Made by a program: the position numbers and the translations under genes
The notes under the pieces: generated by a model
The model's input: the letters and a program-made list of their open reading frames with translations, nothing else
Told to the model about the DNA's origin: nothing
The model's database searches: none
Part shown: piece after piece, positions 1-64,000 of the stretch
How positions within the stretch are numbered: position 1 is the stretch's first letter
Layout: each line of letters begins with the position of its first letter
Assembly (NCBI RefSeq): GCF_034522235.1
Contig: NZ_JAXHLN010000002.1
Coordinates: forward strand, 1-64,000
Source of the DNA: Thiohalophilus sp.
GTDB taxonomy: Bacteria; Pseudomonadota; Gammaproteobacteria; UBA6429; Thiohalophilaceae
Direction of reading: 5' to 3'
Length of the DNA stretch: 64,000 bases

Positions 1-651
1 GAACACGATGGATAACGCAGAGGACGCGGAGGCGCAGAGGCGCGGAGAAAGAAAATTTATTATCGCACTTCGCCAATAGTTGATGGCGTCACAGGGACTT
101 GTGGGTCTGTTTAAACCCTATTAATTGTTCTTCTCTGCGTCTTTGCGACTCTGCGATCTCCGCGTTGATTTCCAGAGAGGCAGCTAGTAGATCGGCTCCT
201 CGCCTTTCTGGCCCAGCGCATGATCGACCAGCTGCTCAGTGAAGTGAGATAGAACACGATGGATAACGCAGAGGCGCGGAGAAAGAAAATTTATTATCGC
301 ACTTCGCCAATAGTTGATGGCGTCACAGGGACTTGTAGGTCTGTTTAAACCCTATTAATTGTTCTTCTCTGCGTCTTTGCGACTCTGCGATCTCCGTGTT
401 GATTTCCAGAGAGGCAGCTAGTAGATCGGCTCCTCGCCTTTCTGGCCCAGCGCATGATCGACCAGCTGCTCAGTGAAGTGAGATAGAACACGATGGATAA
501 CGCAGAGGCGCGGAGAAAGAAAATTTATTATCGCACTTCGCCAATAGTTGATGGCGTCACAGGGACTTGTAGGTCTGTTTAAACCCTATTAATTGTTCTT
601 CTCTGCGTCTTTGCGACTCTGCGCCCTCCGCGTTAATTCCCAGAGAGTCAG
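1..651. repeat. Tandem direct repeat, two full units plus a partial third
   Basis: A unit starting GAACACGATGGATAACGC recurs at 1, 252 and 486. Unit 1 is 251 bp and unit 2 is 234 bp; the 17-bp difference is one extra stretch of the cgcggag motif. The third copy runs into the 3' end of the lpxL remnant. Each unit has an inverted arrangement of a short motif with a period near 9 bp: cgcagagg/cgcggaga at its left and ctctgcg/ctttgcg at its right. On the minus strand the ends of units 1 and 2 could encode a peptide ending GEEPIY-stop, resembling the GEPPIY-stop end of the neighbouring acyltransferase. No gene is supported here. The duplication may have arisen by recombination between related gene ends. 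Confidence 0.9.
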
Positions 652-1182
652 CTAATAGATCGGCGGTTCGCCTTCGGGGCGGTGTCGAAAGCGCGGGTGG
701 CTCCACCAGTATTGTTCGGGGCACTGGCGGATGAGGCGTTCCAGTTCGCGGTTCATAATGGCGCTGCCCTGTTCGGGATCGGGGCCGGCGATGGCGTTAT
801 CCAGCGGTTCGAAATGCAGGACAAAGCCGCGTGCGCGCGGCAGGCGTTCGGCCCAGGCGCACAGCACCGGAGCCTGATGCTGATGGGCAAGCCGGGTGGG
901 TTCCCCTTCGACGCGGCGGACCAGTTTGATGACCCGATCAGCCGGACCGTGCCACAGGCGAAAGGATTCGAGCAGGGTGCGGGCGGTGGCAATCAGGCTG
1001 CTGCGCGCCAGCTGGCGGCGTTTTGTGTTGCTCAATTGTGGCAGGCAAACGTCCAGGTTGCGCCGGGCAATCCGCGCCGGCTTGGCCCGCAACAGCCAAA
1101 ACAGCTGGCCGCTCACCCAGCCGGCGCTGTGCAGCACCACCAGGGGCAGACGGGCGAGCAGCAACAGCAGAAATTCACGCAT
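652..1182 (-). pseudogene. LpxL/HtrB-type lipid A acyltransferase with internal deletion
   Basis: Intact family members are roughly 290-310 residues, inner-membrane anchored, and transfer acyl chains to lipid A precursors using an HX4D motif. This frame has only 176 residues. Residues 1-93 match the usual N-terminus (hydrophobic start, then RRNLDVCLP). Residues 94-176 match the usual C-terminus (APVLCAWAERLP, PEQYWWSHPRFR, GEPPIY end). About 110-120 residues between them are missing, including the HX4D region, so catalysis is not expected. The junction near VEG/PTRLAHQ keeps the frame. The 3' end touches the tandem repeat block. No strong ribosome binding site is visible before the ATG at 1182. 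A collapsed assembly is an alternative explanation for the deletion. Confidence 0.75.
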
Positions 1183-1206
1183 GCGTTGTTATCGAAACGG
1201 AAAAAT

Positions 1207-1285
1207 AAAAATCCTGCACGCCTTGTAGCGTACAGGATTTTCCTTGTGGCCGGTTCGGCCCGCTCGGGCGGGCGAACCGGACAAG
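1207..1285 (-). terminator. Terminator and long GC hairpin after the 61-aa gene
   Basis: Arms AAAATCCTG (1208-1216) and CAGGATTTT (1233-1241), extended by ACGC/GCGT with one mismatch, form a stem. On the minus strand it is followed by a T-rich run (complement of 1198-1210). This fits a factor-independent terminator for the leftward gene at 1318-1503. Just upstream lies a second hairpin, CTTGT..CCGGTTCG (1243-1257) with CGAACCGG..ACAAG (1273-1285). Confidence 0.7.
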
Positions 1286-1290
1286 GCAGT

Positions 1291-1302
1291 GGGGGGGGGG
1301 GG
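1291..1302. repeat. Run of 12 guanines
   Basis: An uninterrupted G12 tract lies between the GC hairpin and the end of the 61-aa gene. Such tracts slip during replication and are error prone in sequencing. It is outside any supported reading frame, so phase variation of a protein is not indicated. Confidence 0.9.
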
Positions 1303-1317
1303 TGATACGGGTACCGG

Positions 1318-1503
1318 TTACGGAGCCTCGCAATCCAGGCAGGCCAGTTCATTGCGGGCGGCATTCACCCGGTTGAGCAGGTTCAGGTAAACGGCCGCAT
1401 CCTGTCGGCTGTCCATCGGGCCTTCCATGCCGGCCGGTGTTTCAATACACCAGCCCTCGCCACACTGGACCATCGTTGGCGCTTCACGTTTGACGTGCTT
1501 CAT
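1318..1503 (-). CDS. Small conserved-looking protein, function unknown
   Basis: A 61-residue protein starting MKHVKREAPTMVQCGEG and ending LACLDCEAP. I chose the ATG at 1503 over the in-frame GTG at 1512 because GGGAGGT (1511-1517) sits 7 nt before it. It has four cysteines (VQCGEGWC near the start, CLDC at the end), which could bind metal or form disulfides, and no signal peptide or membrane segment. A terminator follows (1207-1242) and a CRP-like palindrome lies 120 bp upstream, so it has all parts of a single-gene transcription unit. I do not recognise a family. Confidence 0.65.
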   Translation of the reverse strand: MKHVKREAPTMVQCGEGWCIETPAGMEGPMDSRQDAAVYLNLLNRVNAARNELACLDCEAP

Positions 1504-1625
1504 CTGACACACCTCCCGACAGGCTCATCGTGTTACACATTTGGAGAACATCCCGGCTTATACATCCCAACATGTTGGGGTGCCTGGTGACCTTATTGGT
1601 AATCATAGCGCCGTGATAAAAGAAA

Positions 1626-1641
1626 TGTGAATAAATTCACA
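1626..1641. promoter_or_regulatory. CRP-type palindrome upstream of the 61-aa gene
   Basis: TGTGAATAAATTCACA is a perfect palindrome that fits the CRP/Vfr consensus TGTGA-N6-TCACA, with A/T flanks (AAA before, ATTT after). A further TGTCACATTT lies at 1645-1654. It is in an AT-rich 290-bp gap between ttcA and the 61-aa gene, both leftward, so it would act on the small gene. Binding is inferred from the match alone. Confidence 0.5.
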
Positions 1642-1718
1642 ATTTGTCACATTTCCGTTTTCAGGGTAAGGGTATTTACTCCCACTACAATTTTAATACG
1701 CCGCTATTAAAGAATAAT

Positions 1719-1748
1719 TTTTCCCACTTCTACGGTACTTTGGGAAAA
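1719..1748 (-). terminator. Possible terminator after ttcA
   Basis: TTTTCCCA (1719-1726) and TGGGAAAA (1741-1748) form a perfect 8-bp stem with a 14-nt loop, 45 bp beyond the ttcA stop in an AT-rich stretch. The stem is weak in GC, so this is tentative. Confidence 0.3.
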
Positions 1749-1793
1749 TGAGGCGTTTTTCAGAAAAATATTCTTTGTGTGGGATATTAAAGG

Positions 1794-2582
1794 CTATTTC
1801 GCCTCGTCTTTTGAGTATAGGGGGCGCATAGCCGTCATCAGGCTCTTGAAAAGCTGCTTGTTGTGGGATTCTTCCTGCGCCAGCAGCTGTTTCATGTGAT
1901 CCCGCTCAGTGGGCATGGCGAAACAGGCCGGACAGGAGTCGGGAATGACCGGCAGAATCTGCTGGTGGGCGAAATCGGCCGTCTGCCGTTCGCGCACATA
2001 GACCAGCGGCCGGATGATGCGCAAATCGCCCTCGCGGTTGGTATAGCAGGCCTTCATGGTGCGCAGCTGGCCGCTGCGGAAGGCCGACATCAGGAAGCTT
2101 TCGGCCAGATCGTCCAGATGCTGGGCCAGGGCCAGTACGTTATAGCCTTCGCGCCGACAAGTGGCATACATAATGCCGCGCTTGATGCGCGAGCAATAGG
2201 CGCAGAACGAGTCATTCTTCATCTGGCTTTTGGCATTCTCGGCGATCGGCTGGCTCTCGAAAAAGTAGGGAATCCCCAGCTGTGCCAGATAATCCTTGAG
2301 CGTCTCCGGGTGAAAGCCCTCGATCTGCGGGTCCACGGTCAGGGCGGCCAGCTCAAAGCGAATCGGCGCATGGCGCTGCAAGTGGCGCAGGATGTGAAGT
2401 AGCGACAGGGAATCCTTGCCGCCGGAGAGGCCCAGCAGAATGCGGTCGCCCTCGCGGATCATGTTGAAATCAGCGATGGCCCGCCCCACCGGCCGCAGGA
2501 TCGCCTTGGGGGCTCTCAGAAGTGGCGCACTGTCGGGGCGGGATGAAACTTCGCTGCTGGCGGCTGAAACAGGACTCGACAT
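1794..2582 (-). CDS. ttcA: tRNA 2-thiocytidine biosynthesis protein TtcA
   Basis: TtcA puts sulfur on cytidine 32 of some tRNAs, using ATP and a [4Fe-4S] cluster in the cytoplasm. The 262-residue product has the PP-loop SGGKDS at 53-58, a CAYC pair at 127/130 and CPAC at 217/220, the positions where this family holds its cluster. The ATG at 2582 gives the usual family N-terminus; an upstream extension of 48 codons looks unrelated to TtcA. The gene stands alone, divergent from the membrane protein at 2684. The ribosome binding site is weak. Confidence 0.95.
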   Translation of the reverse strand: MSSPVSAASSEVSSRPDSAPLLRAPKAILRPVGRAIADFNMIREGDRILLGLSGGKDSLSLLHILRHLQRHAPIRFELAALTVDPQIEGFHPETLKDYLAQLGIPYFFESQPIAENAKSQMKNDSFCAYCSRIKRGIMYATCRREGYNVLALAQHLDDLAESFLMSAFRSGQLRTMKACYTNREGDLRIIRPLVYVRERQTADFAHQQILPVIPDSCPACFAMPTERDHMKQLLAQEESHNKQLFKSLMTAMRPLYSKDEAK

Positions 2583-2683
2583 AACAATATTAGTGTAACG
2601 CGCCTTCGGGTGGATCACCATATATATGGCTTGTGGTCCGTTGCCGCTGCTCGGCCAGGCAGTGGATATGTTATCTTGTACCC

Positions 2684-3100
2684 ATGCAGGAACCAGAACC
2701 AGAGTTTGAATATGGCGACAAGCCACTGCGTCTGAACCTCGCCTTGATCATCGCCGTCTATTTTTTGATCGCGATTGGTTTGCAGCCGCTGATCGATTTT
2801 TTACTTGTCCCCGATCCGGAAGCGGCCGATCCTTATCGGGTGATGGCGCTGGCGGAAGAGAAGAAAAAACTGACCGGCTATGTATACAGTTTGTGGCGTA
2901 TGCTGCCCATACTGTTTTTCCTCTGGTATGGCTGGCGCATCATCGCTTCTTTGCGTGTGCCACCGGCCAGAACCCGATCGCCGTTTACCGTGCGTGTGAT
3001 AAAAGGCAAGTCAGCGCGCATGTTTGGCATGTTGTTGATTCTAGTTGCGCTGTTACTGCTTTATCGTGAATTACTCGTCTTGACTAAATTGACAGGCTGA
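2684..3100 (+). CDS. Small inner-membrane protein, unknown
   Basis: A 138-residue protein from the ATG at 2684 (MQEPEPEFEYGDK). Three hydrophobic stretches are visible: LALIIAVYFLIAIGLQPLI, MLPILFFLWYGWRIIA and MFGMLLILVALLLLY. A charged loop with EEKKK lies between the first two. No family recognised. It is divergent from ttcA with a gap of about 100 bp, and metH follows 225 bp downstream behind its own leader, so it is probably a separate unit. Confidence 0.7.
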   Translation: MQEPEPEFEYGDKPLRLNLALIIAVYFLIAIGLQPLIDFLLVPDPEAADPYRVMALAEEKKKLTGYVYSLWRMLPILFFLWYGWRIIASLRVPPARTRSPFTVRVIKGKSARMFGMLLILVALLLLYRELLVLTKLTG

Positions 3101-3150
3101 TTGGCTGTTTTCGCCTTCGTCGGGTTGTCGCATAGACGACATAATGGTCG

Positions 3151-3168
3151 CGTTATAGCGCTATAACG
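3151..3168. promoter_or_regulatory. Perfect 18-bp palindrome upstream of metH
   Basis: CGTTATAGCGCTATAACG is self-complementary over all 18 bases and lies about 158 bp before the metH start in an otherwise empty gap. Dimeric regulators bind such sites. It does not resemble the MetJ or MetR consensus I know, so the regulator is unidentified. No cobalamin or SAM riboswitch structure was recognised in the leader. Confidence 0.4.
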
Positions 3169-3325
3169 GCGTGATTTTCACTGTTTTCAGGCAGATAGCA
3201 TCCTTACCATGATCGGGGGAAATAGAGATGGCCCCTGTTTTCTGGTATACTGCTTTGCTCTTATCCGCGTGTTCTCCTATTTTTTACGCATTTCAGTCAA
3301 TTAACAACGGCTAAAAGAATTAGTT

Positions 3326-6300
3326 ATGAGTCAATTTGAAGAAGCTTTAAAGCAACGTATTCTCGTTCTGGACGGCGCCATGGGCAGCCTGATCCAGACC
3401 TATAAACTCGAAGAGAAAGATTATCGCGGCGAGCGTTTCGCTGACTGGCAATCCGATGTCAAAGGCAACAATGATCTGTTGTCTCTGACCCAGCCCAAGA
3501 TCGTTCGCGATATTCACACCGCCTATCTCGAAGCCGGTGCCGACATCGTCGAGACCAATACCTTTAACGCCAACTCCATTTCCATGGCCGACTATCACAT
3601 GGAAGAGCTGGTCTACGAGATGAACAAGGCCTCCGCCGAAGTGGCGCGCGAAGCCTGCGAAGCGGTGGCCACCGCCGACAAGCCACGCTTCGTGGCCGGG
3701 GTGCTGGGCCCGACCAACCGTACCGCCAGTCTTTCGCCAGATGTGAACAATCCGGGTTTCCGCAATATCAATTTCGATCAACTGGTCGAGTCTTATACCG
3801 AGGCCCTGGGTGGCCTGGTCGACGGCGGCGTGGATCTGATTCTGGTGGAAACCATTTTCGACACCCTCAACGCCAAGGCGGCACTGTTTGCCATCGACAG
3901 CTATTTTGTTGGTAATGAAGACAAGCGCCTGCCGGTGATGATTTCCGGGACCATCACTGATGCGTCCGGCCGTACCCTGTCGGGTCAGACTGTCGAGGCG
4001 TTCTATAATGCGCTGCGGCATATCAGGCCGATCAGCTTCGGTTTCAACTGCGCGCTGGGTGCCGGCGAATTGCGTCAGCACATTGAAGAGCTGAGCGGTA
4101 TCGCCACCTGTCATGTCAATGCCCATCCCAATGCGGGCCTGCCCAATGAATTCGGCGAGTATGACGAGTCGCCCGAAGAAATGGCCGAGCAGATCGAGGA
4201 ATGGGCCAAAAGCGGCTTTCTTAATATTATTGGTGGTTGCTGCGGCACTACACCGGGACACATCAAGGCGATTGCCGAGGCGGTTGCGCCCTATGAGCCG
4301 CGCAAGCTCCCCGAAGATAAACACATTACCCGCCTGAGTGGCCTGGAACCGTGCAACATCGACAAGGACTCGCTGTTCGTCAACGTCGGCGAACGGACCA
4401 ACGTGACCGGTTCGGCCAGGTTCAAACGTCTGATTCTGGATGAGCAGTACGACACCGCGCTGGATGTGGCGCGCGAACAGGTGGAGAACGGCGCCCAGAT
4501 CATTGACGTCAACATGGACGAAGGCATGCTCGATGGCGAACATGCCATGGTGACCTTTCTCAACCTGATCGCCAGCGAGCCGGATATCTCCCGGGTTCCG
4601 GTAATGATCGACTCCTCCAAGTGGCACATTATCGAAGCCGGCCTCAAGTGTGTTCAGGGCAAGGGGGTGGTCAACTCCATCTCCATGAAAGAGGGCGAGG
4701 AAGAATTCATTCGTCAGGCCGAACTGTGCCGCCGTTATGGCGCCGCCGTGGTGGTCATGGCCTTTGATGAAACCGGTCAGGCTGACACCAAGGAACGCAA
4801 GGTCGAGATCTGTAGCCGTGCCTACAAGATTCTGACCGAGCAGATCGGCATGCCGCCGGAAGACATTATCTTCGATCCCAATATCTTCGCTATCGCGACC
4901 GGTATCGAGGAGCACAACAATTACGGCGTCGACTTTATCGAGGCAATCCGCGAAATCAAGAACAACCTGCCCTATGCGCTGATCAGTGGCGGCGTCTCCA
5001 ACGTGTCGTTCTCGTTCCGCGGTAACAACTCGGTGCGCGAAGCGATCCACGCCGTATTCCTGTATCACGCCATTAAGGCGGGCATGGATATGGGGATCGT
5101 CAATGCCGGTCAGCTGGCCGTGTATGACGATCTGCCCGAAGAATTGCGTGAGGCCGTGGAAGACGTGGTGCTCAATCGACGTGACGATTCCACCGAACGT
5201 CTGCTGGATCTGGCCGACAAGTACAAGGGCGATGGCAGCGGCGGCGCCAAGAAGGAAGAAGATCTGGAATGGCGCAGCTGGCCGGTGGCCAAGCGACTGG
5301 AACACGCGCTGGTCAAGGGTATCGACGCCTATGTGAATGACGATACCGAAGAGGCGCGTCAGGCATTCAACAAGCCACTGGAAGTGATCGAAGGCCCGCT
5401 GATGGACGGTATGAATGTGGTCGGCGATCTGTTCGGCGACGGCAAGATGTTCCTGCCCCAGGTAGTCAAATCGGCCCGCGTGATGAAAAAGGCCGTGGCC
5501 TATCTGTTCCCCTTTATCGAAGCCGAGAAGGAAGAGGGCGCCAGGGCCGATGCCAAGATTCTGATGGCAACGGTCAAGGGCGACGTGCATGACATCGGCA
5601 AGAACATTGTCGGTGTGGTACTGCAGTGTAACAACTTTGAAGTGGTCGACATGGGCGTCATGGTTCCGGCCAATGACATTCTCAAAAAAGCCAAAGAAGA
5701 GAATGTGGATATCGTCGGTCTGTCCGGCCTGATCACCCCGTCGCTGGACGAGATGGTGCACATGGCCAAGGAGATGGAACGTAACGGTTTCGATACTCCC
5801 CTGATGATCGGCGGTGCCACTACCTCCAAGGCGCATACTGCCGTGAAGATCGAGCAGCACTATCACGCCCCGACCGTGTGGGTGAAAGATGCCTCGCGGG
5901 CCGTGGGTGTGGCCCAGAATCTGATCAGTGAACTGCATCGGGAAAAATTCGTTACCGAACTGCGTGCTGAATACGACAAGGTTCGTGAGAACCATGCCGG
6001 GCGCCGCGCCAAGACCAACTGGGTAACCCTGGAAGAGGCGCGGGCCAACAAGACCAAGATCGACTGGCCCGACTATACCCCGCCGGTTCCCGAACAGCCG
6101 GGTATCCAGGTATTCGATGACATGCCGCTGGAGTTCCTGCGCCCCTACCTTGACTGGACGCCCTTCTTCCACACCTGGGAGATGAAAGGTTCCTATCCGA
6201 AGATACTTGATGATCCCGACAAGGGCCCCGAGGCGAAGAAACTGTTAAATGATGCGCAGCAGATGCTGGATCAGATCATCGAAGAGCGCTGGCTCAAGGC

Positions 6301-7036
6301 CAAGGCCATCGTCGGTCTGTGGCCGGCCAACAGCGTCAACGATGACGACATCGAGGTCTACGAGGATGATTCCCGCAACAAGGTCAAAATGACCCTGAAT
6401 CATCTGCGTCAGCAGACCCAGCGTCCGCCGGGTAAACCCAACCGCTGTCTGACCGACTTTGTCGCGCCCAAAGATAGTGGCAAGCCGGATTATATCGGCG
6501 GTTTTGTTGTAACCACCGGGCTGGGCATCGACGAGCATATCGAGCGCTTCGAAAAGGAAAACGACGATTATCGTTCGATCATGCTCAAGGCACTGGCGGA
6601 TCGGCTGGCCGAGGCCTTTGCCGAGCACATGCATGATCGCATGCGGCATATCAACTGGGGTTACGAGCCCAGCGACTGGACGCCGGATTACGGTCTGAAG
6701 AGCGAAAACTTCGACAGCAACAAGCTGGTGCGCGAAGAGTACCAGGGGATCCGTCCGGCTCCCGGCTATCCGGCCTGCCCGGAACATACCGAGAAGCTGA
6801 AGTTGTGGGAGTTGCTGGATGCCGAGACCCATACCGGCGTCAAGTTGACCGACTCCATGGCCATGTGGCCCGCGGCGGCGGTCAGTGGCTGGTACTTCAG
6901 TCATCCCGAGTCCAGCTACTTCGGGGTCGGCAAGATCAACCGCGATCAGGTCGAAGACTACGCCAAACGCAAGGGCATGTCCGTGGCCGAGGTCGAACGC
7001 TGGCTGGGTCAAAGCCTGGGTTATGACGCCGACTGA
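3326..7036 (+). CDS. metH: Cobalamin-dependent methionine synthase
   Basis: It transfers the methyl group of 5-methyltetrahydrofolate to homocysteine through methylcobalamin. At 1236 residues it is full length (the E. coli enzyme has about 1227). Order of domains: homocysteine-binding barrel with GFNC near 240 and the zinc-ligand GGCCGT at 303-308; pterin-binding barrel; cobalamin cap; cobalamin-binding domain with DVHDIG at 753-758, His755 being the expected lower cobalt ligand; AdoMet reactivation domain with [12 protein letters not shown] starting at 1143. All key residues are present. It stands alone, with a strong terminator at 7061-7095 and a palindrome upstream. Confidence 0.98.
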
Positions 7037-7060
7037 GCGGGACAGACACCCCCTGCCAAG

Positions 7061-7095
7061 AAAAAAGCCAGTGCAGCGATGCACTGGCTTTTTTG
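7061..7095 (+). terminator. Terminator after metH
   Basis: AAAAAGCCAGTGCA and TGCACTGGCTTTTT pair perfectly around a GCGA tetraloop and end in a T run. This is a classic factor-independent terminator 25 bp after the metH stop; the A run on the other side could let it work in both directions. Confidence 0.95.
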
Positions 7096-7193
7096 TTTGG
7101 GTATCGGATCATATTTTATAGTATGACGCCTGCAATCAGAATCACCGACAAAGCCGATATCATTTTTATTCTTGCACGAGTTGATCGCATTTT

Positions 7194-7955
7194 ATGTTGA
7201 ACTTTCTCAAACAGTGGCGGGAGCAACGTATCATCCGGCGCGCGCCCTACAGCGAATCCGAATGGCGAAGCGCTTTTGAACGATTGCCATTGTTGGATCG
7301 ACTGAGTGGCGATGAGAAGATGCGATTGCGACGACTTGCCGTTCTTTTTTTGCATGGCAAGTCGCTGGAAGGCGCCGGCGATCTGATGGTGACCAATGAA
7401 TTAAAGCTGGTGATCGCCCTGCAAGCCTGTTTGCCGATCCTGAATCTGGGGCGCGACTGGTACGACGGCTGGGTTTCGGTGGTTATTTATCGCGCCGGCT
7501 TTACACCGATGCACAGCGAGATGGACGAGTACGGCATAGTGCACCGGGTCAAGGCGCCGTTGAATGGCGAGTCCTGGGAGCGAGGACCGGTGGTATTGTC
7601 TGCCGATGCCGCCCTGGAAGGTGGTGCAATCGACGGTCACAATCTGGTTATTCACGAATTCGCCCACAAGCTGGATATGCAAAACGGCGTGGCCAATGGC
7701 ATGCCGCCCCTGCATCGGGAGATGTCCGCTGTCCAATGGAACGAGGTGTTCAGTGCCGCCTATGCGGATCTGCGCCAGCGTATTGCGCACGGCAAACCCA
7801 CCCCTATCGATCACTATGCGGCCACAGCACCGGCCGAGTTTTTTGCCGTGCTGAGTGAGGTCTTTTTTGAGCGCCCGGCGGTGCTTCGTGATACCTATCC
7901 GGGCGTATACCGGCAATTGCAACTATTTTATCGACAGAATCCGCTGGATACTTAA
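7194..7955 (+). CDS. mtfA: M90-family zinc peptidase MtfA
   Basis: MtfA (YeeI) is a cytoplasmic zinc-dependent aminopeptidase that in E. coli binds the Mlc repressor and so affects glucose uptake. The 253-residue product has the HEFAH zinc motif at 154-158, followed by KLDMQNG, and the downstream PAEFFAVLSEVFFE segment that supplies the third zinc ligand. Length is normal for the family. It precedes the amylosucrase by 57 bp on the same strand, so the two could be co-transcribed; a carbohydrate link would be inference only. Confidence 0.9.
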   Translation: MLNFLKQWREQRIIRRAPYSESEWRSAFERLPLLDRLSGDEKMRLRRLAVLFLHGKSLEGAGDLMVTNELKLVIALQACLPILNLGRDWYDGWVSVVIYRAGFTPMHSEMDEYGIVHRVKAPLNGESWERGPVVLSADAALEGGAIDGHNLVIHEFAHKLDMQNGVANGMPPLHREMSAVQWNEVFSAAYADLRQRIAHGKPTPIDHYAATAPAEFFAVLSEVFFERPAVLRDTYPGVYRQLQLFYRQNPLDT

Positions 7956-8012
7956 AATGCGTCGTCCTGTGGCATATAGTGAACAGGAGACAGCTAAAGA
8001 ACTGGAGACGGC

Positions 8013-9977
8013 GTGAACACGGTTCGTAATATTGATCCCCTGTGGTTACAGAAAGAGAGCGCCACCACGCTCGCGCGTCTGTTGCCGCGCCTGGAAGCCG
8101 GGTTTCAGGAGCAGGTAGACAGCGCGGAATGGGAGGGTTACGTGGAGCGACTCAAGCGCCATTTCCCCGGCCTGTTCGAACGCCTGTATGCGCTGTACGG
8201 TGAGAAATACGATTTTTTCTATCATCTCGAGAATATCCTGAAGTCCACCACTCGTATGTGGTCACAACGTCCGGATGAACTGCGGGCGCTGGATGCCATG
8301 CGCGAAGTCAATCGCGAATGGTATCTGTCCAACCGCATGGTGGGGGCCATGTGTTATGTGGACCTGTTTGCAGGCGACCTGCAAAATCTGCGTGCCCGGA
8401 TCCCCTATCTGACCGAACTGGGGATTACCTATTTGCACCTGATGCCGTTGTTCAAAATGCCGGAAGGGGACAATGACGGCGGTTATGCGATCAGCAGTTA
8501 CCGTGAGGTATATGCGCCGCTTGGTACGATGGAGGATCTGCAGGCGCTGGCGACCGAGTTGAGACATCACGGCATTTCTCTCGTGCTGGATTTCATTTTG
8601 AACCACACCTCGGATGAACATGACTGGGCCAAATCGTCCCTGGCGGGAGACGCGGATTATCAGGCCTATTACCGCATGTATCCGGATCGCGCCCTGCCGG
8701 ATGCCTACGAGCGCAGCATGGGTGAGATATTCCCCGAGGATCATCCCGGTGCATTTACCTATCGTAACCGGATAAAAAAGTGGATCTGGACCACGTTCAA
8801 TAATTATCAATGGGACCTCAATTACGAGAACCCGGCGTTGTTCAACCAAATGCTCGAAGAGATGCTGTTTCTGGCCAACCAGGGGGTCGAGATCCTGCGC
8901 CTGGATGCGGTGGCGTTTTTGTGGAAGCGGTTGGGTACAGACTGTCAGAATCTGCCCGAAGCGCACTGGGTTATCCAGGCTTTTAATGCCATCGCCAGTA
9001 TTGCGGCACCGGCGATGGTATTCAAGTCGGAGGCAATTGTGCACCCCGATGAAGTAAAAAAATATATTGGCGTTGAAGAGTGTCCACTCTCTTATCATCC
9101 GCAATTGATGGCGCTGTTGTGGGAGGCGCTGGCGACCCGTGATGTACGGGTATTGTTCAATGCGATGAAGGACGACTTTAACATCCCCGCCGGCTGTGCC
9201 TGGATCAATTATGTCCGCAGTCATGACGACATCGGCTGGGCATTTGCCGATGAGGATGTCATCGCGGTGGATTTCGATCCCGGCGAGCATCGGCGCTTTT
9301 TGACAGACTTCTATACCGGCCGTTATCCGGGCAGTTTCGCCCGCGGAGCACCGTTTCAGGAGAACAAACAGACCGGTGATGCGCGTATTTCGGGGACCTC
9401 TGCCTCATTGTGCGGCCTGGATAAAGCGCTGGAAGAAAAGGATGAGGCGGAAATCGAACTGGCAATAAAGCGTATATTGTTATTGCACGGCGTGATCGTC
9501 ACGCTGGGCGGTATTCCCTTGCTGTATATTGGCGATGAGATCGGCACGCTGAACAATCAGGATTATGAACAGGATAACACCAAGTTGGGAGATACCCGCT
9601 GGTTGCACCGCTCCGCCTTTGACTGGGAACTGGCCGAGCAACGCGGGGATAACCAGAGTGTCACCGGCCGAATCTATCAGGGCATTCTGCGTCTGATTCA
9701 GTTACGCCAGCAAAACCCGGCCTTCGATAACGCAGAAACCGAGTTTACCGACAGCGGCAACAAGCACGTGTTCAGTTTCTTTCGCAGTAATAATCAGTAC
9801 AGCGTGTTCATTCTGGCCAATTTCAGCGAGCATGAGCAAAAGCTGGAGGCTCGCCGCCTGCGTATGCTGGGATTGCGCAAGACCATGGTCGATCTGTTCG
9901 GGGGCCATACCATCACAGCTACGCGAGAATTGGTGATGGCGCCGTATCAGATACTGGTGTTGTCGAGAGGGGCATAA
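8013..9977 (+). CDS. ams: Amylosucrase (GH13 subfamily 4)
   Basis: Amylosucrase makes alpha-1,4-glucan from sucrose, releasing fructose. The 654-residue product follows the Neisseria polysaccharea enzyme closely in motif order: LRLDAVAF with nucleophile Asp298, KSEAIVHP with acid/base Glu340, and YVRSHDDIGW with transition-state Asp at 405. FARGAPFQ and YIGDEIGTLN are also typical of amylosucrase rather than of trehalose synthase or isomaltulose synthase. The start is GTG at 8013 with GGAGA 4 nt upstream. No sucrose synthesis or transport gene is in the window, so the source of substrate is not shown. Confidence 0.88.
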   Translation: MNTVRNIDPLWLQKESATTLARLLPRLEAGFQEQVDSAEWEGYVERLKRHFPGLFERLYALYGEKYDFFYHLENILKSTTRMWSQRPDELRALDAMREVNREWYLSNRMVGAMCYVDLFAGDLQNLRARIPYLTELGITYLHLMPLFKMPEGDNDGGYAISSYREVYAPLGTMEDLQALATELRHHGISLVLDFILNHTSDEHDWAKSSLAGDADYQAYYRMYPDRALPDAYERSMGEIFPEDHPGAFTYRNRIKKWIWTTFNNYQWDLNYENPALFNQMLEEMLFLANQGVEILRLDAVAFLWKRLGTDCQNLPEAHWVIQAFNAIASIAAPAMVFKSEAIVHPDEVKKYIGVEECPLSYHPQLMALLWEALATRDVRVLFNAMKDDFNIPAGCAWINYVRSHDDIGWAFADEDVIAVDFDPGEHRRFLTDFYTGRYPGSFARGAPFQENKQTGDARISGTSASLCGLDKALEEKDEAEIELAIKRILLLHGVIVTLGGIPLLYIGDEIGTLNNQDYEQDNTKLGDTRWLHRSAFDWELAEQRGDNQSVTGRIYQGILRLIQLRQQNPAFDNAETEFTDSGNKHVFSFFRSNNQYSVFILANFSEHEQKLEARRLRMLGLRKTMVDLFGGHTITATRELVMAPYQILVLSRGA

Positions 9978-9980
9978 AAG

Positions 9981-10008
9981 TTGGCAGTGTGCAGATGGCA
10001 GTTGGCAG
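9981..10008. repeat. Degenerate heptamer array
   Basis: Four 7-bp steps (tggcagt, gtgcaga, tggcagt, tggcaga) directly after the amylosucrase stop. The same 7-bp periodicity recurs in other gaps of this window. Beyond it, to 10060, lies AT-rich sequence with gttgaattttt repeated. Confidence 0.7.
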
Positions 10009-10060
10009 AAAGAACTGCAATGTTGAATTTTTAATTTTTAATGTTGAATTAAAGTGGATA

Positions 10061-10090
10061 GGTCAGGTTACGCGTAGCGTTACCTGACAT
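10061..10090. repeat. REP-like hairpin, copy 1
   Basis: GGTCAGGTTACGC..GCGTTACCTGAC is an imperfect inverted repeat. Its reverse complement recurs at 54141-54170 with few differences, which marks a dispersed hairpin family. Confidence 0.75.
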
Positions 10091-10147
10091 CGCGATTTCA
10101 AAGTGACTTTGGCAGTGGCATCAAGCCGGCGTGCAGTCAGGGCATCA

Positions 10148-10190
10148 GGTTCCAGGAGACTAGAAACTAGCCCCTGGAACCTCGCCCCTG
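10148..10190. repeat. Degenerate heptamer array before fccB end
   Basis: Steps of 7 bp (tccagga, gactaga, aactagc, ccctgga, acctcgc, ccctg) lie within 10 bp of the fccB stop codon. Confidence 0.65.
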
Positions 10191-10192
10191 TT

Positions 10193-11482
10193 TTAACCCC
10201 AGGTATCGCTGGTGATGCTGGCGTACCAGCCGCGGGTGTAGCGGGCTTCTTTTTGCCGGAATTCGGCATCCGCATCCGCGGGGCTGACCCCGCCGGAGCC
10301 GTCCACCTTGTAGATACCCTGATCCTCGGCATAGCGGTAGACCGCGGCGACCGAGATGCCGTAGTCGGGACCGACCAGGCTGTAACAGGTATTCACGTAG
10401 GAGGGCTCAGGCATGGTGGTGTTGTGCAGCGCGGAGACGATGGCCGCGGCGCAGACCTTGCCCTGGCTGTTGGCGGCGAAACCCGATTTGGGCATGGCCC
10501 CCGCCAGCGAAGCGTCGCCGATGACATGGATATCCGGATGCTGGGTCGATGCGAATGTGCGCTGATCCACCGGGCACCAGCCGGAACTGTCGACCAGTCC
10601 GGCGTCATGGGCGATTTTGCCGGCCTTCTGTGGCGGGATAAGGTTGACCACACTTCCGGCATGGGCCTCGCCAAGCTCGTTATAGAGGGTTTTGCCGGCG
10701 ATATCGACCCGGCTGATGCGGCCGCCGGCATCCCCGCTGACCCACTCGATCATGTCGCCATAAAGCTGTTCCCAGCCCTGCATGAACAGCGGCTGTTTGG
10801 AGAACTTGGTCTTGGCATCCAGGATCAATACCTTGGAGCGGGGTTTGTTCTGTTTCAGATAGTTGGCAACCATGCTGGCCCGTTCATAGGGCCCTGGTGG
10901 GCAGCGAAACGGGTTGGCCGGTGGTGCAATGATGACGGTGCCGCCATCGGGCATGGCGGTCAGCTGGTTGCGCAGGGTGACGGTCTGCGGGCCGCCGTTC
11001 CAGGCGTGAGGCAGCTTTTCGACATCGTCGGAGCTCATGCCCTCGACATCTTCCCAGCGAAAGTCGATCCCGGGAGAGACCACCAGCCGGTCATATTCCA
11101 GTGTCTTGCCGTTGGCCAGGTGTACCTTCTTGCCCGCTGGATCGATCTCGCGTGCGCTGGTGTGCAGTACCTTGATACCCCGTTTGGTATGAGCGTCATA
11201 ACTGTGACTGATACTGTTCATCTCACGCATTCCGCCAAGAACGAGATTGCTGAAGGGACAGGTGACAAATTTCTGCTTGGGTTCGACCAGGGTGATATCA
11301 AGATCGGGGTCGAAGCGCTGCAGGTATTTGGCGCAGGTGGCACCGCCGAAACCGCCGCCAACAATCACCACCCGGGCGGAGGCACTGGGCTGTTTTGAGC
11401 AGGCGACAAGGCCGATTGAGGAGGCCAGGACACTGCCGCCACCAAGTAACTGGATAAACTGTCTACGATTAATACTGTTCAT
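10193..11482 (-). CDS. fccB: Flavocytochrome c sulfide dehydrogenase, flavoprotein subunit
   Basis: It oxidises sulfide in the periplasm using covalently bound FAD, passing electrons to the haem subunit. The 429-residue product has a Tat-type signal (NRRQFIQLLGGG), the dinucleotide-binding VVIVGGGFGGATC at 38-50, a TCPFSN motif with Cys75, one of the expected redox cysteines, and a second cysteine in NTCYSLVGPDYG. The family C-terminal region with YRYAEDQGIYKV is present. It lies 11 bp downstream of the cytochrome gene with a TAGGAG ribosome site, so the two form one operon. Sulfide is the best-supported substrate; other SoxF-like roles are possible. Confidence 0.92.
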   Translation of the reverse strand: MNSINRRQFIQLLGGGSVLASSIGLVACSKQPSASARVVIVGGGFGGATCAKYLQRFDPDLDITLVEPKQKFVTCPFSNLVLGGMREMNSISHSYDAHTKRGIKVLHTSAREIDPAGKKVHLANGKTLEYDRLVVSPGIDFRWEDVEGMSSDDVEKLPHAWNGGPQTVTLRNQLTAMPDGGTVIIAPPANPFRCPPGPYERASMVANYLKQNKPRSKVLILDAKTKFSKQPLFMQGWEQLYGDMIEWVSGDAGGRISRVDIAGKTLYNELGEAHAGSVVNLIPPQKAGKIAHDAGLVDSSGWCPVDQRTFASTQHPDIHVIGDASLAGAMPKSGFAANSQGKVCAAAIVSALHNTTMPEPSYVNTCYSLVGPDYGISVAAVYRYAEDQGIYKVDGSGGVSPADADAEFRQKEARYTRGWYASITSDTWG

Positions 11483-11493
11483 GATGGCAACTC

Positions 11494-11805
11494 CTATTTC
11501 AAGCCGGCAAAGTATTCGGCTATCAGCGCAATCTCTTCGTCACTGTAGCCGGTGGCGTGGCGTCCCATGACCGTCGACTCGCGCTCGCCGGAACGGAACT
11601 CCCTGAGGGCGCGGTCGATAAACGCGGCGGATTTGCCGTGCAGAGTGGGGATGGCGCCGGGGCTGTTGCCGTCGGTGCCGTGACAGGCGGCACAGGAATT
11701 GCTCAACATGGTACCCTGGCTGATTTCAGCCGCCGGGGCAGTTATCGAAACAGAGAATGATGCGGCCGTGAATAGTAAGACCGCAGGTAAACGTAGACGA
11801 AACAT
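11494..11805 (-). CDS. fccA: Monohaem cytochrome c subunit of sulfide dehydrogenase
   Basis: A 103-residue exported cytochrome with a signal peptide ending near TAPAAE and one CAACH haem site at 38-42; the likely axial methionine is in the STVMGRH segment. It is first in the operon with fccB, matching the usual haem-subunit/flavoprotein pairing. Some FccA proteins carry two haems; this one carries one. It would accept electrons from FccB and pass them to soluble cytochromes. Confidence 0.88.
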
Positions 11806-11992
11806 CGGTTATCTCCTCATAGTCGGTCAAAGACCGGGCAAGTAAGTCAAAAGGCAACTTTGTTAAAATCTAGACCATTAACCGGATAATGGAAAGGTGA
11901 TCGAGGATCCGTTTTGAGGATGACGACAGGTTTAGCATCAGGTAATGTAGTTAAATACTGTGACAGTGACCATTGCTGCCAAGGAGTTATGA

Positions 11993-12487
11993 ATGAACAG
12001 ACTTATTCTATTGTTCTTATCCGTCGGATTGCTTGCGTTGTCTGTGGCAAAAGCGGCGGACGCCCCCGACGTCAAACTGGAACAGACGGTCGTTAAAATG
12101 CAGCTGGAAGAGGGGATCAGCATGGACGAGGCGATCGATTCGATGAAGCTGCGTGCCAATATCCACAATATGGGCCTTGTTGCCGAGTTGCCGCTGTCGA
12201 AACAGGTGGAAGCCATGGGTCGGGATGCGCGGCGTATGGAGATCTTTCAGTTCTGCGATCCGCTCACGGCGCAGCGCATGGTGGAAGAGAATATCCACTT
12301 TGCCGCTTACCTGCCCTGTCGTATCGCGCTGGTTGAAGATGAAGACGGCCAGGGTTGGCTGGTGATGATGAACCTCGATATGATGTTGCAGAGCACCACA
12401 TTGAGCGAGGAGCTCAAGACCGAGGCGACGCGGGTACGTGACGCGCTGATGGATATCATGCAGGCAGGCGCCCAGGGCGCCCTGTAA
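11993..12487 (+). CDS. Exported DUF302 protein
   Basis: A 164-residue protein with a signal peptide (cleavage near AKAAD) followed by a DUF302-type domain: NIHNMGLVAELPLSKQVEA, FQFCDPLTAQRMVEEN, and YLPCRIALVEDEDGQGWLV. DUF302 proteins are common beside sulfur-oxidation genes, but their activity is not established. It starts behind AAGGAG, divergent from fccA across a 187-bp gap that probably holds both promoters. The hydrolase gene follows after 25 bp. Confidence 0.85.
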   Translation: MNRLILLFLSVGLLALSVAKAADAPDVKLEQTVVKMQLEEGISMDEAIDSMKLRANIHNMGLVAELPLSKQVEAMGRDARRMEIFQFCDPLTAQRMVEENIHFAAYLPCRIALVEDEDGQGWLVMMNLDMMLQSTTLSEELKTEATRVRDALMDIMQAGAQGAL

Positions 12488-12512
12488 ACCGGATATCTGT
12501 TGTTATAAGGCT

Positions 12513-13496
12513 ATGAATTTATCTCGCCGTGGACTGTGGCACCGGGATCGACCCTCTCGCGCAAAATGGTTGATCGTGGCGCTGATCGTGGGGGGGCTGG
12601 TGATTCCGTCGCTGTGGCTGGCGTGGCCGGTGCTCGGCGATCCCAGTGCCGGATTTGCGCAGCGCCGGGGGAATATCGAGACTGTGGACGTTACCCGTCG
12701 CTGGCAGGCCGACAACTCGGACTATCGACACCTGACTCTGCGCGCTTCCTCGGGGTTGCAGGTCGAGGTGACGGTGCGTCGTCCACAGAATGTTGATGAA
12801 CCGCGTCCGCTGGTGATTTTGCTCGGGGGCTATGGCACAGGCCGGGAGGCGGCAGAACTGGTGCGGGATCCCGGCGGCGTCGTAATCGCCTCACTCTCTT
12901 ACCCCTATCACGGTAAAACACATTTTGCCGGCCTGGATCTGTTGTGGAATCTGGACGATATCCAGCAGGCGGTTCTGGATACACCGCCGGCGATCATGCT
13001 CACCCTCGAGTATCTGGCCCGACAGTCGTATGTGGACACCCGCCAGATAGAGCTGGTCGGCGTCAGCTTCGGTGCGTTTTTTGTCAGTGTGCCAGGCGCT
13101 CTGGACGAGCGTTTCAGCCGCGTCTGGTTGATCCAGGGGGCGGCCGATCCGCGGGCCATCTATCAGTATCGTCTGCGCGACCGGATTCGTTTTGAGCCAT
13201 TGCGAACGCTGGCAGCAAGCGTGCTCGGCTTTATCACCGCAACCGACTACCTGAAGCCGGAACGCTGGGTGGGAAATATCTCGCCGCGCCCGGTGGTGGT
13301 GATTAATTCGCGTGGCGATACAGCATATCCCCCCGCCAGTGTGGCCAAGTTGCACGCCTCCCTGCGTGAACCTTATGAACTGCAGTGGCTGACAGGCGAA
13401 CATATCACCCCCGGCAGGGAAGAGGTGCTGCAACAACTGAACGAGCAGGTGATCAAACGAATCGCTGTGCACAATGATTCGAAGTCTGAAAATTAA
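12513..13496 (+). CDS. Membrane-anchored alpha/beta hydrolase
   Basis: A 327-residue protein with one N-terminal membrane segment (LIVALIVGGLVIPSLWLAW) that would place the catalytic domain in the periplasm. Triad candidates are Ser185 in GVSFGA, Asp in NSRGDTAYPP and His in LTGEHITPG, so it looks active. The substrate is unknown; the fold is used by esterases, thioesterases and peptidases. It sits between the DUF302 gene and the persulfide dioxygenase on the same strand with short gaps, which suggests an operon role in sulfur metabolism, as inference. Confidence 0.8.
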   Translation: MNLSRRGLWHRDRPSRAKWLIVALIVGGLVIPSLWLAWPVLGDPSAGFAQRRGNIETVDVTRRWQADNSDYRHLTLRASSGLQVEVTVRRPQNVDEPRPLVILLGGYGTGREAAELVRDPGGVVIASLSYPYHGKTHFAGLDLLWNLDDIQQAVLDTPPAIMLTLEYLARQSYVDTRQIELVGVSFGAFFVSVPGALDERFSRVWLIQGAADPRAIYQYRLRDRIRFEPLRTLAASVLGFITATDYLKPERWVGNISPRPVVVINSRGDTAYPPASVAKLHASLREPYELQWLTGEHITPGREEVLQQLNEQVIKRIAVHNDSKSEN

Positions 13497-13562
13497 CTGT
13501 TGAATCCGATTTGAAAAAGACTATACAGATTACTGGAACTGATACGACTGTAAGGAGTGCTG

Positions 13563-14315
13563 ATGCTATTTCGCCAGCTGATTGAACCGGACTCGTCGAC
13601 CTATACCTATCTGCTGCATTGTCCGGACAGCGGCAAAACCGCATTGATCGATCCGGTACTGGATACCGTGGAGCGGGATCTGAAACTGCTGAACGATCTG
13701 GGCCTGGAGCTGGACTTCACCCTGGATACCCATGTACACGCCGATCATCTGACCGGTGCCAAACGGCTCAAGGAATTGACCGGCAGCCGAATCGTCGGCC
13801 CGGCCATTGACCAGCTACCCTGTACCGATATCGGAGTCAGGGAGGGAGAACCGTTTCGTCTCGGTAGTATCGAGATTCATCCGCTGTATACGCCGGGACA
13901 TACGGATCATCATCATGCCTATCTGATCGATAACGGTACGCACAAGATGCTGTTCAGCGGTGATGCCCTGTTGATCGAAGCCTGTGGCCGGACCGATTTT
14001 CAATCCGGTGATGCGGCGACATTGTATCGCAGTATTCACGACAAATTCTTTACCCTGCCGGATGAGACTCTGGTTTATCCCTGCCACGATTATGAGGGCC
14101 GTTTTGTCACCACCATCGCACAGGAGAAGATTCGTAATCCGCGACTGGGCAACAACAAGAGCCTGGATGAATTTGTCGAGATTATGAACAATATGGATCT
14201 GCCCTATCCACGCAAGATCGATTTTGCCGTCCCCGGTAACGAACAGTGCGGCGCCTGCCCGGAAAATGTGCCGGATAAGTACCGGGCACCCTGCGATCGG
14301 CACGATCAGGGCTGA
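13563..14315 (+). CDS. Persulfide dioxygenase, ETHE1-like
   Basis: These non-haem iron enzymes of the metallo-beta-lactamase fold oxidise glutathione persulfide to sulfite. The 250-residue product has the THVHADHLTGA iron motif at 56-66, TPGHTDHHHAY, FSGDALLIEACGRTDFQ and YPCHDYEG, all in family order. The ATG at 13563 follows AAGGAG by 5 nt; the in-frame GTG at 13557 overlaps that site and was rejected. The C-terminus has CGACPEN, which may be an extra metal or redox site. Together with fccAB and the rhodanese it supports sulfane-sulfur oxidation. Confidence 0.9.
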   Translation: MLFRQLIEPDSSTYTYLLHCPDSGKTALIDPVLDTVERDLKLLNDLGLELDFTLDTHVHADHLTGAKRLKELTGSRIVGPAIDQLPCTDIGVREGEPFRLGSIEIHPLYTPGHTDHHHAYLIDNGTHKMLFSGDALLIEACGRTDFQSGDAATLYRSIHDKFFTLPDETLVYPCHDYEGRFVTTIAQEKIRNPRLGNNKSLDEFVEIMNNMDLPYPRKIDFAVPGNEQCGACPENVPDKYRAPCDRHDQG

Positions 14316-14409
14316 GGCGCGGCAGCACCGATTAAAGTCCGGGTGATCCGATATTCGGGACGCCTGCTGAGGTAAATTATTCCATCTATTTTTACGAATG
14401 GCGTTCAGT

Positions 14410-14423
14410 TTGATCTGGATCAA
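14410..14423. promoter_or_regulatory. Perfect FNR/Anr-type box upstream of the dihaem cytochrome
   Basis: TTGATCTGGATCAA matches the FNR consensus TTGAT-N4-ATCAA at every defined position. It is centred about 115 bp before the cytochrome ATG, in a 216-bp gap. If activation follows the usual geometry, transcription would start near 14458 with a leader of about 70 nt. No clear -10 hexamer is visible there. Confidence 0.6.
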
Positions 14424-14531
14424 AGTGGACGGATTTTCCCTCAAATCACGCACTCGCAGACCGATACACTCCACAGCGTCATGCAGTACTTGCCGTATTG
14501 CGATTACTTGAGTTGTTTGCGAGGGGATAGT

Positions 14532-15203
14532 ATGTACCGAAAACTGACTGTCAGATTTTGCCTGTTAATGTTGCTGGGCCTGTCGGGTTCGCCGCTGATG
14601 GCGGTGGAAGATGAAGTCAAGGGGTTGATGCTGATTATCGACCAGCGGCTGGAGGACCCGGCGGCAAAGCAGGAAGCGATGCGGGCCGGTCGCAACCGGG
14701 CGCTGCTGTGCAGCTATTGTCACGGTGACGACGGTAACAGCGTCAAGCCGGAGGTCCCCAATCTGGCCGGTCAGAACCCGGTCTATCTGCTGGATCAGAT
14801 CGGCAAGTTCGCCCGGGGCGAACGGGAAAATTTTGTCATGAACTCCCTGGCCAAGGAGTTTACTCTGGACGACAAGGTGAATCTGGCGATCTACTACGCA
14901 CGCCAGCAGGTACAGGTCCGTCCCCAGGATGAACAGCTGTCGGCGGCGGGACGGCGAATTTATTTACAACGGTGTGTCAGTTGCCATGGCGAGGGGGCTC
15001 ACGGCAGTGCTGAATATGCCCGGCTGGCGGGCCAGCAGCCGGACTATCTGCGTATGACGCTCGGCGGGTTTCGCGCCAATGGCCGGGGTGAACGCCAGGA
15101 AGGGACGGCGACGCGTCGCAGTCCGATAATGGAATCCATTGCCCGTCGACTGGACGGTGAGGATATCGAGGCGCTGGCCGCCTATCTGTCCGCTCTGGAA
15201 TGA
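14532..15203 (+). CDS. Exported dihaem cytochrome c, c4/c553-like
   Basis: A 223-residue protein with a signal peptide (MYRKLTVRFCLLMLLG) and two haem c sites, CSYCH at 60-64 and CVSCH at 148-152, each in a small class I cytochrome domain (NLAGQNPVYLLDQI and RLAGQQPDYLRMTL repeats). This two-domain form is typical of cytochrome c4, an electron carrier to terminal oxidases. The ATG at 14532 gives a proper signal peptide; the upstream in-frame ATG at 14481 adds unrelated residues. It would be controlled from the FNR-type box at 14410. It converges with the gene at 15215. Confidence 0.9.
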   Translation: MYRKLTVRFCLLMLLGLSGSPLMAVEDEVKGLMLIIDQRLEDPAAKQEAMRAGRNRALLCSYCHGDDGNSVKPEVPNLAGQNPVYLLDQIGKFARGERENFVMNSLAKEFTLDDKVNLAIYYARQQVQVRPQDEQLSAAGRRIYLQRCVSCHGEGAHGSAEYARLAGQQPDYLRMTLGGFRANGRGERQEGTATRRSPIMESIARRLDGEDIEALAAYLSALE

Positions 15204-15214
15204 CGCGGGAGGTG

Positions 15215-15634
15215 TCAGGGCAGCTTGAAACCGGCACCGCCGGGACCGCCCATGCCACCCGGCGCGCCGGGTCCGCCACCCATGTCGCCCCCGCCTTCGG
15301 GCACCACGATCTGCGAAGCGGCTTCGCGACGCAGCTCCTTGAGTTCTTCCAGGGTCCCTTCCACGGCCTGTTTGGCCGCATCGGCATACCTCTCGAGGGC
15401 CTGTTCCAGTGAGTCGGCCTCGATCTCGAAATTCAACGGCAGGGCACCCATCGGTGTCATCATTTGCGACTGGCCGAGATAACGTACCGACCGCGAGCTG
15501 TCGTCACTGCCGTCGGTGGTGACCGGCGTCAGACGACGCAGCGTCCCGACCTGCTGATCGGTGAAGACCTCTTCACGGTAGAGATCGTCGGTGTTCATGC
15601 GCAGATTGTCGATATCGATGCTTTGTTCGCTCAT
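15215..15634 (-). CDS. Small protein with Gly-rich C-terminal tail, unknown
   Basis: A 139-residue cytoplasmic-looking protein. Residues 1-70 are polar (TDDLYREEVFTDQQVGTLRR). A helical stretch at about 75-110 (EIEADSLEQALERYADAA, LEELKELRREA) follows. The last 25 or so residues are flexible: repeated GG, GPGG and PGG, ending GFKLP. No signal peptide or catalytic motif is seen. It lies 79 bp downstream of the ATP-grasp gene in the same direction, so it may be the end of that operon. A glycine-rich tail beside a ligase and a peptidase invites the idea of a modified substrate, which is inference only. Confidence 0.75.
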   Translation of the reverse strand: MSEQSIDIDNLRMNTDDLYREEVFTDQQVGTLRRLTPVTTDGSDDSSRSVRYLGQSQMMTPMGALPLNFEIEADSLEQALERYADAAKQAVEGTLEELKELRREAASQIVVPEGGGDMGGGPGAPGGMGGPGGAGFKLP

Positions 15635-15713
15635 GGGTCCGGCCTTGATAAAAGTTGTTTGAAGCGGGGTAAAGAGAGTCTAACAAATCCGTGCAGGGAT
15701 GTGACAGCGCGAC

Positions 15714-16742
15714 CTAGCTGCCGTGCATGGCGCGCAGTCCCAGGTTAAGCAGCTTCTGGATCAGCTGTTCGTAGTTGTAGCCGGCCTTTTGCGCGGCATA
15801 GGCCACATCGTCGTCGCGGCTGATCGCGGCGTTGGCATTGGCTTCCAGCACATAGATTTTCCCGTCGTCTGCCAGACGCAAGTCCAGCCGGGCGTAGCCG
15901 GATATCTCCAGGACCCGATAGACCCGCCTGGCGAGGTGGTTGATCTGCGCCTCGACACCCTGGGGCAGGTTGCGGGCAAAGCGGTAATCAATCCCCCACT
16001 TGTCGCGGTACTTCTCGTTCCACTTGACCTGATAGGTGGCGATACGGTGCATGCTGTCATCGAGTTTATCGAACACCAGTTCCCGGATCGGCAGAACCTC
16101 AAGCCGCTGATTGCCCATGACCGTGACATACAGTTCGCGGCCTTCAATATACTGTTCGGCGATGGCATCCTCGCCACTCATCTGATGCAGCTGTTGCACA
16201 CGCTCGATCAATTCTTCGGCGTTCTCCACATAGGAGGACTGGGCGATACCCACCGAGCCCTGTTCGATCTTGGACTTGACGATCATCGGATAGGGCAGGC
16301 TGACGGCGCGTTTAAGTGTCGGCTTGCGGGAGACAGGAAACACCCGAAAGCGGGGTACGCGAATCCGGTGATAAGCCATCAGTTTTTTGGACAACGCCTT
16401 GTCGCGCGACAGTAACAGGCCGCGGGCGTTGCAGCCGGTGTAGGGCACGCCGAGCATGTGTAAATAGCTGACGATATAAAAATCGAGCGCACCGAAGCCG
16501 GCAAAATCCTCCAGCATATTGAAGGCGATTTCCGGTTGCCAGGACTCAACGGCCTGGCGAATGGGGGCAATATCATCATGCACCGGTACGATGATTACCT
16601 GATGTCCGAGCTTCTGCAGGGCCTGTTTGACGTCCATCTCCGTGCGGTATTTGTCGTGACGGGGATCATCGGGTTCGCTCAGATCCTCGGGCGGCACCAT
16701 CTCCGGATGCAGCAGCATCATGACTTTGAGCTTTTTCTTCAT
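15714..16742 (-). CDS. ATP-grasp ligase, D-Ala-D-Ala ligase-like
   Basis: A 342-residue cytoplasmic enzyme of the ATP-grasp fold. Visible are the lysine strand YPMIVKSKIEQGSVGIAQ, the EQYIEGRELYVTVMG segment and the Mg-binding ARLDLRL..YVLEANANAAIS near the C-terminus. The N-terminal part (MMLLHPEMVPPEDL, FNMLEDFAGFGALDFY, GVPYTGCNA) follows the Ddl pattern, where the central domain selects the amino acceptor. The true Ddl sits in division clusters, so this is likely a specialised carboxylate-amine ligase. Its ATG overlaps the stop of the zinc peptidase gene by 4 bp, which means the two are translated together. Confidence 0.85.
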   Translation of the reverse strand: MKKKLKVMMLLHPEMVPPEDLSEPDDPRHDKYRTEMDVKQALQKLGHQVIIVPVHDDIAPIRQAVESWQPEIAFNMLEDFAGFGALDFYIVSYLHMLGVPYTGCNARGLLLSRDKALSKKLMAYHRIRVPRFRVFPVSRKPTLKRAVSLPYPMIVKSKIEQGSVGIAQSSYVENAEELIERVQQLHQMSGEDAIAEQYIEGRELYVTVMGNQRLEVLPIRELVFDKLDDSMHRIATYQVKWNEKYRDKWGIDYRFARNLPQGVEAQINHLARRVYRVLEISGYARLDLRLADDGKIYVLEANANAAISRDDDVAYAAQKAGYNYEQLIQKLLNLGLRAMHGS

Positions 16743-17773
16743 AAGGCGATATGAAAACCTCCACTGTGAAGCTTGCTCATTACCAGCATGGTGAGACAGG
16801 CGGCCAGTTCGGGGCGGGTTTCTTCATCGCTACCGATGACGCGCAGTTGCAGCTCGTCGCAGCGTTTTATCATCTCGTTGATAACTTCATTGATTCGATA
16901 GCGATATTCATGTGTCCAGCGTTCGACGGTGCTGGTCAACTCACGGCGGTGACGGCGAATATAACGAGAGGCTTTTTCGTTGTGCCGGTAGTCGGCCGCG
17001 GCGGAGAACAGGCGGGTCAGATCGGTGTCGGAAAATTCCGGACTGTCCAGACCGTAACGATAGATCTTGTCGTCATAGTATTCGCGCAAGGTGGTGCGAA
17101 TTTTTTCCACCGGGGTATCGGTTCGCTGGTTGCGCAGTCGCGGCGGCCTGTCATGGATCTCGTTCATCAGTTCATCGACATAATGAAGTTTTTTCAGTGC
17201 CGGCCAGTTGCGATAACGGCGTGGCCAGTCCGAGCGGGGATTGAGCCAGACTGCAAAGGTCTCGGCCCAGTCCTCGTGCGGATGACTCTGGGCATACCAG
17301 TTGGGCAGGTTGCGGACATGACGTTTGCTGTAGGGTTTGGGCAGATAGGTGTCGGGGTAGGGAATGGACGGCCGGCCGAAGGTCTGTTTCCAGTCGCGAC
17401 GCTGATCCAGTCGATAGGCGTTGAGCAGGGCGTGGCCGGTTTCATGGCGCATCAGTTTCAGGCACCAGGTGCGATCCCCGCCTTCCACTTCCAGCATGAA
17501 TTCGCGTTCCAGTCGTCGCAAACGGGTATGGGCCAGAAAAAAGGGTATGCCAAAACCGGGAATGCCGTCGGGACAGAACCACTCATCCGACAACCAGACA
17601 TGCGGGCAAAAGCGCAGTGCTTTTTGTTCCAGCTCCCGATAGAGCTGTTTGAGCGGGGCACTCAGGGGACTGCCCTCGATGCGCAGTCCGAGATCGCAAA
17701 TGCGCAATTCCAGCAGCCGTTCCCCGGACAGCCGGGGCCAGTTACGCGGGGCTTTGCTTGCCTTGGCGCTCAT
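16739..17773 (-). CDS. Putative zinc metallopeptidase paired with the ATP-grasp gene
   Basis: A 344-residue protein with HETGH at 110-114 and a downstream HEDWAETFAVWL segment that supplies the third zinc ligand, the pattern of the putative zinc-binding peptidase family (Peptidase_Mx-like). The N-terminal half has CPHVWLSDEWFCPDG; the C-terminal third is highly charged and helical (RYIRRHRRELTSTVERW). No signal peptide, so it acts in the cytoplasm. First gene of a leftward set with the ATP-grasp ligase (4-bp overlap). Substrate unknown. Confidence 0.82.
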   Translation of the reverse strand: MSAKASKAPRNWPRLSGERLLELRICDLGLRIEGSPLSAPLKQLYRELEQKALRFCPHVWLSDEWFCPDGIPGFGIPFFLAHTRLRRLEREFMLEVEGGDRTWCLKLMRHETGHALLNAYRLDQRRDWKQTFGRPSIPYPDTYLPKPYSKRHVRNLPNWYAQSHPHEDWAETFAVWLNPRSDWPRRYRNWPALKKLHYVDELMNEIHDRPPRLRNQRTDTPVEKIRTTLREYYDDKIYRYGLDSPEFSDTDLTRLFSAAADYRHNEKASRYIRRHRRELTSTVERWTHEYRYRINEVINEMIKRCDELQLRVIGSDEETRPELAACLTMLVMSKLHSGGFHIAL

Positions 17774-17844
17774 GTCGGAAACAGTAAACTATCCTCCGGT
17801 GTAACACCAGTTCGCCGGGGCCAGTTGTGAAATCGTACATGAGT

Positions 17845-17941
17845 TACACCGAACACACTGAAGCCACTGAAAACACCAATAAATATAATAGTCCTTGATA
17901 AGGGCTCGGGATGTTCGGTGACTTCAGTGTGTTCAGTGGTG
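17845..17941. repeat. Inverted pair of 9-bp-period arrays (caccgaaa type)
   Basis: Left arm 17845-17880 steps by 9 bp: acaccgaac, acactgaag, ccactgaaa, acaccaata. Right arm 17914-17941 is the same motif inverted (ttcggtgac, ttcagtgtg, ttcagtggt). About 33 bp of AT-rich sequence lies between. The element fills the gap between the LysR gene end and the peptidase gene start. Confidence 0.85.
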
Positions 17942-17953
17942 CCCGCCATCCGA

Positions 17954-18793
17954 TCAGACTATTCGTATTTCATCGAGAAGTTGTTCGATCAGCTCCGCCT
18001 TTTCGTTCTGGCTGTTGTAAACGGCGTAGGCGGTGCGTTCGATCGCCGGTGCATCTTCGATGCGCTGCAGACGCCCGTCGTCCAGATAGGGTTGTACCAT
18101 CGGTTCGGCCAGATAGGCGCTGCCGCCACAGTTGAGAATAAATGCCAGGGCAATGCGTCCCTGACCGATGTGTAGCGTCGGAGTGGGCTGTTCGGGGAAC
18201 TGTTGCGCGTGGCGCATTAAAAACGAGGTTCCCCAGTCCACCAGAATGTAATCCCGGGCGAGGGCCCGGGCCGCGTCGCCCGCCTCGGAGGCGACCATGA
18301 TCAGATTAATTGTGGCGACGGCGCGGATCGCCAGGTTGTCATTTTGCGGCGCGTCGAAGACAAAGGCGATATCCAGGGTGTTGTTCAGTATGCGACGAAT
18401 CAACACATCATTACCGTGGGTTTCACCATGCAGGGCCAACTCGCCATGCTCGCGGTGCAGTTGCTGTATCCACTCCTGCAACAGAATGTCCCACAGACTG
18501 ACAATACCGCCGATCCCGAACGGCAGTTGCCCGCTCTGGCTGAGGCCGACCTCCTGCCGGGCCCGGTTCCAGGCGGTGGTGATGACCTCGGCATAACGGA
18601 GCATCTTCTCCCCGGCCGGGGTGAGCTGGATGTTGTTGCGCTCGCGGATGAACAGCGCGGTGCCGAGTTGTTGTTCCAGCTGGTGAATGCGGGCGCTGAC
18701 CGCAGACTGGGTGAGATGGAGGTTTTTGGCCGCCTGGCCGAAATGGCGGGTGCGGCTGACCTCAAGGAAGGTCACAAAGTCGTGAATGTCCAT
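17954..18793 (-). CDS. LysR-family transcriptional regulator
   Basis: A 279-residue regulator with the N-terminal winged helix (FVTFLEVSRTRHFGQAAKNLHLTQSAVSARIHQLEQQLG, within residues 6-45) and a substrate-binding co-inducer domain after a linker helix. The N-terminus resembles HdfR-type members. No target gene is adjacent in the divergent direction except the small PA3496-like gene at 19011, across a 217-bp AT-rich gap, so self-control or control of that gene is possible. The effector is unknown. Confidence 0.9.
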   Translation of the reverse strand: MDIHDFVTFLEVSRTRHFGQAAKNLHLTQSAVSARIHQLEQQLGTALFIRERNNIQLTPAGEKMLRYAEVITTAWNRARQEVGLSQSGQLPFGIGGIVSLWDILLQEWIQQLHREHGELALHGETHGNDVLIRRILNNTLDIAFVFDAPQNDNLAIRAVATINLIMVASEAGDAARALARDYILVDWGTSFLMRHAQQFPEQPTPTLHIGQGRIALAFILNCGGSAYLAEPMVQPYLDDGRLQRIEDAPAIERTAYAVYNSQNEKAELIEQLLDEIRIV

Positions 18794-19010
18794 GATGCCG
18801 GCGCGTCCCCGGGCGATATCCCGTCAGGTTGATGGAATTCAGGTGCCAATATCAATTAAAAAAAACGATGGTGTCAATAAATTTATTTTGCTTTACGGCG
18901 TGCAGTCTGGCCTCTAAATAGCGCAATTAAATCAAGTGCAGTTAATGGCTCGATTACGGGGCGTTACAGTCGGCCTTCGCGGCCGACCTCCTCCTGGAGG
19001 GTTAAGCAAA

Positions 19011-19205
19011 ATGTATGTGGTACAGGGTGAAGGCATGCTCGATAAAGATGAACTGTTGCTGGACGATGACCTGAACGCCAGCGATATTTTCGACAATGAA
19101 AGTTCAGACGCGCGCTACAGCCACACCGCCCGCAAGCGGCTGGAAGAGCATATGGAAATGATGCGGTTGCGCAAACTGCTGGATGATTACAATTACGATG
19201 AGTGA
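19011..19205 (+). CDS. PA3496-family small protein
   Basis: A 64-residue acidic protein with the C-terminal helix pattern ARKRLEEHMEMMRLRKLLDDYNYDE seen in the PA3496 family, whose members are described as putative envelope-integrity proteins. The ATG at 19011 follows GGAGG by 10 nt; an in-frame upstream ATG at 18936 adds residues that overlap a hairpin (GTCGGCC/GGCCGAC near 18970-18986) and was rejected. A second ATG at 19035 is also possible. A strong terminator follows at once. Confidence 0.7.
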   Translation: MYVVQGEGMLDKDELLLDDDLNASDIFDNESSDARYSHTARKRLEEHMEMMRLRKLLDDYNYDE

Positions 19206-19208
19206 ACG

Positions 19209-19233
19209 AACGCCCGGTCAATAACCGGGCGTT
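19209..19233. terminator. Bidirectional terminator
   Basis: AACGCCCGGT and ACCGGGCGTT pair perfectly around CAATA and end in ATTTT. The stem serves the rightward gene at 19011 and overlaps the last codons of the leftward gene at 19218. Confidence 0.85.
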
Positions 19234-19544
19234 ATTTTCAGCCGCAGTAAAAAGGTCTGTTTGGCCTCCTCGAATGCCCGGGCATACCGGGTATCCTGTT
19301 GCAGCTGTTCCTGCAACATCGCTTCGAATTCGGCGAAAGCCTGTTGCACTTCCCGCGAGTCGATACGGGGTGAGTCATCCGTTGCCGGGGCTGACGGATT
19401 AACATCGCTGATAACAGTCGCCGAGCGCGGGATCAGCCGCTGCTCGCCGGTATCCACCTGATGCGCGATCAGCGGGGTGGATTTGATATAGGTCTCACCC
19501 TGGTACTCGAACTGTTGTCCCACGGCCAGCAGGCTGAATTTCAT
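19218..19544 (-). CDS. Hypothetical protein
   Basis: A 108-residue protein starting MKFSLLAVGQQFEYQGETYIKSTPLIA, a compact beta-rich beginning, then a Pro/Ser linker (NPSAPATDDSPR) and a charged helix (EVQQAFAEFEAMLQEQLQQD). No signal peptide. No family recognised. It is the last gene after tmcA and the small gene at 19561, all leftward with gaps of 8 and 16 bp, so it is probably in the tmcA operon. Confidence 0.65.
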   Translation of the reverse strand: MKFSLLAVGQQFEYQGETYIKSTPLIAHQVDTGEQRLIPRSATVISDVNPSAPATDDSPRIDSREVQQAFAEFEAMLQEQLQQDTRYARAFEEAKQTFLLRLKITPGY

Positions 19545-19560
19545 TTTATGTTACTCCGTT

Positions 19561-19851
19561 TCACTGTCCGGATTGATAGGGTTGCTGGCCGTTGTTAATC
19601 ACATCCTGGCGGGCTTCGCTCATGGCGTCAGGCAACTCCAGGGCCTGGAACAGGGCCTGGCGTGCGCCCAGCAGCTGATCCATCGCCGCCTGCTGGAACT
19701 CGTCGCTCATCTGCAGCTTGCGGGCCTTGACCACCGCTTCGGAGGCCTGCATCAGATTCAGGGCGGCCTGGGCCAGCACCCCCTGCGCGCCGGCCTGGGC
19801 GGCGCCGGCCAGCAGGTTGATCATCTGCATAATTTCTTCTTGCTGATCCAT
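19561..19851 (-). CDS. Hypothetical small helical protein after tmcA
   Basis: A 96-residue, mostly helical, alanine- and glutamine-rich protein (MDQQEEIMQMINLLAGAAQAGAQG). The ATG at 19851 follows AGGAGAGG closely; the upstream in-frame start at 19869 lies within tmcA and was rejected. It begins 8 bp after the tmcA stop, so the two are almost surely co-transcribed. No known motif. Confidence 0.65.
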   Translation of the reverse strand: MDQQEEIMQMINLLAGAAQAGAQGVLAQAALNLMQASEAVVKARKLQMSDEFQQAAMDQLLGARQALFQALELPDAMSEARQDVINNGQQPYQSGQ

Positions 19852-19859
19852 GACCTCTC

Positions 19860-22028
19860 CTATGCCCATAATTGCCAGGCCCTGTGCACGGCTTCGCGCA
19901 ATCGTCGCCGGGCGGTTTTTTGTCCCTTCAGCTTAAACTCGTCACAGAGTGTCGGCCAGTCGCATTTGTCCACGATCCGCCGGGCCAGCAGCTGCCGGTC
20001 AGTCGGATCCAGCCGGGCGGCACATTCCGGGCTGGCGAACAGTCGGGTGATCAGCTTTTCGAGGGGCCAGGCACAGACCTCGTAACCGCGCAGTCCGTGG
20101 ACAAAGGAGTCGATGTCCTCGCGATCGGCCCGGGTCAATGTTGTCTGCGGTTGAGCCGGGTCTGAAGGTTGCAATCGGGTCGCCAGGGCCGGTTCCAGAT
20201 CCCGCAAGGGACCGGCCCGCAAGCTTGGCCAGTGCTGCTCGAAACGCTCCCGGGCGCGAGCGAACACCGTCTGCCCGGCCGGACTCAGGGGCTTGAGCAC
20301 CAGCGCCGAATGCCGACCGCTGGTGTGTTCGCGGGTCAGCCCGAGGCGCACCGGCATCACCCCGGCCCGCTGCCAGAACGGCAGCAATTCGGCGCCGGCG
20401 CTGAAACTGGCGCCGACGGCATCGAGTTCCGCCTCGGCCTCGAGCTGCGCGATGAGACCCTGCAACAGGGTGCTGCCCAGGCCACGACGCTGCAGGGCCG
20501 GATGCACCCCGATGCGCATGATGCGGACATAACGATAACGGGCGGCATCGGGCACACCGGCGTGAAAGGCGAGGCTCTGGGCCAGCAGATGGCCCGGCGG
20601 GCGGCGCCGGCCCCGATAGATTGCCTCGGTGGTGGATGCATCAAAGCCGCCTTCGTTGGCCAGTACTGCGACCGCGACCGGCTGCCCGTCATACGCCAGG
20701 GCGAACAGACGCATCCCCGGGGCATCCAGCAAACGTTGTAGATCCGCCGGTCGCGTCCGGTAATGGGCCAGGACCAGCAGGCCGAACAGCTGCCGCAGCC
20801 GCGCCGGCGAACGGATCAGCGTCGCCCGATCCAGCTCGACAAACACGCAGTTCGACGGCGTGACCTTGTCCATCTCGGCAGGAGGGGCGGCCTCGGTATC
20901 CAGCAGCAGGGCATGAAACACAAACTGCTCCAGGGGATCGGCTTCCTGTGCACCGCCGGCCCGCCAGCGGATCGGCTCGTTCAGACGCAACGCCTCCCAA
21001 CCCGGGGCAAGGCGATCGAGCGTGGGCCCGAAGCGCAGGGCGAAGCCGCGCCCGGTCCCCTCATAGCCGTGCACCGTGGTGGCAAAAGCCAGCCGCGGAT
21101 AGCAGGTCAGTAACCGCTCCAGCACCGGCAGCGGCAGGGCGGCCGCCTCGTCAATCAGCAGCAGATCGAGCGGCGGTTGTTGCGCCAGCAGGGCGTCGGC
21201 GGCCATGAACTGTAAAAAGCCGCCGGCGTATTGCAGACGGTTGCGACGGTTTTCGGTCCGGGGCAGCAGCTCACCGGCCCGCTCGAACAGCGCGGCACTG
21301 GCCTGCGGGCGCGGGGCGCAGACCGCGATCCGAAATCCGGGCTGTTGTTCGAGCAAGCGGGCCGCGGCGATCCCCAGCGCGGCCGATTTGCCCCGACCGC
21401 GGTCGGAGGTGATGACCAGCGGGCGGGCTTCGCCGCGAGTGCCCAGCGCAATCAATGCCGCTACCGCCCGTTGCTGATCCGCACTGCGGCAGGGCGCCAC
21501 CGCTTGACGCGGGGCGGCGGGCCGATAGGGATGGTGACTGGCCCGGATCCGATCCGGCTCCTGCAGCAGCATCAGCGCCGGATCCTGTTCGATCGCCTTC
21601 ACCAGGTGGCGAACAAAACGCGAGGGAGCGGCGGCATACGGGTTGGCCGTCGGCTCTGCGGGCCAGTCGGCCAGCGGTGGGGTCAGCATCAGCAACAATC
21701 CGCCGCCGGCCAGTGTGCCGCTGGCGGCGCCAAAGGCGTCGGCCTCGATACCGGCGTGGAAGTCAAAAATCAGCAGCTGGCGCTCCTGGCCGAGCAGTTG
21801 ATCGGCCTTGATCAAGGCCGTCTGTTCGGGGCCTTCGGGGGCGTGAGTGAGCCATAACCGGCTTTCGGGCTCGTGGACGCGCCAAAACGGCTCGGCCAGG
21901 GCCCGGCCCCAGGCGGGATCGCCGGCGGCCACTATCAGCGCACGCTGGTCGGCACGGCGGGCCTGTTGCTGCAGCGCTTCGATGGCGGCGACCAGGCTTG
22001 CGGAGGCGGGATCAGTGGTGGGTGGCAT
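19860..22028 (-). CDS. tmcA: tRNA(Met) cytidine acetyltransferase TmcA
   Basis: TmcA puts an acetyl group on cytidine 34, the wobble base of elongator tRNA-Met, using acetyl-CoA and ATP. The 722-residue product has the N-terminal domain, an RNA-helicase-like module with Walker A GRGKS at 211-215 and Walker B LLLIDEAAALP, and a GNAT module with QRRGLGSTLLQGL. The C-terminal tail carries the usual RRRLREAVHRAW. First of three leftward genes. Confidence 0.95.
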   Translation of the reverse strand: MPPTTDPASASLVAAIEALQQQARRADQRALIVAAGDPAWGRALAEPFWRVHEPESRLWLTHAPEGPEQTALIKADQLLGQERQLLIFDFHAGIEADAFGAASGTLAGGGLLLMLTPPLADWPAEPTANPYAAAPSRFVRHLVKAIEQDPALMLLQEPDRIRASHHPYRPAAPRQAVAPCRSADQQRAVAALIALGTRGEARPLVITSDRGRGKSAALGIAAARLLEQQPGFRIAVCAPRPQASAALFERAGELLPRTENRRNRLQYAGGFLQFMAADALLAQQPPLDLLLIDEAAALPLPVLERLLTCYPRLAFATTVHGYEGTGRGFALRFGPTLDRLAPGWEALRLNEPIRWRAGGAQEADPLEQFVFHALLLDTEAAPPAEMDKVTPSNCVFVELDRATLIRSPARLRQLFGLLVLAHYRTRPADLQRLLDAPGMRLFALAYDGQPVAVAVLANEGGFDASTTEAIYRGRRRPPGHLLAQSLAFHAGVPDAARYRYVRIMRIGVHPALQRRGLGSTLLQGLIAQLEAEAELDAVGASFSAGAELLPFWQRAGVMPVRLGLTREHTSGRHSALVLKPLSPAGQTVFARARERFEQHWPSLRAGPLRDLEPALATRLQPSDPAQPQTTLTRADREDIDSFVHGLRGYEVCAWPLEKLITRLFASPECAARLDPTDRQLLARRIVDKCDWPTLCDEFKLKGQKTARRRLREAVHRAWQLWA

Positions 22029-22144
22029 TGTCGTGGTCAGGATTCAGGCGGTTGAGGGTCCGGCCGGCCATACTACACGAGGATCGGGGGCGGGCGGCAG
22101 GTTGGCCGGAGACTCGGCGCGGATCATAGTTTGGGTGTTCAGGG

Positions 22145-22172
22145 TTGAAATATTAGAAATCACTAATATACT
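22145..22172 (+). promoter_or_regulatory. Promoter with embedded operator for the rhodanese gene
   Basis: TTGAAA (22145-22150) and TATACT (22167-22172) are 16 bp apart and fit a sigma-70 promoter with start near 22178. Between them ATATTAG (22150-22156) and CTAATAT (22163-22169) form an inverted repeat with 6-bp spacer. A repressor there would block polymerase directly. AT-rich palindromes of this kind are bound by ArsR-type persulfide sensors (BigR, YgaV), which control rhodanese and sulfide genes. The identity of the regulator is inference. Confidence 0.65.
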
Positions 22173-22200
22173 ATCGCTACACTTCTAACCGGAGAGTGGT

Positions 22201-22539
22201 ATGTACTGGAACATCAAGGAAATCGATGCCCCCGACCTGGCCGAATGGTATGACCGCAAGGCGGAAGGCTTTCGCGTGATCGACGTTCGTGAAATGAACG
22301 AGATCAGCCGCGGAACCGTGCCGGGTGCCGATCCCATGCCCATGGCAACCGTGCCGGTGCGGCTCAACGAACTGGACAAGCACAAGGATCTGGTGGTGGT
22401 TTGTCGCAGCGGCGCCCGTTCGGCCCAGGTCTGTATGTACCTGCAGCAGCAGGGGTTTGAGCGTGTGTATAACCTGCGTGGCGGGATGATTGCCTGGGCC
22501 TCCAGCGGACAGCAGGTCGCCCTGCCCCGCGCCGTCTGA
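22201..22539 (+). CDS. Single-domain rhodanese
   Basis: A 112-residue cytoplasmic sulfurtransferase. The catalytic Cys68 sits in the loop CRSGAR, and the FRVIDVREMNEISRGTVPGA segment gives the family CH2A-type motif. It would carry sulfane sulfur as a cysteine persulfide. A good ribosome site (CCGGAGAG) precedes the ATG. It is a single-gene unit, with an operator inside its promoter. Divergent from tmcA. Confidence 0.93.
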   Translation: MYWNIKEIDAPDLAEWYDRKAEGFRVIDVREMNEISRGTVPGADPMPMATVPVRLNELDKHKDLVVVCRSGARSAQVCMYLQQQGFERVYNLRGGMIAWASSGQQVALPRAV

Positions 22540-22660
22540 TCGGATTCGTTTGCCCCGGCTACCCCTCCCCGGCTGAAGCCGGTCAGGAGGAATTTCTCAA
22601 GTATTTTCAGGAATATGCCGTTATAACTTCAACACGTTTGATAACGGACCTGTTCCTGCT

Positions 22661-24123
22661 GTGATAACAACAAAATCCTCTCAAGTGGTTCGACCGTGGT
22701 TGTGCTCGCTTCTCTGCGGGCAGGGCTGGCTGGTCCCGGTATTATTGATCGGCGTGCTGGCTCTGGTCAGCCGCTACAATTTTCTGCTTTTTCACACCCT
22801 GGCCGAGCTGTTCGCCATTACGGTAGCCGTCGTGCTGGCGATGGTGGCCTGGTATACCTACGACTTTTCGCGTAACCACTTTCTCATGTATCTGGGGATC
22901 GGGTATCTCTGGATCGGCATTCTGGATCTCATGCATACCCTGAGCTTCAGGGGGATGGGGGTACTGGATTTTGATGCCGGTAACGCCAGTATCCAGTTCT
23001 GGGTTATTGCCCGCTATCTGGAAGCGATCCTGCTGCTGAGTGCGCCGCTGTTTTTCAACTTCCGGGTACCGAAGCTGGCGCTGATGCTGCTGTTCGGCGG
23101 TGGCAGCGCCATGTGGAAAAAACCATCAGCAAAATATTCAATCGTATGGCCAGTCCTGTCTATGTGGAAGACCGGGAATTTATCATAACCGGCAGCATCG
23201 GCGTTGCGGGTTATCCCGATGACGGTATTTCCACCGATACCCTGTTGAGCAACGCGGATGCGGCCATGTATCTGGCCAAGCAGGTCGGAAAGAACACCTA
23301 CCGGTTTTATACCGAGGGCATGAACGAGCGGGCTGCCGAGCGACTGGCCATGGAGTCTCGTCTGCGTCGGGCTTTGCCGAAAAATGAGTTGTATATCGCC
23401 TATCAGCCCAAAGTGGATCTGAAAAGCGGATACATCACCGGTGCCGAGGCGTTATTGCGCTGGGAAAACGACGAGCTGGGAGCTGTTTCGCCAGCCGAGT
23501 TTATTCCTCTGGCGGAAGAGAGCGGTCAGATTCTGGAGATTGGCGAATGGGTCCTGCGTCAGGTGTGTCATGATTTGCATACCCTGGATAAAAACGGTTT
23601 CGGTGATGAGCGCATTGCCGTCAATATTTCCTCGCGCCAGATCCGGCGTGAGGATTTTGCCCGGCAATTGACCGGCATACTTCGGGAATACAAGGTCGAA
23701 CCGACTCGCCTGAAGATCGAAATCACCGAATCGCTGTTGCTAAGCGAAGACAGCCATACTATCGAGGTGTTGCAGGCGTTGCGGCGGATGGGTGTGGAAC
23801 TGTCTCTGGATGATTTCGGTACCGGCTATTCCTCGTTGAGTTATCTGAAACGCTTTCCTTTCACCGAGATCAAGATCGATCGCAGTTTTATTCGTGATAT
23901 CGAGTCCGATCACAGCGACAAGCAACTGTGCCAGGCGATTATCGCTATGGCAACGAGTCTCAAACTCAAGGTGGTCGGCGAGGGTGTTGAAAATCACGGG
24001 CAGCTCGATTTTTTACGAAATTATGGCGCGCACAGCGGTCAGGGCTTTTTATTCAGCAAGCCGGTGCGGATTGATGAATTTATCACCCTGATCGAGCGAG
24101 GGCCTTTTCCGCTTTCGGCCTGA
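22661..24123 (+). pseudogene. Broken MASE3-GGDEF-EAL signalling gene
   Basis: Codons from 22661 encode a MASE3-like membrane sensor (several hydrophobic segments, YDFSRNHFLMYLGIGYLWIG, MHTLSF) up to about 23100. From about 23098-23113 the reading continues one frame over with the last part of a GGDEF domain (SIGVAGYPDDG, ADAAMYLAK) and a full EAL domain (EALLRW, DDFGTGYSSLSYL, GEGVEN). The end of MASE3, any PAS domain and the first half of GGDEF, including its signature, are missing. The joint is therefore a deletion with frame loss. The EAL part alone could still be made from the GTG at 23113, but no ribosome site is evident. Confidence 0.85.
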
Positions 24124-24202
24124 GGGCTGTCATGTGTAGCCGGCTCTATCTATAATAGAGTCTGGTTTGAGCTGATTATCTTCCCATAAACCGGCAGTTC
24201 TT

Positions 24203-25447
24203 ATGAGTGATTCCGACAATACCTTCGCCCAGGCGCGCAGAGATAATGATGAGCGATTGCTTGGTCAACTCGACACCTTGCGCAACGGCGAGGATATGCA
24301 GATTCTGGAGCCCTTTGCGCGCGCCTATCTTGGCATGTTTTACGAGATCGATGACGGGCTTGCCCCGGCGGACAAGATGGCGATACTGGCCAATCGCGAG
24401 GTGAGCGACGCGGTGCTGGCGGGATTTGTTGCCGCCTTGCAACGCGATGATATTCCCCCGCCGTATGAAATCGGTGGCCGCCTGGCTAAAGATGAAAGCA
24501 TTCCCGGTGGTTACGTGGTGCTCGCCGGCATGGATCGGCTGATGCAAATTGACCCTGAACAGGTTAAACAGTTGCCGGCTTCGATACTGCAATCGGCGCT
24601 CTGCTTTCATTTCGCCAATCAGACTTTGCAGCGTGATGAATGGTTTGACAAGTTACTGGCTGATACCGCCGTATCGGCACCGGCACTCAACGGTTTCTGG
24701 CAGGGGCTGATAAATAATAATGCGCAAATGTTGCCGGGACTGCGGAAGGTTCTGGCCGATTCTGAATACGCCGATCTGAATCGGGAAATATTATTGCCGG
24801 TACTGATTCACTGGCAAAGCTGCAAGATGAAAACGTTCAAGGAGTTGATTTTTGCTGCGTTGCGTTATGCGGAGAATGAAGAGTTGCTACAAGCGGCACG
24901 GGATCTGATTAATGATCCGAATGGCATCAAGGAAGAGAATAAACGCCTGTACTGGCTGGCAACAGCGTTTTTGCTGTCACCGGAAGAGTTTGCTCAGGAT
25001 CTCTCCACATATATAGGCCGCGAGAAACAGAAAGTACTGCCGTTACTGGATTTTATGATGAGAGTCAGTGACCGGGATGCCGAGACCGGCATTGAAATCT
25101 CGCCGATTATGGAAGCCCAGTTATTGCGTATTATCGCGCCGATCTTTCCGCCACAGGAACATTCTTATGGTCACCTGGGCGGTATTGATGTCAACTCACG
25201 CAATGTCATGCGCCTGTTCCACAGACTGGCCACCGACACCCGTCCCGAGGCCGCCGAGGCGCTTAAATGGTTGCGCAAGGCGCGGGTCATGAGAATCTAC
25301 AGCAATGTTCTCAAGCACGCCGAGCAGCTTCAGAACAAAATCCGCAGTGAGGAGAATTACCCGGTGCCGGATTTTGCCTCATACCTTGAAGGACTGGAGA
25401 ACAGCAACGACCTTGTTCAGCGTCGTAACCGCTTCGACCTTAAATAG
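24203..25447 (+). CDS. Unrecognised helical protein, 414 aa
   Basis: A soluble, largely alpha-helical protein with no signal peptide and no membrane segment. It has regular hydrophobic helices of the HEAT-like kind (GFVAALQRDDIPPPYEIG, LPASILQSALCFHFANQ) and conserved-looking segments HSYGHLGGIDVNSRNVMR and YPVPDFASYLEGLEN. No catalytic motif is evident. It follows the broken signalling gene by 79 bp with weak ribosome site. Codon use matches neighbours. Could be a scaffold or partner protein; I cannot assign a function. Confidence 0.7.
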   Translation: MSDSDNTFAQARRDNDERLLGQLDTLRNGEDMQILEPFARAYLGMFYEIDDGLAPADKMAILANREVSDAVLAGFVAALQRDDIPPPYEIGGRLAKDESIPGGYVVLAGMDRLMQIDPEQVKQLPASILQSALCFHFANQTLQRDEWFDKLLADTAVSAPALNGFWQGLINNNAQMLPGLRKVLADSEYADLNREILLPVLIHWQSCKMKTFKELIFAALRYAENEELLQAARDLINDPNGIKEENKRLYWLATAFLLSPEEFAQDLSTYIGREKQKVLPLLDFMMRVSDRDAETGIEISPIMEAQLLRIIAPIFPPQEHSYGHLGGIDVNSRNVMRLFHRLATDTRPEAAEALKWLRKARVMRIYSNVLKHAEQLQNKIRSEENYPVPDFASYLEGLENSNDLVQRRNRFDLK

Positions 25448-25510
25448 CGTTTTTCAGCACCACTGGAAATAACGAAGAGTGCGGATCCCCAGTAGTTGGT
25501 GCTGTGTAAA

Positions 25511-25695
25511 TTACGCGGAGGTCGCAAAGACGCGGAGAACGCAAAGAAGTGATTTTATAAAAATGCTTGCCGTTATTGTTGTGACTGACTGTAAGGCAAC
25601 GCCCATTTGAAAGCTCGTTGTCAAAATTTACCTTGCGTCCTTTTCTCCTCCGCACCCAAATAACGGGCATAAACGTTCTTTGCGTTGCTTCCTGT
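25511..25695. repeat. Inverted pair of 9-bp-period arrays (cgcaaagaa type) with conserved box
   Basis: Left arm 25511-25549 steps by 9 bp (tcgcaaaga, cgcggagaa, cgcaaagaa). Right arm 25629-25695 is inverted (ccttgcgtcc, ctttgcgtt) and contains the conserved box with TAACGGGCATAAACG (box 25652-25675). This explains most of the 359-bp gap from 25448 to 25806; the rest holds no gene. Confidence 0.85.
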
Positions 25696-25806
25696 ATATT
25701 GAATAAGAGGAAAAGATTTACCTCACCCACCTGGGTCGGTAAGATTGTTCGCTTTTGAGAAGTCCTCACGCCAGACGGGGGTGAGCTGAGATGTGGAGAG
25801 AGCGTA

Positions 25807-26667
25807 ATGCGATACGTGACAGGCCTGATACTGATGATTCTCATGCAGATAGCCGGGGCGCATGATGAGCCACAAATCGCGAAAGAATTGTGGTGGAGTG
25901 AGGCGTGGTGGAACGAGGGGGTGATCGAGGCGCCGCGCAATTACGACGTCGTGGTTGAAGAGCACAACTATGAAAGCGACGGGGTCACGATCCCCGCCAT
26001 GCTGGCGCGACCGAAACAGGCCGGCAAGTTTCCGGCGGTGTTGTTCCAGCACGGTCGGCGCGGGCTGGATGAGCTGATCCGGCGTCACGTCAGGCGCCTG
26101 GCGGCCCGGGGTTTTGTGGTGCTGGCGCCGGACATTTATCAGGCCCATTTTATCGGCACTCACCCGATCGAACACGATTATGTACTGGAGAAGGACGTCA
26201 ATCAGGGTGTCGACGCCCTGCTGTCGCGCCAGGACATCAGCAGTGACCGGATCTGTCTTTATTCCCATACCCGGGGCGGGTATTACACCCTGAAGGTGGC
26301 CACCACGTTCGGGCGTCAGAAGTCGGACGTGGCCTGTTATGTTTCCTATTATCCGCACCTGCAGGATCCCAATGCCCCGGAGCCGCTGCAGGTCTACGGG
26401 TTTGCCGAGGAAGTCGATCAGCTGGAAATCCCCGTGCTGGTCTTTATCGGCGAGGAGGAGCAGTACCAGCGCCGGCGGGTCATCGAAAGCAGCATTGAAT
26501 CCCTGCAGGAAGCCGACAAGCCGGCCCGGCTGATTGTCTATCCGGGCGTCGGGCGGGGTTTCGACTTTCGCCCGGAAAGTGTGCGGACCTTTGCCGACGA
26601 TCTCGCCTCGAAGGACGCCATCCAGCGTGCGGCCGATTTCATGCGCCGGCACCTGGGCGTCAACTAG
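25807..26667 (+). CDS. Exported dienelactone-hydrolase-like protein with degenerate triad
   Basis: A 286-residue protein with a signal peptide (MRYVTGLILMILMQIAGAHD) and the dienelactone hydrolase fold: FPAVLFQHGRRG, FVVLAPDIYQA, IPVLVFIGEEE, YPGVGRGFDF. In active members the nucleophile is Cys or Ser in G-x-C/S-x-G and the base is His in the GHGF turn. Here the nucleophile site reads SHTRGG with Thr155, and the base position is Arg250 in GRGF. So it is either inactive as a hydrolase or does something else. No partner gene is adjacent. DLH family is clear; activity is not. Confidence 0.8.
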   Translation: MRYVTGLILMILMQIAGAHDEPQIAKELWWSEAWWNEGVIEAPRNYDVVVEEHNYESDGVTIPAMLARPKQAGKFPAVLFQHGRRGLDELIRRHVRRLAARGFVVLAPDIYQAHFIGTHPIEHDYVLEKDVNQGVDALLSRQDISSDRICLYSHTRGGYYTLKVATTFGRQKSDVACYVSYYPHLQDPNAPEPLQVYGFAEEVDQLEIPVLVFIGEEEQYQRRRVIESSIESLQEADKPARLIVYPGVGRGFDFRPESVRTFADDLASKDAIQRAADFMRRHLGVN

Positions 26668-26690
26668 CCTGCGGCCGGGAGGGGGATGGG

Positions 26691-26803
26691 ATCACCGACG
26701 ACACCGAACAGTCACCGAAAACACCGAAAGGTGACATGTCAGTCGTTCAGTGGGTCGCAGCCTGATTCGGTGTCTTCAGTGGCCCTCGGTGTATTCGGTG
26801 GTC
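26691..26803. repeat. Inverted pair of 9-bp-period arrays (caccgaaa type)
   Basis: Left arm 26691-26735 (accgacgac, accgaacag, accgaaaac, accgaaagg). Right arm 26766-26803 inverted (cggtgtctt, cagtggccc, cggtgtatt, cggtggtct). It lies between the DLH-like gene and the DAHP synthase gene; nothing else was seen in that 237-bp gap. Confidence 0.85.
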
Positions 26804-26904
26804 TACTGTTCTGCCCCCTCGGGCAGCATCCTGGTGGGAGGAGGCCACGGATCAGGGCGATGAGGTGAACATTTTTTGCTCCGATTACGTTAGAATTGGC
26901 AGTT

Positions 26905-27975
26905 ATGAATATGAAATACAAAACCGACGATCTGCGGATTACCGCGCTCAAGGAGGTCATTCCGCCGGTGCAGCTGCATGGCGACTGTCCGATGACCGAT
27001 GCCGCCTCAAAGCTTATCTTCGAGACCCGCACCGCGATCCATAATATTCTGCGCGGTCGCGACGATCGCATTCTGGTGATCATTGGACCCTGCTCGGTGC
27101 ATGATCCGGAAGCCGCGGTCGAATACGCCGGGCGCCTGAAGGCGATGCGCGAAGAGCTGGGCGAGGATTTGCTGATTGTTATGCGGGTCTATTTCGAGAA
27201 GCCACGCACCACCGTCGGCTGGAAAGGGCTGATCAATGATCCGGATCTGGATGAGAGTTTCAACATCAACAAGGGACTGCACCTGGCGCGCACGCTACTA
27301 CTGGATGTGAACAACCTGGGCGTGCCGGCCGGAACCGAATTTCTGGATTTGATTACGCCGCAGTATATTGCGGATCTGGTCAGCTGGGGCGCGATCGGTG
27401 CGCGCACGACAGAAAGCCAGGTTCATCGTGAGCTGGCCTCCGGGCTCTCCTCGCCGGTCGGCTTCAAAAACGGCACGGATGGGACGCTCAAGATCGCCAT
27501 CGATGCGATTCGCGCCGCCAGTCAGCCACACAATTTCCTGTCACTGACCAAGGCGGGCCATTCGGCCATTTTCGCCACTACCGGCAATGAAGACTGTCAT
27601 ATTATTCTGCGCGGCGGCAAACAGCCCAATTACGATACCGCCAGTATCGACGCGGCCTGCCAGGAACTGCGTGAAGCCGGGCTGGAAGAGAAGGTGATGA
27701 TCGACTTCAGCCACGCCAACAGTCAGAAGCAGCATATGCGGCAACTGGATGTGGCTCGCGATGTCGCCGGGCAAATCGCCGCCGGTGATCAGCGTATTAT
27801 GGGCGCGATGATTGAAAGCCATCTGATTGGCGGGCGCCAGGATGTCGAGGATGACAAATCACTGGTTTATGGGCAGAGCATCACCGACGCCTGTATCGGC
27901 TGGGAGGAGAGCGAGGAACTGCTCAGGGAACTGGCCAGTGCGGTGCGTCAGCGGCGCAAGCATAAAGCAGCCTGA
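26905..27975 (+). CDS. aroG: DAHP synthase, class I
   Basis: It joins phosphoenolpyruvate and erythrose 4-phosphate, the first step of aromatic amino acid synthesis. The 356-residue product shows the AroG/F/H order: IIGPCSVHDPEAA, MRVYFEKPRTTVGWKGLIND, IGARTTESQVHRELASG, GFKNGTDG, MIDFSHANSQK, IMIESHL-type segment and GQSITDACIGWE. The ATG at 26905 gives MNMKYKTDDLRI; TAGAAT at 26890-26895 could be its -10 element, making the leader very short. Which aromatic amino acid inhibits it cannot be told. Confidence 0.95.
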   Translation: MNMKYKTDDLRITALKEVIPPVQLHGDCPMTDAASKLIFETRTAIHNILRGRDDRILVIIGPCSVHDPEAAVEYAGRLKAMREELGEDLLIVMRVYFEKPRTTVGWKGLINDPDLDESFNINKGLHLARTLLLDVNNLGVPAGTEFLDLITPQYIADLVSWGAIGARTTESQVHRELASGLSSPVGFKNGTDGTLKIAIDAIRAASQPHNFLSLTKAGHSAIFATTGNEDCHIILRGGKQPNYDTASIDAACQELREAGLEEKVMIDFSHANSQKQHMRQLDVARDVAGQIAAGDQRIMGAMIESHLIGGRQDVEDDKSLVYGQSITDACIGWEESEELLRELASAVRQRRKHKAA

Positions 27976-27976
27976 A

Positions 27977-28001
27977 AACTCAGTACTCAGTACTCAGTTT
28001 T
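27977..28001. repeat. Perfect heptamer array between converging genes
   Basis: ACTCAGT is repeated three times without error (27978-27998). The stop codon of the leftward EAL gene (27994-27996) lies inside the third copy. Confidence 0.9.
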
Positions 28002-29841
28002 CCAGCCATCCGAGCAGCTCGTCAAACGGCATGGCGTCGGCGTAATAACTTCCCTGTCCCTGATCGCAGCCGAGCTCGCGTAATATTTCGGCGATCTGCC
28101 GGTTTTCCACGCCCTCGCCCACCACCGTGAGCCCAAGATTGTGGGCCAAATCGATGATTGCCCGCACCATGGAAGAATCACTGGGCTTCTGGTGTATAGA
28201 CTTGATAAAGCTCTTATCGATCTTTACCTCGCCAAGCGGCAATTGCTTGAGGTAGGTCATCGAAGAATAGCCGGTTCCAAAGTCGTCAATCGATAAAATG
28301 ACCCCGAGTTCGTGCAGGCGGTGCAAGGTATGCAGTGCCCGTTTGTGATTGACCATCATGGCTGTTTCGGTAATTTCAAGCGTGATGCGGGAAGGTTCGA
28401 CCCTGTACTTGTCAATCAGGCTCTGCAGGTAGTCGACAAGTTCGAGATCCTGAAGATTCCACATGGACAGGTTGATAGCGATATTCAATGACTTTCCCTG
28501 GTCCTGTAATTGCCGACTGCGTTTGAGCGCCTGTTCCATGACCCAGTAGGTCAGTTGATTGATCAGGCCGGTATTTTCGGCAATATGAATAAAACGGCTG
28601 GTGGCTATATAGCCATGATCCGGATGTTCCCAGCGTGCCAGCGCCTCCAGGCTGACAGTCTGGCCACTCTCAAGGTTGACCTTGGGCTGGAAATACAACT
28701 TGATATTTTTATTCTCCAGATCAGTGCGCAAATCACTGACCAGCTTGAGTTGTTCAAGCGTGCTGGTCTTGTGTGTTTCATCATAGATTGTGATATCGGT
28801 GCCGATACGTTTGGCCGCGTACATGGCCATTTCGCCATGGCGAATCAGGTTGATGGCATCCAGGGCATGTTCAGGATAAAAGGCCACGCCGATACTTGCC
28901 CCTAAATAGAACTTATGCCCCTCGATTTCGTAACCTTCGCTCAATGCTTCCTGTATCCGGGTTGTGGCTGCAAGAACCGACTCCTCCGATACCCCGTCAA
29001 GCAGAATGGCGAACTCATTGCTGACAATGCGCGCAAGAATATCATTCTCACGAATTACATCATGTAACCGTTCGGCAATCAGGCGAAGCAGGGCGTCGCC
29101 GGCATAATGGCCGAGCGTATCATTGATCTCCTTGAGGCGTTTGATATCAATAATCAGCAGAGCAATACACTCACCTTCGGACAGGGGACGCTGCAGGCGT
29201 AATTCGGTCTGATCGACCAGGGAGGTGCGATTGAGCAGGCCGGTCAGGCTGTCATGTAATGTCTGGTATTCCAGTTCACGACGCTGTTGGTCGAGACGCT
29301 GGTATAGCGAACCCAGGATCATCGCGCACCAGAAAGCCAGCCACAACAGAATCAGACTGGCGATAGCAAGCGGAATTCCGGCACTTTTTAAAAACGGGAT
29401 GAAGCCGCTTTTTTGCACCTGACGTAATATATAGAGAGTAAGTTCGCTATCGGGAACCGATTGTCTTGACCATAGAAGATAGAGATTCCCGAGCTCGGTG
29501 CGACCGGTATTGTCGCTGCTGTTCGGTAACGACCGGGTCAGCCCTGCCGCCATCTCTTTTGGCAGGGTGTTGAAGATAACGGCCTGCTGCCGGTCGACGA
29601 TAAAAAGGTTATAGGCAAGAACCTGTTGACGAGATTGAAGGTTCTGCAATAGCTCCCGGGCTTTGTCCGGATCGCTTCCCCCGAGAATTGTGGCCAGTTG
29701 CGCGGCATTGTCCACGGTGGACTTTGTTAATTCCTCAATCCGGGTTTGGTGCGCAGTCTGATAAGTGATATAACCAAACAGGGTGATACCAAGCAGTGAG
29801 ATGCCGATAAAGCCGAGAAATAATTTTCTGCCCATATTCAT
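27994..29841 (-). CDS. Membrane EAL phosphodiesterase with degenerate GGDEF
   Basis: A 615-residue protein that likely breaks down cyclic di-GMP. An N-terminal membrane segment (LFLGFIGISLLGITLFGYI), a periplasmic sensor part of about 120 residues, a second membrane segment (IPLAIASLILLWLAFWCAMI), a GGDEF domain and an EAL domain follow in order. The GGDEF signature reads VSNEF, so cyclase activity is not expected, though the domain may still bind GTP. The EAL domain has EALARW, NLSMWNL, DDFGTGYSSMTYL and GEGVENRQ, as in active enzymes. Start at 29841 or the next Met two codons on. It precedes nothing in an operon; the DUF2892 gene lies 18 bp upstream on the same strand. Confidence 0.9.
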   Translation of the reverse strand: MNMGRKLFLGFIGISLLGITLFGYITYQTAHQTRIEELTKSTVDNAAQLATILGGSDPDKARELLQNLQSRQQVLAYNLFIVDRQQAVIFNTLPKEMAAGLTRSLPNSSDNTGRTELGNLYLLWSRQSVPDSELTLYILRQVQKSGFIPFLKSAGIPLAIASLILLWLAFWCAMILGSLYQRLDQQRRELEYQTLHDSLTGLLNRTSLVDQTELRLQRPLSEGECIALLIIDIKRLKEINDTLGHYAGDALLRLIAERLHDVIRENDILARIVSNEFAILLDGVSEESVLAATTRIQEALSEGYEIEGHKFYLGASIGVAFYPEHALDAINLIRHGEMAMYAAKRIGTDITIYDETHKTSTLEQLKLVSDLRTDLENKNIKLYFQPKVNLESGQTVSLEALARWEHPDHGYIATSRFIHIAENTGLINQLTYWVMEQALKRSRQLQDQGKSLNIAINLSMWNLQDLELVDYLQSLIDKYRVEPSRITLEITETAMMVNHKRALHTLHRLHELGVILSIDDFGTGYSSMTYLKQLPLGEVKIDKSFIKSIHQKPSDSSMVRAIIDLAHNLGLTVVGEGVENRQIAEILRELGCDQGQGSYYADAMPFDELLGWLEN

Positions 29842-29859
29842 GACAGGTTGTTTTTGTCC

Positions 29860-30075
29860 TTACCTTGTTCTGATGTTAGCCGGACTATAGAGCGGGCAGA
29901 ATGCGGTCAGCGCCGAGGCCAGATTGAGAATTCCAAGCAGCCCCGGAAGCAGATTGATCATAGCATTGCCGACAAGCTGCGGTGTGATGAATCCGACATA
30001 GATCAAAATCAGACCGGCAATCATACGCAAAAACCGATCGAGATAGCCCATATCGGGGGAGAAGCGTGTCGCCAT
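29860..30075 (-). CDS. DUF2892 inner-membrane protein
   Basis: A 71-residue protein of the DUF2892 (YgaP membrane part) type: RFLRMIAGLILIYVGFI, then GLLGILNLASALTAFCPLYSPANI. Two membrane segments. Such proteins often go with rhodaneses or sulfur metabolism, but no rhodanese is fused here. It lies just upstream of the EAL gene and may share its transcript. Confidence 0.85.
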   Translation of the reverse strand: MATRFSPDMGYLDRFLRMIAGLILIYVGFITPQLVGNAMINLLPGLLGILNLASALTAFCPLYSPANIRTR

Positions 30076-30369
30076 AACCGATGCCTCGCCATTGCCGAAG
30101 GGGCCATTCTAGCGCGCTGAGTGCACAATGATAGTGGGAAATTCTGTTTGACAGGGATCAGTCATCCGGGCATTTCCGGGTACCTGCTGTTGTGGTGGGC
30201 GAGGAGAGCACTCGCCGGTGTTTAAAGTAACCATTGGCAGCCGCAAATCAAATCTGCTATATACATAAAAATTATTGGGTGAATTTATCGGGCTGGCCAT
30301 TGCCCGGGATGAAAACAAGATCGTGGGATTTACGGGGCTGATTACCGTCTTTTAGGGGGTTGGGGAGCT
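30076..30369. other. Gap of 294 bp without a gene
   Basis: Presumed to hold the promoters of the DUF2892 gene (leftward) and the response regulator (rightward). Near 30276-30353 the plus strand can be read as GLAIARDENKIVGFTGLI, reminiscent of an acetyltransferase fragment, but it is too short to support a gene. Confidence 0.4.
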
Positions 30370-31080
30370 GTGCATATTGCGCTGGTGGAAGATGATCCGG
30401 CAATGCTGGAACTACTTGTCTTGTGGCTGGAGGAAGCCGGCCATGACTGCTCCTGTTACCGGGAAGGCCTGGAGTTTATTCGCCAGGCCAGCCACAAGAA
30501 CTTCGATGTGGTCCTGCTGGACTGGCTGTTACCAAATTTCTCCGGTGAGCAAATTCTCTCGCGGCTGAAGCATCAGGCGGAATGGGATACTCCCATCGTA
30601 TTTGTCACTGCCCGCGATTCCGAAGAAGATATGGTCAGGATGCTTAACCAGGGCGCAGATGATTATCTGGTCAAGCCGATACACCGGCCGGTGCTGTTGG
30701 CGAGAATCAATGCAGTGACCCGCCGCTCGCACAAGCCCGGTGCACAGGATGTATTCACGCTGAACGAGTTCAGGGTCGACCAGGAATCACGCTTGATCAC
30801 CCGCGATGATGAGCCGATCAAGCTGACCGAAAAAGAGTTCAAGCTGGTGACGTTGCTGTTCCAGAATGTCGGCCGGCTGCTGTCACGCGACTACATCCTC
30901 TCCTCGGTCTGGGGCTATGATGCCAGCCTGAATACCCGCACCGTGGATACCCACGTGAGCCGCATACGTAAGAAACTCGAACTGTTTCCCGAGCGGGGCT
31001 GGCGGTTGAGCTCCATCTACCACCAGGGCTACCGCTTGGAACAGATTCCGCCCGACGAGCAGGATTCCGCCGCCGGCTGA
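30370..31080 (+). CDS. OmpR-family response regulator, no adjacent kinase
   Basis: A 236-residue regulator: receiver domain with acidic pocket VEDDP, phosphorylation site Asp51 in VVLLDWLLP and Lys in DDYLVKPI, then a winged-helix DNA-binding domain (LTEKEFKLVTLLFQNVGRLLSRDYI, NTRTVDTHVSRIRKKLE). GTG start at 30370 behind GGGGAG. No sensor kinase gene is next to it; the hybrid kinase at 35909 has its own receiver and is 4.8 kb away. Partner and targets unknown. Confidence 0.93.
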   Translation: MHIALVEDDPAMLELLVLWLEEAGHDCSCYREGLEFIRQASHKNFDVVLLDWLLPNFSGEQILSRLKHQAEWDTPIVFVTARDSEEDMVRMLNQGADDYLVKPIHRPVLLARINAVTRRSHKPGAQDVFTLNEFRVDQESRLITRDDEPIKLTEKEFKLVTLLFQNVGRLLSRDYILSSVWGYDASLNTRTVDTHVSRIRKKLELFPERGWRLSSIYHQGYRLEQIPPDEQDSAAG

Positions 31081-31136
31081 GAGGCCCGTTATCACGGTAT
31101 CGGTGGCGTTATCGCCGGGGATCGGCCATACGGGAC

Positions 31137-31220
31137 CACCGAAGTCACCGAATGTGAATCATGACACCTGACGGAATATTTTCAAGATAATCAGTGAGTT
31201 CAGTGTGTTCGGTGGTTTTC
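31137..31220. repeat. Inverted pair of 9-bp-period arrays (caccgaaa type)
   Basis: Left arm caccgaagt, caccgaatg (31137-31156); right arm cagtgagtt, cagtgtgtt, cggtggttt (31191-31220). It lies between the response regulator and typA. Confidence 0.8.
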
Positions 31221-31348
31221 GCCACTGCCACCCCGGGCCGGTACTTGCCACAGTGGGGTAATCTCGCCCGGAACCGAAATATCTTGCCTGTTTTTCGTCC
31301 AGTTCCCGTATAATGCGCCCTTTTTGCCGACCCCGTTGGAGAACTTTT

Positions 31349-33163
31349 GTGATCGAGAATCTGCGTAACATTGCCATTATTGCCCACGTTGACCATGGCA
31401 AGACCACCCTGGTGGACAAGCTGCTGGGCCAGTCCGGGACGTTGGAGAGCCGGGGGGAGGCGCAGGAGCGGATCATGGACTCCAACGATCTGGAAAAAGA
31501 GCGCGGCATCACCATCCTGGCCAAGAACACCGCCATCAAGTGGGGGGATTATCGCATTAACATCGTCGACACCCCCGGCCATGCCGATTTTGGCGGCGAG
31601 GTGGAGCGGGTGCTGTCGATGGTCGACTCGGTGTTGCTGCTGGTGGACGCGGTGGACGGGCCCATGCCCCAGACCCGCTTCGTCACCGAGAAGGCCCTGG
31701 CCCGCGGTCTCAAGCCGATCGTGGTCATTAACAAGATCGACCGCCCCGGCGCCCGTCCCGACTGGGTGCTGGATCAGACCTTCGATCTGTTCGACCGTCT
31801 GGGCGCTTCCGATGAGCAGCTCGATTTCCCGGTGGTCTACGCCTCGGCGCTGAACGGCTATGCCGGGCTGGAGTCCGAGGTGCGCGACGGTGATATGACC
31901 CCATTGTTCCAGGCCATCGTCGATCGGGTCAATTATCCCGACGTGGACCCCGATGCGCCGCTGCAGATGCAGATCAGCCAGCTCGACTACAACAGCTATG
32001 TCGGTGTCATCGGTATCGGCCGCATCACCCGTGGCAAGCTGCGCACCAACACCAACGTGGTCATCATCGATCGTCATGGCAAACGGCGTAACGGCCGGGT
32101 TCAGCAGGTGCTGGGCTTTCTGGGTCTGGAACGCCTTGAAGTGCCGGAGGCCGAGGCCGGTGACATTGTTGCCATCACCGGCATCGACGGTATGAATATC
32201 TCCGATACCCTGTGTGATCCGGCCAATGTCGAGGCGTTGCCGGCCCTGCTGGTGGACGAGCCGACCGTGAGCGTGATGTTCGTGGTCAACAACTCGCCCT
32301 TTGCCGGGCAGGACGGCAAGTTTGTCACCTCGCGCCAGATCCAGGAGCGCCTGGAGCGGGAGTTGATTCACAATGTCGCCCTGCGCGTCGAGCCGACCGG
32401 GGATCCGGACAAGTTCCGGGTCTCCGGGCGCGGCGAACTGCATTTGTCGATCCTGATCGAGAACATGCGCCGCGAAGGGTACGAGCTGGGCGTCTCCCGT
32501 CCCGAGGTGATCTATCGCGAGGTGGACGGCCAGCGTCATGAGCCTTACGAGCAGCTGACCGTGGACGTGGAAGAGCAGCACCAGGGCGGGGTGATGGAAA
32601 AACTCGGCCAGCGCGGTGCCGAGCTGACCAACATGGCCCCCGACGGCAAGGGCCGGGTGCGGCTCGACTTTATTATTCCTTCGCGCGGGCTGATCGGTTT
32701 TCGTACCGAGTTTCTCACCGCCACCCAGGGCACCGGCCTGCTCTACAGCGTGTTCGATCATTATGGGCCGTTACGCACAGGCGATTTCGGCCAGCGCAAC
32801 AACGGCGTGCTGATCGCCAACGCCAACGGCAAGGCGCTCGCCTATGCGCTGTATAACCTGCAGGAGCGCGGGCGGATGTTCATCGGTCACGGGACGGATG
32901 TGTACGAAGGCATGATCATCGGCATCCACTCGCGCGACAACGATCTGGTGGTCAACCCGCTCAAGGCCAAGCAGCTCACGAACGTGCGTGCCGCCGGGAC
33001 GGACGAGAATATCGTACTCACTCCGCCGATCAAGCTCACCCTGGAGCAGGCACTGGAGTTCATTGACGACGATGAACTGGTGGAAGTGACACCGCACCAT
33101 ATTCGCCTGCGCAAGAAGTTCCTCAAGGAGCACGAGCGCAAGAAGGCAGCACGCGCCAGCTGA
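31349..33163 (+). CDS. typA: Ribosome-associated GTPase BipA/TypA
   Basis: A translational GTPase that helps 50S assembly and stress adaptation. The 604-residue product has G1 [11 protein letters not shown]3 DTPGHADF, G4 NKIDRPGA, then EF-G-like domains and the BipA-specific C-terminus ([27 protein letters not shown]). I chose the GTG at 31349, which gives the family N-terminus [17 protein letters not shown] behind TTGGAGAAC; the frame opens earlier at 31313 with unrelated residues. Confidence 0.96.
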
Positions 33164-33282
33164 AGTCGGCCCAGGCCCGCCTTGGCCGGGGCAAAAAACG
33201 GATCCTCGCCTTGGCGTGCTCTGCATAAAGGCTTTATGATGGATACCCATCAATAAAAAGCAGGCAGCACAAGGAGGCGGTC

Positions 33283-33840
33283 ATGGTTGGTAAAAAGAAT
33301 ATCGTTTTCGGTTTTATCTATCTGGTCTTTACCGCGGCACTGGGTCTCGTCATGGTCGACAAGTACGAGGCCTATGGCGCGGCCGTGCAGGAAAAACAGT
33401 CCTCGGTCGGCCGCCTGCAACAGCTGCAGACCAATGATTTCGAAGAGATGCTGGAGCCGTTGAGTGGCGAGGAGATCGCCAGGGCCAATACGGCAGGGGT
33501 GCTGTCGCTTAACAAGCTGTTTAACATGGAAAGTGAAATCGACGCTATCAAAGGCGGTGCGCACGCTCACGGTAACCTCGAGTCGTTACTGAATATCGTG
33601 GTCGGGATTGTGCTCGGTTTTCTGGCGGTGAATGTCATCTTCAAGCAGGTGATCAGCTGGATCTTCATTGCCGGCGCGTTGCTGCACTCGGGCATGCTCT
33701 ATCTGGGCACGGTCTTCGGTCTGGGCTGGGCCAACACAATACTGAATACCGGTATTGGCCCGTTTCTGATCCTGATCGGTCTGGCACTGGCCGGCATTGC
33801 CGCCGCCATAGGTTTTCGGGGCGAACCGGTGAAGGACTAG
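33283..33840 (+). CDS. Inner-membrane protein, unknown
   Basis: A 185-residue protein with four hydrophobic segments (IVFGFIYLVFTAALGLVMV; LLNIVVGIVLGFLAVNVIF; WIFIAGALLHSGMLYLG; GPFLILIGLALAGIAAAIG). A periplasmic-looking loop of about 70 residues follows the first segment, with GGAHAHGNLES before the second. A strong AAGGAGG site precedes the ATG. No family recognised. It begins a possible operon with pip (9 bp gap), dtd and the lipoprotein gene. Confidence 0.75.
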   Translation: MVGKKNIVFGFIYLVFTAALGLVMVDKYEAYGAAVQEKQSSVGRLQQLQTNDFEEMLEPLSGEEIARANTAGVLSLNKLFNMESEIDAIKGGAHAHGNLESLLNIVVGIVLGFLAVNVIFKQVISWIFIAGALLHSGMLYLGTVFGLGWANTILNTGIGPFLILIGLALAGIAAAIGFRGEPVKD

Positions 33841-33849
33841 GACGGGCGA

Positions 33850-34806
33850 GTGGAGACCCTGTATCCGGCGATCAAGCCCTATGTGACTCACAGCTTTGCC
33901 GTCGAGGCGCCGCATGTCCTGCATGTTGAGGAGTGCGGCAGCCCCGAAGGTATTCCGGTGCTGTTCGTCCACGGCGGCCCGGGTGCCGGCTGTGAGCCCT
34001 ATCATCGCCAGTTCTTCGATCCTGAAAAGTACCACATCATCCTGTTCGATCAACGCGGGGCGGGGCATTCCACCCCGCACGCGTCGCTGGAGAACAACAC
34101 CACCCAGGCTCTGCTGGCGGATATGGAGGCACTGCGCGAGTATCTGGATATCGAACAGTGGGTGCTGTTCGGAGGATCCTGGGGCTCCACCCTGTCACTG
34201 GTGTATGCTGAAAGCCACCCCGAGCGGGTACTGGGGCTGATCCTGCGGGGTATCTTCTTGTGCCGGCCAGAGGAGATCCACTGGTTTTATCAGTACGGCG
34301 CGCATCGGATCTTTCCGGACTACTGGGAAGAGTATCTGCGGCCGATCCCATCAGAAGAGCGCGAAGACATGGTGCAGGCCTATTACCAGCGCCTGATTGG
34401 CGATGACGAGATCGCCCGCCTGACGGCTGCCAAGGCCTGGTCGTTGTGGGAGGGTCGCGCCGCCACGCTGCGACCCAGTAAAGGGGTGCTGAATCACTTT
34501 GGGGATACACATACTGCGCTCAGTCTGGCCCGCATCGAAGCGCATTACTTCAGCCACAATGCTTTCCTGACGGACAACCAGATCCTCAATGAGGCGCCCC
34601 GCCTTGCGCAGATTCCCGGTCACATCGTGCAGGGCCGTTACGACATGATCTGTCCGCTGGAAAACGCCTGGCAACTGCACAGGGCCTGGCCACGGGCAGA
34701 GTTGTCCATCATTTCCGATGCCGGTCATTCGGCCACGGAACCGGGTACAGTGGATGCCCTGATCCGGGCCACGCGGCGCATGGCCAACGAACTCGGTCGA
34801 AGATGA
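33850..34806 (+). CDS. pip: Proline iminopeptidase
   Basis: It removes N-terminal proline from peptides in the cytoplasm. The 318-residue alpha/beta hydrolase has HGGPGAGC (oxyanion site), [11 protein letters not shown] and the nucleophile Ser110 in GGSWGS, all typical of S33 prolyl aminopeptidases; the final histidine is in [11 protein letters not shown]. Start is GTG at 33850, just 9 bp after the membrane protein gene. Its stop overlaps the dtd start by 4 bp. Confidence 0.93.
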
Positions 34807-35255
34807 TCGCACTGATCCAGCGGGTCAGCCGGGCCAGTGTCACGGTTTCGCAAACGGTCGTCGGTGAGATCGGTCCAGGCCTGCTGGCGCTGATCGGTGT
34901 CGAACAGGGCGACGACGAGCTCCAGGTGACGCGTCTGCTGGAACGGCTGCTGGGGTATCGGGTATTTGCCGACGTCGAAGGTAAAATGAATCTGGGCTTG
35001 CGCGACGCCGGCGGCGGTCTGTTGCTGGTGCCGCAATTTACGCTGGCGGCGGACACCCGCAAGGGGATGCGCCCGAGTTTCAGCCGGGCAGCCCCGCCCG
35101 CCGAAGGCGAGCGGCTGTTCGGGCTAATGCTGGCGCAGGCCGGGCAACGGCATCGGCCGGTTGCCAGCGGACGCTTCGGTGCCGATATGCAGGTCAGTCT
35201 GGTCAATGACGGGCCGGTGACATTCTGGCTGCAGGTGCCACCCAATCCCGCGTAG
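34803..35255 (+). CDS. dtd: D-aminoacyl-tRNA deacylase
   Basis: It hydrolyses D-aminoacyl-tRNA so that D-residues do not enter proteins. The 150-residue product has the family length and motifs: [31 protein letters not shown] and the Gly-cisPro motif [10 protein letters not shown]. The residue before QFTL is Pro where E. coli has Ser. Translationally coupled to pip by a 4-bp overlap. Confidence 0.94.
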
Positions 35256-35274
35256 GAGCGGCTGTGCCGCGATG
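35252..35274. repeat. REP-like hairpin (GTAGGAGCGGC type)
   Basis: GTAGGAGCGGC..GCCGCGATG is an extragenic palindrome like those of Pseudomonas. It begins inside the dtd stop codon. A related copy lies at 46302. Confidence 0.7.
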
Positions 35275-35294
35275 CAATTATCTGGTGAAACGCA

Positions 35295-35942
35295 ATGTCA
35301 AGATTGTTAATGGTACTGGCTGTATCTTTGCTGTTGGTTGCTTGTGAGCAACAGTCAGCGCCAACAGGGCAGATTTATCCCTGGCAAATCGAGTCGTTGC
35401 CCAACGGCGGCAGCCGGGTATTCGGCATCGAGTTCAACCGCACTACACTGGCAGAGGCCCGCGATATCCTTGGCTCGCGTCATGATGAGGGTCTGTTCGA
35501 AAATCGTGATGGCAGTATGTCGCTGGAGATCTATTTTAACGAAGTCACGCTCGGTGGTATTAGCGGCAAGTATATTTTGACTCTTGATGCGGATGAGGCG
35601 CAATTACAGGCTCTTAAGGAGCGCGCAGGCAATAGCCGGACCGTGGACAGCGGCGCCCGGCGCTATCGACCCTCAGCGGCCGATCGCGAATTACTGTACG
35701 ACATGACGATCAGCGGACTCGGCTACATTCCCTATGTGAATCTGGATGAAGAGATGATTCGCCGGCGGTTCGGGACACCCGCCGAGATTATCCGCATCAG
35801 TGATGACAAACAGCATTTTTTGTATCCGGACAAAGGGCTGGACTTGCTGTTAGATGAAGACGGCAAGGAGCTTTTGCAATATGTGGCGCCGCGGGATTTT
35901 CAGCGTCTTCAGTCCCCCCTGCTCAGGCAGTTCGATTCCTGA
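35295..35942 (+). CDS. Lipoprotein, unknown
   Basis: A 215-residue protein with a lipoprotein signal ([17 protein letters not shown], lipobox LVAC with Cys17), so it should be anchored to a membrane on the periplasmic side. The mature part has [24 protein letters not shown], a repeat-like module, then [25 protein letters not shown], a similar module; the two look like related domains. No family named. Its end overlaps the end of the convergent kinase gene by 34 bp. Confidence 0.8.
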
Positions 35943-37627
35943 AAAGAATTGATCACCGCCTGCAGCGTATCGTGGCTGACTGGCTTGGCCAGGAAGTGAT
36001 CCATTCCGGCAGCCAGGCAGTTGCTGCGATCCTCCGTCGTGGCATTGGCGGTCAGGGCGATAATCGGCACGTGTCGCCCGGCAGGTTCCTGCTTGCGCCA
36101 GGCACGACTTACCTCGATGCCGTTGAGCGCCGGCATGCGCATATCCATCAATACCAGGTCATAGTGGTTTTGTATCAGCATTTGCAGTGCCTGATCGCCA
36201 TCGGTGACATGGGTGACATCATGCCCGTCCATGCGCAGGAAGGTTGTGATGACTTTGGCGTTAATTTCACTGTCCTCGGCGAGCAGGACATGCAGAGCGG
36301 TTTTTTCCGTAGCGATGTTCTGCGTGGTCTGTTCACCGGTCGGGGCGCTCTCCTGGTTATCAGCTGCGGGCAGCGGCAGGCCAAACCAGAAACAGGTACC
36401 CTTTCCGGGGGCGCTGTCGACGCCCATTCTCCCGCTCATGGCATGGACCAGATTAAAGGAGATAGTAGTACCCAGACCGGTGCCGGACTTTTGCGCCGGA
36501 TGATCGTCGTGGCATTGATAGAAGGGATTGAAAATATATGCCAGTTTGTTCTTTTCGATCCCGATACCGGTATCGCGGACCTCGAAATGGACCAGATAAA
36601 TATCGTCCTGTCTGTTGCGCTGTGAAACGTTAATGGTGACGTTGCCCTTTTCCGTATACTTTATGGCGTTGCTTATCAGGTTGAGCAGGATCTGGCGCAG
36701 GCGATTGGGATCGCCGACAAAATAGCGCGGCAACGATTTGTCGATATGGCAGTTTATTTCGATTCCTTTCTCGGCGGCGGGAGGAGCAAAGATATTGGTG
36801 ACCCCCCGGCACACGGCTTGCAGATCAAAACGGGTTTGCTGGAAGACATATTTCCCAGCCTCGATCTTTGACAGATCGAGCACATCATTGATGATTGAGT
36901 GCAGGGTGGTGGAGGCCTCCTTTAAATTGGTAACATACTCCCGCTGTTTGTTGTCGAGATCGGTTTTATCCAGCAGTTCGGTCATACCGATGATGCCGCT
37001 CATGGGCGTGCGGATTTCATGACTCATGGTGGCGAGAAATTCGCTCTTGGCCCGGTTGGCCTTGTCCGCTTCAGAGCGGGCGGATTTGATGCGATTAATC
37101 ATGACATTGAGGTAGAAAGGGAGAGCCAGGAGGAAAACGACATAGGCAATCGCGTCGATATAATGGGAGTACCAGGTGTCGGTATAGATCAGGATTAGCA
37201 AAAAAGCGACGACACTCGCCGCGGTCGCCGCGAACAGCTCCCAGCGCCCGTAACGTACCCCATAACCGATATAAATCCAGGGGTAGAACAGGAAATAAGG
37301 GCTGAACGGGCCGGCATCGGTGATGATCATGGCGGTGCTGATAGCGGAAATATCCAGCGGAATGGTCACGTAGGGCCGGATTTTCGAATCGGGGTAAATA
37401 AATACACTGATCAGAACCGCGATGGTATAGATCAGAAAAATCGCGGCAAAAAGAAAATATTCTTCATGGTTGTCCGGATAGTAGCCGGTATGAATGCCGG
37501 CGCCGATATGACTGAAGGCGAACATCCAGATGATCAGCCGGGCGACGGCCTGACTGAAGTCCGGATTGGACCACATCCGGGTGGTTTTCAGATAATCGAG
37601 AAAATTCCGGGTTTGTTCTTGTATCAT
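35909..37627 (-). CDS. RpfC-like hybrid sensor histidine kinase
   Basis: A 572-residue inner-membrane kinase. The first 180 residues hold about five membrane segments resembling RpfC, then a HisKA domain with His203 in [11 protein letters not shown], an ATPase domain ([26 protein letters not shown]) and a receiver domain with Asp495 in [13 protein letters not shown]. The Hpt domain of true RpfC is absent, so phosphate must go to a separate Hpt protein. No rpfF or rpfG gene is next to it. The signal is unknown. Confidence 0.9.
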
Positions 37628-37733
37628 AGGTCATTCCCTGGGGGCTTCCCCACGACAACTATGCAAAATATAATCGCGCCAGTATGACTGGCATCCTGTT
37701 ACAGTTTCAACACAAAATTAATGGTATTTCGAG

Positions 37734-38138
37734 ATGTCCGTCAAGCAAACCATCCCGGTCAAACTGACCCCCGAGAACAAATGCAGCTTTTGCCCCGGTA
37801 CCAAGTGTTGTAATTACATCACCCAGGAGATCGATACCCCGCGCTCCAAGGATGATTTTGATCATCTTCTCTGGCAGCTGGCCCATGCGAATATTCAGGC
37901 CTACAAGGACGAGGACGGCTGGTTTCTGGTGGTGATGACCCGCTGCAACCATCTGCAAAACGATGGCAACTGTGGTATCTACGAAACCCGGCCGCAGGTC
38001 TGCCGGGACTACAGTAACGATTACTGCGAATTCGACGCCCCGGCCGAAGAGGGGTTTGAATACTATTTTCAGAGCTACAAGGAGCTCGACGATTACTGCC
38101 GCAAGCGCTTCAAGAACTGGGACAAACGGTTTAAATAA
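37734..38138 (+). CDS. YkgJ-family cysteine cluster protein
   Basis: A 134-residue cytoplasmic protein with the CxxC-x4-CC start (Cys17, 20, 25, 26) and later Cys71, 80, 90 and 98, the order CNHL..GNCGIYETRPQVCRDY seen in YkgJ proteins, which probably bind zinc or an iron-sulfur cluster. Activity is not known for the family. Divergent from the kinase gene across 106 bp. Confidence 0.88.
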   Translation: MSVKQTIPVKLTPENKCSFCPGTKCCNYITQEIDTPRSKDDFDHLLWQLAHANIQAYKDEDGWFLVVMTRCNHLQNDGNCGIYETRPQVCRDYSNDYCEFDAPAEEGFEYYFQSYKELDDYCRKRFKNWDKRFK

Positions 38139-38139
38139 T

Positions 38140-38183
38140 AGTTCTCAGTTCTCAGTTCTCAGTTCTCAGTTCTGAGTGCTGAG
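38140..38183. repeat. Heptamer array
   Basis: AGTTCTC is repeated four times, then AGTTCTG and AGTGCTG (38140-38181), starting 2 bp after the YkgJ gene. Confidence 0.9.
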
Positions 38184-38185
38184 CC

Positions 38186-38305
38186 GGTAGGCCGGACTGA
38201 GCAACGCGGTGTCCGGCACCCCGACGATTGCCCGATACCGCTGCGCTATATCGGGCCTACAAGTCGGTAGGTCGGACTGAGCAACGCGGTGTCCGGCAAT
38301 CCGAC
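38186..38305. repeat. Two REP-like units 80 bp apart
   Basis: GGTAGGCCGGACTGAGCAAC.. at 38186 and GGTAGGTCGGACTGAGCAAC.. at 38266, each a hairpin with GTCCGGCA. The pattern resembles REP/BIME elements of enteric bacteria. CGGGCCTACAAGTC joins them. Confidence 0.75.
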
Positions 38306-38320
38306 TCTTCTCCGGGTTTC

Positions 38321-38555
38321 TGGAAGTAACGCAAAGGACGTTTATGCCCGTTGTGTGGGTGCAAAGACGCCAAGAACGTTTATACCCGTTGTTTGGGTGC
38401 AGAGAAGTAATTTGATGAAATCAACTGCTGCCAAAGTCGTGGGATGTATCGCAGGAGTGCTTCCTGAGCAGATTTCTGGATAAATAATTTAACTTTGCGT
38501 TCTCTGCATCCAAACAACGGGCATAAACGCCTCCGCGTTCTCTGCGTTAATTTCC
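38321..38555. repeat. Array of 9-bp-period repeats with three conserved boxes
   Basis: Left part (38321-38410) has cgcaaagga, gcaaagacgcc and gcagagaag interrupted by two boxes on the minus strand (38339-38362, 38377-38400). Right part (38491-38555) is inverted (ctttgcgttctctgc, cctccgcgttctctgcg) with one box on the plus strand (38506-38529). The box core is CAACGGGCATAAACG. With the heptamers and REP units this fills the whole 445-bp gap from 38139 to 38583. Confidence 0.85.
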
Positions 38556-38583
38556 AGGGCAACAGAGAAAGGGCGCATCGCTG

Positions 38584-39237
38584 TTACCCGGGCATGATTT
38601 CACTGAAGCAGCGCACCGCGTCGAACTCTTCCACATCCTTGGGGGGAAGCTGGCTGTCCGGGTGTTTTACCGCCAGTAGATGACCAATCCCGTATTCACG
38701 GGCCGAGCGCAGTACCGGCAGGCTGTCGTCGATGAGCAGGGTGCGGGCGTTGTCGTATGGCAGCCGTGCGTGCAGCCGATGCCAGAAGTCCTGCTCCTCC
38801 TTGGGAATGCCGAACTCGTGAGAGCAAACAACGTGCTCGATATGATTGTGCAGGGCGGTGCGTTCGAACTTGAGTTCCATACTTTTTGGATGGGCATTGG
38901 TGACCAGAACACGGGTTTTGCCATGCAGTAGCAGCTGGTCGAGAAATTCCGTCACATAGGGATGGATGGCGATCAGGTGATCGATCTCCGTCTTGAGGGC
39001 GGCGATGTCCATTCCCAGGGTCTCACTCCAGTAATCGACACAGTACCAGTTGAGCGTACCCTCGATACGACGAAAAACCGGGTAGAGCGCCTGCTTGGCG
39101 GCGTCCAGTTCCATGGCGTGCTGCTGGGCATAGCGGCGCGGCACATGCTCGGTCCAGAAATAGGTGTCAAAATTCAGGTCCAGCAGGGTGCCGTCCATAT
39201 CCAGCAAAACAGTGTCAATATTATTCCAGTCAAGCAT
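38584..39237 (-). CDS. yrfG: GMP/IMP nucleotidase YrfG-like
   Basis: A 217-residue HAD-family phosphatase. Motif I is DMDGTLLDLNFD with nucleophile Asp, motif II VLVTNAHP, motif III/IV FGIPKEEQDFW and LLIDDSLPVL. The N-terminal cap FWTEHVPRRYAQ and the order of motifs fit YrfG, which cleaves purine monophosphates. Single gene, divergent from the secreted protein at 39334. Confidence 0.88.
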   Translation of the reverse strand: MLDWNNIDTVLLDMDGTLLDLNFDTYFWTEHVPRRYAQQHAMELDAAKQALYPVFRRIEGTLNWYCVDYWSETLGMDIAALKTEIDHLIAIHPYVTEFLDQLLLHGKTRVLVTNAHPKSMELKFERTALHNHIEHVVCSHEFGIPKEEQDFWHRLHARLPYDNARTLLIDDSLPVLRSAREYGIGHLLAVKHPDSQLPPKDVEEFDAVRCFSEIMPG

Positions 39238-39333
39238 CGGCTATCGGGGTCGGATTTGTGGCGGCTAACGTACCGGATTGTGCAATTTTGATCTAGGCTT
39301 ATCGCATAGGGCAGCATGTTGGAGGCGGTCTTT

Positions 39334-40029
39334 ATGAATAGCTACGGCAAAATTCTTCTGGCCGGTCTGCTGTTACTGGCCGGTGGCTCGGTAGCGAGTC
39401 AGGAGCTGTCCCAGGAGGAGCTGGAGCGCTGGTTTGAGAGCGATGATCCCCATCCGCCGGGTCAGTCGGCGGCGAATGTCAATGAAGGTAGTCTGGTTTT
39501 TCTTCCCCAGCCCCCCGGCAAGCCGGTGCACCATCACCACAACAAGCTGGTGATCAGCGAATTGAGCCTGGCGACCGGATGGGTCCGGTTGCAACAGTGC
39601 CATGACAACATGGATGAGTTCAGTCGGGTCCAGGTCCTGTTCAAAAAGGGACGCATTCGGGATCTGACGATTACCCGCGCCGAAAATATCAGTGAAAGCT
39701 GGGTGGAGGGAAATAGCGTCCAGTTGCGCGATGTGCAGGCCGGGGCGCAGCTGTGTGTCTCCGCCTGGACCCGGGCGCTGGAAAGTCGCGACGGGGGGCG
39801 GTTTACCATGCAAAACGGTCCGTTCATGCGCAAGTTTCTGGATGGCTATTACCCCATGCGGGTCAGCATGGATATCGACTATAGCGGTACCGGTCTGCAA
39901 CTGGTTTCGGTATCACCCCAACAACAGCGTGGGTTCGAGGTCGATGAACGCTCCGAGGGTATCAATGTCAATGCCTGGTTCGAAGGACGTCTGAATACCG
40001 AATTGATGTTCCGGGCGGCGGTTAACTGA
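39334..40029 (+). CDS. Exported protein, unknown
   Basis: A 231-residue protein with a signal peptide (NSYGKILLAGLLLLAGGSVAS). I chose the ATG at 39334 since GGAGG (39321-39325) lies 8 nt before it; the ATG at 39316 overlaps that site. The mature protein has a poly-His run (PVHHHHNKL), LQQCHDNMDEFSRVQVLFKKGRIRDL and AGAQLCVSAWTRAL, with two cysteines that may pair. No family recognised. Cellular place periplasm or outside. Confidence 0.75.
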   Translation: MNSYGKILLAGLLLLAGGSVASQELSQEELERWFESDDPHPPGQSAANVNEGSLVFLPQPPGKPVHHHHNKLVISELSLATGWVRLQQCHDNMDEFSRVQVLFKKGRIRDLTITRAENISESWVEGNSVQLRDVQAGAQLCVSAWTRALESRDGGRFTMQNGPFMRKFLDGYYPMRVSMDIDYSGTGLQLVSVSPQQQRGFEVDERSEGINVNAWFEGRLNTELMFRAAVN

Positions 40030-40188
40030 ATCGATCGCGGTGCACTTTGTGGCTGCCTAACAGGCCGGCAGGGTGGCGAGTTTGTCAAGTATCGGACGCT
40101 GTTGCGCGGCAATGGGTGCGTGGAGTTGTCCGGGGAATACTGGCACAATACGCGCCTGCATTCGGCCACCCAGGTGTATCGTGCACCC

Positions 40189-40992
40189 ATGAGTCACCAG
40201 CAACTGAAAACCCTCATCGATCCGGTGAAACGGATCGCCTATGAAGCCGGCCGGCGAATCATGGTGATCTACGATCTGGGTTTCTCGGTCGAGCAGAAGC
40301 ACGACAGCACGCCGCTGACCGAAGCTGATATGGCGGCCCATGAGGCGGTCGAAGCCGGCCTGAGAGCGTTGACCCCGCAGTTGCCGATTCTCTCCGAGGA
40401 GTCAAAGCCGATGAGCTTTGCCGAACGGGCCAGCTGGCCGACTTACTGGCTGGTGGACCCGCTGGACGGGACCCGCGAGTTCATCAAGCGCAACGGCGAG
40501 TTTACCGTGAATATTGCGCTGATCGACGACCACGAGCCGATCCTCGGCGTGGTGTATGCACCGGTGATCGGCAGTCTCTATTACGCCGCCCACGGACTGG
40601 GCGCCTACAAGCGCAGCGGCCTGGATGAGCCGCAACGCATCCGGGTAAGGGAACATTGCCCTGACAAGATGATCATCGCCGGCAGCCGTTCGCACCAGAC
40701 GCCCGAGTTCAAGAACTTCATCGCCCAGCTCGACAATTATGAAATTATCAGCATGGGCAGCGCGCTCAAATCCTGCCTGGTGGCCGAGGGGACGGCCGAT
40801 CTGTATGCCCGTCTCGGGCCGACTTCGGAATGGGACACCGCGGCGGCGCAGTGTATTGTGGAGGAGGCTGGCGGCTGCATGACCGATACCCGGATGCAGC
40901 CGCTGCGTTACAACACCAAAGAAGAGCTGCTAAACCCCCACTTCCTGGTCTTCGGCGATCAGTCGATCAACTGGGCCGAATACCTTCAGTGA
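40189..40992 (+). CDS. cysQ: 3'(2'),5'-bisphosphate nucleotidase CysQ
   Basis: It removes the 3'-phosphate from PAP, a by-product of sulfate assimilation, needing Mg2+ and inhibited by Li+. The 267-residue product has PLTEADMAAHE, LSEESK, WLVDPLDGTREFIKRNGEF and the final metal-binding GPTSEWDTAAAQ, all as in CysQ. The ATG at 40189 (MSHQQLK) fits the family; the frame opens at 40102 with unrelated residues. Confidence 0.94.
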   Translation: MSHQQLKTLIDPVKRIAYEAGRRIMVIYDLGFSVEQKHDSTPLTEADMAAHEAVEAGLRALTPQLPILSEESKPMSFAERASWPTYWLVDPLDGTREFIKRNGEFTVNIALIDDHEPILGVVYAPVIGSLYYAAHGLGAYKRSGLDEPQRIRVREHCPDKMIIAGSRSHQTPEFKNFIAQLDNYEIISMGSALKSCLVAEGTADLYARLGPTSEWDTAAAQCIVEEAGGCMTDTRMQPLRYNTKEELLNPHFLVFGDQSINWAEYLQ

Positions 40993-41189
40993 TAATCGCG
41001 GGTGTCGTACACTGCCATGATGGCTTTGAGTTCCGCTAACAAATACTCTTGTTCGGACGGACTTAAACTGGCCAGTTCGGGTACATCGTCACCGGCTTCC
41101 ATCTGTTCAATTACCTCGCGCACCGCCGTACATCCCTGATTGCACAGGTGATCGAGATACTGGCTGAGCTTGGGGTCATCGATGGTCAT
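40986..41189 (-). CDS. Small hypothetical protein
   Basis: A 67-residue acidic helical protein (DDPKLSQYLDHLCNQGCTAV, ELASLSPSEQEYLLAELKAIM) with two cysteines spaced CNQGC. It converges on cysQ with a 7-bp overlap of the ends. Ribosome site weak. Codon use looks normal, and the regular helix pattern suggests a real gene, but I recognise no family. Confidence 0.55.
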   Translation of the reverse strand: MTIDDPKLSQYLDHLCNQGCTAVREVIEQMEAGDDVPELASLSPSEQEYLLAELKAIMAVYDTRDYH

Positions 41190-41339
41190 GGGCCTGAACG
41201 GGCTCTGGTTTCATTCGTATGAAAATTGATTTCGGTGCGCTGCGTAGGCACGAGCGTTATAGATGCGTGGTACTGGTCCGGCCACAGGTATCAGAATTAC
41301 CGGCAAGACGTATCGGATGAAAGGGCCCGTGATGCAGTG

Positions 41340-41372
41340 TCTAGTCACTAGTACCTAGCTCCTAGTTACTGG
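41340..41372. repeat. Degenerate heptamer array beside tRNA-Phe
   Basis: 7-bp steps tctagtc, actagta, cctagct, cctagtt, actgg, ending 7 bp from the 3' end of the tRNA gene. Beyond it, 41190-41339 holds nothing recognised. Confidence 0.8.
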
Positions 41373-41378
41373 AAAAGA

Positions 41379-41454
41379 TGGTGGCCGGGGACAGAATCGA
41401 ACTGCCGACACGGGGATTTTCAATCCCCTGCTCTACCGACTGAGCTACCCGGCC
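41379..41454 (-). tRNA. tRNA-Phe (anticodon GAA)
   Basis: On the minus strand GGCCGGG pairs with CCCGGCC in the acceptor stem, the D arm is GCTCAGTCGGTAGAGC, the anticodon loop has GAA in ATTGAAAAT, and the T arm has GTTCGATTC. Discriminator A and an encoded CCA (41379-41381 complement) are present. Total 76 nt, single gene. Confidence 0.95.
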
Positions 41455-41465
41455 TATATATCAGT

Positions 41466-41580
41466 GACGAGTTACGAGGGACGAGTAACGAGTAAAAACC
41501 GGGTTGTGCCACAGTTCGGGTTCGGGGAAGAACGCTATTGCCGTGCCTCGTCCCTCGTTACTCGGCCCTTGGCCCTTACG
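41466..41580. repeat. Inverted pair of heptamer arrays upstream of tRNA-Phe
   Basis: Left arm 41466-41493 (gacgagt, tacgagg, gacgagt, aacgagt). Right arm 41546-41580 (cctcgtc, cctcgtt, actcggc, ccttggc, ccttacg), roughly complementary. The two could fold together. Confidence 0.85.
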
Positions 41581-41638
41581 TACGTACGGGCAAGAGTCGC
41601 GTATTTAACGTGAAAAGCGACCCCGGCGTCAAGTCGAA

Positions 41639-41911
41639 TCAGGCGGAGGGCGGGACGTAGCCTTCGGGGGTGTCGGCGCCTTCACCGAAGAGGAACTGTT
41701 CCATTTGCGCTTCCAGCATTTTACGGTGCTCGGGATCCATGGGGCTGAGGCGGTATTCGTTGATCAGCATGGTCTGATGCTGGATCCACATCTGCCAGGC
41801 TTCCTTGGAGACATTCTCGAAAATACGCTTGCCCAGTTCGCCCGGATAGGGGGGCATGTCGAGCCCTTCGGCTTCTTTGTCGAGTTTTGCGCAGTGCACC
41901 ATACGGGCCAT
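41639..41911 (-). CDS. yggX: Fe(II) trafficking protein YggX
   Basis: A 90-residue protein matching YggX in length and sequence: [49 protein letters not shown], with Cys near residue 7. It protects iron-sulfur enzymes from oxidation and may carry Fe(II). It follows mutY with a 23-bp gap, the usual mutY-yggX order, where MutY's cluster is one of the proteins it may serve. Confidence 0.95.
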
Positions 41912-41934
41912 GAAAGTCTCCTTCGCTTGGACAA

Positions 41935-43017
41935 TTAGTCGGATTCGGTTGCCAGCTGTTGCAACAGGGCCTTGACCGGGGCGGGCAGCCCCCGCGCGTC
42001 AGGCCGGCGTGTGTTATACCAGACTCTTTTACTCGGTTCCATCATCCGCGTGGGGTCCCCCCGAATCGTGCCGCACAGCGGCTGGATGTCGAGATGAAAG
42101 TGGCTGAAGGTGTGACGCAACGGGGCCTGCGGGGTCAGCTCATCCGCCTCCAGGCCGAGCTGGCTGGCGCACCACTGCTGTGGCGGGGTGTCCGGCGGGC
42201 ACTCGGGAAAGCTCCACAGCCCGCCCCAGATGCCCGCTGGCGGGCGCTGTTCCAGCAACACTTCGCCGGCGGGGTTTTGCAGGATCAGCATGGTGGTCTG
42301 GCGCACCGGCAGGGCCTTGCGCGGCTTGCGGCCGGGATAATCGTGGGGATTGCCCTGCCGGCGGGCCTGGCAATCCTCGGCCAGCGGGCAGGCGGGGCAG
42401 TCGGGCTGACGGCGCCGGCAGACGGTGGCGCCCAGGTCCATGATCGCCTGGGTATAGTCTCGGACCCGCTGTGTCGGGGTGGCGGCCTCGGCCAGCTCCC
42501 AGAGGCGGCGCTCCACCGCCTTATCGCCCGGCCAGCCGTCGACGGCGTGGTAGCGCGCCAGAACCCGTTTGGCATTGCCGTCGAGGATGGCAAAGCGTTG
42601 ATCCCGGGCCTGGGCCAGAATCGCCCCGGCGGTGGAACGGCCGATGCCGGGCAGGGCCAGCACCTGCTCGAAGTCGTCAGGAAAATCGCTGCCATGCTGA
42701 TCCCGGATCTGTTGTGCGGCCTTGTGCAGGTTACGCGCCCGGGCGTAGTAACCCAGCCCGGTCCACAGATGCAGCACCGCGTCCAGTTCGGCATCGGCCA
42801 GTGCGCGGATGTCGGGGAAGCGGGCCATGAAGCGCTCGAAATAGGGGATCACCGTGGCCACCTGGGTCTGCTGCAGCATGATCTCCGAAATCCAGACCCG
42901 GTACGCAGAGCGCTCCTGCTGCCAGGGGAGATCGTGGCGACCGGACTGATCGAACCAGTTAAGCAGACGCTGGTCGAAGCGGGCGGGTTGCTGCGCGGTT
43001 TGGCTTTCAGGGGGCAT
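41935..43017 (-). CDS. mutY: A/G-specific adenine glycosylase MutY
   Basis: It removes adenine mispaired with 8-oxoguanine. The 360-residue product has [19 protein letters not shown], the helix-hairpin-helix [13 protein letters not shown], the catalytic Asp region, the [4Fe-4S] ligand pattern C-x6-C-x2-C-x5-C ([17 protein letters not shown]) and a C-terminal NUDIX-like domain ([18 protein letters not shown]). Overlaps the SRPBCC gene upstream by 11 bp and is followed by yggX. Confidence 0.96.
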
Positions 43018-43621
43018 CGGGGGCGGATTGTTCCAGGTTGTTGATCAAAGTAGTGCTCTCGCTGAGCAGTTTGTGTTTGAAGATGGCCGTGCCGATCAGC
43101 GGCGGCACCCAGAAGCGCGGCTGCAAATCGGCGCTGAGGGTGACATGGGTGCCACGCTCGGCCGGCGCAATATGCCACAGGGTGCGCCCCGAGTGAAAAT
43201 CGCTCTGTTGGGGATCGTCGATCAGGCGGATATAGCCCTGGCCCAGGGTAGTGGCGATCTGTACCTGGGTGACCCGGCGGCAGAACACCAGCACACAGCC
43301 TTCGCTGATCACCTCCACGCGCTGCCGGTGGTCCCGGGTGTCGATCACCCGGCTGCTGACGATCACATCGCTCAAGCGGTGCAACTGATCATAGTCGGTA
43401 AGTTGTCGGTAAACCTCGTCGGTCGGGACGTCAATTTGCATTTGCAGGTGAATCAGAAAATGATCGCCGTCGCGGCGCACCTGTGAGTGCAGCACTTCCC
43501 CGGCGTGCAGGGCGGCGGGACACAGGCAGGCCGCCAGCAGCGTCACGAACCAGCGGCAGGCAGGCTTACTTGAACAGTTTCTTGAGTGCGTCGCCAGCCT
43601 TCTCCTCCAGCTTCTTTTCAA
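43007..43621 (-). CDS. Exported SRPBCC (START-like) protein
   Basis: A protein of up to 204 residues with a signal peptide (RWFVTLLAACLCPAALHAG) and an SRPBCC ligand-binding domain (VPTDEVYRQLTDYDQLHRLSDVI, VEVISEGCVLVFCRRV). Such periplasmic domains bind hydrophobic ligands. The start is uncertain: a TTG at 43621 gives a long basic N-terminus and overlaps asmA; a GTG at 43546 gives a short signal. It lies between asmA and mutY, all leftward and overlapping, so the four genes (asmA to yggX) may be one operon. Confidence 0.75.
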   Translation of the reverse strand: MKRSWRRRLATHSRNCSSKPACRWFVTLLAACLCPAALHAGEVLHSQVRRDGDHFLIHLQMQIDVPTDEVYRQLTDYDQLHRLSDVIVSSRVIDTRDHRQRVEVISEGCVLVFCRRVTQVQIATTLGQGYIRLIDDPQQSDFHSGRTLWHIAPAERGTHVTLSADLQPRFWVPPLIGTAIFKHKLLSESTTLINNLEQSAPDAP

Positions 43622-45833
43622 TCTCCTCTTTTTCCTGTTCGATTTTTTCGTCGGCTTTCTTTTTCACTTTGGCCCTGGCTTCGGCTTCCATCTTGTCCAG
43701 CACCTTGCGGCTCTCGGCGCGCAGGTAATCGCTGAAGTCCGGTTGTGGCGTCAGGCTGTCGAGCGGACCCTTGAAGTGAATCTTGAACGGCGTCTTGTCC
43801 ATCTGCTCATAGCTCTCGCCTTCTGCCACTTCACCTTTGGAGGTCAGCTTGATAAAGGCGGTGTAGTCACTGTACAGGCGTACCAGATCGAAACTGCCTT
43901 CGCCGCGGATGCGACCGAAGGGCAGGCGTGCCCGCAGATCCTTGTTGCGCGCCAGGCCGTTTTTGATTTGCACCGTACCGGTCACCTCGGAAAAGTAACT
44001 GGCGTTGTCCGCCTGCGGATTCTTGATGCCAGCGAACTGCTGTTTGATGTTGTCCAGGCGGGTTTTGGCTTCCACCAGGTTGGCGGCGTTGGTGACAGCT
44101 TTGATGTCGTTGTCGATCTCGTTGACCACGTTTTGCAGTTGCGCCATGTCGATGTCTTTCACCTCGGCCTCCTGGACAGCAAACCGGCTGTTGCCGCTCA
44201 GGGTCTTGCGAATGGCATCGGGATCGTTACCCCGCGCGGTCAGATCGAGTGACAGGTCGGTGCGGCCACGCAGTTTGTCGTCGCCCCACAAATCCTTGAG
44301 CAGGGGGCCGATCTGCACACCGGCCAGGGTTTCATTCAGTGTCAGGCGCGGGGTGTCGCCGCGGACATCCAGGGTGATATCGCCGCTGTAATTGCCCTCG
44401 TACAGTTGTGCCCCCAGTGGGTGCAGTCGAACCCGACCGTCCCGGGCCCTTGTGGTGATCCGGATCTCGTGGGAACGCAGGTTCATGGCCTTGAGCCGAT
44501 CGATGCGCAGTGTGCCGCCGATATCCAGCGGGCGAATGATTTCCACCGGGATCAACTCCGTGGTGGCGGCCGCCGCGGTGGCCGGCGTGGCGGGCACGGT
44601 CTTGCTGTCGGAGGCTGACGTGTCGGCAGATGGGGCAGCCTCGCTGGCGTCGGCCGGCGGCGGCAGGTAACGGTCTACGTCGATTTGATTGAGTGTCAGC
44701 GCATAGGTGATCGCGGGGCGGCTGAAATTGCTGATCGCCAGTTCACCGCTCAGCTCGCTTTCATCGAACTGTACAAACAGCTCCGGGATACGGATCTGTT
44801 GGAGATCGCCGTCGATTGTCGCATTCAGTTGCGCCGTTTGCAGTGCCTGCTCGTCGGCCATCGGTGGCAGTTCGATCTGCAGCTTTTTCAGCAGCATTTT
44901 GGGGGAGAACGGTTCCAGTGCCACACTGACTTTATACCTGGGTGCTTGCAGAATCTGACTGGCCTCGATGTCCGTTTGCAATTGCAAGTCGAATGTCTCG
45001 AGAGAGAAGGCCTCGGCGGTGGCCGTTTGCCGGGCCAGATCCAGATGAATCCGCGGCCCGTTCAGCCTGATCTCGGCCTGATTGCCGGGGATCAGGGTGC
45101 TCTTCATGTCAGTGTGAAATTGCAGCTTCTCGGCCAGCAACTGCTGTTGTTCCAGGTGCGCGGTGATCTGCACCGAGAGGCGGCCCCTGGCATCGACCTG
45201 CGGCGCGCGGCTTTGCAGACGAAAGTCTGCACTGACCGGGATGGGAGTGGCCAATGCGATGCGCCCGAGCGTCAGATTCAGGGGCGCCACTTCGACGTAT
45301 TGCCCGGTGGATTGATCGTCCCAGACCACTCGTGCCTGGCGTATTTCCACTCCCGCCACGGCCAGTGCCGACAACGGCGAGGGACCACCGGTATCCGGCG
45401 CCGCGTCAGGTGCTTGCTCCACCGGCGCCGGGTGCAGCAGATCATCCCAGTTGCTGACACCGGCGGCATTACGTTGCAACGTCACATCCAGCCCGCCCAG
45501 GATAATCTGGCCGACTTCCAGCTCGGCGAACAGCAATGGCCACAGTCGGACCCGCATCTCGACCTGTTCCACCGCGGCAAAGGTGTCGGGTTCGAAGCCG
45601 GGCGCATTGCCCAGTCGGGTCTCACCCAGTTCCACGCCCAGCCAGGGAAAGAAACTCCAGCGAATGTCACCCGGGATGCTCAGCTCACGGCCGGTCTGCG
45701 CCTCGACCGTGTCGATGATCTGTGCCTTGTAGTCGTTGGGATCGATCACCAGGGTGACCACTGCAATACTGGCCAGCACCAGTAACACCAGAGCTGCCAA
45801 TGTGATCAAAAAGATTTTTAAAATCGATTTCAT
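43566..45833 (-). CDS. AsmA-family protein
   Basis: A 755-residue AsmA-like protein anchored by one N-terminal membrane segment (ILKIFLITLAALVLLVLASIAV) with the rest in the periplasm. The N-terminal ELSIPGDIRWSFFPWLGVELGETRLGN and a C-terminal AsmA region (LNGNSRFAVQEAEVKDIDMAQL type) are present. The last 50 residues are highly charged and helical (KVKKKADEKIEQEKEEIEKK). The family is linked to outer-membrane lipid transport and biogenesis. The ATG at 45833 follows AGGACA. Confidence 0.92.
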   Translation of the reverse strand: MKSILKIFLITLAALVLLVLASIAVVTLVIDPNDYKAQIIDTVEAQTGRELSIPGDIRWSFFPWLGVELGETRLGNAPGFEPDTFAAVEQVEMRVRLWPLLFAELEVGQIILGGLDVTLQRNAAGVSNWDDLLHPAPVEQAPDAAPDTGGPSPLSALAVAGVEIRQARVVWDDQSTGQYVEVAPLNLTLGRIALATPIPVSADFRLQSRAPQVDARGRLSVQITAHLEQQQLLAEKLQFHTDMKSTLIPGNQAEIRLNGPRIHLDLARQTATAEAFSLETFDLQLQTDIEASQILQAPRYKVSVALEPFSPKMLLKKLQIELPPMADEQALQTAQLNATIDGDLQQIRIPELFVQFDESELSGELAISNFSRPAITYALTLNQIDVDRYLPPPADASEAAPSADTSASDSKTVPATPATAAAATTELIPVEIIRPLDIGGTLRIDRLKAMNLRSHEIRITTRARDGRVRLHPLGAQLYEGNYSGDITLDVRGDTPRLTLNETLAGVQIGPLLKDLWGDDKLRGRTDLSLDLTARGNDPDAIRKTLSGNSRFAVQEAEVKDIDMAQLQNVVNEIDNDIKAVTNAANLVEAKTRLDNIKQQFAGIKNPQADNASYFSEVTGTVQIKNGLARNKDLRARLPFGRIRGEGSFDLVRLYSDYTAFIKLTSKGEVAEGESYEQMDKTPFKIHFKGPLDSLTPQPDFSDYLRAESRKVLDKMEAEARAKVKKKADEKIEQEKEEIEKKLEEKAGDALKKLFK

Positions 45834-46046
45834 GGGTTGTCCTGTCACCATCCGAACGGGCTAACGTATTAAAGTAAGAGTGTATTACAGGGGTAAACCG
45901 CTGTCTGTTGGTTGGTGCCGAAAACGGGATTAAGGGTGTCGGATACAGACAGGGAGATCCTCGACCCCGGGTCTGATTCGGCGAGTCGCACGCGCTGACC
46001 GGGTTATGTTCGATGCACCGGCGGGCAGAGCGAGGTCGCCTGAAAG

Positions 46047-46120
46047 TGGAGCGGGTGATGGGAATCGAACCCACATTAGAAGCTTGGGAAGCTCCGGTTC
46101 TACCATTGAACTACACCCGC
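46047..46120 (-). tRNA. tRNA-Gly (anticodon CCC)
   Basis: On the minus strand GCGGGTG pairs with CACCCGC, the D arm has AGTTCAATGGTAGAAC, the anticodon stem GGAGC/GCTTC encloses TTCCCAA with anticodon CCC, and the T arm has GGGTTCGATTCCC. Discriminator T and encoded CCA end the 74-nt gene. Confidence 0.95.
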
Positions 46121-46122
46121 AG

Positions 46123-46145
46123 GCTCGCGCTATTCTAGCGCGAGC
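46123..46145. other. Perfect hairpin next to tRNA-Gly
   Basis: GCTCGCGCTA and TAGCGCGAGC (10 bp each) with TTC loop, two bases from the 5' end of the tRNA gene. No T run, so a terminator is unlikely; it may be tied to tRNA transcription or to the repeat array beside it. Confidence 0.6.
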
Positions 46146-46149
46146 AGGG

Positions 46150-46261
46150 GCGAGGTACTAGGTACTAGGGACGAGGAAAACCAGCCCCGGGCAGGTTCAG
46201 GTCTTTGCCCCTGGTAACCAGACACCTGCGTCGAGCAGAGGCGAGGTACCAGGTGCCAGGG
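46150..46261. repeat. Heptamer arrays beside tRNA-Gly
   Basis: Steps gcgaggt, actaggt, actaggg, acgagga (46150-46177) and again gcgaggt, accaggt, gccaggg (46241-46261). Together with the arrays around tRNA-Phe this shows the same repeat type at both tRNA genes. Confidence 0.8.
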
Positions 46262-46301
46262 AAATTCGGGTCCGGGTGCTTGCTGTTTCAGATTTGTCTT
46301 T

Positions 46302-46325
46302 GTGGGAGCGCTTTACAAGCGCGAT
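46302..46325. repeat. REP-like hairpin, copy 2
   Basis: GTGGGAGCGCTTT..AGCGCGATG resembles the palindrome at 35252. The rest of the gap from 46262 to 46522 shows no gene and no TPP riboswitch motif before thiS. Confidence 0.6.
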
Positions 46326-46522
46326 GGTCAGAGGCAGGGCAGTCGCCGTGGCAAGGATCTCCCATGAGTCCTTCGAACAGCGCCGGGTACGCGCCCCTTG
46401 CGCTTTTTGAATCGGGCTCCCTTGATCCTGACGAAGTATGCCCGCAACTGGTAAGATACCGCTCTTTACCGTGGCGGCGGCCGGGTTTCCCTTATTTTTA
46501 CGTGGCGTTTGGCGGCAGGATT

Positions 46523-46723
46523 ATGCAGATCATTGTTAATGGCGAGCAGAAACAGATCGAGTCAGGTCTGACGGCGGCGGCGCTGGTCGAGCAGATGGGC
46601 CTGGGCGGGCGGCGTATCGCCATGGAGGTGAATCTGGAGATCCTGCCGCGCAGCCGCTATGGCGAGCATACCTTTACCGACGGTGACCGGGTGGAAATCG
46701 TCCATGCCGTGGGTGGCGGTTGA
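46523..46723 (+). CDS. thiS: Sulfur carrier protein ThiS
   Basis: A 66-residue ubiquitin-like protein (MQIIVNGEQKQIESGLTAAALVEQ) ending VGGG, the di-Gly end that is thiocarboxylated to bring sulfur to the thiazole of thiamine. The frame continues upstream to 46205 without family similarity. thiG follows after 63 bp. Confidence 0.95.
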   Translation: MQIIVNGEQKQIESGLTAAALVEQMGLGGRRIAMEVNLEILPRSRYGEHTFTDGDRVEIVHAVGGG

Positions 46724-46786
46724 CCTGTCTCGCTGCCCGAGAGGGTATAATCTTTTTTTTCACCCGCCCGATTTTCAGGAAGGATT

Positions 46787-47581
46787 ATGAGCAGCAGTAA
46801 ACAAGATACCCCGTTGACCATTGCCGGCAGGGAATACCACTCCCGCCTGCTGGTCGGCAGCGGCAAGTACAGGGATCTGGAAGAAACCCGCCTGGCCACC
46901 GAGGCCTCCGGCGCGGAGATCGTCACCGTGGCGGTTCGCCGCAGCAACATCGGCCAGAATCCGGACGAGCCCAACCTGCTCGAGGCCATCCCGACGGACA
47001 AATACACCATCCTGCCCAACACCGCCGGCTGCTATACCGCTGAGGATGCGGTGCGCACCTGTCGCCTGGCCCGCGAGCTGCTGGACGGCCACGATCTGGT
47101 CAAGCTGGAAGTGCTGGGCGACGAGAAGACCCTGTTCCCCGATGTGCAGCAAACCCTCAAGGCGGCCGAGACCCTGATCAAGGACGGCTTCAAGGTGATG
47201 GTCTACACCACCGACGATCTGATTATCGCCAAAGAGCTGGAAGCCATGGGTTGCGTGGCGGTGATGCCGCTGGCCGCGCCCATCGGTTCGGGGCTGGGGA
47301 TCCGCAATCCCTATAACATCCGCTTTATCATCGATGAGTTGAGCGTGCCGGTGCTGGTGGATGCCGGGGTCGGCACCGCGTCCGATGCGGCGGTGGCCAT
47401 GGAGCTGGGTTGCGACGGGGTGTTGATGAACACCGCTATCGCCGGCGCGCAGTATCCGGTACTGATGGCCTCGGCCATGAAAAAGGCGATCGAGGCCGGC
47501 CGCGAGGCTTACCTGGCCGGGCGCATGCCGCGCAAGCAGTACGCCAGTGCCTCATCGCCGCTGGATGGGACCTTTTTCTAG
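46787..47581 (+). CDS. thiG: Thiazole synthase ThiG
   Basis: It builds the thiazole phosphate of thiamine from deoxyxylulose 5-phosphate, ThiS-thiocarboxylate and dehydroglycine. The 264-residue barrel protein has [57 protein letters not shown] and [18 protein letters not shown], all typical. AGGAAGG precedes the ATG. Other thiamine genes are not in the window. Confidence 0.97.
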
Positions 47582-47600
47582 GCAGCCTTTGAGTTAAAGG

Positions 47601-47702
47601 GTCATTGCGAGGAACAAAGTGACGAAGCAATCTTTAGCCGATTGATTTGTCTTCGCCAGATTGCCGCGCGAAGTTTATGCCCTCAAGGGTGCTCGCAATG
47701 AC
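47601..47702. repeat. Inverted repeat element after thiG
   Basis: GTCATTGCGAG (47601-47611) and CTCGCAATGAC (47692-47702) flank about 80 bp containing GACGAAGCAATC and GATTGCCGCGCGAAG. This is a common type of dispersed hairpin element in bacterial genomes. Confidence 0.75.
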
Positions 47703-47779
47703 CTGGAACCGCCTTTAAGAATTGGTGAGAAATTGGATATCGTTCCGTCTGGTTGCCGCGTGCCACTGTATGATCCAGG

Positions 47780-48376
47780 TCAGCTTTTTCCGATCAGGCT
47801 CTCTTCACCTTTTAACAGCCGGGCAATATTGCTGCGATGGCGCCAGAAGGAAAGCACGGCCATGGCGGCGCTGGCAATCACCAGCTCCCATACCGGGCCG
47901 AGTATCAACCACGTATAAACCGGCGCCAGTGCCATGGCGACCAGCGCCGACAGGGAGGAGATCTTCAAGCCCTTGGCAATAAACAGCCAGGTGGCGGCCG
48001 TCGCCAGACCAACCCAGAAGCCAAACCCGAACAGGACGCCCAGCAGCGTCGCCACGCCCTTGCCGCCTTTGAACCGGAAAAACACCGGATACAGATGGCC
48101 GACAAAGGCCGCGAAGCCGACCAGCCCCAGCACCAGCGGACTGACCTGCAGCGTGATCGCCAGCAGTACCGGCAGCAAGCCCTTGAGCATATCGCCGAGC
48201 AAAGTAATGGCGGCGGCCTTCTTGCTGCCCAGGCGCAGCACGTTGGTGGCGCCAGGGTTGCCGGAGCCCGTGCCGCGCGGATCGGGCAGCCCCGCCAGCT
48301 TGCAGACAATGATGGCGGATGAGAGCGAGCCGAGCAGATAAGCGCCCGCTATCAGACTGTAATCGATGATCGCCAT
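47780..48376 (-). CDS. plsY: Glycerol-3-phosphate acyltransferase PlsY
   Basis: An inner-membrane enzyme that acylates glycerol 3-phosphate from acyl-phosphate, first step of phospholipid synthesis. The 198-residue product has GSGNPGATNVLR, FKGGKGVATLLG and several membrane segments, as in the family. The ATG at 48376 follows GGGGAGG; a longer start at 48424 was rejected. Divergent from folB, as often seen. Confidence 0.95.
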   Translation of the reverse strand: MAIIDYSLIAGAYLLGSLSSAIIVCKLAGLPDPRGTGSGNPGATNVLRLGSKKAAAITLLGDMLKGLLPVLLAITLQVSPLVLGLVGFAAFVGHLYPVFFRFKGGKGVATLLGVLFGFGFWVGLATAATWLFIAKGLKISSLSALVAMALAPVYTWLILGPVWELVIASAAMAVLSFWRHRSNIARLLKGEESLIGKS

Positions 48377-48470
48377 GGATAAATCCTCCCCACTGGAGGC
48401 CGGATTATAGAGGGATTGGCGCAAGCCGTGTATAGTTGTGCGCCAGTTGATCAGGCAAAGTTGTACGAGT

Positions 48471-48827
48471 ATGGATATTATCTACCTCAACGATCTGCGC
48501 ATCGATACCGTCATCGGTATCTATGACTGGGAGCGGCGCATCAAGCAGACCGTGGTGCTGGATCTGGAAATGGGTGCCGACATCCGTCAGGCCGCCGCCA
48601 GCGACCACATCGACGATACCCTGAACTACAAGGCGGTGGCCAAGCGCATCATCGGATTTGTAGAAGAGAGTGAATACCAGCTGGTGGAAACCCTGGCGGA
48701 AAAAGTCGCCGAGATCATTCTGGGCGAATTCGACGTGCCCTGGGTGCGGATCCGGCTCAACAAGCAGGGCGCGGTGCGTGGCGCACGGGACGTGGGCGTG
48801 ATCATCGAGCGCGGCACGCAGGCCTGA
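48471..48827 (+). CDS. folB: Dihydroneopterin aldolase FolB
   Basis: It splits dihydroneopterin in folate synthesis. The 118-residue product has MDIIYLNDLRIDTVIGIYDWER, DTLNYKAVAKRI, LVETLAEKVAEIIL and LNKQGAVRGARDVGVIIER, typical of FolB. folK follows after 1 bp. Confidence 0.95.
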   Translation: MDIIYLNDLRIDTVIGIYDWERRIKQTVVLDLEMGADIRQAAASDHIDDTLNYKAVAKRIIGFVEESEYQLVETLAEKVAEIILGEFDVPWVRIRLNKQGAVRGARDVGVIIERGTQA

Positions 48828-48828
48828 T

Positions 48829-49320
48829 ATGGCGCAGATCTATATCAGCATTGGCAGCAATATCGACGCGGAACACAATATTCGCGGCGCCATCCATGCA
48901 CTGAGAGAACAGTACGGTGAACTGATCCTCTCCCGTGTCTACGAAAGCGCCTCGGTCGGCTTCGAGGGCGACAACTTTCTCAACCTGGTCGTCGGATTGA
49001 AAACGCAGCAGCCCGTACAACAGGTCCTTGATACCCTGCACGATATCGAAAACCGGTTTGGCCGCAAACGCACCGGCCCGCGTTTTTCATCCAGAACCCT
49101 GGACCTGGATCTGCTGCTCTACGACGACCTGGATTTGCAGGACCAGGGCATCGACCTGCCGCGCGAAGAGATCACCCACAACGCCTTCGTCCTGCAACCC
49201 CTGGCCGAGATCGCCCCGGATCTCAAACATCCCCAAATACAGAACACCATGTCGGAACTGTGGCAACAGTTCGACAAGGCCAGCCAGTCTCTCTGGCCGA
49301 TTCCTTTTGAATGGAAATAA
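48829..49320 (+). CDS. folK: HPPK, FolK
   Basis: It transfers pyrophosphate from ATP to 6-hydroxymethyl-dihydropterin. The 163-residue product has IYISIGSNIDAEHNI, FGRKRTGPRFSSRTLDLDLLLYDD and HNAFVLQPLAEIAP, the family signature. Directly after folB. Confidence 0.96.
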   Translation: MAQIYISIGSNIDAEHNIRGAIHALREQYGELILSRVYESASVGFEGDNFLNLVVGLKTQQPVQQVLDTLHDIENRFGRKRTGPRFSSRTLDLDLLLYDDLDLQDQGIDLPREEITHNAFVLQPLAEIAPDLKHPQIQNTMSELWQQFDKASQSLWPIPFEWK

Positions 49321-49329
49321 AAAGAGATT

Positions 49330-49515
49330 AACCACCAAGACACCAAGACACGAAGTAATAAATAATTCAATCTGGCCAGGGGAGGAAATTATCTCCAGCC
49401 GCGGGACATAATCATATGTAATGTGACCCGGTTAAATTGATGACTGAACACTAAGCCAACATCTTCATAATAAAATTATTTGTGATCTTCTTGGTGTCTT
49501 TGTGTCTTGGTGGTG
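49330..49515. repeat. Inverted pair of 8-bp-period arrays (caccaaga type)
   Basis: Left arm 49330-49355 (accaccaaga, caccaaga, cacgaag); right arm 49486-49515 (cttggtgt, ctttgtgt, cttggtgg), spaced by 8 bp. The middle 130 bp is AT-rich with no gene. Confidence 0.85.
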
Positions 49516-49525
49516 AAGCCTTTTT

Positions 49526-50260
49526 TTATGAATTCAGCGACCGCCCGCCGTCGACGGCGAGGATCTGGCCGGTCATGTAGCCGGCGTCACGGATCAGATA
49601 CAGAATCGCTTTGGCAATGTCATCCGGGCTGCCGCGGCGTTTGAGGAAGGTGCGTGAGATAATTTTTTCCTTATCTGCGTCTTCCAGGTTTTCCGGCCAG
49701 AGAATGGCGCCGGGGGCGACGCCGTTGACGCGGATCTCGGGGCCGAGTTCGGCGGCCAGGGCCTTGGTCATCATGCCCAGTGCGGCCTTGGCCATGCTGT
49801 AGATGGGAAAGTTGCGCAACGGCCGTTCGGCGTGGATGTCGACGATGTTGACGATGCAGCCTTGCTGTTCTTGCAGATACGGGGCCGCCGCCTGGCTCAG
49901 GAAAAACGGCGCCTTGACGTTGGTGCCCATCAGGTCATCCCACTGCGCAACACTGGCCGATTCGACGGGGGTGGAATAAAAGGTCGAGGCGTTGTTGATC
50001 AATACATCGAGTCGTCCCCAGACCTGCGCGGCCTGTTTGGCCAGTTGCCGCAGCTCGTGGGTGTGATGCAAATCGGCCTGCACCAGCACCACCGAATCGG
50101 CGCGCTGGTGTTCCAGTTCCAGTTGCAGGTTTTCCGCCGCCTCGCGTGAGTGGCGATAATGCAGCACGATGTTCATGCCCTGCTCGTGCAGCAGGCGTGC
50201 GGTTGTGGCGCCGATCCGGTGGGCCGCGCCGGTAATCAAAACCACCTTGTGTTCAGACAT
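49526..50260 (-). CDS. Pteridine reductase (SDR family)
   Basis: A 244-residue short-chain dehydrogenase with LITGAAHRIGATTARLLHEQG, NNASTFYSTP, SMAKAALGMMTKALA (active Tyr/Lys) and PGAILWPE. The GAAHRIG nucleotide-binding start and the NASTFY segment match FolM/PTR1-like pteridine reductases, which reduce dihydropterin or dihydrofolate with NADPH. It lies by folB and folK, which supports a folate role. Confidence 0.87.
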   Translation of the reverse strand: MSEHKVVLITGAAHRIGATTARLLHEQGMNIVLHYRHSREAAENLQLELEHQRADSVVLVQADLHHTHELRQLAKQAAQVWGRLDVLINNASTFYSTPVESASVAQWDDLMGTNVKAPFFLSQAAAPYLQEQQGCIVNIVDIHAERPLRNFPIYSMAKAALGMMTKALAAELGPEIRVNGVAPGAILWPENLEDADKEKIISRTFLKRRGSPDDIAKAILYLIRDAGYMTGQILAVDGGRSLNS

Positions 50261-50316
50261 GCTGTGTTATCCTTCGGTTTTCGCCACCAGCCGTACACTT
50301 TAAACGTAATCAGTCG

Positions 50317-51564
50317 ATGAATACAGCGGATCCCCATTCCGGGCGCGGCGCGCCGATCGAACGCTTTCCCCGGCGCTTGCGCCAGAGTCAGGTGGATCTG
50401 GCCGACTGGCCCGAGCCCGATGCGGCAGCGCAGCAACACAGCCTGAACCTGATCGAGGCGATCCGTGAACGGATCGTAACCACTGCCGGCGGCGCGATCC
50501 CCTTCCATGACTATATGCAGGCGGCCCTGTATACGCCGGGACTCGGTTACTACGCCGCCGGCAGCAGCAAGTTCGGCGCCGCCGGCGATTTTGTCACCGC
50601 GCCGGAAATTTCGTCTTTATTTGCTGAATGTCTCGCCGAAGCCCTGTCGCCTGTATTAAAGAGCCGGCCTGACTGGGATCTGCTGGAAGCGGGGGCCGGC
50701 AGCGGCATACTGGCCGCGCGGTTGTTACAGGACTGGCAGGCAAAGGATTGTCTGCCGCGACACTATTATATACTGGAGCTGAGCGCCGATCTGCGCGAAC
50801 GCCAGCGGCAACAGCTCGAACAACACTGTCCCGAATTGTTATCCCGGGTGCAGTGGCTGCAAAACTGGCCGACAGATTTTAACGGTGTGGTGCTGGCCAA
50901 CGAGTTGCTGGACGCGATGCCTGTGCATCGGGTTCACAAGCGCGAGGGCCAGTGGTACGAGCAGACTGTCGGGTTTGAGCAGGATGGCTTTGTCAGCGGC
51001 GAGCAACTGCTTGTCAATGAACAGTTGCAACAACACCTGGCGGCGATCGAACAGCCGCAGCCGTTACCCGATGATTATCTGAGCGAAATCAATCTTGATG
51101 CGGCGCAGTGGATTGAATCGCTTGGTGAACAGATGCAGCAGGGCATCGTGTTGTTGATCGATTACGGTTATCCGCGCCACGAGTATTATCATCCCCAGCG
51201 TCAGCGCGGCACGCTCATGTGCCACTATCGCCATCGTGCCCATGATGATCCGTTTGTCTATCCGGGATTGCAGGATATCACCGCGCACGTGGATTTTACT
51301 TGTGTGGCGGACAGCGCCCTGGCGGCCGGATTTGGCGTGGCCGGTTATACCACCCAGGCGCATTTTTTGCTGGATGCCGGCCTGATGCAGCGGCTCGAAC
51401 AGCACGGCGGTGATGAAGCCGACTATTTGCAACGTGCCGGCGAGGTCAAGCGTTTGACCCTGCCCCAGGAGATGGGCGAGATCTTCAAGGTGATGCTGCT
51501 CAACAAGGGCAGTACGGTATTACCGAAAGGTTTCAGCGGGCGTGATTTACGCCACCAATTATAA
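50317..51564 (+). CDS. SAM-dependent methyltransferase, MidA/NDUFAF7 family
   Basis: A 415-residue protein of the DUF185/MidA family, related to NDUFAF7, which methylates an arginine of mitochondrial complex I. Motifs: GGAIPFHDYMQAALYTPGLGYY, FVTAPEISSLFAECLAEAL, LLEAGAGSGILAARLL and NELLDAMPVHRV. A bacterial substrate is not established. Divergent from the pteridine reductase, followed by uppP after 12 bp. Confidence 0.88.
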   Translation: MNTADPHSGRGAPIERFPRRLRQSQVDLADWPEPDAAAQQHSLNLIEAIRERIVTTAGGAIPFHDYMQAALYTPGLGYYAAGSSKFGAAGDFVTAPEISSLFAECLAEALSPVLKSRPDWDLLEAGAGSGILAARLLQDWQAKDCLPRHYYILELSADLRERQRQQLEQHCPELLSRVQWLQNWPTDFNGVVLANELLDAMPVHRVHKREGQWYEQTVGFEQDGFVSGEQLLVNEQLQQHLAAIEQPQPLPDDYLSEINLDAAQWIESLGEQMQQGIVLLIDYGYPRHEYYHPQRQRGTLMCHYRHRAHDDPFVYPGLQDITAHVDFTCVADSALAAGFGVAGYTTQAHFLLDAGLMQRLEQHGGDEADYLQRAGEVKRLTLPQEMGEIFKVMLLNKGSTVLPKGFSGRDLRHQL

Positions 51565-51576
51565 CGAGAACCCGAC

Positions 51577-52371
51577 ATGCTTTTGATTCAGATCATCATC
51601 CTGGCCGTGCTCCAGGGATTGACCGAGTTTCTGCCCATTTCCAGCTCGGCGCACCTGATTCTGGTACCGCAACTGAGCGATTGGCCCGATCAGGGCCTGG
51701 CATTCGACGTGGCCGTGCATGTGGGGACGCTCTCGGCGGTGGTCTGGTATTTTCGCAGCGAAGTGATCACCATGGCACGCGACTGGGGGAGTTCCTGCGT
51801 GCAGCGCCAACAGACCGGTGATAGCCGCCTGGCCTGGGCGGTGATCCTGGGCAGTATTCCGGTGGCGGTCTTCGGCCTGCTGTTGCACGACCTGGTGGAT
51901 ACCACATTGCGCTCGCCGCTGGTCATTGCCTGGGCGACGATTGGTTTCGGATTATTGCTGTGGCTGGCCGATGTGATGGGCCGGCAGGTACGCGATGAAC
52001 ACCGCCTCGGCTGGAAGGATATCGTTTTCATCGGTCTTGCGCAGGCCGTGGCATTGATCCCCGGCACTTCCCGCTCGGGGATCACCATGACTGCCGGTCT
52101 GTTGATGGGGCTGACCCGCACGGCCGCAGCGCGGTTCTCCTTTTTGTTGTCCATCCCGGCCATATTGATGGCCGGGGGCTACGAGAGTCTGAAGCTGATT
52201 CAACAGGGCGGGATTGAATGGGCGCCAATCGTACTGGGCACAGTATTATCGGGTATCACTGCCTATCTGTGCATTCACTGGTTTTTGAAACTGCTGGATC
52301 GCATCGGCATGCTGCCGTTTGTCATCTACCGGTTGTTACTGGGCGCCGGTCTGTTATACGTATTTATGTAA
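51577..52371 (+). CDS. uppP: Undecaprenyl-diphosphatase UppP (BacA)
   Basis: An inner-membrane phosphatase that recycles the lipid carrier for cell wall synthesis and gives bacitracin resistance. The 264-residue product has LQGLTEFLPISSSAHLIL and PGTSRSGITMTAGLLMG, the two catalytic segments, and multiple membrane helices. cmoA follows after 6 bp. Confidence 0.96.
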   Translation: MLLIQIIILAVLQGLTEFLPISSSAHLILVPQLSDWPDQGLAFDVAVHVGTLSAVVWYFRSEVITMARDWGSSCVQRQQTGDSRLAWAVILGSIPVAVFGLLLHDLVDTTLRSPLVIAWATIGFGLLLWLADVMGRQVRDEHRLGWKDIVFIGLAQAVALIPGTSRSGITMTAGLLMGLTRTAAARFSFLLSIPAILMAGGYESLKLIQQGGIEWAPIVLGTVLSGITAYLCIHWFLKLLDRIGMLPFVIYRLLLGAGLLYVFM

Positions 52372-52377
52372 GCGACC

Positions 52378-53142
52378 ATGAGCGATAAACCCCGCGACAA
52401 GATTTATGCCTCGCCACAACCGATGATTGTGGACTTTGCCTTCGACGAGAAGGTGGCGGGCGTGTTTCCGGATATGATCCGTCGCTCGGTTCCCGGCTAT
52501 GAGACGGTCATTTCCCTGCTGGGCCTGCTGGCGGAGCGTTATGCAAAGCCCGACAGCCGGATCTATGATTTTGGCAGTTCACTGGGCGCGGCGACACTCT
52601 CCATGCGTCAGCGGATTGCGCATGACAGTTGCCGGATTATCGCGGTGGACAACTCCACAGCCATGACCGAACGCTGTCGCCAGTTCCTGGCACAGGACGA
52701 CTCTGGGATTAAGGACTCTGGGATTAAGGACTCTGGGGTTGAAGTGGATGTGATCTGCGCTGATATTCGCGATATCAAGGTAGAACAGGCCTCGCTGGTG
52801 GTGCTCAACTTTACCCTGCAGTTTATTCCACAGGCCGAGCGCCAGGCTCTGCTGGATCAGATCTATGCCGGATTGTTGCCCGGTGGTGCGCTGGTGTTAT
52901 CGGAAAAGCTCGCATTTGATAACGACAATGAGCAGCAGTTTCAGAGCGACATGCACCTGGCCTTTAAAAAAGCCAACGGCTACAGCGAACTGGAGATCAG
53001 TCAGAAGCGCACCGCGTTGGAAAAAGTACTGGTTCCCGATAGTTTTGAAACCCATCGTGAACGCTTGCAACAGGCCGGTTTTAAAGAGGTCCATCAATGG
53101 TTTCAATGTTTTAACTTTGCTTCCCTGCTGGCGGTGAAATGA
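52378..53142 (+). CDS. cmoA: Carboxy-SAM synthase CmoA
   Basis: It makes carboxy-SAM from SAM and prephenate, for tRNA wobble uridine modification. The 254-residue product has [42 protein letters not shown] and SEKLAFD. A tandem DSGIK run lies at about residues 108-122. It overlaps cmoB by 4 bp. Confidence 0.95.
52699..52743 (+). repeat. In-frame 15-bp tandem triplication within cmoA
   Basis: GACTCTGGGATTAAG occurs at 52699, 52714 and, changed in the third (GACTCTGGGGTTGAA), at 52729. It encodes [15 protein letters not shown], in the loop before the [10 protein letters not shown] strand. Confidence 0.95.
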
Positions 53143-54113
53143 TCGACTATTCCGGCCTGTATCAACGCATGGCGAATACCCCGCTGGCCGGCTGGGCGCA
53201 ACAGTTGTCGGGGCAGATCGAAAAAAGACTGGATCCCAAACGCTATGGCGATCTGCCAAAATGGCAGGCCGCGGTGGCGGCGATGCCGGAGGCGCCACCG
53301 GTCAGTTGTGATTTCAGTCGGGGCGCGGTGCGCATCGGCGACGGCGGCGAACTGGACGACAAACAACGTGAGACATTAACGCGGCAGTTAAAACAACTGC
53401 ACCCCTGGCGCAAGGGCCCGTTCGAGCTGTTCGGGATCCATATCGATACCGAATGGCACTCCGACTGGAAATGGGATCGATTAAAAGATCACATCTCACC
53501 ACTGGCCGGGCGCACGGTACTGGATGTCGGCTGCGGCAATGGCTATCACTGCTGGCGCATGAAAGGTGCCGGTGCCGAGCTGGTCATCGGTGTCGATCCC
53601 ACCCCGTTATTTACCCTGCAGTATGAAGTCATGCACCGTTATGCCGGCGAGCAGGGCGTGTATGTGCTGCCGCTGGGCATCGACGATGTGCCGGAAAAAC
53701 TGGAGGCCTTCGATACTGTCTTCTCCATGGGCGTGCTGTACCACCGTCGCTCGCCCCTGGATCATCTGCTGCAATTGCGTGACTGTCTGGCTCCGGGTGG
53801 TGAGCTGGTGCTGGAGACGCTGGTGGTGGAAGGCGACGAGCATACCTGTCTGTTCCCGGAAGATCGCTATGCCCGCATGGGTAACGTCTGGTTTTTGCCC
53901 TCGGTGTTGATGCTCGAACGCTGGTTGCGACGTTGCCGTTTCACCAACATCCGCACGGTTGATGTCACGACTACCTCCACCGACGAACAGCGCGCCACCG
54001 ACTGGATGACCTTCCAGTCCCTGGCCGATTTTCTCGACCCCGACGATCACCGCAAGTCAATCGAAGGCTATCCCGCCCCCAGGCGGGCAATAATCATTGC
54101 GCAGAAAGACTGA
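53139..54113 (+). CDS. cmoB: tRNA U34 carboxymethyltransferase CmoB
   Basis: It moves the carboxymethyl group from carboxy-SAM to 5-hydroxyuridine 34 of tRNAs. The 324-residue product has [23 protein letters not shown]-type segment, [41 protein letters not shown] and TLVVEGDE. Coupled to cmoA by 4-bp overlap. Confidence 0.97.
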
Positions 54114-54140
54114 ACAGACTCGTCTGACCAATAACGAGAA

Positions 54141-54272
54141 TGTCAGGTAGCGCTACGCGCAACCTGACCTACGTATAAATGCTGTGCTTGTCCAAACTGC
54201 GTGACTCTCTCAACGCCGGAGAGATCCAGAAAGAAATTTTGCGGTTTTGCACCCAAACAACGGGCATAAACG
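54141..54272. repeat. REP-like hairpin copy 2 and a conserved-box repeat
   Basis: 54141-54170 is the reverse complement of the hairpin at 10061. 54215-54290 is a cgcaaaga-type stretch with the box CAACGGGCATAAACG (box 54249-54272) and only one clear arm. The 215-bp gap holds no gene. Confidence 0.8.
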
Positions 54273-54328
54273 TCTCTGCGAGACCATTGTTGCTTTAACT
54301 CAACACGAGGCAGGGCCAGCCGAGAATG

Positions 54329-55336
54329 TCAGTTCCGTACAATATTCTTCGGCTGGTAATCACACTGATCACAATCTATTCTCTGGTATACCGAGTCATC
54401 GATGACCTGATTGCAGATATGTGCACGCCGGGTGTCGCGTATATGGGGCCTGATCCAGGAACTGATATAGAGACAACTGCGGGACTCACGTAGCGTATCT
54501 GTGTAGTCGGGCAGAACGGTCCTCGCAATGTAGACTTCATCCAGTTGCACCTCCGGTAATACTTCCTTAAGCCTGTCCAGCATCCAGCGCAGGGTGATGT
54601 CCGATAATCCTTTTTCCTTATAGCTGCCGCCGATGTTCGAGTGCACGCCGGCGAACCAGCGCTGCTCAACGACCTGATCCTCGCACAGGTTATCGGCCAG
54701 CCACAGGGTCGGGGTGAAGGTGCGGCGTTTCTCATCGACGGCCACAGCATGAAAGGCGTGTTTCACATGCGGCGAGAGTTTTGTGTCGTGGAATTTATAC
54801 AGCCATGAGGTGGTCCAGTTGAGCGATTTCAATGGAACCCCCAGCGCACCGACCGTGTCCCAGACGCCGAGAAAATGCACATCCCGGTCAACATGACTGT
54901 AGCGTTCGCGGTAGGCTTCAATTTTTTCCAGGTCGGTATCATGGTTGCGATACATTTCATAAGTCTGTTCGATCTTGCTGATATATTTTTTGCGCAACAC
55001 GCCGAATTTACCAATCAGTCCCGCCAGGCTGCGGGCGGTATAGGCCCCGCGACTGAAACCGAACAACACCAGCCTGTCGCCGGGCTGGTAGTGTTCCACC
55101 ACGAAACGATAGGCCTCCTGGATGTTCTCGAACAGGCCGTGGCCGAAGGCGCCACCGGTGAGTTTGTCCAGCCAGTTGCGCGTACCGACCCCTTCGTCAT
55201 ACCAGGTAAGCTGTTTCGGGGTGCTGAGGATAATGCGCGCCATTTTGGCCACGTTACTGGGGGAGATGACCCCGTCGTCTTTTTGATCGGCAGTGTTCCA
55301 GGTGCCGTCGGTGCAGATAAAGAGTGTTTTGCCCAT
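54329..55336 (-). CDS. DUF2235 alpha/beta hydrolase
   Basis: A 335-residue protein of the DUF2235 family: LFICTDGTWNTAD at the N-terminus, the nucleophile Ser in FGFSRGAYTARSLAGLIG, and HFLGVWDTVGALGVP. Related proteins include phospholipase effectors of type VI secretion, but no type VI gene is nearby and no signal peptide is visible, so a housekeeping lipase-like role is just as likely. Convergent with nothing; the cell wall hydrolase starts 183 bp upstream on the other strand. Confidence 0.88.
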   Translation of the reverse strand: MGKTLFICTDGTWNTADQKDDGVISPSNVAKMARIILSTPKQLTWYDEGVGTRNWLDKLTGGAFGHGLFENIQEAYRFVVEHYQPGDRLVLFGFSRGAYTARSLAGLIGKFGVLRKKYISKIEQTYEMYRNHDTDLEKIEAYRERYSHVDRDVHFLGVWDTVGALGVPLKSLNWTTSWLYKFHDTKLSPHVKHAFHAVAVDEKRRTFTPTLWLADNLCEDQVVEQRWFAGVHSNIGGSYKEKGLSDITLRWMLDRLKEVLPEVQLDEVYIARTVLPDYTDTLRESRSCLYISSWIRPHIRDTRRAHICNQVIDDSVYQRIDCDQCDYQPKNIVRN

Positions 55337-55519
55337 CCGTGAGTTCCCTTATTATTATAAAGTGTAAAAATTTACTCCCGGTGCGGGATCAAATCAAGCA
55401 CTCTGCGTCGCCCGCGGGTAAAGCCGAAGGATGCGTGACTGACGGCCGGGATGTGGCCTGCGGCACATTTTGGCCAGTCGCCTGACTCTTTGTGGAGCGC
55501 TGACAGCTATACTCACATT

Positions 55520-56110
55520 ATGTATCGTGTATTGGAAAAACTGCGTGAACTGACCCGGCCGTCCACCTGGTATGGCTGGCGGCTGGGTTTGCAGTCGTGG
55601 TGGTACACACGAGACAAGTCCCGGCTGACTTTCATGAGTGTCCTGCTCGCTGTCCTGCTGGCGGTGCCGCTGAGTATTTACGGGCTGATCAGCCACGCGC
55701 AGGACAGCAAGCAGATCAGTCGCGATCTGCGTTGCCTGACGCAGAACATTTACCACGAAGCACGCGGGGAATCGGCAGCCGGCCAATACGCGGTGGCGGA
55801 AGTCACCCTGAACCGGGTGGCCTCGCGCCATTTTCCGAATACGGTATGCAAAGTCGTCCACGAACAGCGCTGGGACAGGATACGCAAGCGCCATGTCGGG
55901 GCCTTCTCATGGACCGAACTGGAACTCAAGGCGGATGCCAGGGACCCGGCTTACAAGAGTGCGCGCAAGATCGCCGAGGATGTCTATTACCGTCGCAATG
56001 AGCCGCAGGTGGAAGACGCATTGTTCTATCATGCTTCGTATATTCAGCCCAGCTGGGCGCGCACCAAGACGAAAGTCGCCAGCATCGGATGGCATATCTT
56101 TTACAAGTAG
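55520..56110 (+). CDS. SleB-type cell wall hydrolase
   Basis: A 196-residue protein with a membrane segment (LTFMSVLLAVLLAVPLSIYGLI) and a Hydrolase_2/SleB domain: CLTQNIYHEARGES with the likely catalytic Glu, VAEVTLNRV, FSWTELE and ALFYHASYIQPSWA. Likely trims peptidoglycan in the periplasm. The ATG at 55520 gives MYRVLEKLRE; the frame opens at 55451 with unrelated residues. Confidence 0.88.
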   Translation: MYRVLEKLRELTRPSTWYGWRLGLQSWWYTRDKSRLTFMSVLLAVLLAVPLSIYGLISHAQDSKQISRDLRCLTQNIYHEARGESAAGQYAVAEVTLNRVASRHFPNTVCKVVHEQRWDRIRKRHVGAFSWTELELKADARDPAYKSARKIAEDVYYRRNEPQVEDALFYHASYIQPSWARTKTKVASIGWHIFYK

Positions 56111-56686
56111 TTTTTTGACTGGCTATCGAGATACATCTTCCCTGAGCTATCAAAAGACTGTTCTCACCGCCAGGCCTGCGCACCATGTATCTGTTCGTAA
56201 CCGCGTCATCGGCCTGTTTCGTCTCCAGCTTTTGCAGTGCATCAGCGATGTTCCGGGATTTCGACCAGCTGTAACTCAGTATCTTTTCGAATGGCTTTTA
56301 AACGCACCTGGGCAGGGCATCCGTCTTATCGCATTCCAGTCCGTTCCGGGCATTGCTCCACGCAGTTTTCCAAAGGCGTTTGGTTGAAAATCAGGCGCTA
56401 TTTCCCCAACATTCTGTATTTATATGCACCAGCACGCCGGGTTTTTAACGGGTTATACTACAAAGTCATTATATTTATAAGTCTATATTTTTATGCCTGT
56501 TTTGCCCTGGTAGGTATAGACATTGATATACGATGAGTTTGTCGAAAAATATAACAGTTAGAAGCCATTTGCTGGCCGCCGGGGGAACCGGAGCCGTCCA
56601 TTTGTTGACTATATAATATACAATGTTCGTATATACCGGATTTGTGCGACAACTGCTCGGATATAACGACGCGATAAGGAATCTTG
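56111..56686. other. Gap of 576 bp without a recognised gene
   Basis: The left part is GC-neutral with several short unconvincing frames. 56400-56660 is AT-rich. A possible promoter for tamA is TTGACT at 56605-56610 with TATATA at 56630-56635, though the 19-bp spacing is long. No RNA gene recognised. Confidence 0.5.
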
Positions 56687-58426
56687 ATGTGCAAGACGCA
56701 GCAATGGTTGTTGGCTCTGACGGTCTTTTTTTATTGCAACACGCTGGCCGCCCAAATCAATCTTTCAATTGATGTCAGTGGTATCGATGCCGAGCTGGAA
56801 ACGAACGTTCGTCTTTACCTGAGTCTCGAACAGCAAAAAGAGAGCCCGCTGCTGACTGAAGGACGTGTTAAGCGACTGCATAGCAAGGCACCACTGGAAA
56901 TCGCCAATGCGTTAAAGCCCTATGGTTACTACCGACCTGAAATAAGTAGCGAGCTGACGAAGTCGGATGCCGAACAGTGGCAGGCGATTTATATAATTGA
57001 TAAAGGGCCGGAACTCTCTATCGCTGAATTTCGATTACGGCTGGGTGAGGAACTGCAGCGGGATTCGGCATTTTCGGATTTAATAGCCAACTTGCCGTTA
57101 CAGCAAGGCAGCACATTCAATCATATTCAGTACGAATCCATTAAGAGTAACCTGGCCAGACTGGCAACAGAGCGGGGTTACTTTCGTGCCCGTTTTGTCG
57201 AAAAACGGGTAGAGATCGATCTCGACGCCTACGAGGCCCGTGTCCGTATCCATTATGAGGGTGGTCCGCGCTATAACTTTGGCGAGGTCTCGCTGCAACA
57301 GGATGTACTCGAACCGCAACTGCTGCAACGCTATATCCCGTTCAAACAGGGCGATCCTTATAACCTTAATCAGGTTATCGATCTGCAGCATGCGCTTAAT
57401 GACAGTGATTATTTTTCCCGTGTTGAGGTTTCCCCCGGCGAGGTAGAGGATATGACGCGCGAGGTGCCCATCAACGTCAAGCTGACCCCGCGCAAACCGC
57501 ATCGCTATACGTTGGGGCTGGGTTACGGGACGGATACCGGGGCCCGTGCCAAATTCGGCTGGGAGATGCCGCGTCTGAATGAGTCGGGCCATCGTCTCAA
57601 CACCGATGCCGGCGTTTCCGAAATAGGCTACAGTCTCGGCATTCGTTATCGGATTCCGGTACTCGATCCCCGAACCGATCAACTGATCTATAGCGCCGGC
57701 GTGGTCAATGAAGAGACCGACACCAGCGAGAGTACCCTGCGCACTCTCGGTGTTGCCCTGAACCGGGGGCGGGGTCAGTGGCGTGAGTCGCTTGCGCTGA
57801 AATATCAACAGGAGGAGTTCGTCGTCGCCGACGATCGGGGTGACTCGACACTGCTGATTCCCAGCGTGGACTGGAGCCGTACCTGGGGCCGGGAGTTTGT
57901 GCATGTGCTGGATGGTTTGCGATTCGATATTGAGTTGCGCGGTGCCAGTGAACAGCTGATCTCCGATACAGACTTTTTCCAGGTACAGGGCGGCTTGAAG
58001 GGGATTACCTCGCTGGGCAGAAACTATCGGCTTATTGCCCGCGGCCGGCTGGGCAGTACCCGCACCGATGAATTCAACCAATTGCCGTCCTCGGTACGCT
58101 TCTTCGCCGGTGGCTCGCAAAGCGTGCGCGGCTATGCCTATCAGTCACTGGGACCGGTCGATGACAGCGGCCAGGTGGTTGGCGGCAAGCACCTGATGAC
58201 CGGCAGCATCGAGCTCGAACGCAGCCTGGGAGGCAAGTGGGGTGTGGCGGTGTTTTATGATGCCGGCAACGCCATCGACGATCTCGATGACAAACTCGAA
58301 CGCGGCGCCGGGCTGGGACTGCGCTGGAAATCACCTATCGGTCCGGTGCGTGTCGATGTCGCCTCCGCGCTCACGCAACCGGGTGAGCCCTGGCGACTTC
58401 ATATTAATATCGGTCCGGATCTCTGA
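56687..58426 (+). CDS. tamA: Outer-membrane assembly factor TamA
   Basis: An Omp85-family protein that inserts certain outer-membrane proteins together with TamB. The 579-residue product has a signal peptide (WLLALTVFFYCNTLAAQ), three POTRA domains (to about residue 265) and a beta-barrel with the conserved loop VRFFAGGSQSVRGYAYQSLGP. The start is ATG at 56687. Its stop overlaps the tamB start (TGATG). Confidence 0.94.
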   Translation: MCKTQQWLLALTVFFYCNTLAAQINLSIDVSGIDAELETNVRLYLSLEQQKESPLLTEGRVKRLHSKAPLEIANALKPYGYYRPEISSELTKSDAEQWQAIYIIDKGPELSIAEFRLRLGEELQRDSAFSDLIANLPLQQGSTFNHIQYESIKSNLARLATERGYFRARFVEKRVEIDLDAYEARVRIHYEGGPRYNFGEVSLQQDVLEPQLLQRYIPFKQGDPYNLNQVIDLQHALNDSDYFSRVEVSPGEVEDMTREVPINVKLTPRKPHRYTLGLGYGTDTGARAKFGWEMPRLNESGHRLNTDAGVSEIGYSLGIRYRIPVLDPRTDQLIYSAGVVNEETDTSESTLRTLGVALNRGRGQWRESLALKYQQEEFVVADDRGDSTLLIPSVDWSRTWGREFVHVLDGLRFDIELRGASEQLISDTDFFQVQGGLKGITSLGRNYRLIARGRLGSTRTDEFNQLPSSVRFFAGGSQSVRGYAYQSLGPVDDSGQVVGGKHLMTGSIELERSLGGKWGVAVFYDAGNAIDDLDDKLERGAGLGLRWKSPIGPVRVDVASALTQPGEPWRLHINIGPDL

Positions 58427-61400
58427 TGCGCCCGGGGTTGAAAAAAAACCTGCTCGCCCTGCTCGTGCTTCTGTTGTTGCTCGCGGCCAGCGGGTTGTTC
58501 TGGCTGGGCGCGACCGAAAGCGGTTTGCGCTGGGCTTATCAACAGAGCCGCGAGTCCATTCCCGGCGAGTTGCGTATCGGCAAACTCGAAGGGCGGCTGT
58601 TCGGCCGTATCAGCGCCACCGATCTGCACTATCAGCATGCGGATACCCGGGTTGTCCTTGAGCGGACAACACTGAAGTGGCGGCCCTTCGAGTTACTGAC
58701 AGGCAATCTGGTCGTCAGCCAGCTGCACGTCCAGTCGATGGTTATCACGCTGCCCGCCACGCAGCAAAGCAAGGCGGCGCAGGTCGTGGAACTGCCGGAG
58801 TTGCGTCTGCCGCTAGGTATGGCACTTGAGGATATCCGAATCGATGACATCCATATCATGCAAGATGAGCAGGAATTTGTCCTGCAACAGGTCATCTTGA
58901 ACGCCAGCAGCCGGGGTAACAGGATCCATATCGATGCGCTCGATGTCAGCGCGGCGGAATTTGATCTGCACATCGACGGTACGTTGAAGCCGGTCGGTAA
59001 TTATCAACACACGCTGAATATGCAATGGCGACTTGGACTGGCGGATCAACCTGAATTCACAGGCCAGGGCCGAAGCCGGGGCAATCTGGACAAACTTGCA
59101 TTACAGCAGCAGATCAGTGGCCCGTTCCAGCTGGATCTCGAGGTTGAAGCTCGCGAACTGTTAAGCCGGCTCCGTTGGCTGGCCAGTGCGGATGTGAGCA
59201 AGGTTAACCTTGCTCAACTCAATACGGAGTGGCCGGCAATCAGGGGCGAGCTGCAAGTGCAGGGCGAGGGGGATAGGCATACCGCGTCACTCCGCGGGCA
59301 ACTGGCGGGAGAGTACCCTGAACAGGGCCCTTTCGAAGCCGACACAACATTGCAACTCGCGCAGGATGGCAGGTTACGCATTGAACAGTTGTCATTGCGC
59401 TCCCCGTCCACCAGGACCTCGGTCAATGCCCGGGGCCAGTGGACGCCCGGCAGCGAAGGACTCCAGAGCGGCGAGTTTGCCCTGGAGCTCGACTGGGAGA
59501 ACCTGCGCTGGCCGCTGACCGGCAACGCCTGGATAGACAGCGCAAGCGGAGAGGGCCGCGTCGAGGGCCGCCCGGATCAGTATCGGCTATCGCTCAGCGC
59601 CGATCGCCCCCTGCCGCAGGCGCCGCCATCGACCTGGTATGCCAAAGCGACCGGCGATCTCGAAGGGCTCGATCTCGACAGCCTGCGGATCACGGCGCTG
59701 GATGGCGAAACCACTCTGGCGGGCCGACTCGACTGGTCACCCCGGCTCGCCTGGGATGTGCAAGTAACAGGGAACAATCTCAATCCTGCTGTGCAGTGGC
59801 GACAATGGCCCGGCCGGTTAGATGCCAGTCTCAGCTCGACAGGACATATAGAGGCAGGGCAGATCATTGCACAGGCGGATATTACCCGTGTCAGCGGCGA
59901 GTTGCGCGGCCAGCCGGTTAAGCTGCGCAGTCGGCTGGCCTGGGAGCGGACACAGTTACAGGTTAAACAGTTTGATCTGCAATCCGGTTCGGCAAACGTG
60001 AGCGCGCAAGGGGCGCTCGGCGAACACATGAACCTCGACTGGTCCGTCGACGCAGCCGATCTGGCGCAACTTTATCCGCAAGCTGGCGGCCAGCTGCAGG
60101 CCTCGGGACAAATCAGCGGCACGCAGGCCGAGCCGGTGATCCACGCCACGCTTAACGGCGAACGCCTGAGCCTGCCGGGTTATCGCGTTGGCAACCTGTC
60201 CGGCAAGCTGGGCGTGGATCTGTTCCGCTGGCAACAGATCGATATCGATCTCGCCGCACAAGAACTCAGCGTTCATGAACAGCGGATTGACGCGCTGCGG
60301 ATCAATGCCGACCCGGGCGGGTTGCAACTCACGGCAGAGGCCGGCGGCAATACCGCCCGGGTTGAACTGAAGGGTGAAGCGAATGCCGAAGGCTGGCGCG
60401 GACGCATCGAAGCGATCGATCTGCAGCGACCGCAACAGGACAACTGGCATCTGCAACGTCCCGTCGCCCTCAACCTGATTCGGGATCGTTTCTCTGTGGC
60501 GCCGTTCTGTGTGCAAAGTGAAACAGCCCGCCTGTGCGGGCAATTGCAACAAACCGGAAAAAACTGGCGCTCGGAACTTGAGCTGGTGAACTTTCCGCTG
60601 CAAGTCTTCACCCCCTGGTTGCCGGGTGAACTGGTGCTTGACGGAGTGACCAATGCCACCGCGGCATTCCAGTTGAATGCTTCCGGGCAATTGTCCGGCC
60701 GGGCCCATGTCGAATTGCCGGCGGGCGCGGTCACCTATCCCGTACTGGAAGGGGAACCGGAGCGCTGGGAATACCGCGCGGGCAGCCTCGATCTGACGCT
60801 GGATGAGAAGGGCTTACAGGCGACATCCCGCCTGGCCATGGGCAGTGGCGATCAATTCTCGGCCAAACTGGCCTTGCCCGATGCGCAACTACTGAACCTT
60901 GAGCGCGACAGCCAGCCGGTACAGGGCAGCGCCAGTGTCACGATTAACCGGCTCGGCATTATCGAGGCCTTGTTGCCCGACGTGCAGGACCTCGATGGTG
61001 AGCTGGCCATGCAGCTTGATGTCGACGGGACGTTGGCCAAACCGCGCTACAGCGGCAAGGCAAGCCTGGAACAGGGCGGGCTGCGTATACCCCGTCTCGG
61101 TCTGCAGTTGACGCAAATTCGTGTGGACGCCCGCAGCGAAGGGCTGGATAGACTCCGCTACACACTGACCGCTCGCTCGGGCGACGGTGATCTGCGGGCC
61201 GAGGGCCAGACCGTGCTGGACAACCGGGCCGGCTGGCCAACGACGATCCGCATTGAAGGTGAAAACTTCGAAGTGGCCCGCATTCCCGAGGCCCGGGTTG
61301 TCGTCACACCCGATCTGCACCTCGAGCTGCAGGGGCGCAGCATTGATATCAGTGGCAAGGTCCATGTGCCCTTTGCCCGACTGCAACCGAAAGATGTCAC

Positions 61401-62172
61401 CACCGCTGCACGGGTGTCGGAGGACGTGGTGATCGTCGGTGGCGAGGAAGCGGTCGAGGAGAAATGGCAAATCACCACCAGAGTGCGAGTAACGCTGGGG
61501 GATCGGGTGAGCCTGTACGGCTTCGGTTTCGACGGGCGGCTGGGCGGCGACCTGCTGCTCATGGACAGCCCCGGCGAACTGACCACCGCGACCGGTGAGA
61601 TCAACGTTGTCGAAGGTCGGTATACCGCCTACGGCCAGCGTCTCACGGTGGAGCACGGACGTCTGTTGTATACGGGTGGTCCGGTCAGCAACCCCGGCCT
61701 GAATCTGCGTGCGATACGCCAGGTAAATAACGTCACCGCCGGCATCCGCGTGCGTGGCAGCCTCAATCAACCGGAAGTCGAACTGTTCTCCATCCCGGCC
61801 ATGGGCCAGACCGATGCACTGGCCTACCTGATGCTGGGGCGTCCGCTGGAAACCGCCTCCGGTGAAGAGGGCAGCATGATGGTCAAAGCGGCGCTGGCCC
61901 TGAGTCTGAGCGGCGGCGACAGCCTGGCACGCCAAATCGGCGATCGTTTCGGGCTGGATGAGATGCGTGTCGAAGCCAGCGACACCGGCGAACAGGCTTC
62001 CCTGGTCATGGGTCGCTACCTGGCACCCAGGCTCTACGTCAGTTACGGCGTTGGCATTGTCGAGTCGTTCAATACCCTGAGCGTGCGATATCAGTTATCC
62101 GACCGCTGGTATATCAAGGGCGAAAGCGGCGAGCACCAGAGTGCGGATATTCTGTTTACCATCGATCGGTAA
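58426..62172 (+). CDS. tamB: Translocation and assembly module protein TamB
   Basis: A very long (1248-residue) periplasmic protein anchored by an N-terminal segment (LLALLVLLLLLAASGLFWLG) that spans from inner to outer membrane and forms a lipid-carrying groove. The middle is beta-strand repeats; the C-terminus has the DUF490 region (GRYTAYGQRLTVEHGRLLYTGGPVSNPGLNLRA, LAYLMLGRPL, FGLDEMRVEA). Coupled to tamA. Confidence 0.95.
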   Translation: MRPGLKKNLLALLVLLLLLAASGLFWLGATESGLRWAYQQSRESIPGELRIGKLEGRLFGRISATDLHYQHADTRVVLERTTLKWRPFELLTGNLVVSQLHVQSMVITLPATQQSKAAQVVELPELRLPLGMALEDIRIDDIHIMQDEQEFVLQQVILNASSRGNRIHIDALDVSAAEFDLHIDGTLKPVGNYQHTLNMQWRLGLADQPEFTGQGRSRGNLDKLALQQQISGPFQLDLEVEARELLSRLRWLASADVSKVNLAQLNTEWPAIRGELQVQGEGDRHTASLRGQLAGEYPEQGPFEADTTLQLAQDGRLRIEQLSLRSPSTRTSVNARGQWTPGSEGLQSGEFALELDWENLRWPLTGNAWIDSASGEGRVEGRPDQYRLSLSADRPLPQAPPSTWYAKATGDLEGLDLDSLRITALDGETTLAGRLDWSPRLAWDVQVTGNNLNPAVQWRQWPGRLDASLSSTGHIEAGQIIAQADITRVSGELRGQPVKLRSRLAWERTQLQVKQFDLQSGSANVSAQGALGEHMNLDWSVDAADLAQLYPQAGGQLQASGQISGTQAEPVIHATLNGERLSLPGYRVGNLSGKLGVDLFRWQQIDIDLAAQELSVHEQRIDALRINADPGGLQLTAEAGGNTARVELKGEANAEGWRGRIEAIDLQRPQQDNWHLQRPVALNLIRDRFSVAPFCVQSETARLCGQLQQTGKNWRSELELVNFPLQVFTPWLPGELVLDGVTNATAAFQLNASGQLSGRAHVELPAGAVTYPVLEGEPERWEYRAGSLDLTLDEKGLQATSRLAMGSGDQFSAKLALPDAQLLNLERDSQPVQGSASVTINRLGIIEALLPDVQDLDGELAMQLDVDGTLAKPRYSGKASLEQGGLRIPRLGLQLTQIRVDARSEGLDRLRYTLTARSGDGDLRAEGQTVLDNRAGWPTTIRIEGENFEVARIPEARVVVTPDLHLELQGRSIDISGKVHVPFARLQPKDVTTAARVSEDVVIVGGEEAVEEKWQITTRVRVTLGDRVSLYGFGFDGRLGGDLLLMDSPGELTTATGEINVVEGRYTAYGQRLTVEHGRLLYTGGPVSNPGLNLRAIRQVNNVTAGIRVRGSLNQPEVELFSIPAMGQTDALAYLMLGRPLETASGEEGSMMVKAALALSLSGGDSLARQIGDRFGLDEMRVEASDTGEQASLVMGRYLAPRLYVSYGVGIVESFNTLSVRYQLSDRWYIKGESGEHQSADILFTIDR

Positions 62173-62260
62173 CAGAATGATAAGTTACCAGTTTGTCACC
62201 AACGTCACTTATGGAAGAAAACCGGGTCCTGACCTGGATTTAGCGGGACTGGTCTGAAGT

Positions 62261-63001
62261 TCAGACGGCCCCGGCAGAACGGGACTGTGTGCGTTGCAGC
62301 TCGACAAGATGCGGCAGCAGTTCGGAATTTTTCTGGATGTGGAAGATAAAGCGTGGCACATCCTGTTCGGTACTCTGGGCCATGAACGGCTCTCCCCAGA
62401 AACTGAGCAGCGCCTCGGTCCCGCCGCTTGATTGACTGTCGGCCAGAATAAACGAGGTCGTCTTGCTCAAGTGGCACCAGCGCGGCTCCTTGACCTTTAA
62501 CTGACCGGAGCATTCGGCGATTCGGGGCTGCAAAGTCTGCCACAAATCTTTCTGTGACGCGTCGAGTACAAACTGGATGGATGTTACCAGTGGATTATCG
62601 ATAGCCGGTTTGAGTAGTGCATCGAACAGAGGTCGTGGGATATACATGGACAGACAGACATTAAACCAGATCGTCTCCCCGCTCATATTCCGGACGAAAT
62701 GTTCATTCACCGGACGCAGATGACGCGGCCCGACCAGCACCACGTCAGGCATCCTGAGCGAGGCCTGGATGCGCTCTACCGCCTGCGCGGTGGACTCGAC
62801 CTGCTCGGCGGTCAGTTCATTGTTACGGGTATGGCGCATGAAGTTGATAAACAGCAAACCCAGCAGGGCAAGAAGAATAGGCAGCACTACCGCCTCATCC
62901 ACCACATGCAGAAGATGCAGGATAACGGCAATCACTGCGGCGAGGATCCCTGCAATGGCGTCCCATTCATAACCCAGAAATTTTTTCAGTTTCATTGCCA
63001 T
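62261..63001 (-). CDS. Membrane protein with a C-terminal unknown domain
   Basis: A 246-residue protein with two N-terminal membrane segments (AIAGILAAVIAVILHLLHVV, VVLPILLALLGLLFINFM) and a cytoplasmic domain with MPDVVLVGPRHLRP, LVTSIQFVLDASQKDLW, CHLSKTTSFILADSQSSGG and LLSFWGEPFM..RFIFHIQ. Some residues resemble phospholipase-D-like or nucleotidyl-type folds, but I cannot name a family. Convergent with tamB with an 88-bp gap. Confidence 0.7.
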   Translation of the reverse strand: MAMKLKKFLGYEWDAIAGILAAVIAVILHLLHVVDEAVVLPILLALLGLLFINFMRHTRNNELTAEQVESTAQAVERIQASLRMPDVVLVGPRHLRPVNEHFVRNMSGETIWFNVCLSMYIPRPLFDALLKPAIDNPLVTSIQFVLDASQKDLWQTLQPRIAECSGQLKVKEPRWCHLSKTTSFILADSQSSGGTEALLSFWGEPFMAQSTEQDVPRFIFHIQKNSELLPHLVELQRTQSRSAGAV

Positions 63002-63064
63002 AGTATTCGGCTGCTGGTTGGTATGCTGATTAAAGAGCCTGCAATGCGCGGTTTGGCACCGGTC

Positions 63065-63472
63065 TCAAGTCTCTGCTGTTCGGCGGCTCAGCCAGAACAG
63101 ACCAATAAAGAGCAGCAGCCAGGCAGCCGTACGCAATGTCATGGCCCGAAGGCTGTCAATCGCCACGGCCCCGCCCGAGTTGTAAAGCAGCCAGATGGCG
63201 GCAAGGACAAGCAGGTTCAGCACAAAGACAGCTGCAGCCCCGTTTCGCCCAGAATGAACATTACGCCACGCGACAATCCCCACGCCGATGTAAATAAATC
63301 CCATTACCGTGTTGTAGACGAGCAAGGGCAGAAAGACCACATACCCCGGATCGGAGCCGGTCAGGACACGACTGCCCGCAAAGACCGTTACCACCCCAAA
63401 AAGCACCGCGATAAGGGCCAGGCTTTTTCGTATTAGATTGAGGTAGAATGGATGATTCAATTTTCTCTCCAA
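63065..63472 (-). CDS. Four-segment membrane protein
   Basis: A 135-residue protein with about four hydrophobic segments (LALIAVLFGVVTVFAG; VVFLPLLVYNTVMGFIYIGVGIV; AAVFVLNLLVLAAIWLLYN; AAWLLLFIGLFWL). No family recognised. It is the last chromosomal-type gene before the integron-like end. Confidence 0.7.
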   Translation of the reverse strand: MERKLNHPFYLNLIRKSLALIAVLFGVVTVFAGSRVLTGSDPGYVVFLPLLVYNTVMGFIYIGVGIVAWRNVHSGRNGAAAVFVLNLLVLAAIWLLYNSGGAVAIDSLRAMTLRTAAWLLLFIGLFWLSRRTAET

Positions 63473-63560
63473 ATCAGTATCAGGCCTTATCCGGCCTGAG
63501 ATCGTTCATGGCGGAATGGCAAAAGGCAAGATCTGGGCCTGATTCCGTAAATTTTGGTAG

Positions 63561-63627
63561 AGCTAACGTTTAAGTTAAAGGGCGCCGCGCTTTTTTGCAG
63601 CGTCCATTTTTGAACACATTGTTATGT
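63561..63627 (-). mobile_element. attC-like recombination site (integron cassette end)
   Basis: Read on the minus strand, ACATAAC (63621-63627 complement) and GTTAGCT (63561-63567 complement) take the place of the outer R boxes RYYYAAC and GTTRRRY. GTGTTCAAAAATGGACGC inside one end and AACTTAAACG at the other match imperfectly when folded, with GCGC/GCGC in the centre, as attC sites do. Length is 67 bp. The site begins 3 bp after the stop codon of the cassette gene, the usual position. One base in each R box departs from the consensus. Confidence 0.78.
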
Positions 63628-63630
63628 ATT

Positions 63631-64000
63631 TTAATGCATTTCATTACTTAAATAATTAAATATATGCTCTACTTCGTAGTTGTTAAATATTTCATCAAAA
63701 TATTGTATATATCCATTTATCTCGTTTAAGGTTAAGACTTTAACGTGTTTAAACTCTTCTTTAGGCTTAATTTTTGTCATTACAATAACATTTCTGATCG
63801 GTATTCTTGTGCTGCCCCAATGATGGCGAACCAGATTAATATTTGACTCGCTATTTAACAACACAAATAACGCATAACTAGTTCTTGATATTTGTTTTAC
63901 TGGAGACCTTAGGTCTAGATTGTTTATTGATTTTTTGCTTCAATTCTTGGTTTCAAGAAGAAAAATTCCCGATTTGCTAATTAATAGGTGATCTATTTGA
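63631..64000 (-). pseudogene. NERD-domain gene, interrupted by TGA, partial at the window edge
   Basis: The minus-strand frame runs from beyond 64000 to the TAA at 63631. It reads QIDHLLISKSGIFLLETKN, then TGA (63940-63942), then SKKSINNLDLRSPVKQ, SYALFVLLN and VIVMTKIKPKEEF. This follows the NERD (nuclease-related) domain, in which ETKNW is usual, so the TGA stands at the place of a conserved Trp. TGA is a normal stop elsewhere in the window (metH, aroG). AT-rich composition sets it apart from all neighbours. Either a single-base nonsense change or a sequencing error. Confidence 0.75.

Follow-up and report, generated by a model that had tools for sequence, protein, structure and literature searches.

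The 64,000-base stretch of DNA analysed here (the window) ends, on its right, in a leftward gene followed by an attC-like site, and the question is whether this site marks the edge of an integron and, if so, of what kind. The window is the start of a 524-kb contig in a genome of 3.06 Mb in three contigs; window and contig coordinates are the same, and the interval L017 corresponds to contig 62001-82000. We are highly confident that a small chromosomal integron with six cassettes, complete in its parts, has its distal end at the window edge (Table 1). The integron itself is ordinary; what appears to be new is the branch of integrases to which its IntI belongs, together with the attI site.

Table 1. 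Features of the integron in contig coordinates, from the distal end of the array to the integrase gene
Feature	Position	Strand	Basis or remark
attC of sixth (last) cassette, distal array end	63561..63627	-	covariance model, 18 bits
Cassette 6, whole	63567-64593 (in-window part 63567..64000)	-	attC + boundary match
Broken NERD-domain gene of cassette 6, in-window 3' part	63631..64000	-	PF08378
attC5	64588-64647	-	covariance model
Cassette 5 gene	64649-65257	-	
attC4	65279-65350	-	covariance model
Cassette 4 gene	65358-66245	-	
attC3	66268-66372	-	covariance model
Cassette 3 gene	66377-66895	-	
attC2	66918-66998	-	covariance model
Cassette 2 gene	67005-67370	-	
attC1	67392-67478	-	covariance model
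Cassette 1 gene	67480-68364	-	
attI with two palindromes	about 68372-68435		between intI and cassette 1
intI	68518-69924	+ (divergent from cassettes)	TIGR02249 456-462 bits, cut-off 265

An Rfam search with the focal attC gave no match, and its folding energy was not above that of shuffled sequences (z -0.81); a covariance model was therefore built from the attC sites of other genomes. For this model, 19 sites from other genomes' arrays were aligned with the standard attC pairing as the structure, and the training set was free of any sequence from the genome studied. A search of the genome with a simple attC pattern had been empty, and two purpose-written scanners had recovered only three of the six sites, missing the focal one; the covariance model was used in their place, on the window and the next 38 kb. 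The focal site scores 18 bits (E 0.07 over 104 kb), the lowest of six values on the - strand that otherwise stand at 42, 39.3, 38.2, 34.2 and 25.4 bits, and it is the sole match with E <= 10 in the window. Thus, the attC-like site proposed in the first-pass annotation was recovered by an independent model, and its expectation that intI and further cassettes would lie to the right of 64000 was borne out by an intI gene and five further - strand attC sites; the attC scan and the rightward search had been set beforehand as tests, and both succeeded.

On the - strand, the focal site reads ACATAACAATGTGTTCAAAAATGGACGCTGC-AAAAAA-GCGCGGCGCCCTTTAACTTAAACGTTAGCT. Its boxes are R'' ACATAAC, L'' GTT-C-AAA (with the typical extra base relative to L'), L' TTTAAC and R' GTTAGCT, and the recombination point is a GTT with its G at 63567. 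Because it has the lowest score of the six and a weak predicted fold, the site may be a poor substrate.

The six attC sites, 60-105 bp in length, span 63.56-67.48 kb, and the GTT points from attI outward are at 68378, 67398, 66924, 66274, 65285, 64594 and 63567. In an integron cassette, the first bases at the 5' end and the R'' box of the cognate attC are expected to be complementary. This complementarity extends over 10, 9, 6, 4 and 7 bases in cassettes 1, 3, 4, 5 and 6, respectively, as determined by script, and over 10 bases in cassette 2, which was read by eye (the script took the wrong AAC); the 7 bases of cassette 6 are at the boundary GTTATGTG. The product of cassette 1 (294 aa) begins with a hydrophobic stretch and matches no family, that of cassette 2 is small and lipoprotein-like, resembling BamE weakly and below the cut-off, and cassettes 3 and 5 encode a DUF4468 protein (E 2e-20) and a VasI-like protein (E 3.4e-16), respectively. 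The cassette 4 product (295 aa) is an orphan, with no relatives in 95 related genomes or in plasmids.

An AT-rich leftward gene ending 3 bp before the attC had been described at the window edge. The spacing is as described (the site begins 3 bp past the stop codon at 63631), but the gene is broken rather than intact. Its frame extends beyond the window, as far as about contig 64523, and matches the NERD domain (PF08378, E 1.7e-9) on L017:1943-2332; it is interrupted by an in-frame TGA at 63940-63942 and a frameshift near 64325-64335, and the 77-aa ORF at 63631-63864 is the 3' tail of the broken gene. The frameshift may be a sequencing error, since it lies near runs of A. PADLOC identified no known defence gene or system among the cassettes; there was one weak match (E 0.024) to RmrA in the NERD tail.

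Taken as a whole, the integron consists of intI reading rightward, attI and then six leftward cassettes, each with a terminal attC, inserted between rimO and a membrane-protein gene. By the covariance model, all six attC sites are on one strand (-), oriented away from intI. Of the two possibilities raised at the outset, an array terminus or a cluster without integrase, the former stands, as the next genes are chromosomal, and the latter falls, as intI is present: it lies about 5 kb to the right of the focal attC, and the array is therefore not a CALIN (an array with no intI near it). An integron integrase acts on the folded strand of a circular cassette's attC, which it joins to the double-stranded attI by recombination. 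Because cassettes enter at attI, the oldest tend to sit furthest from it, here at the window-edge end.

Could the attC-like site nonetheless be an inverted repeat that arose by chance, or the transcription terminator of an ordinary gene? A folding energy within the range of shuffles and the silence of Rfam would suit such a reading, yet the site is the one match of an independent attC model in 64 kb and the last of six sites in line with attI and intI; the array and the integrase gene contradict it, and we regard it as extremely improbable. How the integron came to be at this position is a separate matter, on which a genome of the same genus (G001) bears directly. The genes to the left of the focal site had been taken for ordinary chromosomal ones, and rightly so, as G001 has them too, without the integron: there, rimO is followed by approximately 130 bp and then by the membrane-protein gene that here sits to the left of the array. 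About 7.2 kb (L017 1482-8721, comprising the array, attI, intI and a DUF4160/DUF2442 gene pair) are absent at this spot in G001, which also lacks an IntI. The boundary of the insertion is only approximate, since the intergenic DNA of G001 and that of the genome studied cannot be aligned. The absence of the block from an otherwise conserved locus could be taken to mean that the block is a mobile element that came in recently, and not a long-standing resident of the lineage. However, gain here and loss in G001 fit equally well, many of the sampled family members have long IntIs, which also group in the family, and neither transposase nor plasmid genes were recognised in the integron stretch; recent arrival is thus unlikely in our view. 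The DUF4160/DUF2442 pair lies between intI and rimO (contig 70017-70644; L017:8017-8644) and is missing from G001 along with the integron.

The first-pass annotation had also suggested looking for a tyrosine recombinase with the integron-specific patch, and the intI product fits that description: in addition to its TIGR02249 match, it aligns to IntI4, a protein of known structure, over 312 residues and through the IntI-specific added region. The reading frame has no stop, and R282, K307, H413, R416, H439 and Y448 are invariant among relatives. Its predicted function is the excision and insertion of cassettes. The protein is 468 aa rather than the usual ~330 aa, however, and the TIGR02249 match begins only at residue 155. 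IntI matches were found in 71 of 144 relatives, many of the best being as long as the 468-aa form and others in the same family ~330 aa. Long IntIs are also present in Thiocapsa, a Desulfobacterales MAG and Verrucomicrobia/Kiritimatiellia MAGs; several adjoin attC sites and thus behave, by context, like true integron integrases. In a tree restricted to the core that long and short forms share (37 long and 22 short sequences), all of the long IntIs fall on one side of a single branch (SH-aLRT 99, by a quick method). Among 274 genomes sampled across the class, 34 have the N-terminal domain, mainly as part of 400-520 aa frames or in fragments. In related draft genomes, contigs (L069, L071, L074, L078, L079) often break off on the array side of intI, no more than a few hundred bases from it; thus, arrays of the long-IntI clade are likely undercounted in draft assemblies.

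According to structural modeling, the extra N-terminal ~105 aa form a second core-binding domain. Their helices in the full-length model (residues 5-20, 24-39, 51-62 and 69-87) are repeated in the canonical domain (149-161, 166-182, 193-205 and 211-228), with an offset of 142 for the last three of the four. Because a structure search with the complete IntI model gave no test of the N-terminal domain, this domain was also folded alone (pLDDT 90). Its best structural match is IntI4 residues 1-96 (Z 10.3, 3.6 A over 96), followed by XerA (10.1) and an archaeal Xer (10.0), and the first 38 matches are all tyrosine-recombinase core-binding domains; an arm-binding fold is not among the matches listed, although the domain could have such a fold. 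Helical domains can reach high structural scores by chance. The structure matches are uniform, however, and there is also a match in sequence, to Pfam SAM_4, by 22 of 31 N-terminal domains on their own; chance likeness is therefore unlikely. A profile comparison of the N-terminal and core-binding domains was only suggestive (P 0.011). In the open-access literature, we found no published description of an IntI that is extended at its N-terminus or has its core-binding domain duplicated.

The attI sites of the long IntIs have a layout of their own. In the genome studied, the GTT point at 68378 lies in GTTAGCGCTC, which matches the R'' box of the first cassette over 10 bases, in a CTGTTA context that is conserved in relatives. 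Going from intI to the cassettes, the attI sites of long IntIs contain a palindrome, 26 or 27 bp, a palindrome, ~6 bp and CTGTTA; the two palindromes here are GGCAGATTCTGTC ... TACAGATTCTGTCTAAATCACTGTTA. Self-similarity of attI across 30 loci peaks at spacings of 27 (0.437) and 26 (0.343), with a background near 0.24. Direct repeats at a spacing of 26 or 27 (at least 10 of 13 bases identical) number 21 among 40 long loci vs. 1 among 31 short ones, where one locus can count at both spacings and a few long loci are near-copies of each other. The palindrome sequence varies by genome (CAGATTCTG, GGAGAATCTCC, CGACATGTCG and CGGACGGCCG are examples), and the two copies within a genome match at 0.67, compared to 0.49 in cross-genome pairing with equal offset freedom (0 of 2000 shuffles); neither these nor the repeat counts are independent events, because related genomes share sequences. 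Some long-IntI loci have no clear palindromes. A LexA-box reading of the palindromes was tried and set aside, with one LexA-like match near attI, containing a mismatch, among chance matches. Three short IntIs of the same family (L139, L140, L141) have one longer palindrome, approximately GGACCC-N4-GGGTCC, directly before CTGTTA; palindromic attI sites are therefore not limited to long IntIs.

What might the added domain do? From the sequences, we infer, as the likeliest of the readings considered, that the duplicated core-binding domain may bind the paired attI palindromes as accessory sites, and that this binding would give the integrase its address on attI. We tentatively extend this to a broad IntI branch, in which the duplicated domain would read a doubled palindromic attI address, address and protein would evolve together, and attC would still be recognised in a general way; this is quite possible, though somewhat short of an even chance. 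If true, every such integron would have its own insertion address. Alternatively, the palindromes could be operators, bound by a separate regulator or by IntI in self-repression, for the intI and cassette promoters, with the extra domain serving another purpose such as attC handling or synapse assembly. They do sit between two divergent transcription units, a common place for repressor sites, and each has its inverted arms only 0-1 bp apart, a compact form that differs from a recombinase core and its 6-8 bp spacer. Variation by genome while both copies match fits, however, a binding partner encoded next door; moreover, the second palindrome overlaps, with its right arm, the L box expected beside CTGTTA, and the single LexA-like match near attI is imperfect and falls among chance matches. 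We consider operators possible, though less likely than not. The extra domain and the palindromes could also be two traits inherited together, because the link between them rests on one clade. With an added, putatively DNA-binding domain and a matching pair of sites that vary together, this IntI clade would make attI recognition directly testable by domain and site swaps between genomes.

Knowledge of how IntI recognises attI is lacking (PMC4792948), and integron integrases are grouped with the simple recombinases, which have no extra domain beyond a core-binding and a catalytic one (PMC8138268). As far as we could check in the open-access literature, the long-IntI branch with paired-palindrome attI sites is undescribed. 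The integron resembles sedentary chromosomal integrons such as that of Vibrio cholerae in its divergent intI, the attI in between and the leftward array bounded by attC sites, as well as in being chromosomal and carrying mostly unknown cassette genes; it differs from the V. cholerae integron in having only six cassettes, attC sites of the lengths given above, an integrase with an extra core-binding domain and an attI with paired palindromes. Class 1 attI1 has two accessory integrase-binding direct repeats (DR1 and DR2) upstream of the core (PMC8946536, PMC4792948), which favour attI x attC recombination and are absent from V. cholerae attIA (PMC8946536). Paired repeats are shared with IntI1/attI1, but here each repeat is a palindrome whose sequence depends on the lineage, and the core-binding domain of the integrase is present twice. 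Among tyrosine recombinases, the arm-binding ones of phages and ICEs have an extra N-terminal domain and accessory sites beside the core (PMC8138268). The long IntIs are similar in having a domain before the core-binding and catalytic domains, and putative accessory sites; in their case, the extra domain is modeled with a core-binding fold.

The genome contains a second cluster of seven attC sites (- strand) at C2 164465-175489 (L110:4465-15489), ~95 kb from the integron. This cluster is a CALIN, with no second intI over the family cut-off. Most of its internal ORFs have no obvious function, and a tyrosine recombinase-like ORF of 347 aa (L110:5400-6443) lies within it, antisense to its cassettes. 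Isolated attC-like matches occur at C3:1363260-1363334 (L096:1501-1575; 35.1 bits) and C3:176907-176993 (L098:1501-1587; 31.9 bits).
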